A DNA stretch of 64,000 nucleotides, from NCBI GenBank assembly GCA_020250175.1, contig JADCEN010000033.1, positions 100,089 through 164,088 on the forward strand. The letters are read 5' to 3'. The notes beneath the pieces are model-generated. The model did not search any database. It had not been told where the DNA came from and saw nothing but the letters and a program-made list of their open reading frames with translations. The translations under genes were made by a program, and so were the position numbers. Below, piece after piece: positions 1-64,000 of this stretch (position 1 is the stretch's first letter; each line of letters starts with the position of its first letter). Source of the stretch: Rhodobacter sp. (GTDB lineage: Bacteria; Pseudomonadota; Alphaproteobacteria; Rhodobacterales; Rhodobacteraceae).

Positions 1-229
1 GAACCGCGGCAGCCGTGGAGACGTGAATTTCCCGAGAGCCTGGTTGACCAGGTGGGCGCCAGATACCAGGACCAGGATCCTGACAGAGCCAGCTCCCTCG
101 GAAGTGCTTATCGGCCACTGGAAAAGAGCCTCGCACGAGAGGGGCAGAACCCGCCGCCTTCAGACATAGGCTGGTGCCGGGGCTTGTGCAAGGCTTGCGC
201 CACGTTCCCTTTCCGTTCATATCTGTCCC
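1..229. other. Gene-free leader, possible structured RNA (partial)
   Basis: No convincing reading frame fills this stretch. It contains nested complementary segments: a CCTGG/CCAGG hairpin, and an outer arm CCCGAGAGCCTGG that can pair with CCAGCTCCCTCGG about 45 bases later. This suggests a folded RNA whose 5' end lies left of the window. 6S RNA is one possibility because of the long-rod pairing and a GC-rich CCCGCCGCC segment near the end. I see no SRP RNA core, no tmRNA tag reading frame and no recognisable RNase P core. The identity is a guess; only the pairing is seen. Confidence 0.25.
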
Positions 230-706
230 ATGACCCTGCCCGCCCCCCAGGACATGCGCCGCCCGATGCCCGGCCAGCTTCTGGCACGCGGGGTCAGCCG
301 CCATCTGCTGGGCCATGATTTCGTGACGCTGGAAGAGGTGGTGCCAGCGCCGGGGCTGCGGGTTGATGTGATGGGCCTGGGTCCCAGGGGCGAAATCTGG
401 GTTGTGGAATGCAAGTCGGGCCGTGCCGATTTCATGACCGACCGCAAATGGCAGGGCTATCTTGACTGGTGCGACCGGTTCTTCTGGGCGGTGGATGCCG
501 GTTTTCCCACCGATCTGCTGCCGCAGGGCACCGGGCTTATACTGGCCGATGGCTATGGGGCCGAAATCCTGCGCATGGGGCCGGAAATGCCGCTGGCGGC
601 GGCGCGGCGCAAGGCGATGGTGCAGAAATTCGCCCGCCAGGCTGCCCTGCGCCTGCAGGCGCTGCGCGACCCCGGTCTGTCGGGCCTTGCGCCTCGGGGC
701 CTTTAG
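230..706 (+). CDS. mmcB: MmcB-family DNA repair protein
   Basis: The product is a 158-residue cytosolic protein of the MmcB family (Pfam DUF/PF06319), which has a PD-(D/E)XK nuclease-like fold. In Caulobacter the family belongs to the SOS/mitomycin C response. The diagnostic stretch is visible at about residues 45-75: RVDVMGLGPRGEIWVVECKS, followed by DF and a KWQGYLDWCDRF segment, where the E-x-K pair matches a nuclease core. The length is normal for the family. It stands alone, with no operon partner in the window and a 200-base gap before ridA. No LexA box could be identified with confidence upstream. The family call is strong; the biochemical activity is inferred. Confidence 0.85.
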   Translation: MTLPAPQDMRRPMPGQLLARGVSRHLLGHDFVTLEEVVPAPGLRVDVMGLGPRGEIWVVECKSGRADFMTDRKWQGYLDWCDRFFWAVDAGFPTDLLPQGTGLILADGYGAEILRMGPEMPLAAARRKAMVQKFARQAALRLQALRDPGLSGLAPRGL

Positions 707-906
707 CCGACAGTGCCCGCCTGACCTTCCCCTTGACGGCACGCCTGCGAAAGGCGGCCCCGGGATCAATCCTGCTTTGTCCCTGAAAGAACAGCTATCG
801 CCTGGCGGTGCGATCCGCCAAATCGGCAGGCCGTGCGGGGTGACCGCTTTTCCTGACAGCGATTCGACGTTACGCAGGGACCGCCAGCAAAAGCAAAGGA
901 ACCTTC

Positions 907-1257
907 ATGTCCACAATCACCCGACTCAAGCCCGGCCCGCGCATGTCCGAAGCGGTGGTCCATAACGGCATCGTCTATCTGGCCGGTCAGGTCGGCAGCC
1001 CCGGCGACAGCGTGCCGCAGCAGACACGCGCCATTCTGGCGGAAATCGATGCCCTGCTGGCCCTGGCGGGCAGTGACAAGACCCGCATCCTGAAGGCGCA
1101 GATCTGGCTTGCGGATATTGCCGACTTTGCCGAAATGAACGCGGTGTGGGATGCCTGGGTGCCGCAGGGCCATACCCCGGCCCGCGCCACCGGCGAGGCG
1201 AAACTGGCAACACCGGACTACAAGGTGGAAATCATCGTCACTGCCGCCGTGGCCTGA
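907..1257 (+). CDS. RidA-family reactive intermediate deaminase-like protein
   Basis: This 116-residue protein belongs to the YjgF/YER057c/UK114 (RidA) superfamily. These are small trimeric cytosolic proteins that typically hydrolyse reactive enamine/imine intermediates released by PLP enzymes. Family features visible are the GIVYLAGQVG segment near residue 20, the Q-Q-T-R-A-I-L-A-E-I-D helix, and the closing PDYKVEIIVTAAVA strand. The usual catalytic Arg region near the C-terminal half is represented by GHTPARATGEAKL. The ATG follows an AAAGGAACC ribosome-binding site. It belongs to the subgroup often annotated only as RidA family, so the physiological substrate is unknown. A strong hairpin follows the gene. 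Confidence 0.88.
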   Translation: MSTITRLKPGPRMSEAVVHNGIVYLAGQVGSPGDSVPQQTRAILAEIDALLALAGSDKTRILKAQIWLADIADFAEMNAVWDAWVPQGHTPARATGEAKLATPDYKVEIIVTAAVA

Positions 1258-1265
1258 GCCGCAGA

Positions 1266-1288
1266 GCGGGGGGTTTTCCACCCCCCGC
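1266..1288. terminator. Bidirectional hairpin between ridA and pgi
   Basis: A perfect nine-base stem, GCGGGGGGT / ACCCCCCGC, with a TTTCC loop lies between the convergent ridA and pgi genes. It can end transcription from either side, although the uridine run is poor. It is followed by a CCCCCGGAGGATATTTG stretch, a motif that from memory recurs after genes in many Rhodobacteraceae. Confidence 0.6.
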
Positions 1289-1320
1289 ACCCCCCGGAGG
1301 ATATTTGCGAACAGATAATC

Positions 1321-2919
1321 TCAGGCGGTCAGCCAGGCGACCAGAGCGCGCGTGGACCCATCCTTGCCATCAGCGCTGTCGCGCCCTTCCAGGATCGGCT
1401 GCAGCGCCAGGGCCAGCTCCTTGCCCAGTTCCACCCCCCATTGGTCAAAGCTGTTGATGCCCAGGATCACCCCTTCGACAAAGACCCGGTGTTCATACAG
1501 CGCGATGATCCGGCCCAGCGTGAAGGGATCAAGCCGGGCATAGGCCAGCGTGGTTGACGGGCGGTTGCCCGGAAAGACGCGGTGGCGCGCCTGCCGGTCC
1601 AGTTCGGCCCCTGCAAGCCCCTTGCGCGCCAGCATCGCCCGCGCCTCGTCCAGGCTGCGGCCGCGCAGCAAGGCTTCGGACTGGGCCAGGCAATTGGCGA
1701 CCAGCAGCAGGTGCTGATGTGCCAGATCCGGCTCGTGCCCCGTCTTCGCCAGCAGGAATTCGCAGGGAATCACGCGGGTGCCCTGATGGATCATCTGATA
1801 GAAGGCGTGCTGGCCGTTCGTGCCCGGCTCTCCCCAAACCACGGGGCCGGAATTGACCGGCAGGTCGCCGCCGTCCATGCTCACGCGCTTGCCGTTGCTT
1901 TCCATCTCCAGCTGCTGCAGATAGGCGGGCAGCCGGCTGAGGCGCTGGTCATAGGGCAGCACCGCCCGTGTGGCATGGCCGCAGCCCTGATTGTGCCAGA
2001 TGCCGACCAGCGCCAGCAGCACCGGCAGATTCTGCGCAAAGGGCGCGTCGCGAAAGTGCCGGTCCATCGCAGCCCCGCCCGCAAGGAAGCGGTCGAAGTT
2101 TTCCGGCCCCACCGCCAGCATCAGCGGCAGCCCAATCGGCCCCCAAAGCGAATAGCGCCCGCCGACCCAATCCTCAAACCCGAATACGCGGGCCGCGTCG
2201 ATGCCGAAGGCCGCCGTCCGGTCTGCCGCTGTCGAGACGGCCGCGAACTGCGCCGCCGGATCGGCAACGCGCCGCGCCATCCAGGCCTTGGCGGTTTGCG
2301 CATTGGTCATGGTCTCGATCGTGGTGAAGGTCTTGGAGGCCACGATCACCAGGGTTGTTTCCGGGTTCAGCCGCGCCAGCACGTCATGCACATGCGCGCC
2401 GTCGATGTTCGAGACGAAATGACAGCGCGGCCCGTCGGCAAAGGGGGCCAGCGCCAGCACCGCCATCGCCGGGCCAAGGTCTGATCCGCCGATGCCGATA
2501 TTGACCACATCGGTGATCGCCCCGCCCTGGCCCTGAAAGCGGCCGTCGCGCAGATCACGCGCAAAGGCCTGCATCCGCGCATGGGTGGCGCGGACGGGAC
2601 CCATCACATCGGCCCCGTCCAGGATCACCGGATCGGCCAGATTGCGCAGCGCGGTATGCAGCACCGCGCGGCCTTCGGTTTCGTTGATCCGCGCGCCAGC
2701 AAACATCGCGTCGCGCCTGGCGGCAACATCGGCGTCTGACGCGATTTCCAGAAGCAGATCAAGCGTTTCGTGGTCGATGTTCGTCTTGGAATAGTCAAAC
2801 AGCATATCGTCCAGACGCGCCGAAAACTCTGCCGCCCGCCCGACGTCGAACAGATCAAGGATGCGGCGGCCCTGTACGGCTGCGGCCTTGTCCGTCAGGC
2901 GTTTCCACTGCGATTTCAT
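1321..2919 (-). CDS. pgi: Glucose-6-phosphate isomerase
   Basis: The product interconverts glucose-6-phosphate and fructose-6-phosphate in the cytosol. At 532 residues it has the length of the large bacterial PGI family. Signature segments are present: [16 protein letters not shown] in the N-terminal SIS domain, [20 protein letters not shown] in the centre (with the catalytic Glu), and [14 protein letters not shown] near the C-terminus with the conserved Gln/Lys. It is the third gene of a minus-strand operon zwf-pgl-pgi, with only three bases between pgl and pgi. Grouping it with the oxidative branch suggests cycling of hexose phosphates through the Entner-Doudoroff or pentose phosphate route. 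This is family knowledge combined with context. Confidence 0.97.
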
Positions 2920-2922
2920 CTG

Positions 2923-3594
2923 TCACTCCGCCCAATGAACCGTTGCATGTGCCAGCACCGCCCGGACCGGTGCCTGGGCCGGGGTCAGCCCCTGTGCCCG
3001 GTCGAGTGCCGCGCGCTTTTCCGGCCCTGTGATCAGGATATGGGTCGTCATCGCCCCTTTCAGCACCGGCGCTGTCAGCGTGATGCGCGGCTCTGCGGCG
3101 GCACCGGCGCGCAGCGCCATCAGGATCGGGGCCTGATCCGACAGCGCCTCGGCCAGACGGTCGGCACCCGCAAACAGTGAGGCCGTGTGCATGTCGGCCC
3201 CCATCCCCAGCAGCAGGACCGAAATCGGGAGATGCGGTGCGATGCCCGCCGCAAGCGCGTCCAGACGGTCTTCGGGCCGGTCCGCTTCAGCATAAAGCGG
3301 CACAAGCCGGGCCGCGGCAGCACGCCCCACCAGAAGGCGTTCGCGCAGAAGGCGCGTGTTTGATCGCGGGCTGTCGCCGGGAACCCAGCGTTCATCGTTC
3401 GGAAAGACGGCGACATTGGCCCAGTCCAGATCGACGCCCGACAATATGTCAAAGACCGGCCCCGGCGTGGTGCCACCGGGCACGCACAGGCTGGCGTGCC
3501 TGTCGCGCCGCAGAAAACCGCCCAGATCGCCCGTGATGGCATTGGCCAGCGACAGCATCAACAGGTCACGATCCGGATATTCGATGAATTTCAT
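2923..3594 (-). CDS. pgl: 6-phosphogluconolactonase
   Basis: This 223-residue enzyme hydrolyses 6-phosphogluconolactone to 6-phosphogluconate, the step after glucose-6-phosphate dehydrogenase. It resembles the glucosamine-6-phosphate isomerase/lactonase fold. Visible family segments are LCVPGGTTPGPVFDIL near residue 40, NDERWVPGDSPRSN near residue 65, and LLLGMGADMHTASLFAGA near residue 130, which holds the GMG..xHTASLFP-like active-site loop. Its ATG overlaps the zwf stop by four bases (ATGA), so translation is likely coupled. It lies between zwf and pgi, as usual in Rhodobacteraceae. The sequence shows no anomaly. Confidence 0.96.
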   Translation of the reverse strand: MKFIEYPDRDLLMLSLANAITGDLGGFLRRDRHASLCVPGGTTPGPVFDILSGVDLDWANVAVFPNDERWVPGDSPRSNTRLLRERLLVGRAAAARLVPLYAEADRPEDRLDALAAGIAPHLPISVLLLGMGADMHTASLFAGADRLAEALSDQAPILMALRAGAAAEPRITLTAPVLKGAMTTHILITGPEKRAALDRAQGLTPAQAPVRAVLAHATVHWAE

Positions 3595-5045
3595 TCCTTG
3601 ATCTCGCGCCAGCGCCGCCCGTCGCGGTGCAAAAGCATCAAGGCGTCTTCGGGGCCGGATGTGCCGGGATCATAGGGTTTGGGGCGGCGGCCCGCAGCCT
3701 CCCATCCGGCGATGATCGGGTCGGTCCAGGCCCAGGCCGCCTCTACCTCATCCCCGCGCATGAACAGGGTCTGGTTGCCGCGGATCACATCCATGATCAG
3801 CCGCTCATAGGCATCGGGAATATCGGCCCCCTCGGCCCCCAGCGCCTCGGCAAAGGACATGTCCAGCGGCACCTGGACCAGACGCATGCCGCCGGGCCCC
3901 GGTTCCTTGATCATGACCATCAGGTTCATGCCCTCGTTCGGCTGCAGCCGGATCACCAGCACATTCTCGCGCCAGCCGGGGGCATCATCAAAGATCGAAT
4001 GCGGCGGCTCGCGGAAGGTGATGGCAATCTCGCTGGCGCGCGCGCGCAGCTTCTTGCCGGTACGCAGGTAAAAGGGTGTGCCCTTCCAGCGCCAGTTGGA
4101 AATGCCCACCTTCAGCGCAACATAGCTTTCGGTCAGCGAGTCCGGATTTTCGGCATCGGTCAGATAATCGGGTTGCCCGTTTGCGGCACTGTATTGTCCC
4201 CGCACGATCTGGTCCTGGGCCACCGGATCCAGCGCGCGGATCACCTTCAGCTTTTCGTCCCGCACCGCGTTGGGGTCGAAATGATAGGGCGGCTCCATCG
4301 CGATCAGGCACAGAAGCTGCATCATGTGGTTCTGCACCATGTCGCGCATCGCACCGGATTTGTCATAATAGCTGCCGCGCCCGCCCACGCCCACGGTTTC
4401 GGCCACCGTGATCTGCACATGGTCGATGTGCTGGGCGTTCCACAGCGGTTCGAACAGGATATTGGCAAAGCGCACCGCCATCAGGTTCTGTACCGTTTCC
4501 TTGCCCAGGTAATGGTCGATGCGGTAAATCTGGCGTTCGGCAAAATGCGCGGCCAGCGTGGCGTTCAGCGCCCTGGCCGATGCCAGATCGCGCCCGAAGG
4601 GCTTTTCCACCACGATGCGGCTGTCGTCATTGGCAATGCCATGCTGGTGCAGGCGTTCCGCAAGGTCGCCGAACAGCGAAGGTGCGACCGAGAAGTAGAA
4701 GGCACCGATCATGCCCGGGCGCATTTCTGCCTTGAGCTGCGCCCAGCCGCCGGTTCCCGTGGCGTCAATCGGGACATAGCCGATGCGCCCGAGAAACCCG
4801 TCGATCCTTGCGGCGTCGCGCTTGTCGGGGCTGACAAATTCCTCGATGGCGGACCGGACCTGCGCCCGGAACTCGGCCGGTGTCATGGCAGAGCGGGCGG
4901 CACCGATGATCCGGCTGTCGACCGGCACCTGGCCTGCCCAGAACCGGCGGTACAGGCCGGGGAAAATCTTGCGCCGGGCAAGGTCGCCCGTGGCCCCGAA
5001 GATGACAAGGTCGAAGGTATCGACCGGGATGACGCGCGATACCAT
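3591..5045 (-). CDS. zwf: Glucose-6-phosphate 1-dehydrogenase
   Basis: This enzyme oxidises glucose-6-phosphate to the lactone with NAD(P)+, feeding the Entner-Doudoroff and oxidative pentose phosphate routes. The ORF track start is too far upstream. The ATG at 5045 gives 484 residues, is preceded by a GGTGGAG ribosome-binding site, and leads directly into the nucleotide-binding motif FGATGDLARR at residues 16-25. The substrate-binding signature RIDHYLGKETVQN is present near residue 175, as is the KPFGRDLASA segment. It is the first gene of the zwf-pgl-pgi operon. Cofactor preference cannot be read from the sequence. Confidence 0.97.
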   Translation of the reverse strand: MVSRVIPVDTFDLVIFGATGDLARRKIFPGLYRRFWAGQVPVDSRIIGAARSAMTPAEFRAQVRSAIEEFVSPDKRDAARIDGFLGRIGYVPIDATGTGGWAQLKAEMRPGMIGAFYFSVAPSLFGDLAERLHQHGIANDDSRIVVEKPFGRDLASARALNATLAAHFAERQIYRIDHYLGKETVQNLMAVRFANILFEPLWNAQHIDHVQITVAETVGVGGRGSYYDKSGAMRDMVQNHMMQLLCLIAMEPPYHFDPNAVRDEKLKVIRALDPVAQDQIVRGQYSAANGQPDYLTDAENPDSLTESYVALKVGISNWRWKGTPFYLRTGKKLRARASEIAITFREPPHSIFDDAPGWRENVLVIRLQPNEGMNLMVMIKEPGPGGMRLVQVPLDMSFAEALGAEGADIPDAYERLIMDVIRGNQTLFMRGDEVEAAWAWTDPIIAGWEAAGRRPKPYDPGTSGPEDALMLLHRDGRRWREIKE

Positions 5046-5167
5046 GTGATCTCCACCGGATGGGTGCCCTGACCGGGCTGATAGCGCTGACGCGGGGGGT
5101 CTAGCGGCAGGGCGGACAGAAGTCCAGCGTCGCCGGGGCAGGGAACAGGGCCGATCAGGCTGGCCCG

Positions 5168-5875
5168 TCAGCGCTCGTCCAGCGGGCACCAGTCGGCATG
5201 GGTCAGGCCCGGCTCTGCCGCAAGCAGGGCGACTGCACTCAGCAGGGCCTGTTCCGCGCCCCTGTCGCCTTCGGCCAGCGCCACAAGTTCGATGCCCGTT
5301 CCATCCGGCGCGGCATGGCTGTCAAGCGCATTCAGCCGCAGGCCACCCTGCGCAAGGGTGCGGATCAGCAGCGCGCGCAAATCGCCTTCCCGGTCTGGGC
5401 GGCAGACCAGCGCAACGCGGTACCGTCGCGGCGACGGGCCGGGCAGCACGGAACCGTCAACCCAGTTGACCAGCGGCCGCAGGACCAGGTTGATGACGAT
5501 GACGACGGCCGTCAGCAGCGCCGCCAGTGGCAGGGCCCCCGCGCCGGTCAACATGCCCACTGCCGCCGAACACCACAGCGTCGCTGCCGTGTTCAGCCCG
5601 TGCACGGTGAACCCGTCGCGAAAGATCAGCCCGGCCCCCAGAAAACCGATGCCCGAGACGATCTGGGCCGCGACCCGCGTCGGGCTGCTGTCGGCGGGGT
5701 ACAGGGCCGAGAAGATCACGAAGCTGGCGGCCCCCAGCGCCACAAGCGCATTGGTCCGCACACCCGCCATGCGGTTGCGGGCCTGCCGCTCGGTCCCGAT
5801 GACGGCCCCGCACAGCGTGGCAAAGCCCATCTGCAGGGCAGCGGCGTCCAGGGTTGTGGCAAGGTCAGCGTTCAT
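5168..5875 (-). CDS. MgtC/SapB-family membrane protein
   Basis: A 235-residue inner-membrane protein of the MgtC/SapB family. The N-terminal part has about four to five hydrophobic helices. It contains the hallmark GAVIGTERQARNRMAGVRTNALVALGAA segment, shown here only in part, and the IVSGIGFLGAGLIFRDG loop. The C-terminal third is a soluble ACT-like domain of about 85 residues. The family is linked to low-magnesium adaptation and regulation of the F-type ATPase in some bacteria; the role here is unknown. I chose the ATG at 5875 (MNADLATT) because the longer ORF adds an unrelated leader. No magnesium-sensing riboswitch was recognised upstream. Confidence 0.88.
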   Translation of the reverse strand: MNADLATTLDAAALQMGFATLCGAVIGTERQARNRMAGVRTNALVALGAASFVIFSALYPADSSPTRVAAQIVSGIGFLGAGLIFRDGFTVHGLNTAATLWCSAAVGMLTGAGALPLAALLTAVVIVINLVLRPLVNWVDGSVLPGPSPRRYRVALVCRPDREGDLRALLIRTLAQGGLRLNALDSHAAPDGTGIELVALAEGDRGAEQALLSAVALLAAEPGLTHADWCPLDER

Positions 5876-6120
5876 AGGTCTTGGCCCAACGGTTACTGCT
5901 GTGATCGGACAGGCTGCAGGCAAGCCGAACAAAAGCAAGGATGATCTTGCCGGGCAGGTATCGCCGCAGTCTTGCAAGAGTCAAACGGTTGGCGCAGGAT
6001 CGGCCCTTGCGGCCACGCGCGCCGAAGAGACGGCGGGCATGACCAAGGCTATATGGACAGGGCCACCCTCCCATGCTGGCGCTTGGCGGTTGGTCTATGG
6101 GAATTGGTCAGACTGTGACA

Positions 6121-7050
6121 ATGCTGTGGGGGCAGGTCCGTTGCGCGTGTTGTACCGCCCGGCACGTGATCGCCTGCTGTATCATTTGTCTGGCGCTATC
6201 GGCCTGCAACCGGCTCGGGTTTGTTATTGATGCAGTCCGTGATCCGGCAGCGCGCGAAGTTGTGGTCACAAACGACGGAACTTACAGCCTTTATTCAATA
6301 ACCACAGGGCCGCCCACCCACGCAGGACCTGACAGGGTGTTGTATTTCATCGGGGGGTCAGGTTGCGCCTCACTTTCGGTCTATCTGACCTATTACTTTC
6401 GCGGCTTTCCGGGTGGATACAAGGTTTACGCCCTCGAAAAGGAAGGCGTATCGCCTGGCGGGTTCGGATTCGGCTGTTCTGCGGAATTCTGGAACAGCTA
6501 TACCCTTGACCGGATGACAGAACGTAATCTTGAGATGCTGCAGATTGTCATGGACAGACATGGTGCAGCGCTTGCGGGGATTATTGGCACATCTGAAGGC
6601 GGGCCGATTGCAATCAAGCTGGCGGCCAGCCAGCCGGACATCCCGCGCCTTGCCGTGATCGCTGCCGGCGGCATGACGATGCGCGAAGCGCTGACCATCC
6701 TTGCCCGCAGGCGCAATCAGGAAAGCGACCTGAACACCCTGCTGACACAAATCGATCAGGACCCTCTGGCAACGGATCGGTTCGTTCTTGGAATGACGCA
6801 TGCCTATTGGACGTCCGTTCTGGACGACGACCCAACCCCGGATCTGAAAGCGCTGCGGGGGCCGGTTATTGTCGTGATCGGCGCGCAGGATCAGAATGTG
6901 CCCGTCGACTCCGCCCGGAAAGCCGCCGCCGTTCTCAGGCACGGCAAGCTGTGGGAGGTGGAGGGAGCGGACCACCTATTCGACAGCCCGACGGGAAACC
7001 GCCGGGCCGAGGTTATGCAGGCCGTCGGAGAGTTCTTCAATGCGGAGTAA
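6121..7050 (+). CDS. Putative lipoprotein alpha/beta hydrolase
   Basis: This encodes an exported alpha/beta-hydrolase-fold protein of about 309 residues. With the ATG at 6121, a signal peptide ends in the lipobox LALSAC, with the lipidated Cys at position 29. ATGs at 6073 and 6097 would lengthen it, and no ribosome-binding site decides clearly. A catalytic triad is visible: Ser158 in GTSEGGP, an Asp in GAQDQNVP, and His in GADHLFD. An early GGSGCAS loop could form the oxyanion hole. Cys pairs suggest a periplasmic or outer-membrane location. No substrate can be named. Codon use and GC are lower than in neighbouring genes, which hints at accessory status. It has no operon partner. Confidence 0.75.
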   Translation: MLWGQVRCACCTARHVIACCIICLALSACNRLGFVIDAVRDPAAREVVVTNDGTYSLYSITTGPPTHAGPDRVLYFIGGSGCASLSVYLTYYFRGFPGGYKVYALEKEGVSPGGFGFGCSAEFWNSYTLDRMTERNLEMLQIVMDRHGAALAGIIGTSEGGPIAIKLAASQPDIPRLAVIAAGGMTMREALTILARRRNQESDLNTLLTQIDQDPLATDRFVLGMTHAYWTSVLDDDPTPDLKALRGPVIVVIGAQDQNVPVDSARKAAAVLRHGKLWEVEGADHLFDSPTGNRRAEVMQAVGEFFNAE

Positions 7051-7066
7051 CGTCAGGACACGCCCC

Positions 7067-7651
7067 TTACGCCTCCAGTTCGGCGTCCCAGTACAGGTAA
7101 TCAAGCCAGCTGTCGTGCAGGTGGTTGGGCGGAAAGCGGCGGCCGTGGTTCTGCATCTCTTCCGCCGTCGGCTGGCGCGGCGGGCGCGACAGGCGCATGC
7201 CCGATTGCCGCAAGGTCTTGGACCCTTTGCGCAGGTTGCAGGGTGAACAGGCCGCAACCACATTGTCCCAGCTGGTGATGCCGCCGCGCGAGCGCGGCAG
7301 GACATGGTCAAAGGTCAGATCGCCCCTGGCCCCGCAATACTGGCAGCAGAACTGGTCGCGCAGAAAAAGATTGAAGCGCGTGAAGGCCACGCGCTTCTGG
7401 GGTTTCACATAGTCCTTGAGCACGACGACCGAGGGTATTCGGATTTCGGCCCGCTGACTTCGCACCACATGGTCGTATTCGGCGACAATCGACACACGAT
7501 CAAGGTAGGCCGCCTTCACGGCCTCCTGCCAGGGCCAGAGCGACAGCGGATAGTAGGACAGCGGGCGATAGTCCGCATTCAGCACAAGGGCCGGGTAATG
7601 CCGCAGCGCGGCCGGGTCGCGCACGAAGGTCGTCCTGAAATCGCCGTCCAT
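7067..7651 (-). CDS. HNH endonuclease family protein
   Basis: A 194-residue protein with a C-terminal HNH nuclease domain. Zinc-binding and catalytic elements are clear at about residues 107-145: FCCQYCGARGDLTFDHV, then PRSRGGITSWDNVVAACSPC with NLRKGSK. This gives two CxxC-type pairs, the catalytic His in FDHV and the Asn in WDNVV. The N-terminal half (LNADYRPLSYYPLS) is typical of a widely conserved bacterial subfamily found in many alphaproteobacterial chromosomes outside phages, so it is probably a resident housekeeping gene rather than a homing enzyme. Its biological target is not known. Confidence 0.9.
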   Translation of the reverse strand: MDGDFRTTFVRDPAALRHYPALVLNADYRPLSYYPLSLWPWQEAVKAAYLDRVSIVAEYDHVVRSQRAEIRIPSVVVLKDYVKPQKRVAFTRFNLFLRDQFCCQYCGARGDLTFDHVLPRSRGGITSWDNVVAACSPCNLRKGSKTLRQSGMRLSRPPRQPTAEEMQNHGRRFPPNHLHDSWLDYLYWDAELEA

Positions 7652-7830
7652 GATGCTGCTACTCCGCCGTCATCCCGCCTGCCTGCGGCCGCGCCGGGGC
7701 GTCATCGCCCGCTGCCGCGCGCCCGACTATATATGGCACAATCCCCCAAGCAAGCCCCGCGATGTATTGTGGTCAGGCGGGGGCTGCGCAGCCAAGGGCA
7801 TGACACGGAAAGATCACGGCAGGATGACGG

Positions 7831-8493
7831 TCAGCCCGGCAGGCGCGCCTTCAGAAAGCCCAGCGCCGCCGACAGCCCGTCGGGCGAGATGCTGTGGCCG
7901 GCATTCTCCATCACATGCCCGAAGGTTTCGAATCCCGCCCCGACCAGTGCCTGTCCGGCCAGTGCCATATCCTCGAACGGCACGACCGGGTCCTGATCGC
8001 CATGCAGCAGCAGCACGGGCGGGCGGACGCGGGTTTCGGCGGCCAGCCGCCCGGGCTCCAGCAGCCGCCCCGAAAAGGCAACCACGGCGGCAACCGGGCG
8101 GGCGCGGCGCGGGGCGACGTGCAGGCTTATCATCGAGCCTTGCGAAAACCCGACCAGCGCCATCGCCTGATCCGCCAGCCCTTCCTCGGCCAGGCGTGCA
8201 TCAAGGAAGGCATCCAGATCAGCGGTCGATGCCGCAAGGCCCTGGGCCGCCGCCTCGGGCGAGGATCCGTCCAGCCAGGGCACCGGGAACCACTGAAACC
8301 CGAACCGGTTGCTCAGGCATGGCTCGGGTGCGTCGGGCGCGACAAAGACGGTGTCGGGCAGATGCGGGGCCAGCGGTTCTGACAGACCCAGCAGATCCTC
8401 GCCGTTGGCCCCGTAGCCATGCACAAAGACCACCAGGCTTCGTGCCCGCCCCGACCGCGCCGCCTGCCGTCCGAAAATCAGTTCCCGCGTCAC
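7831..8493 (-). CDS. Alpha/beta hydrolase (YpfH/phospholipase-carboxylesterase type)
   Basis: This is a cytosolic esterase of about 220 residues in the phospholipase/carboxylesterase family. The ORF track gives an over-long frame. A GTG at 8493 overlaps the stop of the upstream glycosylase gene (GTGA) and places the first strand immediately (VVFVHGYGANGEDL). The catalytic triad is readable: Ser117 in GFSQGS, Asp168 in HGDQDPVVP, and His200 in NAGHSIS. It is translationally coupled to the AlkA-like gene, but no functional link is evident. The natural substrate is unknown; small-chain esters or lysophospholipids are typical for the family. Confidence 0.88.
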   Translation of the reverse strand: MTRELIFGRQAARSGRARSLVVFVHGYGANGEDLLGLSEPLAPHLPDTVFVAPDAPEPCLSNRFGFQWFPVPWLDGSSPEAAAQGLAASTADLDAFLDARLAEEGLADQAMALVGFSQGSMISLHVAPRRARPVAAVVAFSGRLLEPGRLAAETRVRPPVLLLHGDQDPVVPFEDMALAGQALVGAGFETFGHVMENAGHSISPDGLSAALGFLKARLPG

Positions 8494-9119
8494 CGGATAC
8501 CCTCCCGTTCCTTTGCCACACGGTAGTAAGCCCACAAAAGCCGCGCCGCAACGCCCCGCCAGGGCGACCAGTCTTCGGCGCGCCGGCGCAGGTCTTTTTC
8601 CGACGGGCGTCCGTCCAGCCCGAACAGCACCCGCGCCGCCTCCTGCAAGGCCAGATCGCCCGGCGCAAAGACATCCGCGCGGCCCAGCGAGAACATCGCA
8701 TAGATTTCGGCGGTCCACCGCCCGATGCCGGGCAGGGCCACCAGCGTTGCAATGACGGCATCATCGGGGGCGGTGCGCAGGGCCATGTAATCAAGGTCGG
8801 CCTGGGCCAAAGCCCGGACATAGCGCATCTTCTGGCGCGACAGCCCGCAGGCGCGCAGGTCATCATCGCCCGCCAGCGCCATCGGGGCCGCGTGCGTCAG
8901 ACCCGCCGCCGCCAGCCGGTGCCAGATCGCCGCCGCCGAAGCGACGCTGACCTGCTGGCTGACAATCGCGTCCAGCAGGGCGGCAAAGCCATCCTCTCGC
9001 CGCCGCAGCGGCAGCGTGCCGGTCCGCTCCAGCGCCCAAGCGAAGCGCGGCTCGCGCGCGGCCAGCCAGGCGGCCCCCTCGGCAACGCAATCTTGCGTCC
9101 TGATGATGCGTCCAACCAT
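8490..9119 (-). CDS. DNA-3-methyladenine glycosylase II-like (AlkA/HhH-GPD)
   Basis: A 209-residue base-excision repair glycosylase of the HhH-GPD superfamily. It contains the helix-hairpin-helix segment LPGIGRWTAEIYAMFSLGR at about residue 130 and the downstream catalytic Asp region DVFAPGDLALQEA. It is expected to remove alkylated purines from DNA. It lacks the N-terminal Ada-like extension and is close in length to minimal bacterial AlkA proteins. It is the first gene of a two-gene unit with the downstream esterase. I cannot see a C-terminal iron-sulfur motif, which separates it from Nth and MutY. Confidence 0.9.
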   Translation of the reverse strand: MVGRIIRTQDCVAEGAAWLAAREPRFAWALERTGTLPLRRREDGFAALLDAIVSQQVSVASAAAIWHRLAAAGLTHAAPMALAGDDDLRACGLSRQKMRYVRALAQADLDYMALRTAPDDAVIATLVALPGIGRWTAEIYAMFSLGRADVFAPGDLALQEAARVLFGLDGRPSEKDLRRRAEDWSPWRGVAARLLWAYYRVAKEREGIR

Positions 9120-9228
9120 GCGCCCCTTCCTCTGTCATGCCGCCTCTCGCCCGCCTTGGGGCCGAAGTCGTGGCCAAGGCGCGCTTTCGCGCTTGCAGGC
9201 TGCGGGCCTGCCGCACTACCCATGGTCC

Positions 9229-10455
9229 ATGACCAGCACCCCGGTTTTATCAGATGACAGGACGGCGCGGCGCAATGTCTGGGTGCTTGTTGCCGCGCAG
9301 GCGGTTCTTGGCGCACAGATGCCGATGATCTTCACCATCGCGGGGCTGGCCGGGCAGACGCTTGCCTCGAACATCTGCTGGGCCACCCTGCCGATCACCA
9401 TGTCTGTGGTCGGATCGATGCTGACGGCCACGCCCCTGTCGGCGCTGATGCAGCGCTTCGGGCGGCGGGCCGGATTTGTCGCGGGCGCGCTGGGGGGGCT
9501 GCTGGGGGCCGGCATCGGGGCCTGGGGCCTGATGACCGCCTCGTTCCCGCTGTTCCTGCTGGGGGCGCTGTTCACCGGCATCTACATGTCGGCCCAGGGG
9601 TTTTACCGCTTTGCCGCCGCAGACATGGCATCGCCAGAGTACCGGCCAAGGGCGATTTCCTCGGTCATGGCAGGCGGTCTTCTGGCTGCCGTGATCGGCC
9701 CGCAGCTTGTGAAGCTGACGGCCGACGCCATGGTGGTGCCGTTTCTGGGCACCTATCTTGCGGTGATGGCGCTGAACATGGCGGGCGTGTTCCTGTTTGC
9801 CTTTCTTGACAGTCCAAAGCCCCCCGCCCCAGCCCCCGACGCGCCGGTCAGCCGCACGCGGATGCAGATGCTGCGGGAGCCACGCGTTGCCGTTGCGGTG
9901 ATCTGTGCGACCGTCAGCTATGCCCTGATGAACCTGGTGATGACATCCTCGCCGCTTGCGGTGGTGGGGTGCGGGTTCCGGACGGCGGATGCGGCCAACG
10001 TCGTGACGGCGCATGTGCTTGCCATGTATGCGCCCGCCTTCTTTACGGGGCGGATCATCGCGCGCTTCGGTGCCGGGACCGTGGTCGGTCTTGGTCTTGC
10101 GATTCTGGCCGCCGCCGGGGCGGTTGCGCTGAGCGGTGTGGCGCTGGACCGGTTCTTTGCCGCGATGATCCTGCTGGGGATCGGCTGGAACTTCGGCTTC
10201 ATCGGGGCGACCGCGATGCTGGCGGGCGCACATGCCCCGCAAGAGCGCGGCAGGATTCAGGGGATGAACGATTTCATCGTCTTTGCCGGCGTCACCCTGG
10301 CCTCGCTGTCTTCGGGGGCGCTGATGAACTGTTCGGGCGGTTCGGTACAGGCGGGGTGGAATGCGGTCAATCTGGCCATGCTGCCCTTCCTGGTGCTGGC
10401 GGGGGGCGCGCTGATCTGGCTGGTGTTGCAGCCAAAGGAATTCCGCAGCCCGTGA
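9229..10455 (+). CDS. MFS transporter
   Basis: A 408-residue inner-membrane carrier of the major facilitator superfamily, with about 12 predicted hydrophobic helices. The loop between helices 2 and 3 carries SALMQRFGRRAGFVAGA, a match to the MFS G-x-x-x-D/R-R-x-G-R-R type signature. A central hydrophilic linker (PKPPAPAPDAPVSRTRM) divides two six-helix halves. I chose the ATG at 9229 over the longer frame because the upstream residues are non-membrane and compositionally unlike a coding region. The substrate cannot be predicted. It has its own transcription unit, divergent from the glycosylase gene. Confidence 0.88.
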   Translation: MTSTPVLSDDRTARRNVWVLVAAQAVLGAQMPMIFTIAGLAGQTLASNICWATLPITMSVVGSMLTATPLSALMQRFGRRAGFVAGALGGLLGAGIGAWGLMTASFPLFLLGALFTGIYMSAQGFYRFAAADMASPEYRPRAISSVMAGGLLAAVIGPQLVKLTADAMVVPFLGTYLAVMALNMAGVFLFAFLDSPKPPAPAPDAPVSRTRMQMLREPRVAVAVICATVSYALMNLVMTSSPLAVVGCGFRTADAANVVTAHVLAMYAPAFFTGRIIARFGAGTVVGLGLAILAAAGAVALSGVALDRFFAAMILLGIGWNFGFIGATAMLAGAHAPQERGRIQGMNDFIVFAGVTLASLSSGALMNCSGGSVQAGWNAVNLAMLPFLVLAGGALIWLVLQPKEFRSP

Positions 10456-10526
10456 TCTGTGCGCCGGACCGGCTGTTGTGATGCCGGCGGTTAGAACTCT
10501 TTTCACGCTTATCGCCGAAAGCTGGG

Positions 10527-12344
10527 ATGAACTCTCTCAGCCGTGATGGTGCCATGCTTTCCAACCTGTCGATCCGAACCCGCCTGCTGGCCATCACCGT
10601 CATCGCGGTGGCTTTTCTGCTGCTGATCGCAGCGCTGGGCTTTTTCGGCCTGAAACGCAGCAATGCAGGCCTTCAGACATCGATCACCGCCACGACGGCC
10701 GTCCTGCACCAGAAGCAGGCGGATATGATGCATGACGCGCTGCGGTCGGATGTGCTCTTTGCCATTCTGACCGGGCCGAACGGGTCTTCCCAAGACCGGC
10801 AGACCGTAAGGTCGGACCTGGCCGACCATGTCGCCAGCTTCGAGACTGCGATTTCGCAGTTGCAGGCGCTGCCCCTGCCGCCCCCGGTCCGCGACAAGGT
10901 CGATGAGGCGGTTCCCCTGCTTGATGCCTATGTCGCCTCGGCGCAAGAGATTGTCGGTCTTGCCCTGACCTCTTCGGCATCCGGACGCGCCAGGCTTCCC
11001 GACTTCATGGTTGCCTTCAGCAACCTTGAAGCCGGAATGGAAGCACTGGGCGAACAGATCGAAAGCCGGGGGGCCGCCGTCGGCACCGAAGCGCAACAGG
11101 CGAACATTCGTGTGAAGATCATCCTTGTTCTGGGTGCGGTCACCGCCGCCGCAGCGCTTGCCCTGGCGACCGGGGCCATCGCCCGCAGCATTTCGCGCCC
11201 GCTTCATGATGTGAAGACGGGCCTCTTGCAACTGGCCGACGACAACCTGGCCACACGGATCAGCGGAACCGGCCGTCAGGACGAGATCGGCGAAATTGCC
11301 AGGGCGCTGGAGGTGCTGCACGGGCGTTTGAAACAGGCGAAAGATCAGGAAACCGACACGCAGCAGGGCGCCCAGCAGCGCGTTGTGCGGGCGCTGTCGA
11401 TCGGTCTGCGCAACCTGTCGAACGGGAACCTGACCCAGCCGATCGAAGAGCGGTTTGCCCCGGATTACGAGACGCTCCGGCTGGATTACAATCACACCCT
11501 GGAAACGCTGACCCAGACCATCGCCCAGGTTGTCGAGGCGTCCGAGAGCATCCGCGCCCGGTCAGCCGAAATCAGCCATGCCTCGGAAGACCTTTCGGCC
11601 CGCACGGAAAACCAGGCGGCCACGCTGGAGGAAACGGCCGCCGCGCTGGACGAGCTGACCGCCAGCGTCAAGGCCGCCGCCGAAGGCGCACGCGAGGTGG
11701 AAAAGGTTGTACATCAGGCGCGGACCGAAGCCACCGAAAGCGGTGCCGTTGTGCAGGGCGCCGTGGACGCGATGAACGAGATCGAGCGGTCGTCGGAACA
11801 GATCTCGCAGATCATCGGCGTGATCGATGACATTGCGTTCCAGACCAATCTTCTGGCGCTGAACGCGGGCGTCGAGGCTGCCCGCGCGGGCGATGCCGGG
11901 CGCGGCTTTGCCGTGGTCGCCTCTGAAGTGCGGGCGCTGGCGCAGCGGTCTTCGGCGGCGGCAAAAGAGATCAAGCTGCTCATCAGCGCCAGCACGCAGC
12001 ATGTCGAGCAGGGCGTCGATCAGGTGGGGCGGGCGGGGTCCGTGCTGGCCCGGATCGTCGACCGTGTGACCGAGATTTCCAACCTGGTGTCGGAAATCGC
12101 CTCGGGGGCGCGGGAACAATCCGTCGGGCTGGCGGAAGTCAACATCGGCGTGACCCAGCTCGACCAGGTGACACAGCACAATGCCGCGATGGTCGAGGAA
12201 TCGACTGCCGCCTGCCAGTCACTGAAGCAGGAAGCCCAGGGCATGGCAACGCTGGTCGCGCAGTTTTCGCTGCGGTCAGTCCGGGCGCGGGATGACAGCG
12301 GGCGGCAGGCCTCTGCCCCCCCAAGGCCGCGCCACGCCGCCTAG
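10527..12344 (+). CDS. Methyl-accepting chemotaxis protein
   Basis: A 605-residue transmembrane chemoreceptor. Order: cytoplasmic start, TM1 at about residues 20-40, a periplasmic helical sensor of about 150 residues, TM2 at about 195-215, a HAMP region with an adjoining helical linker, and a signalling domain to about residue 590. The receptor hairpin tip is unmistakable: [20 protein letters not shown] followed by [20 protein letters not shown]. It has no C-terminal NWETF-type CheR/CheB tether; the end is basic and Pro/Ala-rich. It is solitary, with no che genes nearby, although a fliG-like gene lies 40 kb away. The ligand is unknown. ATG at 10554 is an alternative start. Confidence 0.95.
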
Positions 12345-13588
12345 CGGACAACCGGGCACCCGGCCGCAGCGGCACCCCCGGCGGGCTGGTGTGGTGCCGC
12401 AGCGAAACGGGGATCGCGGCGCGGGGGGGGGGCCGAATCCCGTGCCGGTCAGGGGAATCGGCTGAGGGATGTTGCGCAGCAATCAGGCTGGCCGGATCGT
12501 CGTCGTCCCGTGATCCGGTGTTCGGTGAAGCCGGATCGACCCCTCGGCCGGGGCTTTGCCTGCAAAGCTCTGGCCCATGGGTTTCAGGGTCACGAAACCG
12601 GCGGGCGCGTTCCTGGTCCGCAGGCGACATGCCTTGTCGCGAAAGACCCTATCCGTCACCCGGTGGCGCGCGTTTTCGCCGGCCCGCCAGGAATGGACCA
12701 TCGGGCCAAGGGCATTGGCCTGGCGCACCGGCAAGGCGATGCAGAAGAGCGTTGCGCGCCCGGCCCCGTCAGCGCTGCCACCCCGGGCCGCAAAGCACCG
12801 GCGGAAAGCGCCCGCGCCCGGCGTGGCACGGCTATCGCCACGGTGATCCTGCGCGCGCCTGCGCCCCAGGGACGGGCCGCAAGCGCCAGCGCAGGGCGAC
12901 CTTCGTCTTGCTGAAACCGGCGACGGCACGAAACCTTGCCGCACCGGCCGGAACCGGCAGACCTGCGCGGCCGGATCACCCGAGCGGTGGGCCTTCGCGG
13001 AAGCCACCCCGGCGACCCATGGGCCAGGCTGCGGCACCGGGTTGCGCTGCATCGGGTTCCCGCCAAGGCAAAGGCCCAAGGCAGGGGCGGAACCCTTGCC
13101 TTTGCGGTACCGCCCCGCGCCCTGGTCCGCAGGGTTGCGCCCGTCCTTCATGCGCTTTTGGTGATCGGGGTGTCCGGTCCTTTCCATCCCGAGGTCACAC
13201 CCGAGTGTCCTGCGGATCGCCGCCTTGCCGCGTCGGGGGGGTTTCCCTGCGGCACGGATCTCGGCGACAGGACGGGCAACCAGGGCACCGGACGTGCGCA
13301 GGCGGGCCACCGATGACCGGTTGGGCGGCAGCCCCTGATCGACCGGGATTTCGGCTTTGCGCGTAGGTTTGCCGGTGTCGTCACGGCGCAGGACCCTTTG
13401 GCCCGCGTCGCGGCCCTTCCTCGTGATCCGGACCCGGCCAGCCCCGGAGGGAAGCCTGGTGATCGCCGCCGCTTTCCTTTGCGCCATATGTGCGGCACGA
13501 TGTCACAAAAGGGAAGGTCCGGCGATATCAAGGCACAGTCCGGCGCAGGGGCAGACCGGATCAACGGATTGAAGACACAAAAAGCAAT
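12345..13588. other. 1.24-kb gene-free stretch
   Basis: No recognisable gene lies between the chemoreceptor and dusA. Several long frames are open on both strands (for example 334 codons on minus and 325 on plus), but they are rich in Arg, Pro and Gly, lack domain signatures, and none has a convincing ribosome-binding site. In a GC-rich genome such frames arise easily. The stretch is GC-rich throughout with no clear terminator, tRNA or repeat array. It may be a decayed gene, a fast-evolving orphan or non-coding DNA. Nothing more specific is supported. Confidence 0.5.
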
Positions 13589-14575
13589 ATGGAAAAACAA
13601 TCACATAGACTGTCCGTGGCGCCCATGATGGACTGGACCGACAGGCATTGCCGCTACTTCCACCGCCTGATGACCCGGCGCGCCATGCTTTATACCGAAA
13701 TGGTGACGGCCGCTGCGGTGATCCATGGGCCGAAGCCCCGCCTGCTGGACCACAGCCCCGAAGAGCATCCGGTCGCGCTGCAACTGGGCGGGTCCGATCC
13801 GCGCGAACTGGCGCAGGCCGTGCGCCTTGCCCGGGACTGGGGATTTGACGAGATCAACCTGAACGTCGGCTGCCCGTCGGACCGGGTGCAGTCGGGCTGC
13901 TTCGGGGCGGTGCTGATGGAACGCCCGGCACTGGTGGCCGATTGTGTGGCGGCGATGCGCGCCGAAAGCCCGGTGCCGGTGACGGTGAAATGCCGCATCG
14001 GCGTGGACGGCCAGCAGCCCGAACGCGCGCTGCCCGACTTTCTGGAAAGGGTCAGCGCCGCCGGGGTGAGCCATTTCATCATCCATGCCCGCAAGGCCTG
14101 GTTGCAGGGCCTCAGCCCAAAGGAGAACCGGGAAATTCCGCCGCTGGATTACCCGCTGGTTCTGGCGATGAAGCAGGCCTTTCCCCAGCTGACGATCTGC
14201 ATCAACGGTGGCATCACCTCGCTGCGGCAGGCGCGCGGCTTTCTGGATCAGGGGCTGGACGGGGTGATGCTGGGCCGTGCGGCCTATCATGATCCGGCGG
14301 CCACGCTGATCGGGGCCGATGCCCTGTGGGGCGACGGGCCGGGGCGCGATGCCCATGAGGTTGTCACGGCGATGCGGCCCTATGTCGCCCGGCATCTGGC
14401 GGCGGGCGGGCGGCTGCACCAGATCACCCGCCACATGCTGGGCCTGTTCACCGGGCGACCGGGCGCGCGCGGCTGGCGACGGGTCCTGTCCGAAGGGGCC
14501 GGCCGCCCCGGTGCGGGGCTGGACCTGATCGATGCCGCATTGACCGAGTTGGCGGTGCATCCCGCAGGCGCCTGA
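13589..14575 (+). CDS. dusA: tRNA-dihydrouridine(20/20a) synthase
   Basis: A 328-residue FMN enzyme that reduces uridine at positions 20/20a of tRNA. I chose the ATG at 13589 (MEKQSHRLSVAPMMDWTD); the track start adds an unsupported basic leader. Family motifs are clear: the FMN-binding SVAPMMDWTDRHCRYF start, the catalytic Cys region NLNVGCPSDRVQSGCFG near residue 90, and FIIHARKAWLQGLSPKENR, typical of the DusA subgroup, near residue 165. The C-terminal helical domain is complete. It has no operon partner; the TauE-like gene begins 77 bases downstream. Confidence 0.95.
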   Translation: MEKQSHRLSVAPMMDWTDRHCRYFHRLMTRRAMLYTEMVTAAAVIHGPKPRLLDHSPEEHPVALQLGGSDPRELAQAVRLARDWGFDEINLNVGCPSDRVQSGCFGAVLMERPALVADCVAAMRAESPVPVTVKCRIGVDGQQPERALPDFLERVSAAGVSHFIIHARKAWLQGLSPKENREIPPLDYPLVLAMKQAFPQLTICINGGITSLRQARGFLDQGLDGVMLGRAAYHDPAATLIGADALWGDGPGRDAHEVVTAMRPYVARHLAAGGRLHQITRHMLGLFTGRPGARGWRRVLSEGAGRPGAGLDLIDAALTELAVHPAGA

Positions 14576-14652
14576 CGCGGCCTGCGGCCCGCTCTGGCCT
14601 TGGCGGCACGCGCGGGATATGCCGGGCGGGCATATGCGAAAGGTCGCGGGCC

Positions 14653-15471
14653 ATGCCTGAACTTGCAGCCCTTCTGCCGATGGTGGCCCTGCTTTTGGTC
14701 ATCGGGGCCTTCGCCGGTGTCATCGCCGGGCTGCTGGGCGTCGGCGGCGGGATTGTTCTGGTTCCCGCCTACTTCTACGGCTTCACGCATCTGGGGTATG
14801 GTGGTGCGCAGGTGATGCAGGTCTGTGTTGCCACCTCGCTGGCCACCATCATCTTCACCTCGGCGCGTTCGGTATTGGCGCACAATCGCAAAGGTGCGGT
14901 GGACTGGGCGATCCTGCGCGGCTGGGCCCCCTTTATCGTGACCGGGGCCATCCTTGGCGTGCTGGCCGCGTCATCGCTGAAATCCGCCGCGCTGCAGGCG
15001 ATCTTCGGGGCGATGGGGTTGCTTGTCGGCCTCTACATGGCTTTCGGGCGCGCCGATTGGCGGCTGGGGGATGCGATGCCGACCGGGGTCCGGCGCGGCG
15101 TGCTGGCCAGTGCTGTTGGCTTTGTTTCGGTGCTGATGGGGATCGGCGGCGGCACCTTTGGCGTGCCGCTGATGTCGCTTTACGCCGTGCCGATCCACCG
15201 CGCCGTTGCCACGGCATCGGGGTTCGGCATCCTGATTGCCTTGCCGTCTGTCATCGGCTTTCTGCTGCTCCCCGTCGCGGACAGCCCGCCCTATACCCTG
15301 GGGGCCGTCAACCTGCCGGCCTTTGTGATCGTGATGGCCACGACGATGACGACCACCACCTGGGGGGTCAGGCTGGCCCATGCGATGGACGCCAAGCCGC
15401 TGAAACGCATCTTCGCCCTGTTCCTGACCGTCGTGGCGCTGAACATGCTGCGCAAGGCGGCGGGGTGGTGA
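14653..15471 (+). CDS. Sulfite exporter TauE/SafE-family protein
   Basis: A 272-residue polytopic inner-membrane protein of the TauE/SafE family with about eight helices. The family is thought to export sulfite or related organosulfur anions, but many members have no known substrate. Two inverted halves are visible, each with a glycine-rich motif: GVIAGLLGVGGGIVLVPAYF near residue 24 and GIGGGTFGVPLMSLY near residue 160. It is co-translated with the next gene (GTGA overlap). With dddP and sox genes in the window a sulfur role is possible, but that link is speculative. Confidence 0.9.
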   Translation: MPELAALLPMVALLLVIGAFAGVIAGLLGVGGGIVLVPAYFYGFTHLGYGGAQVMQVCVATSLATIIFTSARSVLAHNRKGAVDWAILRGWAPFIVTGAILGVLAASSLKSAALQAIFGAMGLLVGLYMAFGRADWRLGDAMPTGVRRGVLASAVGFVSVLMGIGGGTFGVPLMSLYAVPIHRAVATASGFGILIALPSVIGFLLLPVADSPPYTLGAVNLPAFVIVMATTMTTTTWGVRLAHAMDAKPLKRIFALFLTVVALNMLRKAAGW

Positions 15472-16226
15472 CCGGCCCGCGCGGCTGGGTCCGGCTTGGC
15501 CCGCTGCCCGGCTTGCGCGCCTGGGCGGAGGCGGCGCTGCCGGCGGCGCGGTGCCACATCACCTCAGGCACCGAGGCCTGGCGCTGTGGCGGCACCTGGC
15601 TTGCCGGGGTGGATGCGCTGCCGAACGGGGCAGGGGGGGACATCGCGGATGTGGCATTGCCCCCGGCGCTGCTGGCATCCCTGCCCTGGCAGCCCGAAAC
15701 CTGGCACCCTGCACAACTGTCCACGCTGCGCCCCGGCTATCCGCAGCCCTGGGGCGGCGAAAGCGATGCCGCCTTCCGCTTCCGCCAGACCCGCGATGCC
15801 GCCCATGTTGACGGGCTTCTGCCGGTCGGGCCGGACCGGCGGCGGATGCTGCGCGAAGCGCATGCCTTCATCCTGGGCCTGCCCCTGACCGAAGCCGATG
15901 CAGGGGCGGCCCCGCTGGTGGTGTGGGAAGGCAGCCAAGAGATTATCCGCCGCGCCTTCACGGCGGCGCTGGCCCCGCATCCGCCCGAAAGCTGGGGCGA
16001 CATTGATCTGACCGATGTCTATCACACCGCCCGCCGCGAGTGCTTTGCGGCCTGCCCGCGGGTTCTGTTGCCTGCCCGGCCGGGCGAAGCCCTGCTGCTG
16101 CACCGCATGATCCTGCACGGCATGGCCCCCTGGGCCGAAGGTGCCAAGGCGGAGCCAGAGGGACGGATCATCGCCTATTTCCGGCCGGAGTTTGACCGCG
16201 TGGCGGATTGGCTGGCAGCCGACTGA
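15468..16226 (+). CDS. Putative phytanoyl-CoA-dioxygenase-like protein
   Basis: A protein of about 252 residues that I recognise only loosely. The GTG at 15468 overlaps the TauE-like stop (GTGA), so the much longer track frame is rejected. It resembles PhyH-type Fe(II)/2-oxoglutarate oxygenases: an H-x-D pair in AAHVDGL near residue 119, and a distal His in LLLHRMILHGMAPW near residue 210, followed by a strand ending in RIIAYFRPEF with an Arg that could bind the cosubstrate. It is probably cytosolic. The substrate is unknown; coupling to the exporter suggests they act on the same compound. The family assignment is moderately supported. Confidence 0.6.
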   Translation: MTGPRGWVRLGPLPGLRAWAEAALPAARCHITSGTEAWRCGGTWLAGVDALPNGAGGDIADVALPPALLASLPWQPETWHPAQLSTLRPGYPQPWGGESDAAFRFRQTRDAAHVDGLLPVGPDRRRMLREAHAFILGLPLTEADAGAAPLVVWEGSQEIIRRAFTAALAPHPPESWGDIDLTDVYHTARRECFAACPRVLLPARPGEALLLHRMILHGMAPWAEGAKAEPEGRIIAYFRPEFDRVADWLAAD

Positions 16227-16229
16227 CCC

Positions 16230-16460
16230 TCAGCGGTCCAGACGCCCCATGCGGCCGCCGCGCCGCCGGGCCAGGCGCGGCGCCCGTGCGGGCAGATCGG
16301 CCATTATTCTGTGGCGTTCGGCTGGCGTCAGGCGCGACCAGGTGGCAATTTCCTCCATGGACCGCAGGCAGCCGACGCAGATCCTCTCTTCGGGGTGAAC
16401 CACGCAGAGCTTGACGCAGGGCGACTGAACCTCGTCCCGTTTCCAGAGGTCGTCTTTCAC
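16230..16460 (-). CDS. DUF1289 small Cys-rich protein
   Basis: A 76-residue protein of the DUF1289 family, with four cysteines in SPCVKLCVVHPEERICVGC, a likely metal-binding knuckle, followed by the conserved WSRLTPAERHRIM helix. The C-terminus is strongly basic (RLARRRGGRMGRLDR). Its start overlaps the ruvX stop (ATGA), so it is the last gene of the ccmI-ruvX-DUF1289 unit. Members are widespread in Proteobacteria and of unknown function, with an iron-sulfur or zinc site suspected. Confidence 0.88.
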   Translation of the reverse strand: MKDDLWKRDEVQSPCVKLCVVHPEERICVGCLRSMEEIATWSRLTPAERHRIMADLPARAPRLARRRGGRMGRLDR

Positions 16461-16942
16461 GCCTTCTGCTCCCGCATCAGATATCCCAGCCGGTCAAGCG
16501 CCCCTTGCAGGATATACCCTGCCGCGACGTGATCGATCACCTCCGACCGACGCTTTCGCGACGTATCCGCCTCCAGCAGGGCCCGTTCTGCCGCAACCGT
16601 GCTTAATCTTTCATCCCAAAAGCCGATGGGAAGCGGGGTCAGGCGGGTCAGGTTGCGGGCAAAGGCGCGGGTTGCCTGGGCGCGCGGGCCTTCGCTGCCG
16701 TCCATGTTGCGCGGCAGGCCAAGGATCAGTCCGGCGATGCCCCTTGCGCTGACCAGGGTCAGCAGGGCGCCCGCATCTTCGGTGAACTTCACGCGGCGAA
16801 GGGTGGACAGCGGTGTTGCCACCTGGCGGCGCAGGTCCGACACGGCGATGCCGATGGTCTTGTCGCCGAAATCAAGCCCGGCCAGCGCCCCGCTGACGGG
16901 CAGGGCGCGCAGAAAGGCGTTGAAATCATCCTCGACGGTCAT
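16457..16942 (-). CDS. ruvX: YqgF/RuvX putative Holliday junction resolvase
   Basis: A 161-residue RNase H-fold protein of the YqgF/RuvX family, implicated in pre-16S rRNA processing and proposed as a Holliday junction resolvase. The first acidic strand is GLDFGDKTIGIAVSD, the central signature is LILGLPRNMDGSEGPRA, and FWDERLSTVAAERALLEAD carries the second conserved acidic set. The ATG at 16942 overlaps the ccmI stop by four bases; the longer track start would run into ccmI and is rejected. It is co-transcribed with ccmI and a DUF1289 gene. Confidence 0.93.
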   Translation of the reverse strand: MTVEDDFNAFLRALPVSGALAGLDFGDKTIGIAVSDLRRQVATPLSTLRRVKFTEDAGALLTLVSARGIAGLILGLPRNMDGSEGPRAQATRAFARNLTRLTPLPIGFWDERLSTVAAERALLEADTSRKRRSEVIDHVAAGYILQGALDRLGYLMREQKA

Positions 16943-18180
16943 CCGGCCACCCCGGCCTGCGTGGCGGCGGCGCGCACCACCTCCAGGTCCGCCGCGTTGC
17001 CGCCAAAGAGTTGCTGTGCCTCGGCCCAGATCGCGCGGGCGCGGTCGGTTTCCCCCAGCACGCCATAGGCCTTGATCAGGCGCGCCCATTCTTCTGCACT
17101 GCCGCCCTGCGTCGCCAGGCGGTCGCTGAGCTGTTCCACCATGCCGCGCACCATCTCCTGCCGCTCCTCCGGGGTCATCCCGGCTGCGGCGGCCAAGGCA
17201 TCGGCATCCGGGCCGGGGGCCATCTCCACCGCCTCGGGCAGCGCGTAATTGTCTTCGCCCGCCTCGCTGGCCACCTGCATCAGCTGCGCGCGCAGCGGGG
17301 CGACCCAGGGGTCGTCGGGCTGCGACCGTTCCAGCAGCGGTGCCCAGAGCGCAAAGGTCCGGTCGGGCCGACCCACCTGGGCAAACATCAGCCCGGCATA
17401 ATAGGTGGCCGTCCCGTTCTGCGGATCGAGGGCAAGGGCGCGCGTGATCTCGGCCTCTGCCTCGGGCGAGACATAGCCGCCCGCACCCAGAATCATCATC
17501 TCGGCCAGTATGGCGTGATCGTCGGCGCTGACACTGTCGCCCAGGATTGCAATGACCTGACTTTGCGCCGCCGCCGCCGCCACATAGTTGCCAAAACCGG
17601 ATTCGTTGCGCGCCAGCAGGCGATGCCCCTCCAGATCGCCGGGGCGGTCCTTCAGCGCGCGGCGCAACTGATCCATCAGCGCCGAAAAGGCGGGGTCAAC
17701 GGGGCCGGGGGCAGGCGCACGGGCGGCTGCGGCAGCTTCGGCCTCGGCCTGCGGCGGGCGGGTGCGATAGAAATGTTCAGAGGCCGCCAGCCGCCCGGCG
17801 ATCGGCAAGTCCGGATAGCCGGGCGCGCCGATGCGGGCATAGGTCCAGACGCCGCCCAGCATCACCGCTGCAACGAGACCCGCCATGGCAAGCGTGATCA
17901 TCCGGGGCGGGGCCGCGTGGCCATCCTCGGGGGGGCCGTCGCCCAGGGCGCGATCCGCCTCCAGCACCCGGCGCGCCACTTCGGTGCGCAGCCGCCCGGC
18001 ATCGGCGGGGGCAATCACGCCCCGGGCCAGGTCGCGGTCCACCTCGCGCAGCTGGTCGCGGTACACCTGCAGGTCATAGGCCGCCGGAGGCCCGTCCCCC
18101 GCGCGCCCGCGCACAAGCGCCAGCAGCAGCAGCGCCGTCACCGCAAGACCGATCCCTGCCGCCGCAATCCAGAATGTCAT
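16939..18180 (-). CDS. ccmI: c-type cytochrome biogenesis protein CcmI
   Basis: A 413-residue subunit of the cytochrome c haem-ligation machinery that chaperones apocytochrome c to CcmF/CcmH. The N-terminus has a membrane helix (residues 2-22), a cytoplasmic leucine-zipper-like loop with the family motif YRDQLREVDRDLARGVI, and a second helix near residue 100. The periplasmic remainder is a TPR-type domain, including NGTATYYAGLMFAQVGRPD. In Rhodobacter relatives ccmI is also unlinked to ccmABCDG, which here lies 25 kb away. It leads the operon with ruvX and DUF1289. Confidence 0.92.
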   Translation of the reverse strand: MTFWIAAAGIGLAVTALLLLALVRGRAGDGPPAAYDLQVYRDQLREVDRDLARGVIAPADAGRLRTEVARRVLEADRALGDGPPEDGHAAPPRMITLAMAGLVAAVMLGGVWTYARIGAPGYPDLPIAGRLAASEHFYRTRPPQAEAEAAAAARAPAPGPVDPAFSALMDQLRRALKDRPGDLEGHRLLARNESGFGNYVAAAAAQSQVIAILGDSVSADDHAILAEMMILGAGGYVSPEAEAEITRALALDPQNGTATYYAGLMFAQVGRPDRTFALWAPLLERSQPDDPWVAPLRAQLMQVASEAGEDNYALPEAVEMAPGPDADALAAAAGMTPEERQEMVRGMVEQLSDRLATQGGSAEEWARLIKAYGVLGETDRARAIWAEAQQLFGGNAADLEVVRAAATQAGVAG

Positions 18181-18356
18181 GCTGCCCCCTTTGACCCGCC
18201 TTCATGTAATCGCTGGCCGCCAAGGGCAAAAGGTACAATCTCGGGCCGGGCTGTGGTGCCGTGTCGCATTTTTCCCGATTGTGCCGCTTGTGACAGCGGT
18301 TAAAACTGTGGCCCGTTCCATAGCATTGCCACGCCCGCAACCGGAGCAGGCCGCCC

Positions 18357-19604
18357 ATGACACGCTATTCCGCTTTCGCCATCGCCCGTGAGGCGCTGCG
18401 CAACCATCAGGGCTGGCAGCGAGCCTGGGCCAGGGCCACGCCGAAGGCGCAGTATGATGCGGTGATCGTCGGCGCGGGCGGCCATGGCCTGGCCACTGCC
18501 TATTACCTTGGCAGGAACCACGGCATCACCAATGTGGCGGTGATCGAAAAGGGCTGGCTCGGCGGCGGCAACACGGGCCGCAACACCACGATCATCCGGT
18601 CGAACTATCTGCAGGACCCGTCGGCGGCGCTGTATGAAAAGGCGCGCAGCCTGTATGAGACGCTGAGCCAGGAGCTGAACTACAACGTCATGTTCAGCCC
18701 GCGCGGCCTTCTGATGCTGGCCCAGACCCAACATGAGGTGCGCGGCTATCTGCGCACCGTGCATGCCAATATGCTGCAGGGCGTGCAGACCGAATGGATC
18801 GGGCCGGACCGGGTGAAAGACCTGGTGCCGATCATCAATATCGACGGGCCGAGGTACCCGGTGCTGGGCGCGCTGTATCAGGCGCGCGGCGGCACGGCGC
18901 GGCATGATGCCGTGGCCTGGGGCTATGCGCGGGCCTGCTCGGCGATGGGCATGGACATCATCCAGCAATGCGAAGTGACCGGCGTGCGGTCCGACGCAGG
19001 ACGGGTGACGGGGGTCGAGACCACCAAGGGCTTTATCGGCACGAAGAAGCTCGGCATCGTCGTGGCCGGCCATTCGGGGCAGGTGGCCGGGATGGCCGGC
19101 TTCCGCCTGCCGGTGGAAGCTGTGGCGCTGCAGGCGCTGGTATCGGAACCGATCAAGCCCTGCATGGATGTGGTGGTGATGGCCAATACTGTGCATGGCT
19201 ACATGAGCCAATCCGACAAGGGCGAGATGGTGATCGGCGGCGGCACCGACGGCTTCAACAACTTCACCCAGCGCGGCAGCTTTCACCATATCGAGGAAAC
19301 CCTGCGCGCCCTGATCGAAACCTTTCCGATGATCTCCCGCCTGAAAATGCTGCGCCAGTGGGGCGGCATCGTGGATATGACCGGCGACCGGTCGCCCATC
19401 ATTTCGAAAACGCCGCTGGGCAACTGTTTCATCAACTGCGGCTGGGGCACCGGCGGGTTCAAGGCAATCCCCGGCTCTGGCTGGGCGATGGCAGAGCTGA
19501 TGGCAAAGGGCGAGCCGGGGCCGCTGGCGGCGGATTTCGGGATGGAGAGGTTCAGGGAAGGGCGGTTTATTGATGAGTCTGTGGCGGCGGGGGTGGCACA
19601 TTGA
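18357..19604 (+). CDS. soxB: Sarcosine oxidase subunit beta
   Basis: The 415-residue beta subunit of heterotetrameric sarcosine oxidase, which oxidatively demethylates sarcosine to glycine with formaldehyde or methylene-tetrahydrofolate. It carries the N-terminal ADP-binding motif VIVGAGGHGLATAYYLG near residue 37, and the covalent-flavin region follows the family pattern GGNTGRNTTIIRSNYLQ. The C-terminal NCGWGTGGFKAIPGSG segment contacts the flavin. It is first in the operon. Its stop shares one base with the start of the inserted HEPN-like gene, so that gene is read in the same transcript. Confidence 0.97.
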   Translation: MTRYSAFAIAREALRNHQGWQRAWARATPKAQYDAVIVGAGGHGLATAYYLGRNHGITNVAVIEKGWLGGGNTGRNTTIIRSNYLQDPSAALYEKARSLYETLSQELNYNVMFSPRGLLMLAQTQHEVRGYLRTVHANMLQGVQTEWIGPDRVKDLVPIINIDGPRYPVLGALYQARGGTARHDAVAWGYARACSAMGMDIIQQCEVTGVRSDAGRVTGVETTKGFIGTKKLGIVVAGHSGQVAGMAGFRLPVEAVALQALVSEPIKPCMDVVVMANTVHGYMSQSDKGEMVIGGGTDGFNNFTQRGSFHHIEETLRALIETFPMISRLKMLRQWGGIVDMTGDRSPIISKTPLGNCFINCGWGTGGFKAIPGSGWAMAELMAKGEPGPLAADFGMERFREGRFIDESVAAGVAH

Positions 19605-20278
19605 TGGACGATGAGATTTGGTTCGATCCGCTAGACGCAATCCAAGAATTGGGAAGACTATCTCAAGTTGAAGTGCTCTTCATGGATGCGGCTTGGCAGA
19701 AAGCCTACAGGTCGCGTCAGGAATGGGCTAAATTTTCATCGGAAGAGAATTTCAACTTTTCCGAAGATCAGCTTGATGACCTTGAACGAAGCGAGCGACT
19801 TCAGGTGGAAATGCTGAACCAGACTTACCTGCGCGCTCACTTAGTCATGAGTTACAGTATTTTCGAGAAGGGAATAGTTTCTCTTTCTTCACGTGGGTTT
19901 AGTTATGTCATGCGCGAGATACCTCCTAAAAAAGGGCCAAAATCAGGGTTTGATTTCACGAGAGATTTACTTGAGCGGTGTGATCTGAAAAAGACAATCC
20001 ATTCAGAGGATTGGGACAAAGCTGACGCCCTTAGGAAAATAAGAAATGTGGTTGCGCATAGCGCATCGATTTTGGAATCTCCAAAAGATAAGAACAACTT
20101 CGAGAATTGGAAGGTAAAGTTCTTTGGTATTTCGACGCGACCGTTTGGTAGTGAGGATAGTCAACTGAACCAGATTTGGCTTGAGGCATACTTAGTGCGA
20201 TACGCTTCTGATGTATTCCGGGGCGTGCTGGAGTTCATGAAAAACGAAATAGAGAGTCGTCTAAATGCTTCTTCTTGA
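19604..20278 (+). CDS. HEPN-like protein of unknown function inside the sox operon
   Basis: A 224-residue cytosolic protein that I do not recognise by name. It is mostly helical, with no signal peptide or membrane segment. RKIRNVVAH at residues 144-152 gives an Rx4H motif (R147, H152), the catalytic signature of many HEPN RNases, and a preceding SYSIFEKGIVSLS helix suits that fold. The gene lies between soxB and soxD. TGATG overlaps soxB and its 3' end overlaps soxD by 14 bases, so translation is coupled. Base composition differs sharply from the flanks: one sampled 60-base line has 27 G/C. This indicates transfer. No antitoxin gene is adjacent. It could be a toxin, defence RNase or regulator; function is inferred. 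Confidence 0.7.
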   Translation: MDDEIWFDPLDAIQELGRLSQVEVLFMDAAWQKAYRSRQEWAKFSSEENFNFSEDQLDDLERSERLQVEMLNQTYLRAHLVMSYSIFEKGIVSLSSRGFSYVMREIPPKKGPKSGFDFTRDLLERCDLKKTIHSEDWDKADALRKIRNVVAHSASILESPKDKNNFENWKVKFFGISTRPFGSEDSQLNQIWLEAYLVRYASDVFRGVLEFMKNEIESRLNASS

Positions 20279-20585
20279 ATGCCCCTATTGCGGCATCGCC
20301 GCCGAGGAAACCGAACTGGCCCCCGGCGGCGAGGCGCATTTGAAGCGCTTCGGCCCCAAATCTTCGGATGATGAGTTTGAGTCTTACATGTTCGCGCGCA
20401 AGAACCCCAAGGGCGTGCATTTCGAGCGCTGGCGGCATGCCTATGGCTGCGGCAAGTGGTTCCTTGCCGCCCGCTGTACCGCCACGCTGGAGGTGTTCGG
20501 CACCTATCCGGCGCAGGTCGGGGCACCGCCGCCCGAGATCGTGGCAAAAATCAAGGCCCGCCGTCCCGGCTGGTCGCCCGAATGA
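20265..20585 (+). CDS. soxD: Sarcosine oxidase subunit delta
   Basis: The 106-residue zinc-binding delta subunit of heterotetrameric sarcosine oxidase. The CPYCG motif at residues 6-10 and a distal Cys near residue 66 (AYGCGKWF) account for zinc ligation, and the WRHAYGCGKWF block is typical of SoxD. Its ATG lies 14 bases inside the end of the HEPN-like gene, so it has adapted to, or been left undisturbed by, that insertion. The gene is complete. A large hairpin element sits between it and soxA. Confidence 0.96.
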   Translation: MLLLECPYCGIAAEETELAPGGEAHLKRFGPKSSDDEFESYMFARKNPKGVHFERWRHAYGCGKWFLAARCTATLEVFGTYPAQVGAPPPEIVAKIKARRPGWSPE

Positions 20586-20594
20586 CCCGCTGCA

Positions 20595-20732
20595 AGCCCC
20601 CCCTCCCATCCTCCCCCACAAGGGGGGAGGGGCCGGTCGCGCCCCGAGGTGCCCCCGGTTTCCGAACACAGAGGACGCTGCCCACCCGCGCGCCCCTCCC
20701 CCCTTGTGGGGGAGGGATGGGGTGGGGGGGCC
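20595..20732. repeat. Long inverted repeat between soxD and soxA
   Basis: Two arms of about 38-40 bases (20595-20634 and 20692-20732), each built around CCCCCACAAGGGGGGAGGGG, are near-perfect reverse complements separated by about 57 bases. Such CCCCACAAGGGGGG palindromic elements look like a dispersed extragenic repeat. In the transcript this forms a strong hairpin between soxD and soxA, which could attenuate transcription or stabilise the upstream message and so set subunit ratios. Confidence 0.8.
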
Positions 20733-20832
20733 AGCGGCCCGCAGGCCCAATCGCTGCAGATCGCGCGCATTCGACCCCACCATCCCGCGCCGCCTGGCGG
20801 GGGGCCGTCCACCAAGCCGCAGGAATACGAGC

Positions 20833-23800
20833 ATGAGCACCCGTCTGGCCCGTGGCGGCCGCCTGATCGACCGGTCGGCGGCGCTGGACTTCACCTTCAA
20901 CGGCCGCCGCCTGCGCGGGTATCAGGGCGATACGCTGGCCTCGGCACTTTTGGCCAATGACCGGATGCTGGTGGGGCGCAGCTTCAAGTATCACCGTCCT
21001 CGTGGAATTGTCGGCGCGGGCCCGGAAGAGCCGAATGCGCTGGTCAATCTGGGGCAGGGCGGGCGGCTGGAACCCAATCAGCGCGCCACCACAACCGAAC
21101 TGTTCGACGGGCTGGTCTGTACCAGCCAGAACCACTGGCCCAGCCTTGAATATGACTTGGGCGTGGTGAACAATTATCTCGCGCGCCTGCTGCCGGCCGG
21201 GTTCTATTACAAGACCTTCATCCACCCGCGCCCCTTCTGGAAACACCTGTTCGAGCCGGTCATCCGCCAGTCCGCCGGCCTTGGCAAAGCGCCGAAGGGC
21301 CGCGATGCGGACCGCTATGAGCAGGCCTATGCCTTTTGCGATGTGCTGGTGATTGGCGGCGGCATCGCCGGGCTGGAAGCGGCGCTTGTCGCCGCCCGCG
21401 CGGGCCTGCGCGTGATGCTGCTGGAACAGACCGCCCATTGGGGCGGGCGCGCGCCCGTGGACGGGCTGCAGATTGACGGCAAGCCGGCGCAGGACTGGGT
21501 CGATGCCACGGTGGCCACCCTTGCCGCGATGAATACGGTCACCCTGCGGCGGCGCTGCACCGGGGTCGGGGTGTATGACCACGGCTATGTGCTGGCCGAC
21601 GAAAGGGTGGCCGACCATACCCCCGGCGACGGGCGCCCGAAGCACCGCCTGTGGCGCATTCGCGCGGGCCGCATCATCACCGCGACCGGGGCCATCGAAC
21701 GGCCGCTGTCCTTTGCCGGCAATGACATTCCCGGCGTCATGCTGGCCTCGGCGGTGCGCGATTATGTCGTCAATCAGGCGGTGTCGCCAGGGGACCGCAC
21801 CGTGGTGGTCACCAATAATGACGATGCCTACCGCACCGCCTTCGCGCTGACCGAAGCCGGGTTGCGGGTTCCGGCCATCATCGATGCCCGCAACACCATA
21901 TCGGGCGCGCTGGCCGACCGCGCCCGCGCGCTGGGCATCCGCATCGAGGCGGGCCGGGCCATTGCAAGGGTCAAGGGCGGCAAGCGGGTAACGGGCCTGT
22001 CGCTGTGCCTGCAGGCGGGCGAAGGCTCGGTGCTGGAAGATATCGCCTGCGACGCCATCGCCATGTCAGGCGGCTGGTCGCCCGTGGTGCATCTGTGGAG
22101 CCATTGCGGCGGCAAACTGATCTGGGATGCGGCCCAGGCCTGTTTCCGCCCCGATCCCGACCGCCCGCCGCTGACCCATGACGGCAGCACCATGGTCATC
22201 GCCGCCGGTGCCGCCAATGGCGCGCTGGATGACGCGGCGGTGCTGGCCGATGCCCATGCAGCCGGTCTGGCCGCCGTCAAGGCCGCAGGGGCCAAGGCGA
22301 AGAAATCCGCAGCCCCCATGGTTGCCGACCCCGTCGGCCATGCGGTGGAACCGGTCTGGGTGATGCCGCAGGGCGCTGGCCCCGATCTGCGCGCCAAGAT
22401 GTGGCTCGACTATCAGAACGACGTCAAAGTCTCGGACGTGCAGCTTGCGGCGCGCGAGGGGTATGAGAGTGTGGAGCACACCAAGCGCTATACCACGCTG
22501 GGCATGGCAACTGATCAGGGTAAGCTGAGCAATATCAATGGCCTGGCCGTTCTTTCTCAGGCGTTGAATGAAGATATTCCCCAAGTGGGCACCACCACCT
22601 TCCGCCCGCCCTACACCCCCGTCACCCTGGGGGCGCTGGCGGGCGAGGCGCGGGGCGAGATCTTCCAGCCGCTGCGCCGCACCCCGATCCACGGCTGGCA
22701 CGAATCCGCCGGGGCTTACCTTGAGCCGGTGGGCCTGTGGCGGCGGCCCTATTGCTTTGTGCGACCGGGCGAGACGCATGAACAGGCCGTTCACCGCGAG
22801 GTCCTGAATGTCCGCAAGGCCGTGGGCCTGCTGGATGCCTCGACCCTGGGCAAGATCATCGTCAAGGGCCCCGATGCGGGCCGGTTCCTGGACATGCTCT
22901 ATACCGGGGTGATGTCCGCCCTGCCGGTGGGCAAATGCCGCTACGGGCTGATGTGCGGCGAGTCCGGCTTTCTGATGGATGACGGCGTCGTGGCGCGCCT
23001 CGATGAGGAGACCTGGCTGTGCCACACCACGTCCGGTGGCGCGGACCGCATTCATGGCCATATGGAAGACTGGCTGCAATGCGAATGGTGGGACTGGCAG
23101 GTGTTCACCGCCAATGTCACCGAACAATATGCGCAAGTGGCGGTCGTCGGCCCCAACGCGCGCAAGCTGCTGGAAAAGCTGGGCGGCATGGAGGTGTCGA
23201 AAGAGGCGCTGCCTTTCATGACCTGGGCCGATGGCACGCTGGGCGGGTTTGCGGTGCGCGCCTTCCGCATCAGCTTCTCGGGCGAGTTGAGCTATGAAAT
23301 CGCCGTGCCGGCCAGCCACGGTCTTGCCTTCTGGAACGCCTGCGTCGTGGCGGGCGAGGGGCTGGGCCTGATGCCCTACGGCACCGAGGCGCTGCATGTG
23401 CTGCGCGCCGAGAAGGGTTTCATCATGATCGGCGATGAAACCGACGGCACCGTCATTCCGCAGGACCTTGGCCTGGGCTGGGCCATATCGAAGACGAAGC
23501 CCGATTATCTGGGCAAGCGCGGGCAGAAACGCGCCTTTCTGGCCTCGGGCGACCGCTGGCGGCTGGTGGGCCTTGAAACGCTGGACGGCTCGGTCATCCC
23601 GGACGGTGCCTATGCGGTAGCAGAGGGGACGAACCCGAACGGGCAGCGCAATGTGCAGGGGCGCGTTACCTCGACCTATTTCTCGCCGACGCTGGGGCGC
23701 GGCATTGCCATGGGGCTGGTGCGCCGCGGGCCGGAGCGGAGGGGTGAGGTGCTGGAATTTCCAAAGGTCGGGGGCGGGTCGGTGATGGCGCGCATCGTTG

Positions 23801-23844
23801 ATCCGGTGTTTTACGACAGGGACGGAGAGAAGCAGAATGTCTGA
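20833..23844 (+). CDS. soxA: Sarcosine oxidase subunit alpha
   Basis: The 1003-residue alpha subunit of heterotetrameric sarcosine oxidase. The ATG at 20833 (MSTRLARGGRLIDRS) is chosen; the track frame extends through the hairpin. Domains in order: an N-terminal 2Fe-2S-ferredoxin-like fold of the SoxA type (FTFNGRRLRGYQGDTLASAL), an NAD-binding region with VLVIGGGIAGLEAALVAAR near residue 170, a linker, and a C-terminal aminomethyltransferase (GcvT-like) domain from about residue 600 that binds tetrahydrofolate. It overlaps soxG by eight bases. Length and content are normal. Confidence 0.97.
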   Translation: MSTRLARGGRLIDRSAALDFTFNGRRLRGYQGDTLASALLANDRMLVGRSFKYHRPRGIVGAGPEEPNALVNLGQGGRLEPNQRATTTELFDGLVCTSQNHWPSLEYDLGVVNNYLARLLPAGFYYKTFIHPRPFWKHLFEPVIRQSAGLGKAPKGRDADRYEQAYAFCDVLVIGGGIAGLEAALVAARAGLRVMLLEQTAHWGGRAPVDGLQIDGKPAQDWVDATVATLAAMNTVTLRRRCTGVGVYDHGYVLADERVADHTPGDGRPKHRLWRIRAGRIITATGAIERPLSFAGNDIPGVMLASAVRDYVVNQAVSPGDRTVVVTNNDDAYRTAFALTEAGLRVPAIIDARNTISGALADRARALGIRIEAGRAIARVKGGKRVTGLSLCLQAGEGSVLEDIACDAIAMSGGWSPVVHLWSHCGGKLIWDAAQACFRPDPDRPPLTHDGSTMVIAAGAANGALDDAAVLADAHAAGLAAVKAAGAKAKKSAAPMVADPVGHAVEPVWVMPQGAGPDLRAKMWLDYQNDVKVSDVQLAAREGYESVEHTKRYTTLGMATDQGKLSNINGLAVLSQALNEDIPQVGTTTFRPPYTPVTLGALAGEARGEIFQPLRRTPIHGWHESAGAYLEPVGLWRRPYCFVRPGETHEQAVHREVLNVRKAVGLLDASTLGKIIVKGPDAGRFLDMLYTGVMSALPVGKCRYGLMCGESGFLMDDGVVARLDEETWLCHTTSGGADRIHGHMEDWLQCEWWDWQVFTANVTEQYAQVAVVGPNARKLLEKLGGMEVSKEALPFMTWADGTLGGFAVRAFRISFSGELSYEIAVPASHGLAFWNACVVAGEGLGLMPYGTEALHVLRAEKGFIMIGDETDGTVIPQDLGLGWAISKTKPDYLGKRGQKRAFLASGDRWRLVGLETLDGSVIPDGAYAVAEGTNPNGQRNVQGRVTSTYFSPTLGRGIAMGLVRRGPERRGEVLEFPKVGGGSVMARIVDPVFYDRDGEKQNV

Positions 23845-24394
23845 TCCGGTCAGCGCCCTGGGCCATGCCGCCTTTGACGGCTTCGCTCGCATCCGCGAAA
23901 TCGGCCCGCTGGGGATGATCACCCTGCGCGCCAGGGCCGATCTTCCGGCGCTGCCCGCCGCCGTCAGGGCGGCCACCGGCCTTGATCTGCCGGCGGTGCG
24001 GCGCATTGTGACGGCAGGGGACCGGTCCATCGGTTGGATGTCGCCCGATGAATGGCTGATCGTGCTGCCCTATCCGCAGGTCGCGCAGACGCTGGCCCGG
24101 CTGTCAGAGGCGCTGCAAGGCCAGCATCATCTGGCCGCCGACGTTTCGGACGCGCGGGCGGTGTTCCGCATCGAAGGGGCCAGGGCCGGTGACGTGCTGA
24201 TGAAGCTGTCGCCGGTCGATCAGGCGCGGCTGGAACCGGGCGAGTTGCGCCGGACCCGCGCCGCCCAGGTCGCCTGCGCCCTGTGGCGCGAGGGCGACGG
24301 GTACACGCTTGTCTGCTTCAGGTCGGTGGCGGGCTATGTCATGGGCCTGCTGACCCATTCCGCGCAGCCCGGAAGTGAGATCTTTCCGGCCTGA
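23837..24394 (+). CDS. soxG: Sarcosine oxidase subunit gamma
   Basis: The 185-residue gamma subunit, the last of the soxBDAG set. It has a GcvT-like fold without catalytic residues and helps assemble the heterotetramer. Family segments include ITLRARADLPALPAAV, SIGWMSPDEWLIVLP, and the central DVSDARAVFRIEGARAGDVL, near residue 105. The ATG at 23837 overlaps the soxA stop by eight bases; the track start is upstream and unsupported. The gene is intact, and the IS110 element lies immediately downstream, so transcription of sox may run into it. Confidence 0.93.
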   Translation: MSDPVSALGHAAFDGFARIREIGPLGMITLRARADLPALPAAVRAATGLDLPAVRRIVTAGDRSIGWMSPDEWLIVLPYPQVAQTLARLSEALQGQHHLAADVSDARAVFRIEGARAGDVLMKLSPVDQARLEPGELRRTRAAQVACALWREGDGYTLVCFRSVAGYVMGLLTHSAQPGSEIFPA

Positions 24395-24725
24395 CGCAGC
24401 CGGTTCCCGCCTGCCCGGCAGGGCAGGGGGGTCGTCTAATCGCATCACATCTTGCAAGCCCTTTCTTTCGGTATGGGGCAGAAAGCCATTGGCGATCAGC
24501 GCAAGTGTTCGTCGAGGCGTGCCGAGATACGTTTGCCGGAGCAGGGTCGTCTTCGCGGTCGACACGTTGGTCGCCGCATGATTGGTGTTCGCGGGAGGGC
24601 CTTCCTATGTCTGATCCGCACTCAGCTGAGGTATCAGCGGTGCATCCCCCTGCACGAAAGGCCCGACCTACGTCCCGGCAGGGACGCTTCGGCGCGCTCA
24701 ATACGCGAGCGCTATCCGAGTAATC

Positions 24726-25751
24726 TCAAGCAGTTGGCCTCGTGCCTCGTTCAAACAGCGTGCCGTCGCGGAGCATCGCATGCATCGTTACTGCCAGCTT
24801 TCTTGCGAGTGCAACGGCCGCGCGCTTGAAGCCGATGCGCTCCCTCAGCTTCAGACCCCAAGTCCGCAGGTCACTCTCAGCTGAACTGCGGGTCAGAATG
24901 ACGGATGCTGCCTCGTAGAGCAGTCCTCGGAGGTGATGATCACCACGTCGGGATATGTGGCCTTTGTAGTCGATCTCGCCAGACTGGTATCGCCGGGTCG
25001 TCAGGCCGACCCAGGCACCCACTGATCGAGATTTTCGGAAGTTATCTGCGCTTTCAATCGCGGTGACAAACGAGGTTGCGGTGATCGCACCCACACCCGG
25101 GATCGACATCAGGATCCGGCAGCCATCGTTCTGACGAGCTTCCGCAGCAATCTGGCGTGCAAGTCGGGCGGCCAGCAGACGGGTTGCGCACCAGGCGTCG
25201 AGCATCGGCAGCAGGATTTCTGACAACTTCGTCTGATCGGAAAGAAGGCGGCGCACATGTCCTTCGAATGTGCTTCCCTTGCCGGACGGGATGAGCAGGC
25301 CGAATGTTTTCATGAACCCTCTGATATGATTGGAAAGATCGACCGTGATCCTGACCAGTCGGTTCCTCGCCGCGATCAGGGTCCGCGCCAGCATGCTGTC
25401 AAAGCCCTTTACCCTCACTTCCCGGAAGAAGCCGATCTCGGCAAGATGCGCCAGACCGTCGGCATCATTCGCGTCAGTCTTGTTCGGCGCCATGTCGAGG
25501 GCCGACTTGGCATGACGGGCATCGATGCAGATCACGGGCAAGCCCTCGGCACGGAGGGCGTGATAGAACCAGACCGACAGGGGGCCGGTCTCGAACACGA
25601 TCCGTTCAACTGTCGGTGCCCGTTTACGCACCAGCTGCGCAATCACCGAAGGGTCGGAGGCACATTTTCCGCGCCAGACTCGTTCTCCGTCGCGCCGGAT
25701 CGACACGGCGGTCTCTTTCATCGAAACGTCCAGGCCGATGTAGTCCTTCAT
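24726..25751 (-). CDS. IS110-family transposase (DEDD recombinase)
   Basis: A 341-residue transposase of the IS110 family. The N-terminal RuvC-like DEDD domain begins MKDYIGLDVSMKETAVSI (first Asp at residue 8). It continues with VFETGPLSVWFYHAL (the Glu, near residue 54) and PNKTDANDADGLAHLAE (the Asp pair, near residue 95). The C-terminal Tnp domain has the helix-hairpin segment LMSIPGVGAITATSFVTAI and the conserved Ser region ISRRGDHHLRGLLYEAA. The full length suggests it is intact and possibly active. Family members use a structured bridge RNA to pair with target and donor DNA. Confidence 0.95.
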   Translation of the reverse strand: MKDYIGLDVSMKETAVSIRRDGERVWRGKCASDPSVIAQLVRKRAPTVERIVFETGPLSVWFYHALRAEGLPVICIDARHAKSALDMAPNKTDANDADGLAHLAEIGFFREVRVKGFDSMLARTLIAARNRLVRITVDLSNHIRGFMKTFGLLIPSGKGSTFEGHVRRLLSDQTKLSEILLPMLDAWCATRLLAARLARQIAAEARQNDGCRILMSIPGVGAITATSFVTAIESADNFRKSRSVGAWVGLTTRRYQSGEIDYKGHISRRGDHHLRGLLYEAASVILTRSSAESDLRTWGLKLRERIGFKRAAVALARKLAVTMHAMLRDGTLFERGTRPTA

Positions 25752-25826
25752 GGCTGTTCTCCATCAGATGTTTGGGCCCGGCGTCCAGTCGAGAGCCCGT
25801 ACCTTCATCATATCGGGGAACAGCCA
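25751..25826. repeat. Inverted repeat upstream of the IS110 transposase
   Basis: The arm TGGCTGTTCTCC (25751-25762) is complementary to GGGGAACAGCCA (25815-25826), with one G-U-type mismatch and a 52-base spacer. It abuts the transposase ATG on its 5' side. It may be a stem of the element's 5' non-coding RNA (a bridge RNA candidate) or an RNA structure that covers the start codon. The pairing is seen; the role is inferred. Confidence 0.5.
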
Positions 25827-25913
25827 CCCTCCCAGCCTTGCTGAGGTTCAGGGGACCGAAGGCCCGCGATTACCCCATGTCTTCTGCCCTGCCTTTTCTT
25901 CGCGAACCACAGG

Positions 25914-25950
25914 GTGGCCCTTGACCTTGCCGTTGCAGGGCCACTTATAC
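25914..25950 (+). promoter_or_regulatory. sodB promoter with flanking inverted repeat
   Basis: TTGACC (25921-25926) and TTATAC (25945-25950) with 18-base spacing make a good sigma-70-type promoter for sodB. A perfect seven-base inverted repeat, GTGGCCC and GGGCCAC, directly precedes the -35 box and the -10 box. A protein bound there would cover the promoter spacer. No regulator can be named. Confidence 0.5.
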
Positions 25951-25987
25951 AGCCCCAAGAGCTTCACCGAACCGAGAGGAGAGTTCC

Positions 25988-26590
25988 ATGGCCTTCACGC
26001 TTCCCGATCTTCCCTATGCCCACGACGCGCTTGCCGCCCTTGGCATGTCGAAGGAAACGCTGGAATACCACCACGACCTGCACCACAAGGCCTATGTCGA
26101 CAACGGCAACAAGCTGATTGCCGGCACCGAGTGGGAAAAGAAGTCGGTGGAAGATATCGTGACCGGCACATATCAGGCCGGGGCGGTGGCGCAGAACGGC
26201 ATTTTCAACAATGCGTCCCAGCACTGGAATCACGCCCTGTTCTGGGAGATCATGGGGCCGGGCGAGGGCAATAAGATGCCCGGTGCCCTGGAAAAGGCCC
26301 TGACCGAGGCTTTCGGTTCGGTGCAGAAGTTCAAGGATGATTTCGCCGCCGCCGGGGCCGGTCAGTTCGGCTCGGGCTGGGCCTGGCTGGTCAGGGACAA
26401 GGACGGGTCGCTGAAGGTCACCAAGACCGAAAACGGCGTCAACCCGCTGTGCTTCGGCCAGACCGCCCTTCTGGGCTGCGACGTGTGGGAGCACAGCTAT
26501 TACATCGACTTTCGCAACAGGCGCCCCGCGTATCTGACCAACTTCCTGGAAAAGCTGGTCAACTGGGACGCGGTCGCGGCACGGCTTTAG
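25988..26590 (+). CDS. sodB: Superoxide dismutase (Fe/Mn family, probably Fe)
   Basis: A 200-residue cytosolic superoxide dismutase that converts superoxide to oxygen and hydrogen peroxide. The four metal ligands are readable: the first His in LEYHHDLHHKAYV, the His in QHWNHALFW, and Asp and His in DVWEHSYYIDF. The FNNASQHWNH and AAGAGQFGSGWAWLV segments fit the iron-type subgroup of alphaproteobacteria. An AGGAGA ribosome-binding site precedes the ATG. It has its own promoter just past the IS110 element, so the insertion seems not to have disrupted it. Confidence 0.97.
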   Translation: MAFTLPDLPYAHDALAALGMSKETLEYHHDLHHKAYVDNGNKLIAGTEWEKKSVEDIVTGTYQAGAVAQNGIFNNASQHWNHALFWEIMGPGEGNKMPGALEKALTEAFGSVQKFKDDFAAAGAGQFGSGWAWLVRDKDGSLKVTKTENGVNPLCFGQTALLGCDVWEHSYYIDFRNRRPAYLTNFLEKLVNWDAVAARL

Positions 26591-26886
26591 GGGCTATTCC
26601 TCAGCGCGGTGCGCGCAGCCTCGCGCACCGCCTCCGGCACCTTTGATGCTTCGGAAATAATACGCAGCGCGGCGTCGCGCTGACCAGAATCGAGAATTGA
26701 GCGCGCATTTGAGACGCGCGTTCTGGAGGCGGGAGCCGTGAAACGCTCCTTCTCCTCCAGATAGGTCGCCGCCTCATAACTCGGCAGGCGTCCCTCGAAG
26801 AGAGAAAGGTATTTCACAAAGCACCTGTAGCCGACCGAACGCAGCTTTCGGGTGAGGGAGGCGTTGGAGTCATGCTGAAAGATCAT
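26587..26886 (-). CDS. Conserved-type hypothetical small protein
   Basis: A 99-residue soluble protein with no recognised domain. It is charged and likely helical, with a segment RTRVSNARSILDSGQRDAAL in the second half. Its ATG overlaps the stop of the LOG-family gene (ATGA), and its own stop overlaps the end of sodB on the other strand, an economical packing that supports a real gene. Translation is probably coupled to the upstream LOG-family gene. No function can be proposed. Confidence 0.55.
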   Translation of the reverse strand: MIFQHDSNASLTRKLRSVGYRCFVKYLSLFEGRLPSYEAATYLEEKERFTAPASRTRVSNARSILDSGQRDAALRIISEASKVPEAVREAARTALRNSP

Positions 26887-27437
26887 TTCAGGGCGTCCCG
26901 AAGCAAAGGCGACAGGGTTTCGATACTGTCAACCAGACTTGAGTAACTCCGAATTGAGATTTCTGCAAACCCTTCGCCGATCACGTGGTCCATCAATTGG
27001 ACCAGCGGTTCCCAGTACCCCCTTGTGTTCAAAAGGTAAATCGGCTTGCGGTGCAGCCCGATCTGCCGCCAGGTCAGCACCTCGAAGAATTCGTCCAGCG
27101 TGCCCGCGCCGCCCGGCAGGACAACGATGGCGTCCGAGTTCATGAACATCACCTTCTTGCGCTCGTGCATATCCTCGGTGATGACCAGCGTTGTCAGGTC
27201 GCGCCGCCCCTGTTCGCGCGCCAGCAGATGCGTGGGGATCACGCCCAGCGTGCGCGCCCCGGCCCCTTGGGCGGACCGCGCCACTTCGCCCATCAGGCCG
27301 ACGTCGCCCGCGCCATAGACCAGCCGCCAGCCCTCTGCCGCGATCAGCGCCCCCAGGGCGCGCGCCTCATCCGCATATTCGGGGCGCATGCCGGGGCGTG
27401 AACCGCAGAACACACAGACAGATCGAAGCTGGGTCAT
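26883..27437 (-). CDS. LOG-family protein (TIGR00730)
   Basis: A 184-residue Rossmann-fold protein of the LONELY GUY family, which releases free cytokinin-type bases by hydrolysing nucleoside 5'-monophosphates. In bacteria it probably acts as a general nucleotide phosphoribohydrolase. The ATG at 27437 is used (MTQLRSVCVFCGSRPGM); the long track frame continues antisense through a repeat. The two diagnostic motifs are present: VYGAGDVGLMGEVARSA and the PGGAGTLDEFFEVLTWRQIG segment containing PGGxGTxxE. It is followed by a small coupled gene of unknown role. Confidence 0.92.
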   Translation of the reverse strand: MTQLRSVCVFCGSRPGMRPEYADEARALGALIAAEGWRLVYGAGDVGLMGEVARSAQGAGARTLGVIPTHLLAREQGRRDLTTLVITEDMHERKKVMFMNSDAIVVLPGGAGTLDEFFEVLTWRQIGLHRKPIYLLNTRGYWEPLVQLMDHVIGEGFAEISIRSYSSLVDSIETLSPLLRDALK

Positions 27438-27550
27438 GGCGGTGCGATTTCCTGAAATCAGTTGCGTTGCCCCCAGATATCGGGGTTTCTGTGACAAGGA
27501 CAAGCACGGGCCGACACAGGCCCGGCGATGACAGCGGCAGGGGAGCCCGC

Positions 27551-29269
27551 ATGACAGCGCGGAAAGACGGGGGCAGCAGCGCGCGCGCCCTTTGGATCGG
27601 GGGTGGGGCCGTGGTGGCCGCAGCGGTCGCAGCCGCCCTTTGGATGGGGCTGGCCGGACCTGCGCCTGCCCCTGCGCCTGCCGTGACGGCCCCCCAGACG
27701 GCGGCAACCCCTGCGCCTTCCGCGACTGCAAATCCAGAACCCGCTGCCACCGCAACCCCGGCCCCTGCTGTGGCAGAGACCCAGACGGCGGCAGCCCCGG
27801 CTCCTGCTGTGACTGCAACCCCAGAACCCGCTGCCACCGGAGCCCCGGCCCCTGACGTGACGGAGACCCAGACGGCGGAAGCCCCGGCCCCTGCCGCGAC
27901 CGCAACCCCTGCGCCCGCTGCCACCGCAGCCCCGGCCCCTGCCGTGGCGGAGACCCAGACGGCGGCCGCCCCGGCCCCTGCCGCGACTGCAACCCCAGAA
28001 CCCGCTGCCACCGCAGCCCCGGCCCCTGCTGTGGCAGAGACCCAGACGGCGGCAACCCCGGCTCCCGCCGCGACTGCAACCCCAGAACCCGCTGCCGCCG
28101 CAGCCCCGGCCCCGGAACCCGAGGCGGCTGAAAATCCCGTCGCCGAAAGCGCCGCTGACGTGCCGGACCCCGGCCCCGCCGCTGCGGAACCTGTCTTGCC
28201 CGGCTTTGATGTTGTTCGCGTTTCGCCCCGGGGCGATGCCGTGATCGCGGGTCGGGCAGAGCCGCGCTCGGCGGTTCTGGTTCTGGTGGATGGGGCGCAG
28301 GCGGCCAGCACCACGGCGGATGCGCAGGGCAAGTTTGTGTCCCTGTTCACCCTGCCGCCCGGTGCGGTGCCGCGCATCGTCACGCTGCAATCGGTGCTGG
28401 CGGACGGGCGGACGCTGACCTCATCCGAGTCCGTGATCCTTGCCCCCACAGCGCAGGCACCGCCCGCCGCCCTGGCCGATGCCGCTGACCCGACCGCCGA
28501 TGCCGCGGCCCCCGCCGCCGAAATCGGGACGGCAGAAAATGCCACCACCCCCCCGGCGGATTCCGCTGCCGAGACAGTTGCAGCCGCAGATCCGGTGACT
28601 GCCGCCCCGGCACCCGCCACCCCTGCGCCTGCCGCCGCAGCCCCCCCCGCCCCGGCACCCGCCGCCCCGGCACCTGCCACCGAAGAGGCTTCCGCTGCCG
28701 CACCCGAACCTGCCGCCCAGGCGGCGCTCTTGCTTGATGAAGGCGGGGTCAGGGTGCTGCAAGCCGGCGGCGGCGAGGATATTGACCCGCGCAATGTCAC
28801 GATCGACACCATCTCTTATTCGGCCGGGGGGGATGTGCAGCTGTCCGGTCGCGGGCAGCCCGAGGGGTTTGTGCGCCTTTACCTTGACAACCAGCCGCTG
28901 ATGGAGACCGTGAATGCGCCGGACGGAACCTGGCGCGCAACACTTCCCGCCGTGGCGGCCGGCAAATACCGGTTGCGCGCCGATCAGCTTGACGCACAGG
29001 GCAAGGTGCTGTCGCGCTATGAAACGCCCTTTCAGCGCGAATCGCCCGAGGTGCTGGCCGCCGCCACACCGGACGGGGCCGATGCGCCGATGGCCGCCAA
29101 GATCACCGTCCAGCCCGGTTTCACGCTGTGGGGGATTGCCAGGCAGAACTACGGCAGCGGTCTGCTGTATGTGCAGGTCTACGAGGCAAACAGGCAGATG
29201 ATCGGCGATCCTGACCTGATTTATCCTGGGCAGGTCTTCAACGTTCCGGTTCGCACACCGGCACCGTAG
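27551..29269 (+). CDS. LysM-domain protein with long Ala/Pro repeat region
   Basis: A 572-residue protein. It begins with a short cytoplasmic stretch and one membrane helix (about residues 14-34). Then comes a low-complexity Ala/Pro/Thr region with a 29-residue repeat (ATPEPAATAAPAPAVAETQT core), a Big-like beta region (FDVVRVSPRGDAVIAGRAEP), a second Ala/Pro spacer, another beta domain, and a C-terminal LysM domain of about 50 residues (QPGFTLWGIARQNYG to YPGQVFNVP). It is probably anchored in the inner membrane with the LysM reaching peptidoglycan. The start at 27551 is chosen because the upstream frame overlaps the LOG gene. Confidence 0.85.
   Translation: MTARKDGGSSARALWIGGGAVVAAAVAAALWMGLAGPAPAPAPAVTAPQTAATPAPSATANPEPAATATPAPAVAETQTAAAPAPAVTATPEPAATGAPAPDVTETQTAEAPAPAATATPAPAATAAPAPAVAETQTAAAPAPAATATPEPAATAAPAPAVAETQTAATPAPAATATPEPAAAAAPAPEPEAAENPVAESAADVPDPGPAAAEPVLPGFDVVRVSPRGDAVIAGRAEPRSAVLVLVDGAQAASTTADAQGKFVSLFTLPPGAVPRIVTLQSVLADGRTLTSSESVILAPTAQAPPAALADAADPTADAAAPAAEIGTAENATTPPADSAAETVAAADPVTAAPAPATPAPAAAAPPAPAPAAPAPATEEASAAAPEPAAQAALLLDEGGVRVLQAGGGEDIDPRNVTIDTISYSAGGDVQLSGRGQPEGFVRLYLDNQPLMETVNAPDGTWRATLPAVAAGKYRLRADQLDAQGKVLSRYETPFQRESPEVLAAATPDGADAPMAAKITVQPGFTLWGIARQNYGSGLLYVQVYEANRQMIGDPDLIYPGQVFNVPVRTPAP
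27727..28120 (+). repeat. Tandem 87-bp coding repeat in the LysM gene
   Basis: About four to five copies of an 87-base unit lie in frame and encode a 29-residue Ala/Pro/Thr block. For example, CCAGAACCCGCTGCC recurs at 27734 and 27821, exactly 87 bases apart. Near-identity at DNA level implies recent duplication or ongoing slippage. The linker length may vary between strains. Confidence 0.85.
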
Positions 29270-29603
29270 GGACGATTTCGCCAAGGGCATGGGTTTGGCA
29301 GCAGGCCCGGATTTCGGGGTGATCCATGCAGCGGTCGCGCAGCGGGCAGCCGATGGTCTGGCCCGGCCCGCGAAGGTCGGTCGAACAGACCACATGGCGG
29401 GACGCGCGGCGTCACCGGATCAGCCCGGCATATTCCGGGGCAGCCAGTTGGAACGACAGCCGCGGCGGGGTCATCCCAAGCTGTCGGCCGATTTCGCCCG
29501 CAGAAAGCCCGGTTTCGCCCCGGCGCATCAGCAGGCAGACAAACGACAGCCGCCTGTCCTTGGCAAGGGCTGACACGGACGCCAGGACTTTACTTCGCGC
29601 CAT
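29238..29603 (-). pseudogene. ArsR-family regulator with an internal stop codon
   Basis: The first 63 codons encode a convincing ArsR-type winged helix: ALAKDRRLSFVCLLMRRG, then GLSAGEIGRQLGMTPPRLSF and AGLIR. A TGA follows, but the same frame continues for another 58 codons with RRASRHVVCSTDL and Cys-containing CPLRDRCMD and IRACC stretches. This gives a total of about 121 codons, the usual ArsR length. The simplest reading is a nonsense mutation; a sequencing error is possible. The tail overlaps the LysM gene end by about 30 bases. The regulator is probably inactive. The stop is seen directly; the family call is moderate to strong. Confidence 0.55.
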
Positions 29604-29605
29604 GC

Positions 29606-29628
29606 TTCAAATACTGAAAATCGTTGAA
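29606..29628. promoter_or_regulatory. Possible ArsR-type operator
   Basis: TTCAA and TTGAA form an imperfect dyad separated by 13 bases, immediately upstream of the broken arsR-like start, in a locally AT-rich stretch (ATACTGAAAATCG). This resembles autoregulatory ArsR sites. It also lies about 75 bases before the ABC transporter gene on the other strand. No binding evidence exists. Confidence 0.25.
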
Positions 29629-29704
29629 CAATCAATGGATACCCCAGGATCGTGCCCGGATCTGCGGCACCGCTGCGGGGGATGGTGCCGGGAAAGGGTT
29701 TCCA

Positions 29705-31543
29705 ATGAGCAACGCAACTTCCGCCGCGACCGGCGCAGATGCGGCAGACCGGCCCACAAGCGGCTTGCAGACGATCCGCCGCGTGCTGCCCTATCTGTGG
29801 CCCGACGGGCAGGCCTGGGTCAAGCGGCGCGTCGTGCTGGCGCTGGTGGCGCTGGTGGCGGGCAAGCTGATCTCGGTCACCACGCCTTTTCTGTACAAGG
29901 TCGCGGTTGACGCGCTTGCCAAGGAACAGCGCGACGATGCCTGGCTGCTGGTCTATGGCGCGATCGGGCTGACGGTGGCTTACGGCGTGGCCCGGCTTGG
30001 GGCGGTTGCCTTCAACGAACTGCGCGATGCGATTTTCGTGCGCGTCGGGCAAAGGGCGCTGCGGGCGCTGGCGCTGGAAACCTTTACCCATATCCACCGT
30101 CTGTCGATGCGCTATCACATCACCCGCAAGACCGGCGGGCTGAGCCGCGTGATTGAACGCGGGGTGAAGGGTGTCGATTTTCTGTTGCGCTTCATGCTGT
30201 TTTCCATCGGGCCGCTGATCCTGGAACTTTTGCTGGTGGCGGGCATCTTCTGGACGCTGTTCGGCTGGCAATACATGGCGGTCGTTCTGGTGACCGTCAT
30301 GGTTTACATCGCTTTCACCTTTCGCGTCACCGAATGGCGCGTGAAGATCCGCCGCGAGATGAATGATCAGGACACCGATGCCAACCAAAAGGCCATCGAC
30401 AGCCTGCTGAACTTCGAGACGGTGAAGTATTTCGGGGCCGAGGCGCGCGAGGCGCAGCGCTATGACGGGGCCATGCAGCGCTATGAGGCGGCTGCGGTCA
30501 AGACCGGCTTGTCTCTGAGTTTCCTCAATGGCGGGCAGGCCTTCATCATCAACACCGGTCTGATTCTGGTGATGGTCATGGCCGCGATGGGCGTGCAGAA
30601 GGGCGTGCTGACAGTGGGCGATTTCGTCATGGTCAACGCCTACATGATCCAGATCACCCTGCCGCTTGGCTTTCTGGGCACGGTCTACCGCGAAATCCGG
30701 CAGGCTCTGGTCGATATGGGGGATATGTTCGGCCTGCTGTCGCAGCCCGCCGAGGTGACCGACAAGCCGGGGGCCACGGCCCTGCGGATGGCGGCGGGCG
30801 AGATTGTGTTCGACGGGGTCGAGTTCGGCTACGAGGACAGCCGCCAGATCCTGAAGGGCGTCTCGCTGCGCGTCGGACCCGGCGAGACGGTGGCGCTTGT
30901 CGGCCCCTCGGGCTCGGGCAAGTCCACCATCGGGCGGCTTCTGTTCCGCTTTTACGATGTTTCCGCCGGGGCGATCCGGATTGACGGCCAGGACCTGCGC
31001 GACGTGACGCAAGACAGCCTGCACGCGCAGATCGGGGTGGTGCCGCAGGATACGGTGCTGTTCAACGACACGGTCTATTACAACATCGCCTATGGCAACC
31101 CCGATGCCGGGCACGACGCGGTTGAGGCGGCAGCACGCGCCGCAAAGATTCATGACTTCATCCTGTCACTGCCGGACGGTTACCGGACCACCGTCGGCGA
31201 ACGCGGGCTGAAGCTGTCGGGGGGTGAAAAACAGCGCGTCGGCATCGCCCGCACCCTGCTGAAGAACCCGCCGATCCTGCTGCTGGACGAGGCGACCAGC
31301 GCGCTGGACACCCAGACCGAGCGCGATATCCAGGACAGCCTGAAGGCCATGGGGCAGGGGCGCAGCGTGATTACCATCGCGCACCGTCTGTCCACGGTCG
31401 TTGATGCCGACCGCATCATCGTGCTGGAAGACGGCCATATCGTGGAAGAGGGACAGCACGAGGCACTTCTGGCCCGGGGGGGGCGTTATGCCGCGATGTG
31501 GGCACGCCAGTCATCGGAAGAAGAGGCCGCGCGCGCCGCCTGA
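29705..31543 (+). CDS. Atm1/HMT1-type ABC transporter (permease-ATPase fusion)
   Basis: A 612-residue half-transporter with six membrane helices (residues about 50-330) followed by an ATPase domain. The Walker A motif is GPSGSGKST near residue 400, the signature is LSGGEKQR, Walker B is LLLDEATSALD, and the switch His is in ITIAHRLS. The membrane-domain sequences RLSMRYHITRKTGGLSRVIERG and NFETVKYFGAE are characteristic of the Atm1/ABCB7 group, which exports glutathione-linked sulfur or metal adducts. The ATG at 29705 is used; the track frame starts too early. The broken arsR-like gene is divergent to it. Confidence 0.93.
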   Translation: MSNATSAATGADAADRPTSGLQTIRRVLPYLWPDGQAWVKRRVVLALVALVAGKLISVTTPFLYKVAVDALAKEQRDDAWLLVYGAIGLTVAYGVARLGAVAFNELRDAIFVRVGQRALRALALETFTHIHRLSMRYHITRKTGGLSRVIERGVKGVDFLLRFMLFSIGPLILELLLVAGIFWTLFGWQYMAVVLVTVMVYIAFTFRVTEWRVKIRREMNDQDTDANQKAIDSLLNFETVKYFGAEAREAQRYDGAMQRYEAAAVKTGLSLSFLNGGQAFIINTGLILVMVMAAMGVQKGVLTVGDFVMVNAYMIQITLPLGFLGTVYREIRQALVDMGDMFGLLSQPAEVTDKPGATALRMAAGEIVFDGVEFGYEDSRQILKGVSLRVGPGETVALVGPSGSGKSTIGRLLFRFYDVSAGAIRIDGQDLRDVTQDSLHAQIGVVPQDTVLFNDTVYYNIAYGNPDAGHDAVEAAARAAKIHDFILSLPDGYRTTVGERGLKLSGGEKQRVGIARTLLKNPPILLLDEATSALDTQTERDIQDSLKAMGQGRSVITIAHRLSTVVDADRIIVLEDGHIVEEGQHEALLARGGRYAAMWARQSSEEEAARAA

Positions 31544-31635
31544 GCCAGACCGCCCGAGCCGGGCCCGCCTTGGGCTGCCGGGGTTGCGCGACGGGCGGCG
31601 CGCAAGTATGACACTGCAAAACCACGGAGGCCTGC

Positions 31636-32283
31636 GTGAGCAACCCGGAAAGTTTCATCGACGAAGTGACCGAAGAGGTTCGGCGCGACAAGCTTTTCGG
31701 CTATTTCCGCCGCTATGGCTGGATCGGGGTCCTGGCTGTGTTTCTGCTGGTGGGCGGGGCGGCCTACCGTGAATACCAGCTTGCCGCGAAACAGGCCGGC
31801 TCCGAAGCCTTCGGCGATGCCGTGCTGGATGCGCTGGACCGGGATGATCCCGCCGCCCGCAGCGCGGCCTTGGCCGCTGTTGAGGCATCGGGCCAGCGGC
31901 GGGCCCTGCTGGGCCTGCTGCAATCGAGTGACCCCGAAACCGACAGGGCTGCGGCACTTGCAGCCCTGACCCTGGTTGCCGATGATGCAACGCTTCCCGC
32001 CAGTTACCGTGACCTGGCGGTCCTGCGCCGCGTGATCGTCGCCGGGGCGGACCTGCCCGCCGCCGAACGCCGCGCGCTGCTGGAACCCATCGCGCAAGCG
32101 GGGCGGCCCTACCGCACGCTGGCGCTGGAGCAACTGGCGCTGCTTCTGGTCGAAACCGGCGAAACCGATGCCGCGATCACTGCACTGGAGGCCCTGCGCC
32201 AGGATCAGCAGGCAACATCCGGTCTGCGCCGCCGGGCCGGGCAGATGATTGTCGCGCTGGGTGGAAAACCTGCAACCAACTGA
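31636..32283 (+). CDS. YfgM-like tetratricopeptide membrane protein
   Basis: A 215-residue inner-membrane protein. A GTG start follows GGAGG. The N-terminal segment FIDEVTEEVRRDKLFGYFRRYG precedes a single membrane helix (about residues 30-48), then a periplasmic helical domain with TPR-like repeats. In Escherichia coli YfgM associates with the Sec translocon and PpiD and sits next to bamB and der, as here. This conserved neighbourhood supports the call. The gene probably starts the yfgM-bamB-der operon; only 40 bases separate it from bamB. Confidence 0.85.
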   Translation: MSNPESFIDEVTEEVRRDKLFGYFRRYGWIGVLAVFLLVGGAAYREYQLAAKQAGSEAFGDAVLDALDRDDPAARSAALAAVEASGQRRALLGLLQSSDPETDRAAALAALTLVADDATLPASYRDLAVLRRVIVAGADLPAAERRALLEPIAQAGRPYRTLALEQLALLLVETGETDAAITALEALRQDQQATSGLRRRAGQMIVALGGKPATN

Positions 32284-32323
32284 CGGGGCGCGCCCGTTCC
32301 GTCGCGGCGCCGGGGAGAGGATG

Positions 32324-33661
32324 ATGCGGAAGGCTCTGGTTGCGGGACTTGCCCTGGCTGCCCTGCTGGCAGGCTGCGCCGAAAGGGAAGTGATCCTTCC
32401 GGGTGAACGCTTTGATGTCCGCACGCCGCTGGATGCCAGCATCCCGACAGAAGGCGAACCGGCCCCGACCGAGGCCGTCACCGGCAACCGCAGCGTTCCG
32501 ATCAACCTGCCATCCCCGGTGGTGAATGCCGATTGGACCCACCGGGGCAGCAATGCGCGCCACCTGGCCCCGCATGTGGCCCTGTCCGCACAGCCGGTTC
32601 GGGTCTGGACCGCCGATATCGGCGAAGGCAACTCGCGCCGAAACCGGATTGCCACGACGCCCGTCGTCGCGGGGGGGCGGGTTTTCACGCTGGATGCCCG
32701 CGCCACCGTCACGGCGACCTCGACGGCGGGTGCCACCCTTTGGCAGGTCAGTCTGGTGCCCGGGAACGGCGACGGGTCCGAACTGTCGGGCGGCGGTATG
32801 GCTTTTGGCGATGGCAAGGTCTTTGTCACCACCGTTTTCGGCGAGTTGGTGGCGCTGGATCCGGCCACGGGGGCGACTGTCTGGCGGCAGCGCTTTCTTG
32901 CGCCGATCACCAGCGCGCCGACCGTTGCCGAGGGCATTGTCTATGTCGTCGGCGATGACAATTCGGCCTGGGCGGTGACCACCTCGGACGGGCGCCTGCG
33001 CTGGGAGATTCCGGCGGCACCCTCGACGCCCGGCCGGCTGGGCGGGGCCGGTCCGGCCATCGCCGACGGTCTTGTTCTTTTGCCCTTCCCAAGCGGCCAA
33101 CTGGTTGGCGCGCTGCGCAAGAGCGGCGTCGAAGTGTGGCGGGCCTCGGTGGCCGGCCGGCGTCTGGGCCGCGCCTATGGCATGGTTTCCGAAATCAGCG
33201 CCGATCCGGTCGTGGCCGGTGCTGTGACCTTTGTCGGCAATGCCAGCGGACGCCTTGTTGCGCTGGATACCCGGTCGGGGGAACAGATCTGGGCCGCTGT
33301 CGAAGGGGCCACCACCACGGCGGCCGTTGGCGGCGGGTCGATCTTTCTGGTGAATGACGAGGCGCGCCTTGTGCGCCTTGATGCCGCCACTGGCGAGGTG
33401 ATCTGGCAGGTGGAACTGCCCTATTTCGTCAACGACAGGCCCAACAGGCGCAAGGCGATTTTCGCCCATTACGGGCCGATTCTGGCGGGGGGTCGGCTTG
33501 TCATCGCTTCTTCCGACGGGCTGCTGCGCTTTTTCAGCCCGACCGATGGAAGTCCTGTGGGATCGCTTGAGATTCCGGGCGGGGCCGCAGCCGCCCCCGT
33601 TGCGGCGGGCGGTGCAATTTACGTCGTCGGGGCGGAAGGGCAACTTCACGCTTTCCGGTAA
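32324..33661 (+). CDS. bamB: Outer membrane assembly lipoprotein BamB (PQQ-like beta-propeller)
   Basis: A lipoprotein of about 445 residues that supports beta-barrel insertion as part of the BAM complex. Signal peptide: MRKALVAGLALAALLAGCAE, with lipobox LLAGC. The rest is an eight-bladed propeller of PQQ-type repeats, seen in recurring GxVxALDxxTG-like units such as GELVALDPATGATVWRQ and GRLVALDTRSGEQIWAA. Two adjacent ATGs (32321 and 32324) follow GGAGAGG; the second has better spacing. It lies between yfgM and der, the standard bacterial arrangement. Confidence 0.92.
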   Translation: MRKALVAGLALAALLAGCAEREVILPGERFDVRTPLDASIPTEGEPAPTEAVTGNRSVPINLPSPVVNADWTHRGSNARHLAPHVALSAQPVRVWTADIGEGNSRRNRIATTPVVAGGRVFTLDARATVTATSTAGATLWQVSLVPGNGDGSELSGGGMAFGDGKVFVTTVFGELVALDPATGATVWRQRFLAPITSAPTVAEGIVYVVGDDNSAWAVTTSDGRLRWEIPAAPSTPGRLGGAGPAIADGLVLLPFPSGQLVGALRKSGVEVWRASVAGRRLGRAYGMVSEISADPVVAGAVTFVGNASGRLVALDTRSGEQIWAAVEGATTTAAVGGGSIFLVNDEARLVRLDAATGEVIWQVELPYFVNDRPNRRKAIFAHYGPILAGGRLVIASSDGLLRFFSPTDGSPVGSLEIPGGAAAAPVAAGGAIYVVGAEGQLHAFR

Positions 33662-33718
33662 GCGGCGTTGCGTGTAGGGCCGTGGGTCTGACTGTCGAAC
33701 CAGCCCGCGGAGGGCGCG

Positions 33719-35188
33719 ATGAGCTTTACCCTTGCGATTGTCGGACGCCCCAACGTCGGCAAGTCCACCCTGTTCAACCGGCTTGTCGGGCGCAAGGTGG
33801 CGCTGGTCGATGACCAGCCCGGCGTGACCCGCGATCTGCGCGAGGGCGACGCCCGCATCGCTGACCTGCGCTTTACCGTGATCGACACGGCCGGGCTGGA
33901 AGATGTGACCGATGACAGCCTGCAGGGCCGGATGCGGCGGCTGACCGAACGTGCGGTGGACATGGCGGACGTCTGCCTGTTCCTGATCGACGGGCGTGTC
34001 GGCGTCACCGCCACCGATCAGGTCTTTGCCGCGATCCTGCGCAAGAAGAACGCCCGCGTCATCGTCGGGGTGAACAAGTCCGAAGGCAAGGCGGGCGATC
34101 CGGGCGCGCTGGAGGCCTTTGCGCTGGGTCTGGGCGACCCGGTGCGCCTGTCGGCGGAACATGGCGAAGGGATTGATGATCTGTACCATATCCTGCGCCC
34201 GATCGGCGATGAGTTTGCCGAACGCGCCGCCCTGGATACGCCGCAGGTCGATCTGGACCTGTCCGAGGACGAGGCCGAGCTTGATGCCGATCCGGATGCC
34301 CACAAGCCGACCGACAAGCGACCGCTGCAGATTGCCGTCATCGGCCGCCCGAATGCGGGCAAGTCGACGCTGATCAACCGGATACTGGGCGAAGAGCGGT
34401 TGCTGACCGGCCCCGAGGCCGGCATCACCCGCGATGCAATCTCGGTCCGGGCCGACTGGATGGGAACCCCGATCCGCATTTTCGACACCGCCGGAATGCG
34501 CAAGAAGGCGCGGATCAGCGACAAGGTGGAAAAACTTTCGGTGGCCGACGGTTTGCGGGCGGTGCGCTTTGCCGAAGTGGTGGTCGTTCTGCTGGATGTC
34601 GGGACGCCCTTTGAACAGCAGGACCTGCGGATTGCGGACTATGCCGAAACCGAAGGCCGCGCGGTGGTGATTGCCGTGAACAAATGGGACCTTGAGGGCG
34701 AAAAGCAGGAAAAGCTGGCAGAACTGCGCGAGATGTTCGAACGCCTGCTGCCACAGCTGCGCGGGGCGCCGCTGGTGACTGTTTCGGCCAGGACCGGGCG
34801 CGGTCTGGACCGGCTGCATGCGGCGATCCTGACGGCGCATGACATCTGGAACAGGCGCATCCCCACGGCGCGGCTGAACACCTGGCTGGGGGCGATGACC
34901 GAGGCGCATCCGCCGCCTGCCCCCGGCGGGCGGCGGATCAAGCTGCGCTACATGACACAAGTGAAGACCCGCCCGCCGGGGTTCGTCGTGATGTGTTCGC
35001 ACCCCGATCTTCTGCCCGACAGCTATCGGCGCTATCTGGTCAACGGGCTGCGCGACCATTTCGACATGCCCGGCACGCCGATCCGCATCACCCTGCGCGG
35101 GCAGGGCGACAAGAACCCGTTCAAGGACCGCAAGTTCCACACCCCGTCCCGGCTGCGCAAGCATATGGAGAAGAATGCGGGCGAGTGA
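33719..35188 (+). CDS. der: Ribosome biogenesis GTPase Der
   Basis: A 489-residue double-GTPase required for 50S ribosome assembly. Two G domains are visible: first [15 protein letters not shown] with DQPGVTRD and DTAGLED, then [15 protein letters not shown] near residue 205 with EAGITRDA and DTAGMRKK. An NKxD motif appears in each (GVNKSEGK in the first, slightly altered, and AVNKWDLEG in the second). A C-terminal KH-like domain closes the protein. The first domain's NKSE in place of NKxD is common in this group. It is the third gene after yfgM and bamB. Confidence 0.97.
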
Positions 35189-35241
35189 GCGTTGCGTCCC
35201 CTGCTACCCAAGGGTCGCGGGGATGGGAATGCTGCGCCAGA

Positions 35242-35426
35242 GGACCCGAAAAGCGAACCTCCAGTGGAGGTTCGCAGGGTCCGATTGCCGAAGGGCGCAA
35301 GCCCGCAGGCAAGGGGTTCGACACTTGCTCCGGGGCTTGTAATCCGGCCGCGCCTGCCTGGGCGGGCGCGAGCGCGCCTGCCGGGGTCAGGCAGGCGCGG
35401 ACGGATTTGACACGGGTCAAATCCGT
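35242..35426. repeat. Three inverted repeats after der
   Basis: Three separate hairpins lie between der and the convergent tspO-like gene. First: GCGAACCTCC/GGAGGTTCGC with loop AGT and outer GGACCC/GGGTCC arms (35242-35282). Second: CCGCGCCTGCCTG/CAGGCAGGCGCGG (35348-35400). Third: ACGGATTTGAC/GTCAAATCCGT with loop ACGG (35401-35426), an 11-base perfect stem. Together they probably insulate the two convergent genes as bidirectional terminators. No T run follows any of them. Confidence 0.7.
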
Positions 35427-35463
35427 CAGGAAGACAAGTGAATCAATGCTTTTTGCAGGGCAG

Positions 35464-36189
35464 TTAAGGCGATCTGCCCTGCCGCACCCGCCAGGCTGCC
35501 GCCAGCATTACCACGCATCCCGCCGCCGCCAGCGCGGTGACCACAAGGTTCTCCGCCCCGTTGCGCACACAGACGGCAAGAAGCGCCCAGACAACGGTCA
35601 GCCCGTATTCCGGCGCGCGTCCCAGCCGCAGCTGCACCGTGACCGCCAGTGCCAGCACCAGCGCCAGCATCACCACCGCCGCCGCAGTGTCCGACAGCCA
35701 GCCGAATCCTGCCAGCAGCACGCCCCAGGAAACGCCCGTGGCCGCAGTCAGCCAGCCGCCATAGACCGCGAGCGGGGCCAGCAGCAGCCAGCGGTCGGGC
35801 GTGGCGGGTGCGCGCGCAAGGGATGCAAGCGCCCCGCCCCCCATCACCGAAATCAGCACGCTGGCCCAGACCGGGTCGCGCACCGCCACGGCCAGCCACA
35901 CCGCCCCGATGGCCAGAGACAGGATCAGGGGCGCGCGCACCCCGTCCCAGGCCGGATCGGCGGCACGTTTCCACAGCCCGAATCCGGCATGCAGCACCAG
36001 CCACAGATAGATCAGCCCCCAAATGCCAAAGGCATAGCCCGCCGGCAGAATCGCCGGAGACTCCAGCCGCACCGGAAACTGCGTGGCGTCATAGCCCCGG
36101 AAATCCGGCGTCAGCAGCGGCGACAGGCCAAAGGCCAGCGCCATCAGCAGCACAAGCACCGGTCTGGCGCGCGGCACGGGGCCGGTCAC
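35464..36189 (-). CDS. TspO/MBR-like membrane protein
   Basis: A 241-residue membrane protein with six to seven hydrophobic segments. The segment [20 protein letters not shown] is the main resemblance to the tryptophan-rich sensory (TspO/MBR) superfamily and to related uncharacterised proteins. It is longer than canonical TspO (about 160 residues), so it belongs to the extended subgroup whose ligand is unknown. Its start overlaps the serS stop by four bases (ATGA), making it the downstream partner of serS; a functional link is not evident. The family call is moderate. Confidence 0.65.
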
Positions 36190-37475
36190 TGCAGTGTTCC
36201 GTCTGCCCCGATCCGGGTCTTGCCGCCCAGATAGGGGACCAGCACGGGGGGCAGATCAACCGATCCATCCTCCTGCTGTCCATTCTCCAGCACTGCGATC
36301 AGCGTGCGCCCCACGGCCAAGCCCGATCCGTTCAGCGTATGCACGAACCCGGGTTTGCCGCCGGGCGCACGGTAGCGGGCATTCATCCGCCGCGCCTGAA
36401 AATCGCCGCAGACCGACACGGAACTGATCTCGCGATAGGTGTTCTGCCCCGGCAGCCACACCTCCAGATCATGGGTCTTCTGCGCGCCAAAGCCCATGTC
36501 ACCGGCACACAGCACCACGGTGCGATAGGGCAGGCCCAGCTTTTCCAGGATCGCCTCGGCGCAGCGTGTCATCCGCTCATGCTCGGCCATGCTGGTTTCC
36601 GGCGTGGCGATGCTGACCATCTCGACCTTCTCAAACTGGTGCTGGCGCAGCATTCCGGCGGTGTCGCGCCCCGCCGACCCGGCTTCCGAGCGGAAGCACT
36701 GGGTATGGGCGGTCAAGCGGATCGGCAGTTGCGCCGCCTCCAGCACATCACCCGCAACCATGTTGGTCAAGGTGACTTCCGACGTGGGGATCAGCCACCA
36801 GCCATTCGTAGTCTGATAGCTGTCTTCGGCGAATTTCGGCAGTTGGTTGGTGCCGACCATCGCCTCTTCCTTCACCAGAACCGGGGTCCAGACCTCGGTC
36901 AGCCCGTGTTCGGTGATATGCGTGTCCAGCATGAACTGCGCCAGCGCCCGGTGCAGCCGGATCACGGCCCCCTTCAGCACCACAAAGCGGCTGCCGGAAA
37001 GCTTTGCCGCCGTCTCGAAATCCATCCCCGGCTTTACGCCTGCGATGTCGAAATGTTCCTTTGGCGGAAAAGAGAAGTCGCGCGGGCTGCCCCAGCGGCG
37101 CAACTCCACGTTGGCCGTCTCATCCCGGCCATCGGGCACGCCGGGATGCGGCAGGTTGGGAATGGTCAGCAGCATGTCGCGCAGCTGGATGTCCAGCGCG
37201 TCTGCCTGTGCTGCAAAGGCTTCCGCCGCTGCCTTGCTGTCAGCCACCCGCCCGCGCAGCGCCTGAAACGCAGCCTCATCGCCCTGCGCCTTGGCCGCGC
37301 CTGCGGCTTTCGAGAGGCTGTTGATCGCGGCCTTCGCCTCTTCCGCCTGCCGGATCGCGGTCCGCCGCGCCTCATCCAGCGCCAGAATCTCTGCCGACAG
37401 CCCGGACAGTCCCCGGCGCGCAAGGGTGGCGTCGAAGGCGGCAGGGGTGTCGCGGATGGCGCGGATGTCGTGCAT
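36186..37475 (-). CDS. serS: Serine-tRNA ligase
   Basis: The 429-residue class II seryl-tRNA synthetase. The N-terminal coiled-coil arm covers about residues 30-105 (rich in Ala, Lys, Glu), followed by the catalytic core. Motif 2 is visible around [20 protein letters not shown] with FEKVEM, and motif 3 in [20 protein letters not shown] near the C-terminus. Length and motif order are normal. It is followed by a coupled TspO-like gene. No T-box or leader regulation was recognised upstream. Confidence 0.97.
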
Positions 37476-37543
37476 GGGCGTGGGTCCCCGGAAAAAAGCC
37501 GTGCCCCGCTATGCCCGATTGCCCGCCGCAGGAAAAGCCCCTG

Positions 37544-39250
37544 TCAGGGGCTGGCGGGCGGAAGCGGTTTGCCCGGCGGTGCCCCGGCGGCGATCCAGGC
37601 GAGGTATTTGAGGTCGGGAACGTAGTCGTGTTCGAGCGTCTCGGTATCCCAATGATCCGGGCGCTGGATACCATCTGGCAGACTCGTGCCGCTGTCGCCC
37701 CATGCCGCATTGACGTCGTGCTGCTCCAGGTTCTTTGCTTCGCTTAAATCTGCCGATCTGAGCGACGTGCGCGCAATTGACCAGTCGCTCAGGTCGGCAA
37801 ATATAAGGTTGGCCCCCCAGAGGTTCGCCCCCTCCATCTGCGCCCTCCAGAGTTTTGCCCCCTCCATCTGCGCCTCGCTGAGGTCCGCCCCCTCAATCTG
37901 CGCGAAGCACAGGTCCGCCCCCTCCATCTGCGCCCCGCTGAGGTCCGCCCCCTCCATCTGCGCCCCGAAGAGGTTCGCCCCCTCCATCTGCGCCCCGCTG
38001 AGCTTCGCCCCCTCCATCTGCGCGTCGCTGAGCTTCGCCCTCTCCATCTGCGCGTCGCTGAGGTTCGCCCCCTCCATCTGCGCCGCGCTGAGGTTCGCCC
38101 CCTCCATCTGCGCCCTGCGGAGGTTCGCCCCCTCCATCTGCGCCCCGAAGAGGAACGCCCCCTCCATCTGCGCCCTGCTGAGGTCCGCCCCCTCCATCTG
38201 CGCCCCGCTGAGGTCCGCCCCCTCCATCCGCGCCCCGTTGAGGTCCGCCCCCTCCATCCGCGCGTGTTCAAACCGGGCCCTTTCCAAGGACAGGGATGAC
38301 AGGTCTGCCCTGCGCAGGCAGCTGTGGCGCAGGTCCAGCCGATAGCCTGCCTCCTCGCCAGGTTGTACGGCTGCGCGTTCCAGAGCGATTTGTTCCGCGC
38401 TCCGGCGCCCGATCACGGTCAGGGCCGTCTGAATATCGGTGCGGGGGCGCGCAAGACCGCATGCCCAGTTCCCAACTTGACTGTCTTCCAAGCGTGTCGC
38501 GCGACGCTGCATGTGCGCTTCACGCTCTGCCGCGCTGGCACCGGGCGGCAATGGCTGCCAAGGACCGAATGGATGATCCTTTGCCATAGCTGCGGGCGCG
38601 TTTTCACGGATATAGGCGCAAAGCAGTTCCATGACGCGGATGTGGTCGCGGCCCCGGTCGTTGGCCGTGGAATCTTGTGCAATACGTTCCAGGGCATAGA
38701 TGCCGCCGATCCGCACCTCGATATTCGGTACGGTTTCCTCGACCGTAACTTCTTTTCCGTAGCCATCCGTGACGCGCCGCTTCACCGTCTTTTCCGCGCC
38801 AAGCTGTTCCACCGCCTTTGATATCCGGTCGGTCATGTGCCCTTGTTCGGCCACCCGCGTCTGCCGTTCGGTGGTATAGACGCGGATCATCGCCAGCGGT
38901 GCCGTCGCCAGCGCACCCAAGGCGGTGATCAGGCCGACAAAGGCAAGCACATGCCAACGCAGGCCTTCCCCTGTCAGGGTCGCGTCAAAGGCCGAAAACA
39001 GCCGCCAGAACCCGTAAAGCACGCCCGCGAACAGCACGAACCAAACCGGCACAAGCATCAGGGCGAAAGTATTGAGTGCCGAAAGCGCCCAGTTTTCGCC
39101 CTGCGCCTTGCGGGCCGGGGCATCCTGCAACACCAGCCAGACCAGCCCGGACAGAACGGCAATTCCAAGGGCGGTCAGCAGCACCCAGCCTTCCTGTGCC
39201 GTAAGCGGCAAAGGCACCTGAATTCCGCGGGATGCATCTGATGCTGCCAT
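37544..39250 (-). CDS. Membrane-anchored pentapeptide-repeat protein
   Basis: A 568-residue protein. Two membrane helices are in the first 120 residues (VLLTALGIAVLSGLVWLVL and LMLVPVWFVLFAGVLYGFW), with a further hydrophobic stretch after them. A cytosolic middle follows with NIEVRIGGIYALERIAQDS, a motif shared with many membrane pentapeptide proteins. Residues 330-479 hold 15 nearly identical ten-residue units (AQMEGADLSG type), forming a right-handed quadrilateral beta-helix. A short non-repeat tail follows. The function is unknown; some pentapeptide proteins mimic DNA and bind gyrase, but the membrane form has no established role. Confidence 0.9.
   Translation of the reverse strand: MAASDASRGIQVPLPLTAQEGWVLLTALGIAVLSGLVWLVLQDAPARKAQGENWALSALNTFALMLVPVWFVLFAGVLYGFWRLFSAFDATLTGEGLRWHVLAFVGLITALGALATAPLAMIRVYTTERQTRVAEQGHMTDRISKAVEQLGAEKTVKRRVTDGYGKEVTVEETVPNIEVRIGGIYALERIAQDSTANDRGRDHIRVMELLCAYIRENAPAAMAKDHPFGPWQPLPPGASAAEREAHMQRRATRLEDSQVGNWACGLARPRTDIQTALTVIGRRSAEQIALERAAVQPGEEAGYRLDLRHSCLRRADLSSLSLERARFEHARMEGADLNGARMEGADLSGAQMEGADLSRAQMEGAFLFGAQMEGANLRRAQMEGANLSAAQMEGANLSDAQMERAKLSDAQMEGAKLSGAQMEGANLFGAQMEGADLSGAQMEGADLCFAQIEGADLSEAQMEGAKLWRAQMEGANLWGANLIFADLSDWSIARTSLRSADLSEAKNLEQHDVNAAWGDSGTSLPDGIQRPDHWDTETLEHDYVPDLKYLAWIAAGAPPGKPLPPASP
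37814..38263 (-). repeat. Fifteen 30-bp tandem repeats (pentapeptide array)
   Basis: An exact 30-base period encodes 15 decapeptide units. The CCCCCTCCATCTGCGC core recurs on the plus strand in nearly every unit, while the positions encoding the outward residues vary. DNA-level identity far above that needed for the protein pattern points to recent expansion by slippage or recombination. The number of units may vary between strains. Confidence 0.92.
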
Positions 39251-39408
39251 GCGGCTGCCTCACTGGTGGAACGCCCCGATCCTTCATATATCCAACCAGA
39301 GTTCAACCCCCGGACCCGTCGCCTTGCCATCCCCCGGCCCCGGCGATAGGGTGCGGCGCAATTCAGACCGGGGGCATCCCCCGGACCCGACCTACGAAAG
39401 GACGATCC

Positions 39409-39732
39409 ATGTTCGTGACCCCCGCTTTTGCCCAGGCTGCCCCCGGCGGTGCGGCCAGTGCCTTTACCAGCTTTGTGCCGCTGATCCTGATCTTTGCGAT
39501 CATGTATTTCCTGCTGATCCGTCCGCAGCAGAAAAAACAAAAGGAACACAAGGCCATGGTCGAGGCGCTGCGGCGCGGTGACCAGATTTTGACCCAAGGC
39601 GGCATCATCGGCAAGGTCGCCAAGGTAAACGATGACGGGGTGCTGGAGGTTGAGATTGCCGAAGGTGTGAAGGTGCGCATGCCGCGCCACACCGTCCTGC
39701 AGGTCATGTCGAAAACCGAACCAACCGCCTGA
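39409..39732 (+). CDS. yajC: Preprotein translocase accessory subunit YajC
   Basis: A 107-residue single-helix inner-membrane protein of the SecDF-YajC complex. The ATG at 39409 is chosen (MFVTPAFAQAAPGG); the track frame is longer but begins before any ribosome-binding site. The helix LILIFAIMYFLLIRPQQKKQKEHKAM is the family hallmark, here quoted by its membrane part and the RPQQKKQKEH motif. It precedes secD by 32 bases in an operon that continues into secF and the ccm genes. Confidence 0.95.
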   Translation: MFVTPAFAQAAPGGAASAFTSFVPLILIFAIMYFLLIRPQQKKQKEHKAMVEALRRGDQILTQGGIIGKVAKVNDDGVLEVEIAEGVKVRMPRHTVLQVMSKTEPTA

Positions 39733-39764
39733 TCTTCCGCGATCCCTGACCCTGGACCTGCCCG

Positions 39765-41426
39765 ATGCACATGCCGCTGTGGAAGACCATGCTGATCTGG
39801 GGCATCTGCGCCGCGGGTCTGGTGTTTGCGCTGCCGAACCTGTTCTACACCAGGGTGGAACAGCACAATGACGCGCGGCGCGCGGTTGAACAGGCCGGGG
39901 TGGCAACCCCGGAGCAGGAAGCGGCCATCGCGCAGTGGCCCAACTGGCTGCCGTCCGGTCTGGTGAACCTGGGCCTTGATCTGCGCGGTGGCGCGCATCT
40001 TTTGGCGGAAGTGCAGGTGGCGGATGTCTACAAGGACCGCATCGATGGCCTTTGGCCCGACGTGCGCGATGCCCTGCGCGCCGAACGCGAGGCGATTGGA
40101 AACGTTCGCCGCGAGCCGTCCGACCCCGGTGTGCTGAAGGTCAGGATCGGCAATCCGGCCAATATGGCCAAAGCGGTTGAACTGGTGCGCGCGCTGGCCC
40201 AGCCGGTGGTGACGCTGACCGGTGCGGGCCAGACCGACATCGAAGTGGCGGCGCAGGGTGACATCCTTACCGTGCAGCTGTCCGAGGCGGAACGTGCGGC
40301 AACCGACAGCCGCACCATCCAGCAGTCGCTGGAAATCATCCGCCGCCGCGTGGACGAGGTGGGCACCCGTGAACCGACAATCCAGCGGCAGGGCACCGAC
40401 CGCATCCTGATCCAGGTTCCCGGCATCGGATCGGCGGGAGAGCTGAAGGCGCTGATCGGCACCACGGCGCGGCTGACCTTCAACCCGGTGCGCGGCCGCA
40501 CGGCGGATGCACAGGCCGACCCCGGTGCGCGCAACGTGCTGCTTCCCGCCGCCGACGAGCCCGGCATGTTCTATATCATCGAACAGACCCCGGTGGTTTC
40601 CGGCGAAGACCTGGTCGATGCCCAGCCGGCGTTTGATCAGAACGGGCGGCCTGCGGTAAACTTCCGCTTCAACCCGTCCGGCGCGCGGAAATTCGGCGAT
40701 TATACCGCAGAGAATATCGGGCAGCCCTTTGCCATCGTTCTGGATGACGAGGTGATTTCCGCCCCCGTGATCCAATCGGCGATTCCGGGCGGATCGGGCA
40801 TCATCACCGGCAATTTCACCGTCGAGGAAAGCACGGATCTGGCCGTGCTGCTGCGCGCCGGGGCGCTTCCGGCAGAGCTGATCTTTCTGGAAGAGCGCAC
40901 GATTGGGCCGGAACTGGGCCAGGACAGCATCGATGCCGGCCGCGTTGCGGCCATCGTCGGAATGGTGGCAGTAGCGATGTTCATGATCGCCTGCTACGGG
41001 CTTTTCGGTGTCTTTGCCAACATCGCCCTTGCCTTCAACATCGCGCTGATCTTTGCCGCCCTGTCCTTGCTTGGGGCAACGCTGACCTTGCCGGGCATTG
41101 CGGGCATCGTTCTGACGATGGGCATGGCAGTGGACGGCAATGTGCTGATCTTTGAACGCATGCGGGAAGAGCTGCGCCAGGCAAAAAGTCCCGGCCGCGC
41201 CATTGAACAGGGCTATGAGCGGGCGTCGTCGGCCATTGTGGATGCCAATGTCACAGCACTTCTGTCGGCGATAATCATGTATGCCATCGGTTCGGGGCCG
41301 GTGCGGGGATTTGCAATCACGCTTGGAATCGGGATCATCACGTCGCAATTCACCGCCGTCTACGTCTCGCGATCGATCATCGGCGCATGGTACGGCTGGC
41401 GTCGGCCCAAGACGATCACGGTTTGA
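39765..41426 (+). CDS. secD: Protein translocase subunit SecD
   Basis: A 553-residue inner-membrane subunit that uses the proton gradient to complete protein export. It has an N-terminal helix, a large periplasmic P1 domain with GLDLRGGAHLL near residue 65, and five C-terminal helices containing the conserved GMAVDGNVLIFERMREE segment near residue 455. It is followed by secF after 11 bases. The normal length and typical placement between yajC and secF make the call firm. Confidence 0.97.
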   Translation: MHMPLWKTMLIWGICAAGLVFALPNLFYTRVEQHNDARRAVEQAGVATPEQEAAIAQWPNWLPSGLVNLGLDLRGGAHLLAEVQVADVYKDRIDGLWPDVRDALRAEREAIGNVRREPSDPGVLKVRIGNPANMAKAVELVRALAQPVVTLTGAGQTDIEVAAQGDILTVQLSEAERAATDSRTIQQSLEIIRRRVDEVGTREPTIQRQGTDRILIQVPGIGSAGELKALIGTTARLTFNPVRGRTADAQADPGARNVLLPAADEPGMFYIIEQTPVVSGEDLVDAQPAFDQNGRPAVNFRFNPSGARKFGDYTAENIGQPFAIVLDDEVISAPVIQSAIPGGSGIITGNFTVEESTDLAVLLRAGALPAELIFLEERTIGPELGQDSIDAGRVAAIVGMVAVAMFMIACYGLFGVFANIALAFNIALIFAALSLLGATLTLPGIAGIVLTMGMAVDGNVLIFERMREELRQAKSPGRAIEQGYERASSAIVDANVTALLSAIIMYAIGSGPVRGFAITLGIGIITSQFTAVYVSRSIIGAWYGWRRPKTITV

Positions 41427-41437
41427 GGAGAGCGACC

Positions 41438-42406
41438 ATGGCCTGGCGCCTGCGGCTTGCACCCGAGAAAACGAACATAGACTTCTTCAAATATGCCCCG
41501 ATCACTTTCGGCGGATCGTTCGTGGCAATGGCCCTGTCCTTTGTGCTTGTGGCCGTGATGGGCCTGAACTACGGGATCGATTTCCGGGGGGGCACGACCA
41601 TCCGGACGGATTCAACCATGGCTGTTGACGTCGGGGTTTACCGCGAGGCGCTTGCCCCGCTTGGCCTTGGCGACGTGTCGATTGCCGAGGTCTTCGATCC
41701 GTCGTTCCGCGCTGATCAGCATGTTGCGATGATCCGCATCCAGTCGCAGGATGAGGTCGAGGCGGTTTCACCGGAAACGATCCTGAAGATCGAAGAAGCG
41801 CTGCGCGCTGTCGATCCGGCGATAACCTTTCCGCAGGTGGAATCGGTGGGTCCGAAGGTTTCGGGAGAGTTGATCCGGACAGCGGTTCTTGCGGTGATTG
41901 CCGCCTGTGTCGGCATCGGGGCCTATATCTGGATGCGGTTCGAATGGCAGTATGGCGTTGGGGCCGTTGTGGCGCTGGCCCATGATGTGATCGTAACGGT
42001 GGGCATATTTGCGCTGTTCCAGCTGAAATTCGATCTGACCATCGTGGCGGCCCTGCTGACGATCCTGGGCTATTCGGTCAATGACACGGTGGTGGTGTTC
42101 GACCGGCTGCGCGAGAACCTTGTGAAGTACAAGACCATGCCGCTGCGCGACGTGATGAACCTTTCCGTGAACGAAACCCTGTCGCGCACCCTGATGACCG
42201 CATCGACCGTGTTGATTTCATTGTTCGCGCTGTTGATCTTCGGCGGTGACGTGATTCGCGGCTTCATCTTTGCCATTACCTTCGGCGTCTTCATCGGCAC
42301 CTATTCTTCGGTCTATGTCGCCAAGAACGTGGTGTTGTGGTTTGGACTTCCAAGGGACAAGCCAAAGGCCGACAAGGGCAACCGGTTTGCCGATATCGAT
42401 GCCTGA
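41438..42406 (+). CDS. secF: Protein translocase subunit SecF
   Basis: A 322-residue partner of SecD. The ATG at 41438 follows TGAGGAG. Family motifs are NYGIDFRGGTTIR near residue 42, the transmembrane SVNDTVVVFDRLREN near residue 215, and NETLSRTLMTASTVL. It has six membrane helices and a periplasmic loop. The stop is 14 bases before the Mth938-like gene, so transcription continues downstream toward the cytochrome c maturation genes, as in other Rhodobacteraceae. Confidence 0.97.
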   Translation: MAWRLRLAPEKTNIDFFKYAPITFGGSFVAMALSFVLVAVMGLNYGIDFRGGTTIRTDSTMAVDVGVYREALAPLGLGDVSIAEVFDPSFRADQHVAMIRIQSQDEVEAVSPETILKIEEALRAVDPAITFPQVESVGPKVSGELIRTAVLAVIAACVGIGAYIWMRFEWQYGVGAVVALAHDVIVTVGIFALFQLKFDLTIVAALLTILGYSVNDTVVVFDRLRENLVKYKTMPLRDVMNLSVNETLSRTLMTASTVLISLFALLIFGGDVIRGFIFAITFGVFIGTYSSVYVAKNVVLWFGLPRDKPKADKGNRFADIDA

Positions 42407-42420
42407 ACGGCGGGGGTCCG

Positions 42421-42774
42421 ATGCGCCTGACCGAGATCACCTTTGCCGAAGCCAAGCCGATCGACGGGTATGGGCCGGGGTTTTTCCGGGTTGGCGGGCG
42501 GGTGATGCACGGGGCGGTGCTGGTTTCGCCCTGGTCGCCGCAGGGGTGGGGCGGGCTTGAAGATACGGCAACGCTGCTGGGGCTGGCCGACAGAATCGAT
42601 GTGCTGTTCGTCGGCACCGGGGCCGAGATTGCCCATGTTCCGGCCGGTTTCCGCCGCATCCTGGAAGAGGCCGGCATCGGGGTTGAGGTGATGAATTCGC
42701 CGGCTGCGTGCCGTACCTACAACGTGCTGCTGTCCGAAGGCCGCCTGATTGCCGTGGCACTTCTGCCGGTCTGA
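42421..42774 (+). CDS. Mth938-like (DUF498) domain protein
   Basis: A 117-residue soluble protein of the DUF498/Mth938 family. Typical features are the early [20 protein letters not shown] strand pair, the [12 protein letters not shown] loop, and the closing [17 protein letters not shown]. The Arg/Thr/Tyr/Asn patch is conserved in the family. In mitochondria the relative NDUFAF3 helps assemble complex I; the bacterial role is unresolved. It is located directly after secF, an arrangement frequent in alphaproteobacteria. The ATG at 42421 is the natural start. Confidence 0.9.
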
Positions 42775-42901
42775 CCGGCTGGCCTGTGCCCGCCTTGGGC
42801 AGGGCAGGTCGGCAATTATGGGGGCGTCCGTTTCGCATGACCTGCCGCATTGCCTGCGCCTGCGCCGCCCCCGGTCTCTGGTCGGGTCGTCGGGGTGTCG
42901 C

Positions 42902-43522
42902 ATGGATCTGACCATCACCAATCTGGCTTGCGCGCGCGGTGGCGTCACCGTGCTGGAGGGGGTAAGCCTGACGCTTGCCGCAGGGCGCGCGCTGGTGCTG
43001 CGTGGGCCGAACGGCATTGGCAAGACCACCCTGCTGCGCACGGTTGCGGGCCTGCAGCCTGCCGTTTCGGGCCGCATCTCGCCTGCGCCCGAAAGCCTGA
43101 CCTATGCCGCCCATGCCGACGGGCTGAAGGCGGCGCTGACCGTGCGGGAAAACCTGGCCTTCTGGGCTGCGGTCCATGGGCAGCGGGGCGTCGATGCGGC
43201 CCTGAAAGCGCTGAACCTGACCGAACTGCAGGACCGCCCGGCACAGCAGCTGTCGGCGGGGCAGAAACGCCGCCTGGGCCTGGCACGCCTGCTGGTTACG
43301 GGGCGGCCGGTCTGGCTGCTGGACGAGCCGACCGTTTCGCTGGACGCCGCTTCGGTCGCGCTGTTTGCGGATGTGCTGCGCGGGCATCTGGCAAAAGGCG
43401 GGGCGGCCCTGATCGCCACCCATGTCGATCTGGGGCTGGACCGGGCCGGTGTGCTGGACCTGACTGCGTTCCGGGCGCAAGGCCGCCGCGCTGGCGGTGG
43501 CTTTGACGAGGCGTTCGCATGA
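42902..43522 (+). CDS. ccmA: Haem exporter ATP-binding protein CcmA
   Basis: A 206-residue ATPase subunit of the CcmABCD haem-handling ABC complex in cytochrome c maturation. Walker A is [12 protein letters not shown] near residue 36, the signature is [15 protein letters not shown], and Walker B is [12 protein letters not shown]. It releases holo-CcmE from CcmC/D by ATP hydrolysis. The ATG at 42902 gives the normal length; the track frame is longer. Its end overlaps the ccmB start by four bases (ATGA). Confidence 0.96.
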
Positions 43523-44175
43523 TCGCCCTGCTGCTGCGCGACCTGCGCCTTGCCACGCGGGCCGGGGGCGGTTTTGGCCTTGGGCTGGCGTTCTTTCTGC
43601 TGATGGCGGTACTGGTGCCGCTAGGGGTCGGGCCGGAACCCGCCCTGCTGGCGCGCATCGCCCCCGGCATCCTTTGGGTCGGGGCCTTGCTGGCCTGCCT
43701 TCTGTCGCTGGACCGGATTTTCGCGCTGGATTTCGAGGATGGCTCGCTGGACCTTCTGGCCACCGCGCCGATCCCGCTGGAAGGGGTGGTTGCGGTCAAG
43801 GCGCTGGCGCATTGGCTGGTGACGGGCCTGCCGTTGACCCTGCTGTCGCCGGTTCTGGCTGTGCTTTTGAACCTGCCCGGCCCGGGCTATGTCTGGCTGG
43901 TGCTGTCGCTGGCGCTGGGAACGCCTGCCCTGTCGCTGATCGGGGCCTTTGGTGCGGCGCTGACAGTGGGTTTGAAGCGGGGCGGGCTGCTTTTGTCGCT
44001 GCTGGTGCTGCCGCTTTACGTGCCGACGCTGATCTATGGGGCCGAGGCGGTGCGGCGCGGTGTGGACGGGCAGGGCGCGCTGACGGCCTTGCTGCTGCTG
44101 GCGGGCATCACTGCCGGGGCGGCGGCCCTGCTGCCCTTTGCCGGGGCTGCGGCAATCCGCGTCAATCTGCGATGA
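43519..44175 (+). CDS. ccmB: Haem exporter permease CcmB
   Basis: A 218-residue six-helix membrane subunit of the CcmABCD complex. It begins [18 protein letters not shown], as usual for CcmB, with the [18 protein letters not shown] loop near residue 75 and [17 protein letters not shown] near residue 160. Translation is coupled to ccmA. It is complete and of normal length. Confidence 0.95.
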
Positions 44176-44227
44176 GGCATCCATGTTAAGACTTGAGCAC
44201 AGCCCGAAGAAAGCCTAGCTAGCCCGC

Positions 44228-44956
44228 ATGTCGTTCTGGGAATACGCAAATCCGCGACGCTTCATGCAGACCACTGCCGGTCTGCTTCCCTGGCTGGCGG
44301 GGCTGTCGGCATTGTGCCTGACAGTGGGCGGTATCTGGGGTTTCTTCTTTACGCCGGATGATTTCCGCCAGGGGTCCACCGTCAAGATCATCTATCTTCA
44401 CGTGCCTTCGGCGATGATGGCGATCAATGCCTGGATCATGATGCTTGTCACCTCGCTGATCTGGCTGATCCGCCGGCATCACGTGTCGGCGCTGTCGGCA
44501 AAGGCCGCAGGCCCTGTCGGGCTGACGATGACCGCGATTGCCCTGATCACCGGCGCGCTTTGGGGCCAGCCGATGTGGGGCACCTGGTGGGCCTGGGACC
44601 CAAGGCTGACCTCGTTCCTGATCCTGACTCTGTTCTATATGGGCTACATCGCGCTGTGGTCGGCAGTGGAAGACCCTGACACGGCGGCGGACCTGACCAG
44701 CGTGCTGTGCATTGTCGGATCGGTCTTTGCCGTGCTGTCGCGCTATGCGGTGAATTTCTGGAACCAGGGTCTACATCAGGGTGCGTCGCTGTCGCTTGAC
44801 AAGGAAGAGAACATCTCGGACGTGTTCTATCTGCCGCTTCTGGTCTGCATTGCGGGATTTGTGCTGCTGTTTGTCACCCTGGTGCTGCTGGGCACCCGGA
44901 CCGAAATCCGCGCCCGCCGCCTGCAGGCGCTTCTGGCGCGGGAAAGGATGGCCTGA
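44228..44956 (+). CDS. ccmC: Haem lyase/transport protein CcmC
   Basis: A 242-residue membrane protein that loads haem onto CcmE. It has six helices and the tryptophan-rich haem motif WGTWWAWDPRLTS near residue 118, flanked by the His ligands in IYLHVPSAMM and in the later periplasmic region (FWNQGLHQGAS). It lies 52 bases after ccmB. Its stop overlaps the ccmD start by one base (TGATG). Confidence 0.96.
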   Translation: MSFWEYANPRRFMQTTAGLLPWLAGLSALCLTVGGIWGFFFTPDDFRQGSTVKIIYLHVPSAMMAINAWIMMLVTSLIWLIRRHHVSALSAKAAGPVGLTMTAIALITGALWGQPMWGTWWAWDPRLTSFLILTLFYMGYIALWSAVEDPDTAADLTSVLCIVGSVFAVLSRYAVNFWNQGLHQGASLSLDKEENISDVFYLPLLVCIAGFVLLFVTLVLLGTRTEIRARRLQALLARERMA

Positions 44957-45114
44957 TGCCCGATCTTGGCAAATATGCGGTGGCTGTGCTGGCGTCCTAT
45001 GGGGCGACGATTGTCCTTCTGGCCGCCCTGGTGGGTTTCAGCCTGTGGCGCAGCGCCCGGATGCGCCGCGCCCTGCGAGAGGTGGAGGCCCGGCAGGGGG
45101 CCAGCCATGGTTAA
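44956..45114 (+). CDS. ccmD: Haem exporter protein CcmD (short gene)
   Basis: A 52-residue single-helix protein that stabilises holo-CcmE release. It is absent from the ORF track because it is too short. The frame reads MPDLGKYAVAVLASYGATIV, then a membrane helix and a basic tail (RMRRALREVEARQ), a standard CcmD layout. It starts on the last base of the ccmC stop and its end overlaps ccmG by eight bases. Position and topology make the call reliable. Confidence 0.93.
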   Translation: MPDLGKYAVAVLASYGATIVLLAALVGFSLWRSARMRRALREVEARQGASHG

Positions 45115-45640
45115 GCCGCTGATGCTGGCCCCGCCGCTGGTCTTTGCCGGGCTTGCCGCGCTGTTCTTCGTCAGCATGCAGCGCAGCGATCCTGACCAGT
45201 TGCCTTCGGCCATGGAAGGGCGTGCGGCACCCGCCGTGCAGGTTGTGGCGCTGGGCACCGGGCCGGACCTGACCGATGCCATGCTGCGTGAACCCGGGGT
45301 GAAGCTGGTGAATTTCTGGGCAAGCTGGTGCGCGCCGTGCCGCGCGGAGCACCCGGTGCTGAAGACCCTGCAGGCAGAGGGTGTGACGATTCTGGGGGTC
45401 AACTTCAAGGACAAGCCCGAAGCGGCCCTGCAGTTTCTGGACGACCTGGGCAATCCCTATGCTGCCATCGGGGCCGATGACAGCGGCCGCATGGGGCTGG
45501 ACTGGGGGCTGTACGGTGTTCCGGAAACCTTCGTGATCGACGGGACGGGCAAGGTCATCCTGCGGCATGCCGGACCGATCACGCCCGGCATTCTGGAAGA
45601 CCGGATTCGCCCGGCCCTTGCCGAAGCGGCGGGCGGCTGA
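45107..45640 (+). CDS. ccmG: Thiol:disulfide interchange protein CcmG/DsbE
   Basis: A 177-residue membrane-anchored thioredoxin-like protein that keeps apocytochrome c haem-binding cysteines reduced. It has an N-terminal anchor (residues 5-23), then a thioredoxin fold with WASWCAPCRAEHPVL near residue 66 and the cis-proline region YGVPETFVIDGTG. The ATG at 45107 lies inside ccmD; the track start is longer and unsupported. The next gene starts on the last base of its stop codon. Confidence 0.95.
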   Translation: MVKPLMLAPPLVFAGLAALFFVSMQRSDPDQLPSAMEGRAAPAVQVVALGTGPDLTDAMLREPGVKLVNFWASWCAPCRAEHPVLKTLQAEGVTILGVNFKDKPEAALQFLDDLGNPYAAIGADDSGRMGLDWGLYGVPETFVIDGTGKVILRHAGPITPGILEDRIRPALAEAAGG

Positions 45641-46053
45641 TGCGGGCCGCAGCGGCTGTTCTGGGCCTTGTCGCCTGCCTGACGGCCACAGCCCCATCGG
45701 CCAAGCCCGGCACGCCGGGGCCGCATTACTTCGCCGGAACCTTCGAGCGGACCGGGCGCACCGGTGGCACGGACCCGGCCCTGCTGGATGACCGGGTAAC
45801 GATCACGCCGCAGGGGCAGGCTGTGGTGATCGAAAGCTGTTCGGGTCCGGACATGCTGATGGACTTCGGTCCGGCGTTCGAGCTGGAAAATCTGATGACC
45901 GGCAGCATGGGCATGGTCGCGGTCGAATGTCTGTTCCATAACAATGGCTACAACCGCCCCCTGCTGACCTGCCGCGCTGAAGACGGGGCGGTATTCACGC
46001 TGTGGCCTGTCAGTGGCGCAGAGGCCGGTGTGCCGCTGGACTGCGGGGGGTAA
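45640..46053 (+). CDS. Small secreted protein of unknown function
   Basis: A 137-residue protein with an N-terminal signal peptide (MRAAAAVLGLVACLTATAPS) and no domain I recognise. The mature part has several cysteines (SCSGPD, VECLFH, LLTCRAED, LDCGG) that could form two disulfides in the periplasm. It begins with TGATG overlap on ccmG, so it is co-translated with the cytochrome maturation operon. Functional involvement there is only a guess. Confidence 0.65.
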   Translation: MRAAAAVLGLVACLTATAPSAKPGTPGPHYFAGTFERTGRTGGTDPALLDDRVTITPQGQAVVIESCSGPDMLMDFGPAFELENLMTGSMGMVAVECLFHNNGYNRPLLTCRAEDGAVFTLWPVSGAEAGVPLDCGG

Positions 46054-46130
46054 GGGCCGCCCGGACGATCTGCCAGTGGCATTTCGAAAAACACCGTCGC
46101 AGACATCGTCTATCGGCACAGGCACATCTT

Positions 46131-46712
46131 ATGACACGACTTAGAAAAGCTCTTCTGGTTTGCGCGATGTCCGCCATAGCGCTGTTTCTCGCAGCCTGTG
46201 TTTTTTACAAGCCACTGCGCGTCCTCACGCCTGAAACCTTCGGCCTGACCTGCATCACCACTGACCTGTGCGTCGAGGATACCTCCACCGTCGCCGAGGC
46301 GACCCGGCTCAGGGACGACGCTTTAAATTTTGTTGCCGCAAATGTAGGCCCCATTGATCAACCACCGCGTGTTCTGTTTTGCAGCTCGGAAGACTGCTTT
46401 GCCCGTTTCGGAAATCCAGCTGTGGCTGCCCTGTATTTCTGGGGTCTCGATACCCTGCTCATCAACGATAAATGGTGGCAAGACTACATCCTGCGTCACG
46501 AGCTGATCCATCATTGGCAGGTCGAGCAGTTCGGTCTCGTCCAGGCCAGCCGGTTGCCGCGATGGTACATCGAGGGCATGGCCTATTCCATCAGCCAAGA
46601 CCCCAGAAACCCGTTGCCACGAAAGGATATTCAGGCCTGGCGCGATCAATTCAACACATGGATGGAACAGGGCAACGAGTGGCGCCAACCACCCCGACAA
46701 CAGGGCTTGTGA
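46131..46712 (+). CDS. Lipoprotein with HExxH zinc-protease motif
   Basis: A 193-residue protein. Signal peptide with lipobox FLAAC, the Cys at residue 23. HELIHHW at residues 123-129 is an HExxH zinc motif, and the following WYIEGMAYS (Glu148) provides a third ligand in gluzincin fashion. It could be a small envelope metallopeptidase; the W-x-x-E-G-x-A pattern is typical of peptidase-MA-like families. Base composition is visibly lower in GC than neighbours, so it may be acquired. It lies alone after the ccm operon, convergent with acnA. The substrate is unknown. Confidence 0.7.
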   Translation: MTRLRKALLVCAMSAIALFLAACVFYKPLRVLTPETFGLTCITTDLCVEDTSTVAEATRLRDDALNFVAANVGPIDQPPRVLFCSSEDCFARFGNPAVAALYFWGLDTLLINDKWWQDYILRHELIHHWQVEQFGLVQASRLPRWYIEGMAYSISQDPRNPLPRKDIQAWRDQFNTWMEQGNEWRQPPRQQGL

Positions 46713-46815
46713 TACGATTTGGCCCCTGCCTTGGCAGCGGCGGGCGCGCAGGCAGAAGAGTTTCCCGCTTTCCGGTCAGCCAGCCCCTGCGGCCGGCACT
46801 TTTCCAGCACCCTCC

Positions 46816-49506
<2,691 letters not shown>

Positions 49507-49702
49507 TCTGGCCTCCTGGCTGTGACGCGGGCGGGGAAGGGTGCAAAAGAGTCGCGATATTGGTATGCAATTGTATGCCGAAAATCCAGTCCCTTTGCGC
49601 CCGAAGGGCCGACAGATCACAGCCTGGCACGGAAACCCTCGCAATTCATTGATTGGCGGATGCCGGACCAGATGGCTAGAACGAACCCCAGTCGGAGACA
49701 GG

Positions 49703-50419
49703 ATGAACCCCATGCGACATATCGTCAGCGCCACGTTCGGACTGTGCCTTGCTGCTGCGGGCATGGCCGGGGCGCAGCCGACGTCACGGTCTGCGGTGGT
49801 GGTCGAACTGTTCACCTCGCAGGGCTGCGCATCCTGCCCGCCCGCTGATGATTTCTTCGCGGAACTGGTCAGCGACCCGGATGTGATCCCGCTGGCGCTG
49901 CATGTGGACTACTGGGATTACATCGGTTGGCCAGACAAATTCGCCGATCCGGCATTCACCGACCGGCAGAAGGCCTATGCCCGCATGGTCGGCAGCCGGA
50001 TGATCTACACCCCGCAGTTGATCGTCGGCGGTCTGGACCAGGTCGAAGGCAATCAGCCGGCCGAGGTTGAGGCGCTGATCCGCCGCCACCTTGACGCAGT
50101 CCGGTCAGTGACGCTGACACTGGAACGCCAGGGTGACAAGATCTTGATCCGCGCCGTGTCGCAGCGGGCCTTTGCAGAACCGGTGCGGGTGCAACTGGTC
50201 CGCTTCCGCCCGGAAGAGACCGTGGAGATCGAACGCGGCGAGAATGCGGGGCGGACGGTGACCTACCGCAATATCGTCACCTCCTGGCAGGCGCTGGGGG
50301 ACTGGACCGGCGAGGCACCGCTTGACCTGCAAGCGCAGGCCCCCGGCGCGGACCCGGCTGTGGTCATCCTGCAGGAAACCGGCCCCTCGGCCATTCTTGC
50401 GGCGGCGCGGATCGACTGA
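49703..50419 (+). CDS. DUF1223 thioredoxin-like secreted protein
   Basis: A 238-residue protein. The signal peptide ends about AGAQP (residue 26). The mature part starts [20 protein letters not shown], with a CxxC pair typical of DUF1223, followed by [12 protein letters not shown] and YTPQLIVGG. Family members have a thioredoxin-related fold and unknown function. The ATG at 49703 follows GGAGACAGG; a second ATG nine bases on is possible. Its stop directly abuts that of the convergent acyltransferase gene. Confidence 0.88.
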
Positions 50420-51292
50420 TCACGCCTTCCAGCGGCGATGGATCCACAACCATTGGTCCAGATGCTGGCGTACCAGAGCCTCGAGATTGTCGTTCAGGGC
50501 CTGGGTCATCGCCTCGGGCGTGCCGGGCGAAATGGGGGATTCGACGACGATCTGGAAGTCGAGCCCGTTTTCAAGGCGGATGGCATAGATCGGGATCAGC
50601 AGCGCATCATATTTGATCGCCAATTCGGCGGCCGACAACGCAGTCAACGCATCATGCCCGAAAAAGGACAGCCGCGCGCCATGGCCCATGTGCTGGTCTA
50701 TCAGCAGGCCCAGCATCCCGCCGCCGCGCAGGAAGCGGATCATCCCCGCCATGCCGCGCTTGTCACGGGGAAACAGCGGCGTTCCCAGTTTGGAGATTGC
50801 CGCCACGTAATGTTCGTTGAAATAGGGGTTCATCATCGGGCGGTACAGGCCGCCGAACGGGTAGCCGCGCCTGATCAGAGCGGCGCGGCCCGCATCATGG
50901 TTGCCGATATGCCCGGAGACGACGATGACGGGGCGCCTGGCGGCAATCGCCCTGTCCAGGTCTGCCATGCCGGGGCCGGACAGCGGGTGCCTCATGGCCC
51001 GTTCAATCAATTCCTCGCCGGAATACATCTCGATCAGGGTGCGGCCCGCGTTGTTGGGTACGGCCCGGCTCAGGCGCCTTACTTCTGATTCCGGCAGGTC
51101 GGGCAGGATTTTCGCCAGATTCTCGCGCACGCGCCGGTCGTACCCCGCCAGCGGGCCGATGACTCGGCCCAAGAGCCAGCCGCACAGCCTGACCCGCCAG
51201 GTGTATGGCATGCACAGCAGAACCCAGATCACGCCGCGCAGCGCCTGATCCTGCAGCCGCAGGCCCGGCTTGAAGGACTTGGCTTTTGTCAT
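50420..51292 (-). CDS. Lysophospholipid/lipid A acyltransferase family protein (LpxL/HtrB-like)
   Basis: A 290-residue membrane-associated acyltransferase of the LpxL/LpxM (HtrB) family. HIGNHDAG near residue 125 is the catalytic H-x4-D box (variant HxGNxD), GGLYRPMMNPYFNEHY follows, and RGMAGMIRFLRGGGMLGLLIDQ matches the third motif. It is expected to add a secondary acyl chain to lipid A or an ornithine lipid-type acceptor. The ATG at 51292 overlaps the upstream EamA stop by four bases. The track frame is too long. Which acyl chain is used is unknown. Confidence 0.87.
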   Translation of the reverse strand: MTKAKSFKPGLRLQDQALRGVIWVLLCMPYTWRVRLCGWLLGRVIGPLAGYDRRVRENLAKILPDLPESEVRRLSRAVPNNAGRTLIEMYSGEELIERAMRHPLSGPGMADLDRAIAARRPVIVVSGHIGNHDAGRAALIRRGYPFGGLYRPMMNPYFNEHYVAAISKLGTPLFPRDKRGMAGMIRFLRGGGMLGLLIDQHMGHGARLSFFGHDALTALSAAELAIKYDALLIPIYAIRLENGLDFQIVVESPISPGTPEAMTQALNDNLEALVRQHLDQWLWIHRRWKA

Positions 51293-52194
51293 CCCGCCTC
51301 GTTCGCCGCACCGGTGCGAGCGGCCCGTGTTTCCTGCCGCCACACATAAAGCCCGGCCGAAACGATCACAAGCGCACCCAGGATTGTGGCGGGGTCGGGG
51401 TAGTCGCCGTAAAGCACGATCCCCCAGCCGATGGCAAAGAGGATGCCCGCATAGGCGAAAGGTGCCACTGCCGCCGCCTCGGCCAGAGAGAAGGACCGGA
51501 TGATGCACAGCTGGGCAACGGTGCCCAGCACCCCAAGGGCTGCAAACCGCCAGAGATCGGCAGGATCGATATCGACCCACAGGACGGGCAGGGTGACGCC
51601 GCTGGCCAGCGTCCCGAAACCCGCCGTGTAAAGCATCGATGTCCAGGGCGTCTCGAACGGGCCGACCCGGCGGGTGATCAGCGCGCTGCCTGCATAGCAG
51701 ACGGCCGCCGCAATCGGCAGCAGCGCGGGCAGTGTCAGCACACCGGAGCCGGGCCGGATCACGATCATTGCGCCGATCATCGCCAGCACGACGCCGAACA
51801 GCCGGTCGCGCCCCAGCCGCTCGCCCAGGAACAGGGCAGCCCCCAGCGTGATCAGCACAGGATTGATGTCGGTCAGCGCCTGCGCCTCGGCCAGTCCGAT
51901 ATAGGTCAGGCTGGCAAAGAACAGGGCGACGGTGGCGAATTGCAGCACTGCCCGCGCCAGGTGCAGGCCGGCAAAGCGGGTGCGCAGCGCCGGCCCGGTC
52001 GCGCCGCGCAGGATCAGCAGCACCAGCACGATCTGCCCCGAAAAGCGAAAGAAGACCACCTGAAACACCGGATACCCCCCCACCAGACCCTTTGCCACGG
52101 CATCCATCGTGGTGAAGAACAGCACCGCCACCACCATCAGAAGAATGCCGCGCGCCGTGTGGGTCGCTGCGGCGGCAGGAAGGGGCAAGGGCAT
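51289..52194 (-). CDS. EamA-family (DMT) transporter
   Basis: A protein of about 301 residues with ten hydrophobic helices in two EamA repeats, a drug/metabolite transporter. The first repeat includes FFTTMDAVAKGLVGGYPVFQ, the second begins near PIAAAVCYAGSALITRRVG. The ATG at 52194 is the best internal start; the track start at 52251 adds a hydrophilic leader. The substrate cannot be named. It leads a two-gene unit with the acyltransferase. Confidence 0.85.
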   Translation of the reverse strand: MPLPLPAAAATHTARGILLMVVAVLFFTTMDAVAKGLVGGYPVFQVVFFRFSGQIVLVLLILRGATGPALRTRFAGLHLARAVLQFATVALFFASLTYIGLAEAQALTDINPVLITLGAALFLGERLGRDRLFGVVLAMIGAMIVIRPGSGVLTLPALLPIAAAVCYAGSALITRRVGPFETPWTSMLYTAGFGTLASGVTLPVLWVDIDPADLWRFAALGVLGTVAQLCIIRSFSLAEAAAVAPFAYAGILFAIGWGIVLYGDYPDPATILGALVIVSAGLYVWRQETRAARTGAANEAG

Positions 52195-52275
52195 GAAGAG
52201 GGTCCGATCCGAAGACGGGGGAACCCTAGAATGCAGGCATCGCCGGGACAAGGGCCGGTCGTGCGTGTCTGGCCG

Positions 52276-53343
52276 TCAATCTTCCGCAGGCACCACAAAG
52301 GCCAGTTCGCCGGTTGCCTCGAGTTCCCGGATCGCGGTGATGATCGCACCCTGTGCCTCTTCGGCGTCCTTTTCCCTGACCGCACCACGGTCCGCCACCT
52401 CGTCGCGGATCGATTGCGCCAGACGCTGGGACAGGTTTTCCAGAAGGAAGGTGCCGGCGGCGGCAAGTTCGTCTGTCGTTGCCCCGGCTACGGCGGTGAC
52501 CAGCACCGCCTGATCGACCACGCGGACGATCTTCGGCACATCGCGCCCCGCGATCCGGTGCGGGATATGCACGAAGGTAAAGATGGCGCGCCGCACCTTT
52601 CGGGCGAAGTCCGCATCGGTTTCGTCCAGACCCTTGAGAACCTCATCCCGCGTCGCGGCCGCAGTGACATTCAGGATCGCCCCTACGCGTTCCACCGGCC
52701 CGGTCTCGAAGGCGCGGGCAGGCTGGGTGTCCAGCTGGGCCGCCAGCGACTGGCCGATGCGCCGCACCGTTTCGGGGTCAACATTGCCGGTCTGGGACAC
52801 CGCATAGGCGACGCGGCGCGCCTTGTCGCCGGGCAGCCGGCCCAGAAGGCTGGCGGCCTTGGGGATGGGCAGCTTCGACAGCATGACGGCCGCCACCTCT
52901 TCGCTTTCCTCTTCCAGAACCGGCAGAAGACGGTCTTCTTCCAGCACCATGATCCGGTCCCACGGGTCTGCCTTGCCCGAGGCACCCGCCAGACGCCGCA
53001 GCCGGTTGGCGGCGGTCGTGCTGATATGCCCGTCCATCATGGTCAGCGCGCCTTCGATCCCTCCGGGAAAGGACAGGCCCACCTGCTCGAGTTCATTCAG
53101 GAATTCCTCCACCACCGCGCCCAGCGTGGTGCGGTCCACCAGGCGCATCCGACCGATCTGCTCGGTCAGGGCTGCCTGCATGTGCTCGGGCAGGGACGAC
53201 AGCGGCAAAGGCGCGCCTTCAGCCAGCAGCAGCCGGACAATGACAGCGGCCTTGACACGTCCGGTCATGGCCAAAGGCTGCCCCGGTGCCTGCTGCGGCT
53301 CTGCCAGGCGATGGGTGGTCAACTGACCCAGGGTGTTGCGCAT
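52276..53343 (-). CDS. FliG-like flagellar motor switch protein
   Basis: A 355-residue protein resembling FliG, the C-ring rotor protein that contacts the stator. The middle and C-terminal right-handed superhelices are recognisable: VAAVMLSKLPIPKAASLLGRL near residue 150, and RRAIFTFVHIPHRIAGRDVPKIVRVVD near residue 255 (quoted in parts), a counterpart of FliG's EDLVxLDDRxIQ-type torque helix. The charged residues are partly altered (HIPHRIAGRD). It is unlinked to other flagellar genes here. It may be the sole fliG or a paralogue used elsewhere. The family call is good; the role is less certain. Confidence 0.8.
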   Translation of the reverse strand: MRNTLGQLTTHRLAEPQQAPGQPLAMTGRVKAAVIVRLLLAEGAPLPLSSLPEHMQAALTEQIGRMRLVDRTTLGAVVEEFLNELEQVGLSFPGGIEGALTMMDGHISTTAANRLRRLAGASGKADPWDRIMVLEEDRLLPVLEEESEEVAAVMLSKLPIPKAASLLGRLPGDKARRVAYAVSQTGNVDPETVRRIGQSLAAQLDTQPARAFETGPVERVGAILNVTAAATRDEVLKGLDETDADFARKVRRAIFTFVHIPHRIAGRDVPKIVRVVDQAVLVTAVAGATTDELAAAGTFLLENLSQRLAQSIRDEVADRGAVREKDAEEAQGAIITAIRELEATGELAFVVPAED

Positions 53344-53400
53344 GACTGCCTTCCTTCAACGCAGGCAGATCATGCACGGGCACCGGTTAAGGCCCCGTTA

Positions 53401-53426
53401 GCAGACCCCGGTTTTCCGGGGTCTGC
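53401..53426. terminator. Perfect 11-bp hairpin upstream of the fliG-like gene
   Basis: GCAGACCCCGG and CCGGGGTCTGC form a perfect 11-base stem with a TTTT loop, just past the end of the minus-strand small secreted protein gene. It likely terminates that transcript before the fliG-like gene. No U run follows, so termination may need Rho. Confidence 0.55.
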
Positions 53427-53433
53427 CGGGATG

Positions 53434-53601
53434 TCAGCTTGTGACTTCGGGGGTGCAGGCCTGCTGTGCCGCATCCCAGACCTGGCCCGCTGCGCATTGC
53501 GAAGCGGATTGCATCTTTGCCTGGTCGCAGCCCGGCCCGGCCAGCGCAAACGTCGGCGCAAGGGTCAGGGCGATCAGGCAGAGGGTTGTCTTGATCTTCA
53601 T
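53434..53601 (-). CDS. Small secreted protein with Cys-Trp-Cys motif (short gene)
   Basis: A 55-residue protein not listed in the ORF track. ATG at 53601, signal peptide MKIKTTLCLIALTLAPTFALA, then a short mature domain containing CAAGQVWDAAQQACTP. The same C-x3-QVWD-x5-C pattern occurs in the next upstream gene (CVNGQVWDEATKSC), so these two neighbours share a small disulfide-type module. Four Cys in the mature part suggest disulfides. The two genes are probably co-transcribed (97-base gap). Function unknown. Confidence 0.72.
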   Translation of the reverse strand: MKIKTTLCLIALTLAPTFALAGPGCDQAKMQSASQCAAGQVWDAAQQACTPEVTS

Positions 53602-53697
53602 GGCGCGTCCTTTCGTTGCAGTGGAAGAAGGGAACCCCGGATCATGATTCGCGGCAAGCCCGCCGCCCCTGTGCGCCGCCGGATCACGCGATTGTCA

Positions 53698-54234
53698 TCA
53701 GTACGAGTGCGTCTGTCCGGTGCGGATGGCGCTTTCCAGGGCGGTCTCGGCCCACAGCCCCGCACCGCCGCGCGCCCGGATCTGATCCAGTTGCAGTTGC
53801 GCCAGCTCGATCTTGCCCAATTCGACATAGGCCTGCCCCAGATAGGACCGGCACAGAAGGTTGTCCGGGTTCAGCGCCAGCGCCGCATCATAGGCGGCAA
53901 GACCCTCGGCCATGCGCCCGGCCTTGCGGTTGGCAAAGCCGATATAGGTCAGGACCCGGTCGGTCTGGCCCTCGGTCATGGCCGACAGAACGATCAGCGC
54001 GTCTTCGGGGCGACCTGCCCAGGCAAGTTCGCGCACCGCCCGGAACCGCGTGTCGTCGTCCAGCTGCCCGCTTTTGGCATCCACGCAGCTTTTGGTGGCC
54101 TCGTCCCAGACCTGGCCGTTGACGCATTCGGTGCTGGTCTGGGTGGCGGGCGGCGGCTCGGTGTCGTCGCTGCCGGCGGCAAGGGCGGCAAAAGGCAGAA
54201 GGGCCAGCGTGGCAGCGGCAGCGATAGGGCGCAT
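53698..54234 (-). CDS. Secreted TPR protein with N-terminal Cys-Trp-Cys motif
   Basis: A 178-residue protein. Signal peptide MRPIAAAATLALLPFAALAA, then an acidic linker, the motif CVNGQVWDEATKSC at about residues 37-50, and tetratricopeptide repeats (RAVRELAWAGRPEDALIVLS, AGRMAEGLAAYDAALALNP, LGQAYVELGKIELAQLQLD). It is probably periplasmic and mediates protein contacts. It shares its N-terminal motif with the downstream 55-residue protein. The ATG at 54234 is chosen over a longer frame. Its partner is unknown. Confidence 0.78.
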   Translation of the reverse strand: MRPIAAAATLALLPFAALAAGSDDTEPPPATQTSTECVNGQVWDEATKSCVDAKSGQLDDDTRFRAVRELAWAGRPEDALIVLSAMTEGQTDRVLTYIGFANRKAGRMAEGLAAYDAALALNPDNLLCRSYLGQAYVELGKIELAQLQLDQIRARGGAGLWAETALESAIRTGQTHSY

Positions 54235-54323
54235 AGTCTCTCTCCTTCTTCTGATCCAAGGATAGCGCCCTTGCCGGCAAGACCGGCTCACGTTCGCGTG
54301 ACGGCCCGGGTTGGCGGGGGGCG

Positions 54324-55628
54324 TCATGCCCCGAAGACGCGCGCGAAGATCGTGTCGACATGCCGGGTGTGATAGCCAAGGTCAAACTTCGCCTCGATCT
54401 CGGCGGGTGGCAGTGCTGCTGTCACCTCGGGGTCGGCCAGAAGCTCGGTCTTGAAATCCGCCCCCTGGTCCCAGACCTTCATCGCGTTGCGCTGCACCAG
54501 ACGATAGGCGTCCTCGCGGCTGAGTCCGGCCTGGGTCAGGGCCAGCAGGACGCGCTGGCTCATCACCAGACCGCGGAACCTGTTCAGGTTGGCCAGCATG
54601 GTGTCGGGGTAGATCACCAGCTTTTCGATGACACCCGCCAGCCGGTGCAGCGCGAAATCCAGCGTGATCGTCGCATCCGGCCCGATGGCCCGTTCCACCG
54701 AGGAATGGCTGATGTCCCGTTCATGCCACAGCGCCACGTTTTCCATGGCCGGGATCACCGCCATGCGCACCAGCCGCGCAAGGCCCGTCAGGTTTTCCGA
54801 CAACACCGGGTTGCGCTTGTGCGGCATGGCGCTGCTGCCCTTCTGGCCGGGGGAAAAGAATTCTTCCGCCTCCAGCACTTCGGTGCGCTGCATGTGGCGG
54901 ATTTCGACGGCGATGTTTTCGATCCCCGAAGCGATGACGCCCAGCGTCGCAAAGAACATCGCATGCCGGTCGCGCGGGATCACCTGGGTGCTGATCGGTT
55001 CCGGCACCAGCCCCATCATCGCGCAGACATGCGCTTCGACCGCAGGATCGATATTGGCGAAGGTTCCGACGGCCCCCGATATGGCCCCGGTCGCAATTTC
55101 CGAACGCGCGTTCACCAAACGCGCCCGGTTGCGGGACATCTCGGCATAGAAGCGGGCAAAGGTCAGGCCCATGGTCGTGGGTTCGGCATGAATGCCGTGG
55201 CTGCGCCCGATGCGCGGGGTGTGCCTGTGTTCCAGCGCGCGGGCTTTCAGCGCCGCCAGCACCCGGTCGAGGCCCATCAGCAGCAGGTCGCTGGCGCGGC
55301 ACAGCTGGATGTTCAGCGTTGTGTCCAGAACATCGGAACTGGTCATGCCCTGGTGCACGAAACGCGCCTCGTCCGCGCCGATATGTTCGGCCAGATGGGT
55401 CAGGAACGCGATCACGTCATGCCGGGTGACCGACTCGATCTCGTCGATCCGCGCCACGTCAAAGGTCACGTCCCTGGCCCGCCACACCGCTTCGGCGTTG
55501 GCCTTTGGAATCACGCCCAGGGCGGCCTGGGCATCGCAGGCATGGGCCTCGATCTCGAACCAGATGCGGAACCGGGTTTCGGGCGACCACAGGGCCACCA
55601 TCTCGGGGCGGGAATAGCGCGGGATCAT
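54324..55628 (-). CDS. purB: Adenylosuccinate lyase
   Basis: A 434-residue enzyme of the fumarase/aspartase superfamily. It catalyses two steps of purine biosynthesis, releasing fumarate from SAICAR and from adenylosuccinate. The superfamily signature is GSSAMPHKRNPVLSE near residue 260. The N-terminal MIPRYSRPEMVALWSPETRF is standard, and the active-site His lies in RIGRSHGIHAEPTTMGL. It is a single gene in this window. No abnormality is seen. Confidence 0.97.
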   Translation of the reverse strand: MIPRYSRPEMVALWSPETRFRIWFEIEAHACDAQAALGVIPKANAEAVWRARDVTFDVARIDEIESVTRHDVIAFLTHLAEHIGADEARFVHQGMTSSDVLDTTLNIQLCRASDLLLMGLDRVLAALKARALEHRHTPRIGRSHGIHAEPTTMGLTFARFYAEMSRNRARLVNARSEIATGAISGAVGTFANIDPAVEAHVCAMMGLVPEPISTQVIPRDRHAMFFATLGVIASGIENIAVEIRHMQRTEVLEAEEFFSPGQKGSSAMPHKRNPVLSENLTGLARLVRMAVIPAMENVALWHERDISHSSVERAIGPDATITLDFALHRLAGVIEKLVIYPDTMLANLNRFRGLVMSQRVLLALTQAGLSREDAYRLVQRNAMKVWDQGADFKTELLADPEVTAALPPAEIEAKFDLGYHTRHVDTIFARVFGA

Positions 55629-56037
55629 CGGCAGGCCTTTCAGGTGCGGGGGCGGGCGCGGTCGGCATAGTCGCCACCGGCCAGCCTGGCAAGGACCGGT
55701 CCTGGCACATGACCGCCGTCAGACCCGCCTGCGCTGTCTGCTCTGCCCTGTCCCGCAGGTGCCGGATATCTGGCCCGTGCGGGCCGGGCCGGAAGTCAGG
55801 CGGCCCCGTCGGCCCCGGTCCCGGGCCGTCCGGAAGGCCCCCGGCAGGAGTGGAAGGCCTGCGGCTGCACGATGCCGGGGGGGGCCGGAAGGTGCGCTGG
55901 CCCGCGCCCTCTTCGGTCCGGCCCCGTTCGCAAGGCCGGGGTCGGGACTGACCACAGGGCCTTGATATCTGCTTTACGGGCCGGGGCGGATCGGTCACGA
56001 TGTGGCGGTCTGCCGATTTGCAGGAAGGAGGGTGAGG
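55629..56037. other. Gene-free stretch upstream of purB
   Basis: About 400 bases between purB and the CDGSH gene, read away from both starts. It is very GC-rich with no domain-bearing frame and no strong hairpin. It must hold both divergent promoters, but none could be assigned. A GGAAGGAGG ribosome-binding site for the CDGSH gene lies at its right end. Confidence 0.6.
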
Positions 56038-56676
56038 ATGGTTGAAGTCGTACAGGGCCGCGAGGTGACGATCACCTTTGATGCCAAGCGCTGCGTGCAT
56101 TCGCGCAACTGCGTGCTGGGGCACCCCGAGGTGTTCGTGCCCAACGTCAAGGGGGACTGGATCTATCCCGACGCCGCCCCCGCCGGGACCGTGCTGCGGA
56201 TTGGGCTGGCCTGCCCATCGGGTGCCATCCGCGTCACCCGCAATGACGGTTCCGCCACATCCGAGGTGCCGCCTGCGGTCAACACGCTGCGCCTTCGCGA
56301 AAACGGCCCCCTGTCGCTTGAGGCGCCGATGCTGATCGGCGGCGTTGCGGCAAGCAGTGTGCGCGCCACCCTGTGCCGCTGCGGCGCGTCGCGCAATAAG
56401 CCCTATTGCGATGGCAGCCACGCCGAGGCCGGATTTACCGCCACCGGTGAGACGCCGGTGAAAGAGTCTGAGCCGCTGGCTGCGCGTGATGGGCCGGTCG
56501 AGGTTGTGCCATTGCCGAACGGACCGCTGAAACTGGCCGGAAATGTCGAGGTCGTCTCGGGCACCGGCAAGACGCTGAACCGGGCGACCCAGTTGTTCCT
56601 GTGCCGCTGCGGCCAGTCAAAGACCAAGCCCTATTGCGATGGCAGCCACAAGGCGGCGGGCTTCGTGGCCGACTGA
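56038..56676 (+). CDS. Triple iron-sulfur protein: ferredoxin-like plus two CDGSH domains
   Basis: A 212-residue cytosolic protein with three predicted cluster sites. Residues 15-70 form a Fer4_19-type (DUF1271) domain with KRCVHSRNCVLG and LACPSGAI. Residues about 110-130 hold the first CDGSH finger, LCRCGASRNKPYCDGSH. Residues about 190-210 hold the second, LCRCGQSKTKPYCDGSH. Each CDGSH supplies three Cys and one His for a 2Fe-2S cluster. The ATG at 56038 follows AAGGAGG. Proteins of this layout are found in bacteria, but their redox partners are unknown. Confidence 0.9.
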   Translation: MVEVVQGREVTITFDAKRCVHSRNCVLGHPEVFVPNVKGDWIYPDAAPAGTVLRIGLACPSGAIRVTRNDGSATSEVPPAVNTLRLRENGPLSLEAPMLIGGVAASSVRATLCRCGASRNKPYCDGSHAEAGFTATGETPVKESEPLAARDGPVEVVPLPNGPLKLAGNVEVVSGTGKTLNRATQLFLCRCGQSKTKPYCDGSHKAAGFVAD

Positions 56677-56683
56677 CCCCGCA

Positions 56684-56711
56684 GACCGCGCCGTCCTGAC
56701 ACGGCGCGGTC
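56684..56711 (+). terminator. Hairpin after the CDGSH gene
   Basis: GACCGCGCCGT and ACGGCGCGGTC form a perfect 11-base stem with a CCTGAC loop, starting eight bases after the CDGSH stop. A short ATTTTT lies ten bases further on. It is a likely terminator for that gene. Confidence 0.65.
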
Positions 56712-56718
56712 ACCGCTG

Positions 56719-56792
56719 CGATTTTTCTGCGAAAAATCCCAAAGGCGGCACGGTAGCCAGCCGTAGACGTGGGATTTTTCGCAGAAAAATCG
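56719..56792. repeat. 23-bp inverted repeat with nested palindromes
   Basis: CGATTTTTCTGCGAAAAATCCCA (shown only in its first arm, 56719-56741) is mirrored exactly at 56770-56792. Each arm itself folds: ATTTTTC-TGC-GAAAAAT. The spacer is 28 bases. The AT-rich arms stand out from the GC-rich surroundings. It sits between the convergent CDGSH and dddP genes, so it may be a bidirectional terminator or the remnant of a small mobile element. Confidence 0.75.
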
Positions 56793-56844
56793 TCGCAGGA
56801 ACCGGCGCAGGCCGCCGCGCCGGCATCCGGTCGGGCAGCCCCGG

Positions 56845-58188
56845 TCAGGCCTGTCCCATCAGGCGCGGGTCAAAGGGATAGGTCGTCAGGTTCTCGAATC
56901 CCGTTTCGGTGATCAGCACCTGATCCTCCAGCTTGATCGAGAAATCGCCGCCCTCGGGGCTGACCAGAGCCTCGACACAGATCACGTTTCCCGGCTCCAG
57001 CACGGCATCGAAGGCGCCTTCGGTATAGCCGTCGGGGTAGGTCACATAGGGCCATTCATCGCACAGGCCCACGCCATGCATCTTGCAGGAATATTTCTGC
57101 CGCCAGTACTGCGCGTCAAGCTGGTGGCCGCCATGGACCAGCTCCTTGATCGAAACACCCGGTTTCAGCATCGCCATATTGATGGCGATATGGTCCATCG
57201 CATGTCCCATCGCCGAGATCATCGCATTGGTCGGGCGTCCGTCGCCCACCCACCAGGTGCGCGAGATATCGATACACATGCCGTAGGCACCGATCAGGTC
57301 GGTATCAAACGCCACGATTTCATTGTTCTGCACGATCCGCGGGCCGCATTCCTGAAACCAGGGATTGGTGCGCGGACCCGAGGCCAGCAGGCGGGTTTCA
57401 ATCCATTCGCCGCCGCGCCGGATGTTTTCGGCATGCAGCACCGACCAGATGTCATCCTCGCTCATGCCCCCGCCGGGTACGCAGTCGCGCGTGGCGCGTT
57501 CCATCACCGCAATGGCGCTTTCGCAGGCGTGGTGGGCGCAGCGCATGGCGGCGATGTCATCAGGGCCTTTTACCGCGCGGACCCGCTCGGTCACCTCTTC
57601 GCCTTCGACCACGACAAAGCCGATGCGTTCCAGCGCGCGCAGGCCGGCGATCATGATCTTGTCCACCGCCAGCCGGCGGTTTGTGCCGCAATGGGCGCGC
57701 ATGATCTCATCAACCTGGGCGGCAAAGCCCCTGGCCGCGTCTTCGCCCCGGTCGCCGGTCGAGTTGTAGAAGAACGTCGCGCCCGACCGGATTTCCTTGA
57801 TCAAGGGGTTGAAGGTCACCAGAAACGGCGAATTCTTGTATTCCCATATCACCATATGCCCATCGGCGCAGAGCAGGACCGCGCGGAACGGGTTATGCGT
57901 GTTCCAAAGCTGCATGTTGGTGGTATCGGTGGCATAGCGGATGTTCAGCGGATCAAACATCAGCAGCCCGCCATAGCCGCGCGTCACCAGCGCCTGCGTC
58001 AGCCGCGACCAGCGGAAGTGCCGCATCGCGGCCAGATCGGGCGGGGTCAGGCCCGCTGCCGCCCATTCGGCAAAGGCAAGCTGTGTCGGCCCGATTTCCA
58101 CGCGGTCATTGTCATTGGGCGAACCATCGGCCAGCACGGCCCCCCGGCCGGGGTCGATCTTGCGGCGGTCGGCGTAGTGCTGGTTCAT
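56845..58188 (-). CDS. dddP: DMSP lyase DddP (M24 metallopeptidase fold)
   Basis: A 447-residue cytosolic enzyme that splits dimethylsulfoniopropionate into dimethyl sulfide and acrylate. The ATG at 58188 gives MNQHYADRRKIDPGRGA, and the length and sequence match Roseobacter-group DddP from memory. Metal ligands are readable: the Asp pair in AFDTDLIGAYG, Asp in CIDISRTWW, His in MHGVGLCDEWP, Glu in VEALVSPEGG and Glu in KLEDQVLIT. The creatinase-type N-terminal domain includes MFDPLNIRYATDTTNMQLWN. The overlong track frame is rejected. It is divergent from a DUF3445 gene. A generic M24 peptidase is the alternative. Confidence 0.88.
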   Translation of the reverse strand: MNQHYADRRKIDPGRGAVLADGSPNDNDRVEIGPTQLAFAEWAAAGLTPPDLAAMRHFRWSRLTQALVTRGYGGLLMFDPLNIRYATDTTNMQLWNTHNPFRAVLLCADGHMVIWEYKNSPFLVTFNPLIKEIRSGATFFYNSTGDRGEDAARGFAAQVDEIMRAHCGTNRRLAVDKIMIAGLRALERIGFVVVEGEEVTERVRAVKGPDDIAAMRCAHHACESAIAVMERATRDCVPGGGMSEDDIWSVLHAENIRRGGEWIETRLLASGPRTNPWFQECGPRIVQNNEIVAFDTDLIGAYGMCIDISRTWWVGDGRPTNAMISAMGHAMDHIAINMAMLKPGVSIKELVHGGHQLDAQYWRQKYSCKMHGVGLCDEWPYVTYPDGYTEGAFDAVLEPGNVICVEALVSPEGGDFSIKLEDQVLITETGFENLTTYPFDPRLMGQA

Positions 58189-58310
58189 CGCGGCCCCCTG
58201 CTTTTGGCCAAGCGTCCCGCAGCGCAGCGCGCCTGGCTTGCCTGTGCGCGACATGGACCTGTCGGTTTCATGCCCTTCCCCCGGGTGCGCGGCCCGGCTA
58301 GAACCGGGGG

Positions 58311-59090
58311 ATGACCCCGATCCTGCAAACCACACTGCCCTTTGCGCCCTGGATGGACCCGCGCACCAACCGTCTTCCCGGCGTGTTGCCGCTGGAGGGG
58401 GATGACTGGCTGCGGGTGGACGAGGCTTTCGGGGCGCAGATGGCCGAACGTGACCGGCTGATCCGGGAGGTGCCCGGGCTGGTTCATGCGCTTTTGCCGC
58501 AGGGCGTTCCTGCTGCGCAGGACCTTTACAGGCGCGTGCTGGCCCGGCTGGCCACAGAGACCGGATATGTCGTGGGGGCGGATGCGGTGCAGCGCCCTGA
58601 TGGTGTCTCAATCCCGCTGGACCCGTCGCAGCCGCTGCTGACGCTGGGGCGGCTGGTGCAGGAAGACCTCTGTCTGCTGGAGGCGGCGGGCAATGAGCAT
58701 GTGCTGACCGGGGCGATCCTGTGCTTTCCGGCAAGCTGGACGCTGGCGCAGAAGATCGGCCGTCCGCTGTCGGACATTCACATTCCGGTGCCGTCCTATG
58801 ACGCGGGAATCGCGCGCCGCGTGCAGCGCATGTTTGATGCGATCCGCCCCGAACAACCGCTTTGGCGGGCCAATGCGCTGCTGTATGATGACCCGACGCT
58901 GTTCCAGCCCCGGCGGGAAGGCGTGCCCCGTCCGCGTCCGGTCGAAAAGACCTATCTCAGGTCGGAACGGCAATGCCTGCTGCGCCTGCCCGAAACGCGG
59001 GCGGTGGTGTTCACGATCCACACCTGTGTGCTGCGGCGGTCCGACCTGCCGCCGGATGCCGAAGCCGCGATTCTGGCGCTTCACCCCTGA
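58311..59090 (+). CDS. DUF3445 haem-dependent oxidative N-demethylase-like protein
   Basis: A 259-residue protein of the DUF3445 family. Some members are the haem-binding alpha subunit of a haem-dependent oxidative N-demethylase (HDOD), which acts on dimethylamine, with a PAS-like haem pocket. Visible family segments are LQEDLCLLEA (here VQEDLCLLEA), LCFPASWTLAQKIGRPL, IHIPVPSYDAGIARRVQRMF, and LRSERQCLLRLPETRAVVFTIHT. The other HDOD subunits are not nearby, so the reaction in this organism is uncertain. It is divergent from dddP by 122 bases. Confidence 0.85.
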   Translation: MTPILQTTLPFAPWMDPRTNRLPGVLPLEGDDWLRVDEAFGAQMAERDRLIREVPGLVHALLPQGVPAAQDLYRRVLARLATETGYVVGADAVQRPDGVSIPLDPSQPLLTLGRLVQEDLCLLEAAGNEHVLTGAILCFPASWTLAQKIGRPLSDIHIPVPSYDAGIARRVQRMFDAIRPEQPLWRANALLYDDPTLFQPRREGVPRPRPVEKTYLRSERQCLLRLPETRAVVFTIHTCVLRRSDLPPDAEAAILALHP

Positions 59091-59105
59091 CGGGGCAAGG
59101 CAACG

Positions 59106-59135
59106 CAAAAAGGGCGCGCCCTGCGGCACGCCCTT
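59106..59135 (-). terminator. Rho-independent terminator of glnA
   Basis: On the minus strand AAGGGCGTGCC pairs with GGCGCGCCCTT across a GCAG loop (one G-U pair), followed by TTT. It lies 24 bases past the glnA stop, so it should end the glnB-glnA transcript. Confidence 0.8.
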
Positions 59136-59159
59136 GTCTGATCGGCAAAGCCTGCCGGA

Positions 59160-60569
59160 TCAGCAGGAGTAATACATCAGATATTCGATCGGATGCGGCG
59201 TATGCTCGTAGGCATAGACCTCGTCCCACTTCAGCGCGATGTAGGCTTCCAGCTGGTCCTTTGTGAACACGTCCCCGGCCAGCAGGAAGTCGTGATCCTT
59301 CTCCAGCTCCTGCAGCGCCTCGCGCAGCGAACCGCAGACCGTGGGGATCGCCGCCAGCTCTTCGGGGGGCAGATCATAAAGGTCCTTGTCCGAGGCGGGG
59401 CCGGGATCGATCTTGTTGCGGATACCGTCCAGGCCGGCCATCAGCAGGGCCGCGAAGGCAAGATAGGGGTTGGCCGCCGGATCGGGAAAGCGGGCTTCGA
59501 CACGCTTGGCTTTCGGCGATTCCGTCCACGGAATGCGCACGCAGCCAGAGCGGTTGCGGGCCGAATAGGCGCGCAGCACCGGGGCCTCGAAACCGGGGAT
59601 CAGGCGCTTATAGCTGTTGGTCGACGGATTGGTGATCGCGTTCAGCGCCTTGGCATGTTTCAGGATGCCGCCGATGAAATACAGCGCCTCCTGCGACAGG
59701 TCGGCATATTTGTCGCCGGCAAACAGCGGCTTGCCGCCCTTCCAGATCGACATGTTCACATGCATCCCCGACCCGTTGTCGCCCTTCATCGGTTTCGGCA
59801 TGAAGGTGACGGTCTTGCCGTAGGCGTGGGCCACGTTGTGGATCACATATTTGTACTTCTGGATATTGTCGGCCTGATCGACCAGACCGCCGAAGATCAT
59901 GCCCAACTCGTGCTGGCAGGTCGCCACCTCGTGGTGGTGCTTGTCCACCTTGATGCCCATGCGCTTCATCGTCGACAGCATCTCGCTGCGGATGTCCTGC
60001 GCCTCGTCCACCGGGTTCACCGGGAAGTAGCCGCCCTTGTGCGCCGCGCGGTGGCCGTAGTTGCCACCTTCGGTTGCGGTGCCGGTGTTCCAGGCTGCCG
60101 CTTCCGCGTCGATCTCGTAGGATACTTTGTTTGGGGTGATCAAATAGCGCACGTCGTCGAACAGGAAGAATTCGGCTTCCGGCCCGCAATAAAACGCATC
60201 ACCGATGCCCGAGGCCTTGAGATAGGCCTCTGCCTTCAGCGCGGTCTGGCGCGGGCAGCGCGAATAGGCCTCTCCTGTGTCGGGTTCGACCACGACGCAA
60301 TGCACGCACATGGTCTTTTCCGCATAGAACGGATCGATATAGACCGAGCCCGGATCGGGAATAAGCTTCATGTCGGACTGGTCGATGGATTTCCAGCCGG
60401 CAATCGATGAGCCGTCAAACATGAAGCCTTCTTCCCAGAAGTCTTCGTCGACGAGGTCAGCCACCAGCGTCACGTGCTGCAACTTGCCCTTCGGGTCGGT
60501 GAAGCGGATGTCGACATATTCGACATCCTCGTCTTGCATGAGTTTCAGGGCAGCCTTTACCTTGCTCAT
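59160..60569 (-). CDS. glnA: Glutamine synthetase, type I
   Basis: A 469-residue dodecameric enzyme forming glutamine from glutamate, ammonia and ATP. Signatures include [18 protein letters not shown] near residue 50, the ATP loop [18 protein letters not shown] (residues about 255-275), and the adenylylation site [10 protein letters not shown] (Tyr near residue 397). The latter indicates control by GlnE. It is downstream of glnB in a two-gene operon, the classical arrangement in Rhodobacter. A good terminator follows. Confidence 0.98.
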
Positions 60570-60637
60570 CTTGGGGTCATTCCTTCTGCTGGAGGGTCGT
60601 TGCGGCGGCCGGGGGGCCAGCCGGACAGGGAGGGAGG

Positions 60638-61021
<384 letters not shown>

Positions 61022-61147
61022 TCAAACCGGGGCCACAATTGGCTAGGCTGAACTGGTGCAAGACGGGGCAGGGAATCGCGGTTGGCCGCCTGATTTCGCG
61101 GCAAGACGCCTGAAATGTGGGCGATCTGAGAACGGAAGGGCGCGGGA

Positions 61148-62866
61148 ATGACCGAGGTTGTGACATCTGCCCAAATGCGCGCCATCGAGGCGGCAGCGAT
61201 TGCAAAGGGTTCCGTCACCGGGCTGGAGTTGATGGAGCGCGCCGGTGCCGCCGTTGTCGCGGCGGTCTTCGCCGAATGGCCGGAGCTTGCGGGCGGCGCG
61301 CACCGGGCCGTGGTGCTCTGCGGTCCGGGCAACAATGGCGGCGACGGGTTTGTGGTGGCGCGGCTGTTGAAGGCGGCAGGCTGGGCGGTGGACGTGTTCC
61401 TTTACGGCGACGCCGCAAAGCTGCCTCTGGATGCGCGGGTGAACCATGAGCGATGGAGGGGAATGGGAGAGGTTGCGGCCCTGTCCTTTCCCGACGTGAC
61501 CGGTGCAGAGGGCGAGCGCTTCGGCGACGCCGTGTTTGGCATTTCGCAGACCGCCCTGCTGGTCGATGCGCTCTTCGGGATCGGCTTGACGCGCCCCGTG
61601 GCCGGGTTGCATCCGCTGCTGACTGGGAATGACATATATGCGACGTTTGGTGATCTGATGCCGGTCCGCTTCGTGTCGGTCGACATGCCCACCGGGATAT
61701 GCGCCGACAGCGGACGGGTGTTGCGTGTGGACCCCGGGGCGCCGATGCCCTGGGACGCCTTTCAGGCTGCCCTGACGGTGACGTTCCATGCCCTGAAACC
61801 CGGTCATCTGCTGGCCGATGGCCCCGAGTATTGCCGCAAGGTGGTGGTGGCCGACATCGGGCTGGGCCCGCTTGCGGCGGGATCGGGGAAGATCGGGCTG
61901 GACCTGGTCGGCAGACCCGACACTGCAAGGCTTTCAAAGCGTAGCGGGCACAAGTACAGCCACGGCCATGCGCTGATCCTGTCGGGCGGCATCGGGCGCG
62001 GCGGGGCCGCGCGCCTTGCAGCGCGCGGCGCGCTGCGGATCGGGGCGGGGCTGGTGACGCTGGGTTGCCCTCCTTCTGCGCTGACCGAGAACGCGGCGCG
62101 GCTGGATGCGGTGATGCTTCGCCCGGTAAAGGATGCGGCGGCGCTGGCGGGACTGCTGACGGATACGCGGATCAACGCGCTTTGCCTCGGGCCGGGGCTG
62201 GGGGTGGAACGGGCAGCGGCGCTGCTGGCACTGGCGCTGCGGGAAAGCGGCGGGTCCGGGGGTGGCAGAGGCCCCGGCCCGGAGGCCGGGGCGCCGAAGC
62301 GCGCGCGGCGGGCGGTGGTGATCGATGCCGACGGGCTGACGGCGCTGGCGGGGGATGCCGCATTGTTCGGGCTGCTGCACGACGGCTGTGTGCTGACGCC
62401 GCATGGCGGCGAATTCGCGCGGCTCTTTCCCGATGTCGCCGCGCGGCTGGAAGCACCCGCGCAGCGTGGTCCCGCCTTTTCCAAGGTGGATGCGACGCGC
62501 GAGGCGGCGGCACGGGCGGGCTGCGTGGTGCTTTACAAGGGGCCGGATACGGTGATCGCCGATCCTGCGGGGCGGTGCAGCATCAACCCGGCCTCTTGTG
62601 ACCGTGCGGCCCCCTGGCTGGCGACGGCCGGTTCCGGCGATGTGCTGGCGGGTCTGATCGCCGGGCTTCTGGCGCGGGGCTTCAGCCCGTTCACGGCGGC
62701 GGAAACCGCAGCCTGGCTTCACACCGAAGCGGCCTTGCTGTTCGGTCCCGGTCTGATTGCGGAAGACCTGCCCGATTTGCTGCCGCAAGTGCTGCGCCGG
62801 CTGTTGGATCAGCGCGGTCCAACGGTCGCTGCGGCACTGTCCACCGATGGCGGTCCCTACTTGTAA
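61148..62866 (+). CDS. nnr: Bifunctional NAD(P)H-hydrate epimerase/dehydratase
   Basis: A 572-residue fusion that repairs damaged NAD(P)H hydrates. The N-terminal epimerase domain (about residues 1-215) contains CGPGNNGGDGFVVARLL, and the C-terminal ADP/ATP-dependent dehydratase domain (about residues 250-540) has GLGPGLGVERAA-like ligand loops and TAGSGDVLAGLIAGLLARG with the catalytic Asp. An inserted linker near residue 375 (GGSGGGRGPGPEAGAPKRAR) is low-complexity. It is divergent from glnB. Confidence 0.94.
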   Translation: MTEVVTSAQMRAIEAAAIAKGSVTGLELMERAGAAVVAAVFAEWPELAGGAHRAVVLCGPGNNGGDGFVVARLLKAAGWAVDVFLYGDAAKLPLDARVNHERWRGMGEVAALSFPDVTGAEGERFGDAVFGISQTALLVDALFGIGLTRPVAGLHPLLTGNDIYATFGDLMPVRFVSVDMPTGICADSGRVLRVDPGAPMPWDAFQAALTVTFHALKPGHLLADGPEYCRKVVVADIGLGPLAAGSGKIGLDLVGRPDTARLSKRSGHKYSHGHALILSGGIGRGGAARLAARGALRIGAGLVTLGCPPSALTENAARLDAVMLRPVKDAAALAGLLTDTRINALCLGPGLGVERAAALLALALRESGGSGGGRGPGPEAGAPKRARRAVVIDADGLTALAGDAALFGLLHDGCVLTPHGGEFARLFPDVAARLEAPAQRGPAFSKVDATREAAARAGCVVLYKGPDTVIADPAGRCSINPASCDRAAPWLATAGSGDVLAGLIAGLLARGFSPFTAAETAAWLHTEAALLFGPGLIAEDLPDLLPQVLRRLLDQRGPTVAAALSTDGGPYL

Positions 62867-62982
62867 ACTGCGGCCTCAGGGGGCAGGGCGAACAGAGTCT
62901 GCGAATTCCCCTCGTATCCGCCGTGCCGCTTTGCTAGACAGATCGCCGGTCCGGGCGGTCTGCGCGCTGTCGGGATCGGCAT

Positions 62983-63067
62983 GCGGGCGTGGCGAAACTG
63001 GCAGACGCACCAGATTTAGGTTCTGGCGCCGCAAGGCGTGGGGGTTCAAGTCCCTTCGCCCGCACCA
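62983..63067 (+). tRNA. tRNA-Leu (anticodon UAG)
   Basis: A complete cloverleaf: acceptor GCGGGCG pairs with CGCCCGC, anticodon stem CCAGA/TCTGG carries loop TTTAGGT (anticodon TAG), a long variable arm GCCGCAAGGCG marks a class II tRNA, the T-loop GGTTCAAGTCC is present, and CCA is encoded. It decodes CUA. Its 3' end overlaps the tail of an hsdS-like gene on the opposite strand, a sign of an integration site. Confidence 0.97.
63046..63067. other. Candidate attachment site (tRNA-Leu 3' end)
   Basis: The last 22 bases of tRNA-Leu also encode the last six residues and stop of the antisense hsdS-like frame. Integrases commonly use tRNA 3' ends, and foreign-type genes start immediately beyond it, so this is likely the left edge of an island. 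No integrase gene is in the window and the matching repeat lies outside it. Confidence 0.45.
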
Positions 63068-63873
63068 CCACGAATTGACGTCTCCACCTTATCGGCTGAA
63101 TAGACGGCGGTTTCGAAGTCGGCCCAAGCTTTCGCGCGGGCCTTCGCTGCGTCCTCGCGCTGCTGTGCGGCTTTGGCAAGCGCATAATCAAATTCTTGCG
63201 CTAGCCTCTCTTGGACATCCATCGGCGGGACAGGAATAGGAGCCGCTTTCACAACCGTTGAATTGATTGTGCCAAGGCCGCTGGTTGTCTTCCCCTCCTC
63301 AAAGAAATGCGCGCGGCCAGCCCCACTATTGAACCAATAGGCGGCAAACTCGGGAACAACCTTCGCCTTGTCCATTCTTGCCCGGATCAGGTGGTTCTGG
63401 TGGACGCAATCTGGGATTTCGTCCAACCAAAGGGCCACGCGCCCAAGGTTCTCTCGTGAGCCATTGCCTTCAACAAACAACAAATCGCGATCTTCAAGAC
63501 GAATTCGGGCAAAATCCGGTCCCGAAATCTCGATATACTTGATTTCGTCAAGGACAAGCCGTCCGCGCTGCACGTTTGCAACGCGAAGATATGGCTTCGA
63601 GTTCTTGCCGGGCCGGTTGCCGGGGTGTTTCTGCACCCCATAGGCAACATCGCCAACACTGCTGAGCGGCACCATGGGATACGTCGGTGGCGGTCGGACG
63701 TCCGGATGCTGACTTCGCAAGATCGCATCATGGCTCCAACGTTCAAGGTCTTTGAAGCGGGCCATCAGAATGCGGCGTTCTGGCAGCGTGGTTGGTGCTG
63801 ACACGCCGAGGGCCGATTCGAAGGCCTCGGCGACCGAAGTCTCGGTCGCGGCGGCCTCACACCTTAGGCTCAA
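63046..63873 (-). pseudogene. Type I restriction specificity subunit, 5'-truncated (hsdS)
   Basis: About 275 codons of a type I S subunit: a conserved spacer-type start (AEAFESALGVSAP), a target-recognition domain beginning MARFKDLERWSHDAIL and PMVPLSSVGDVAYGVQKHPG, and a closing helix with PPMDVQERLAQEFDYALAKA and ARAKAWADFETAVY. The usual S protein has two such halves; the upstream half is missing. The TTG at 63873 is not a convincing start, and a TGA lies just upstream, in the IS30 end. So an insertion cut the gene. The C-terminus runs into the tRNA-Leu 3' end. No hsdM or hsdR is present in the window. It is probably inactive. Confidence 0.8.
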
Positions 63874-64000
63874 GTTTCAAGTGCAACACCCGGAGCCTGA
63901 AAGGTATAGGATGTTGCGATGGACCAAGGAAGCAAGCACCTCAGCAGTGAGGAACGTGGCGTGATCTTTTCCGAGCATAGCCGTGGGAGTAGCCAGCGAG
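63874..64000 (+). mobile_element. IS30-family element, left end (partial)
   Basis: The hsdS frame stops abruptly near 63874, where the sequence becomes AAGTTTCAAGTGCAACACC, a plausible IS30-type terminal repeat. A transposase frame starts 45 bases on. The element continues beyond the window. The exact boundary is inferred. Confidence 0.6.
63919..64000 (+). CDS. IS30-family transposase (partial, N-terminus)
   Basis: Only the first 27 residues are in the window: MDQGSKHLSSEERGVIFSEH followed by SRGSSQR. This closely matches the N-terminal helix-turn-helix (HLSxEERxxIxxxxxxGxSxR) of IS30-family DDE transposases. The gene runs off the right edge, so intactness is unknown. It lies just inside the element's left end, which interrupts hsdS. 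Confidence 0.82.
   Translation, partial: MDQGSKHLSSEERGVIFSEHSRGSSQR

What the first reader, a model, noticed from the sequence alone, without database searches (positions are those of the whole stretch)
63046..63067. tRNA-Leu 3' end doubles as the tail of an hsdS-like gene
The overlap of a foreign-type gene's last codons with a tRNA 3' end marks a probable integration junction. The chromosome to the left is core; the DNA to the right is likely an island that extends past the window.
Basis: partly seen in the sequence, partly recalled or inferred. Interest (0 to 1): 0.5.

Follow-up and report, generated by a model that had tools for sequence, protein, structure and literature searches.

The report
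Broken hsdS remnant beside tRNA-Leu
Right after a leucine tRNA gene, where relatives carry the trigger-factor gene tig, this bacterium has only a broken half of a restriction-enzyme gene cut by a jumping element, a fairly ordinary scar of foreign DNA whose one notable side effect is that tig seems to be gone.

Summary
tRNA-Leu(UAG) lies at 62983-63067. An antisense frame of type I specificity (HsdS) type ends at 63046, so its last codons overlap the tRNA 3' end by 22 bases. The frame is the C-terminal half of an HsdS (second recognition domain). Its 5' half is cut off at 63863 by the left end of an IS30-family element, and the contig ends there at the window's last base.

Synteny supports a junction at the tRNA 3' end. 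In three congeners the order is nnrD, tRNA-Leu, tig, acpP, fabG, fabD, and the match to the window stops at 63067/63068. In this genome acpP-fabG-fabD sits on a small contig that ends in an IS5-type transposase 207 bases past where tig should end. No tig is found in the assembly (99.96% complete).

Site-specific integration is not shown. No second copy of the tRNA end exists in the assembly (up to 3 mismatches in 23). None of the 12 integrase genes is seen beside this tRNA. No type I hsdM is found. The likeliest reading is an eroded acquired element whose remainder, with tig, was lost by IS-associated deletion.

The parts
61148..62866 (+). nnrD (bifunctional NAD(P)H-hydrate repair enzyme), core gene left of the junction
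   Evidence: Pfam Carb_kinase 2.2e-43 and YjeF_N 1.4e-32; collinear with G003-G005
62983..63067 (+). tRNA-Leu(UAG), intact with CCA
   Evidence: ARAGORN; 94-96% identical in six congeners over the tRNA and immediate flank
63046..63067 (.). 22 bases shared by the tRNA 3' end and the last codons and stop of the hsdS fragment; junction at or within about 10 bases of 63067
   Evidence: sequence; alignments with G003/G004 stop at 63067, with G005 at 63068
63046..63862 (-). C-terminal half of an hsdS-like gene (central linker, second target recognition domain, C-terminal helix); 5' half missing
   Evidence: PADLOC 1.7e-47, PDB 2y7c 6.8e-18, alignment with five plasmid HsdS proteins
63863..64000 (+). 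left end of an IS30-family element (CTTAGGCTCAAG..., transposase start at 63919); contig ends inside it
   Evidence: identical ends on C35, C75, C55, C20; transposase family by related copies; contig length 164088 = window end

Best explanation
The junction is an erosion scar. Foreign DNA carrying a type I restriction-modification locus came to lie directly behind the 3' end of tRNA-Leu(UAG), where relatives have tig. This was most plausibly a tRNA-targeting integrative element, but that step is inferred. An IS30-family element then inserted in hsdS. Later IS-associated deletion removed the 5' half of hsdS, its hsdM, the far end of the element and the neighbouring tig gene, up to an IS5-type element 207 bases downstream of where tig would end. 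What remains is an orphan, probably non-functional half of hsdS that reads its stop codon from the tRNA. Shown: truncated hsdS, synteny break at the tRNA end, IS ends on both sides of the missing stretch, no tig and no type I hsdM detected in the assembly. Inferred: integrase-mediated entry, the order of events, and that the C61 contig (acpP-fabG-fabD) is the other edge of this same scar.
For: Congeners G003-G005 keep nnrD/tRNA-Leu/tig/acpP/fabG/fabD, and the window matches them up to 63067/63068 and not beyond. A tRNA-Leu(UAG) lies within about 2.5 kb upstream of tig in 14 of 20 sampled family genomes, 13 of them co-oriented, so the arrangement is old. Own contig C61 begins matching again 207 bases after the tig stop, directly behind an IS5-type transposase. 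tig: no Pfam hit in the own genome and none with a congener's protein, against 143 of 150 family genomes with a hit. hsdS is cut by an IS30 end. No right flank of the five IS copies carries the CAC/AC duplication or an HsdS frame. All four N6-methylase hits are type IIG fusions, not HsdM. G+C of the hsdS stretch is 57.6% against a window mean of 65.5%, in the lowest 1.6% of slices.
Against: No second att copy and no linked integrase. The assembly is broken on both sides, so adjacency of C27 and C61 is not demonstrated, and a tig-bearing contig could have been dropped. Three other congeners (G001, G002, G006) also have something other than tig behind this tRNA, so the site is rearranged without any hsdS.
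Confidence: 0.6

Rival explanations
1. A largely intact genomic island sits at tRNA-Leu and simply continues beyond the contig break, with integrase, hsdM/hsdR and an att repeat on the far side, followed by tig; those parts are missing only from the assembly.
For: The contig stops in a multi-copy IS, so anything could follow. Twelve integrases exist in the genome, and one of them is 0.8 kb from an IS30 right end on C35.
Against: No second copy of the tRNA end and no tig found in an assembly rated 99.96% complete. No type I HsdM found. None of the five IS30 right flanks continues hsdS.
Confidence: 0.17
2. No site-specific integration ever happened: IS-mediated or illegitimate recombination moved a piece of a restriction locus from elsewhere next to the tRNA, and the 22-base overlap is a frame coincidence.
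For: No att repeat, no linked integrase. Several IS copies with unmatched flanks show that rearrangement is common here. An antisense stop in the T-loop is met in one of three frames.
Against: The breakpoint falls at the tRNA 3' end within about 10 bases, which is what tRNA-targeting integrases produce and is otherwise a small target.
Confidence: 0.2
3. The hsdS fragment is a functional half-subunit (single-domain S protein that dimerises) serving another methylase of the genome.
For: Half-size S subunits can work as dimers (own knowledge of type I systems); the fragment keeps a whole recognition domain and both flanking conserved segments.
Against: It has no native start (the listed TTG lies in the IS), and no type I HsdM is detected.
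Confidence: 0.03

Closest known systems
Integrative elements and genomic islands at tRNA 3' ends (tyrosine-recombinase type, e.g. P4-like islands and ICEs)
   Same: Foreign restriction-type gene starts exactly behind a complete tRNA with its 3' end intact; synteny with relatives stops there.
   Different: No repeated tRNA 3' end on a far side, no integrase seen next to the tRNA, less than 1 kb of foreign DNA visible.
EcoKI-type HsdS specificity subunit (type IA, PDB 2y7c)
   Same: Second recognition domain and conserved segments align (E 6.8e-18).
   Different: First recognition domain and start missing; no hsdM detected in the genome.
IS30-family insertion sequences
   Same: Terminal CTTAGG/CTAAG inverted ends, HTH at the transposase start, NCBIfam transpos_IS30 for a related copy's C-terminus.
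   Different: Only 138 bases of this copy are assembled; no matching 3-base target duplication found for this copy.

Membership tests
Genomic island integrated at a tRNA gene | Complete tRNA retained with foreign DNA beginning at its 3' end | tested here: met
   tRNA intact; match to congeners stops at 63067/63068
Genomic island integrated at a tRNA gene | Direct repeat of the tRNA 3' end at the other boundary | tested here: not met
   only one copy of the 23-base end in the assembly with up to 3 mismatches; only a lone 12-base chance match in 350 kb of fetched own DNA
Genomic island integrated at a tRNA gene | Integrase gene of the element next to the tRNA or at the other end | tested here: inconclusive
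   12 integrases in the genome, none seen beside this tRNA, but the contig ends 933 bases after the tRNA
Genomic island integrated at a tRNA gene | Absent from the same site in relatives | tested here: met
   six congeners carry other genes there; three carry tig
Type I specificity subunit (HsdS) | Two recognition domains with conserved linkers | tested here: not met
   only the C-terminal half is present
Type I specificity subunit (HsdS) | Cognate hsdM in the genome | tested here: not met
   the N6-methylase hits are all type IIG fusions
IS30-family element | IS30-type transposase and matching inverted ends | tested here: met
   from related copies and right ends of the same element

The most novel reading that the evidence does not exclude
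Erosion of an acquired element at tRNA-Leu(UAG) has carried away the adjacent trigger-factor gene, giving a natural tig-null member of a family in which tig is nearly universal, with the tRNA preserved to the last base.
Probability: 0.5. Interest if true: 0.4.

Novelty: new member of a known kind. Interest (0 to 1): 0.22.

Why it matters
It is one more case of restriction genes landing behind a tRNA gene and then decaying. The part worth keeping is the apparent collateral loss of tig, a chaperone gene found in 129 of 133 good-quality genomes of the family. If a closed genome confirms the loss, the strain is a natural test of how a free-living bacterium does without trigger factor, and an example of an element eroding into a core gene.

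Tried and rejected
Direct-repeat and att search: nothing beyond the tRNA itself. Close relatives of the hsdS in the species-representative genomes: none confirmed; exact 26-base junction pattern in the same collection: none. Phage and plasmid collections: only about 25-43% identical HsdS domains in the rows listed. The C35 end, with a C5 methylase and an integrase just behind an IS30 right end, was considered as the continuation of the window; there is no target duplication (GAG against CAC) and no HsdS frame, so it was not adopted. C79 and C48 methylases considered as the missing HsdM: they are type IIG. Two paper searches gave general reports of islands at tRNA genes, none on this junction; no paper was read in full.

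Full report
Observation. ARAGORN finds one tRNA in the window, tRNA-Leu with anticodon UAG at 62983-63067. On the minus strand an open frame runs to a TGA at 63048-63046, so its last codons are the reverse complement of the tRNA 3' end, an overlap of exactly 22 bases. The frame is HsdS-like by PADLOC (Specificity_I, E 1.7e-47, profile positions 189-372 of 392), by the EcoKI S subunit (2y7c, second recognition domain, E 6.8e-18) and, less strongly, by NCBIfam (E 1.6e-22, below the curated cut-off). Pfam Methylase_S alone would not have named it (E 0.14). An alignment with five plasmid HsdS proteins shows a linker, the second recognition domain and a C-terminal segment that ends about where several other HsdS proteins end. 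The native stop may or may not be the one in the tRNA. Since the antisense T-loop reads TTGAAC, any frame entering such a tRNA in that phase stops there, so the overlap by itself proves little.

What lies to the right. The frame's 5' part is cut at 63863 by CTTAGGCTCAAGTTTCAAGTGCAAC, the left end of an insertion sequence; the listed TTG start at 63873 belongs to that sequence. Five contigs of the genome (C27, C35, C75, C55, C20) end about 130 bases into identical copies. C27 is the window's contig and its end is the window's end. The element is IS30-type: a related copy's N-terminus has the HTH_38 domain and another's C-terminus matches NCBIfam transpos_IS30 at E 9e-34. The matching right ends, closing with CTAAG, are at C35 start, C73 end, C37 start, C75 start and C16 start. 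The left flanks end in CTG (three), CAG and CAC; the right flanks begin with CTG (two), GAG, TTC and TAT. The CAC of the hsdS copy has no partner, and no right flank carries an HsdS frame. I infer that DNA next to this copy was deleted after insertion.

Comparison with relatives. All six congeners keep this tRNA-Leu. In G003, G004 and G005 the order is nnrD, tRNA-Leu, about 280 bases, tig, then acpP, fabG, fabD and the rpsF/rpsR/rplI group; the gene named tig is trigger factor by TIGR00115 (E 2.4e-112), while the downstream names come from reading the translations. The window aligns with G003/G004 at 83% up to 63067 and with G005 up to 63068, and not beyond. The first 10 or so bases after CCA also differ among those three, which sets the resolution of the breakpoint. 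G001, G006 and G002 have other genes behind the tRNA. In 20 sampled family genomes a tRNA-Leu(UAG) stands within about 2.5 kb upstream of tig in 14, co-oriented in 13.

The other edge. A 12-kb stretch from G005 finds its own-genome counterpart on C61 and C46 only (leaving aside a short dispersed repeat). C61 is 4262 bases long. It resumes similarity 207 bases after the position of the tig stop, immediately behind an IS5-type transposase, and then breaks off. Nothing in the own genome matches the stretch from the tRNA end through tig. A Pfam search for Trigger_N in the own genome found nothing, and a search with the congener's trigger factor found it in 143 of 150 family genomes, 129 of 133 of good quality, but not in this one. 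The assembly is rated 99.96% complete, so loss is likelier than a gap, though a gap cannot be excluded because both edges end in repeats.

Island or not. The usual marks of a tRNA-borne island were tested. The tRNA is whole and the foreign DNA starts at its end: met. A second copy of its 3' end: not found in the whole assembly with up to 3 mismatches in 23. A linked integrase: 12 integrase genes in the genome, none seen near this tRNA; one, on C80, is beside tRNA-Gln. G+C of the fragment is 57.6% against a window mean of 65.5% (lowest 1.6% of slices), which is suggestive only. A cognate hsdM: none; the four N6-methylase hits are type IIG fusions. I therefore do not file this as a demonstrated island. 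It is best described as a remnant.

Mechanism. Most likely (0.6) an element with a type I system entered behind tRNA-Leu, an IS30 copy inserted in hsdS, and IS-associated deletion removed the rest together with tig, up to an IS5-type copy before acpP. The entry step, the order of events and the adjacency of C27 and C61 are inferred. Rivals are an intact island hidden by the assembly gap (0.17) and a rearrangement without site-specific integration (0.2).

Noticed in passing
G000 whole genome; gap between window 63067 and L061 (C61): No trigger factor gene (tig) is detectable in this genome, although 143 of 150 family genomes have one; the expected site is exactly the broken stretch behind tRNA-Leu.
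   Followed up: yes
L080 (C80) 2878-4452: A P4-type integrase gene lies directly beside tRNA-Gln(UUG) at a contig end, a likely separate integrative element.
   Followed up: no
L074 (C35) 139-2216: A C5-cytosine methylase gene is cut by the right end of the same IS30-type element and followed by a tyrosine integrase; a second restriction-modification gene hit by this element.
   Followed up: partly
L072, L073, L082, L083: Four type IIG restriction-methylase fusion genes in one genome.
   Followed up: no
Own-genome copies of the IS30-type element: At least two of the five left flanks and three of the five right flanks lack a matching 3-base partner, pointing to repeated deletion or recombination at these elements.
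   Followed up: partly
L038 about 5975-6140 as query; L045-L060 and others: A dispersed repeat of about 90-160 bases at dozens of sites in the genome, also near the C61/C46 break between fabD and rpsF.
   Followed up: no
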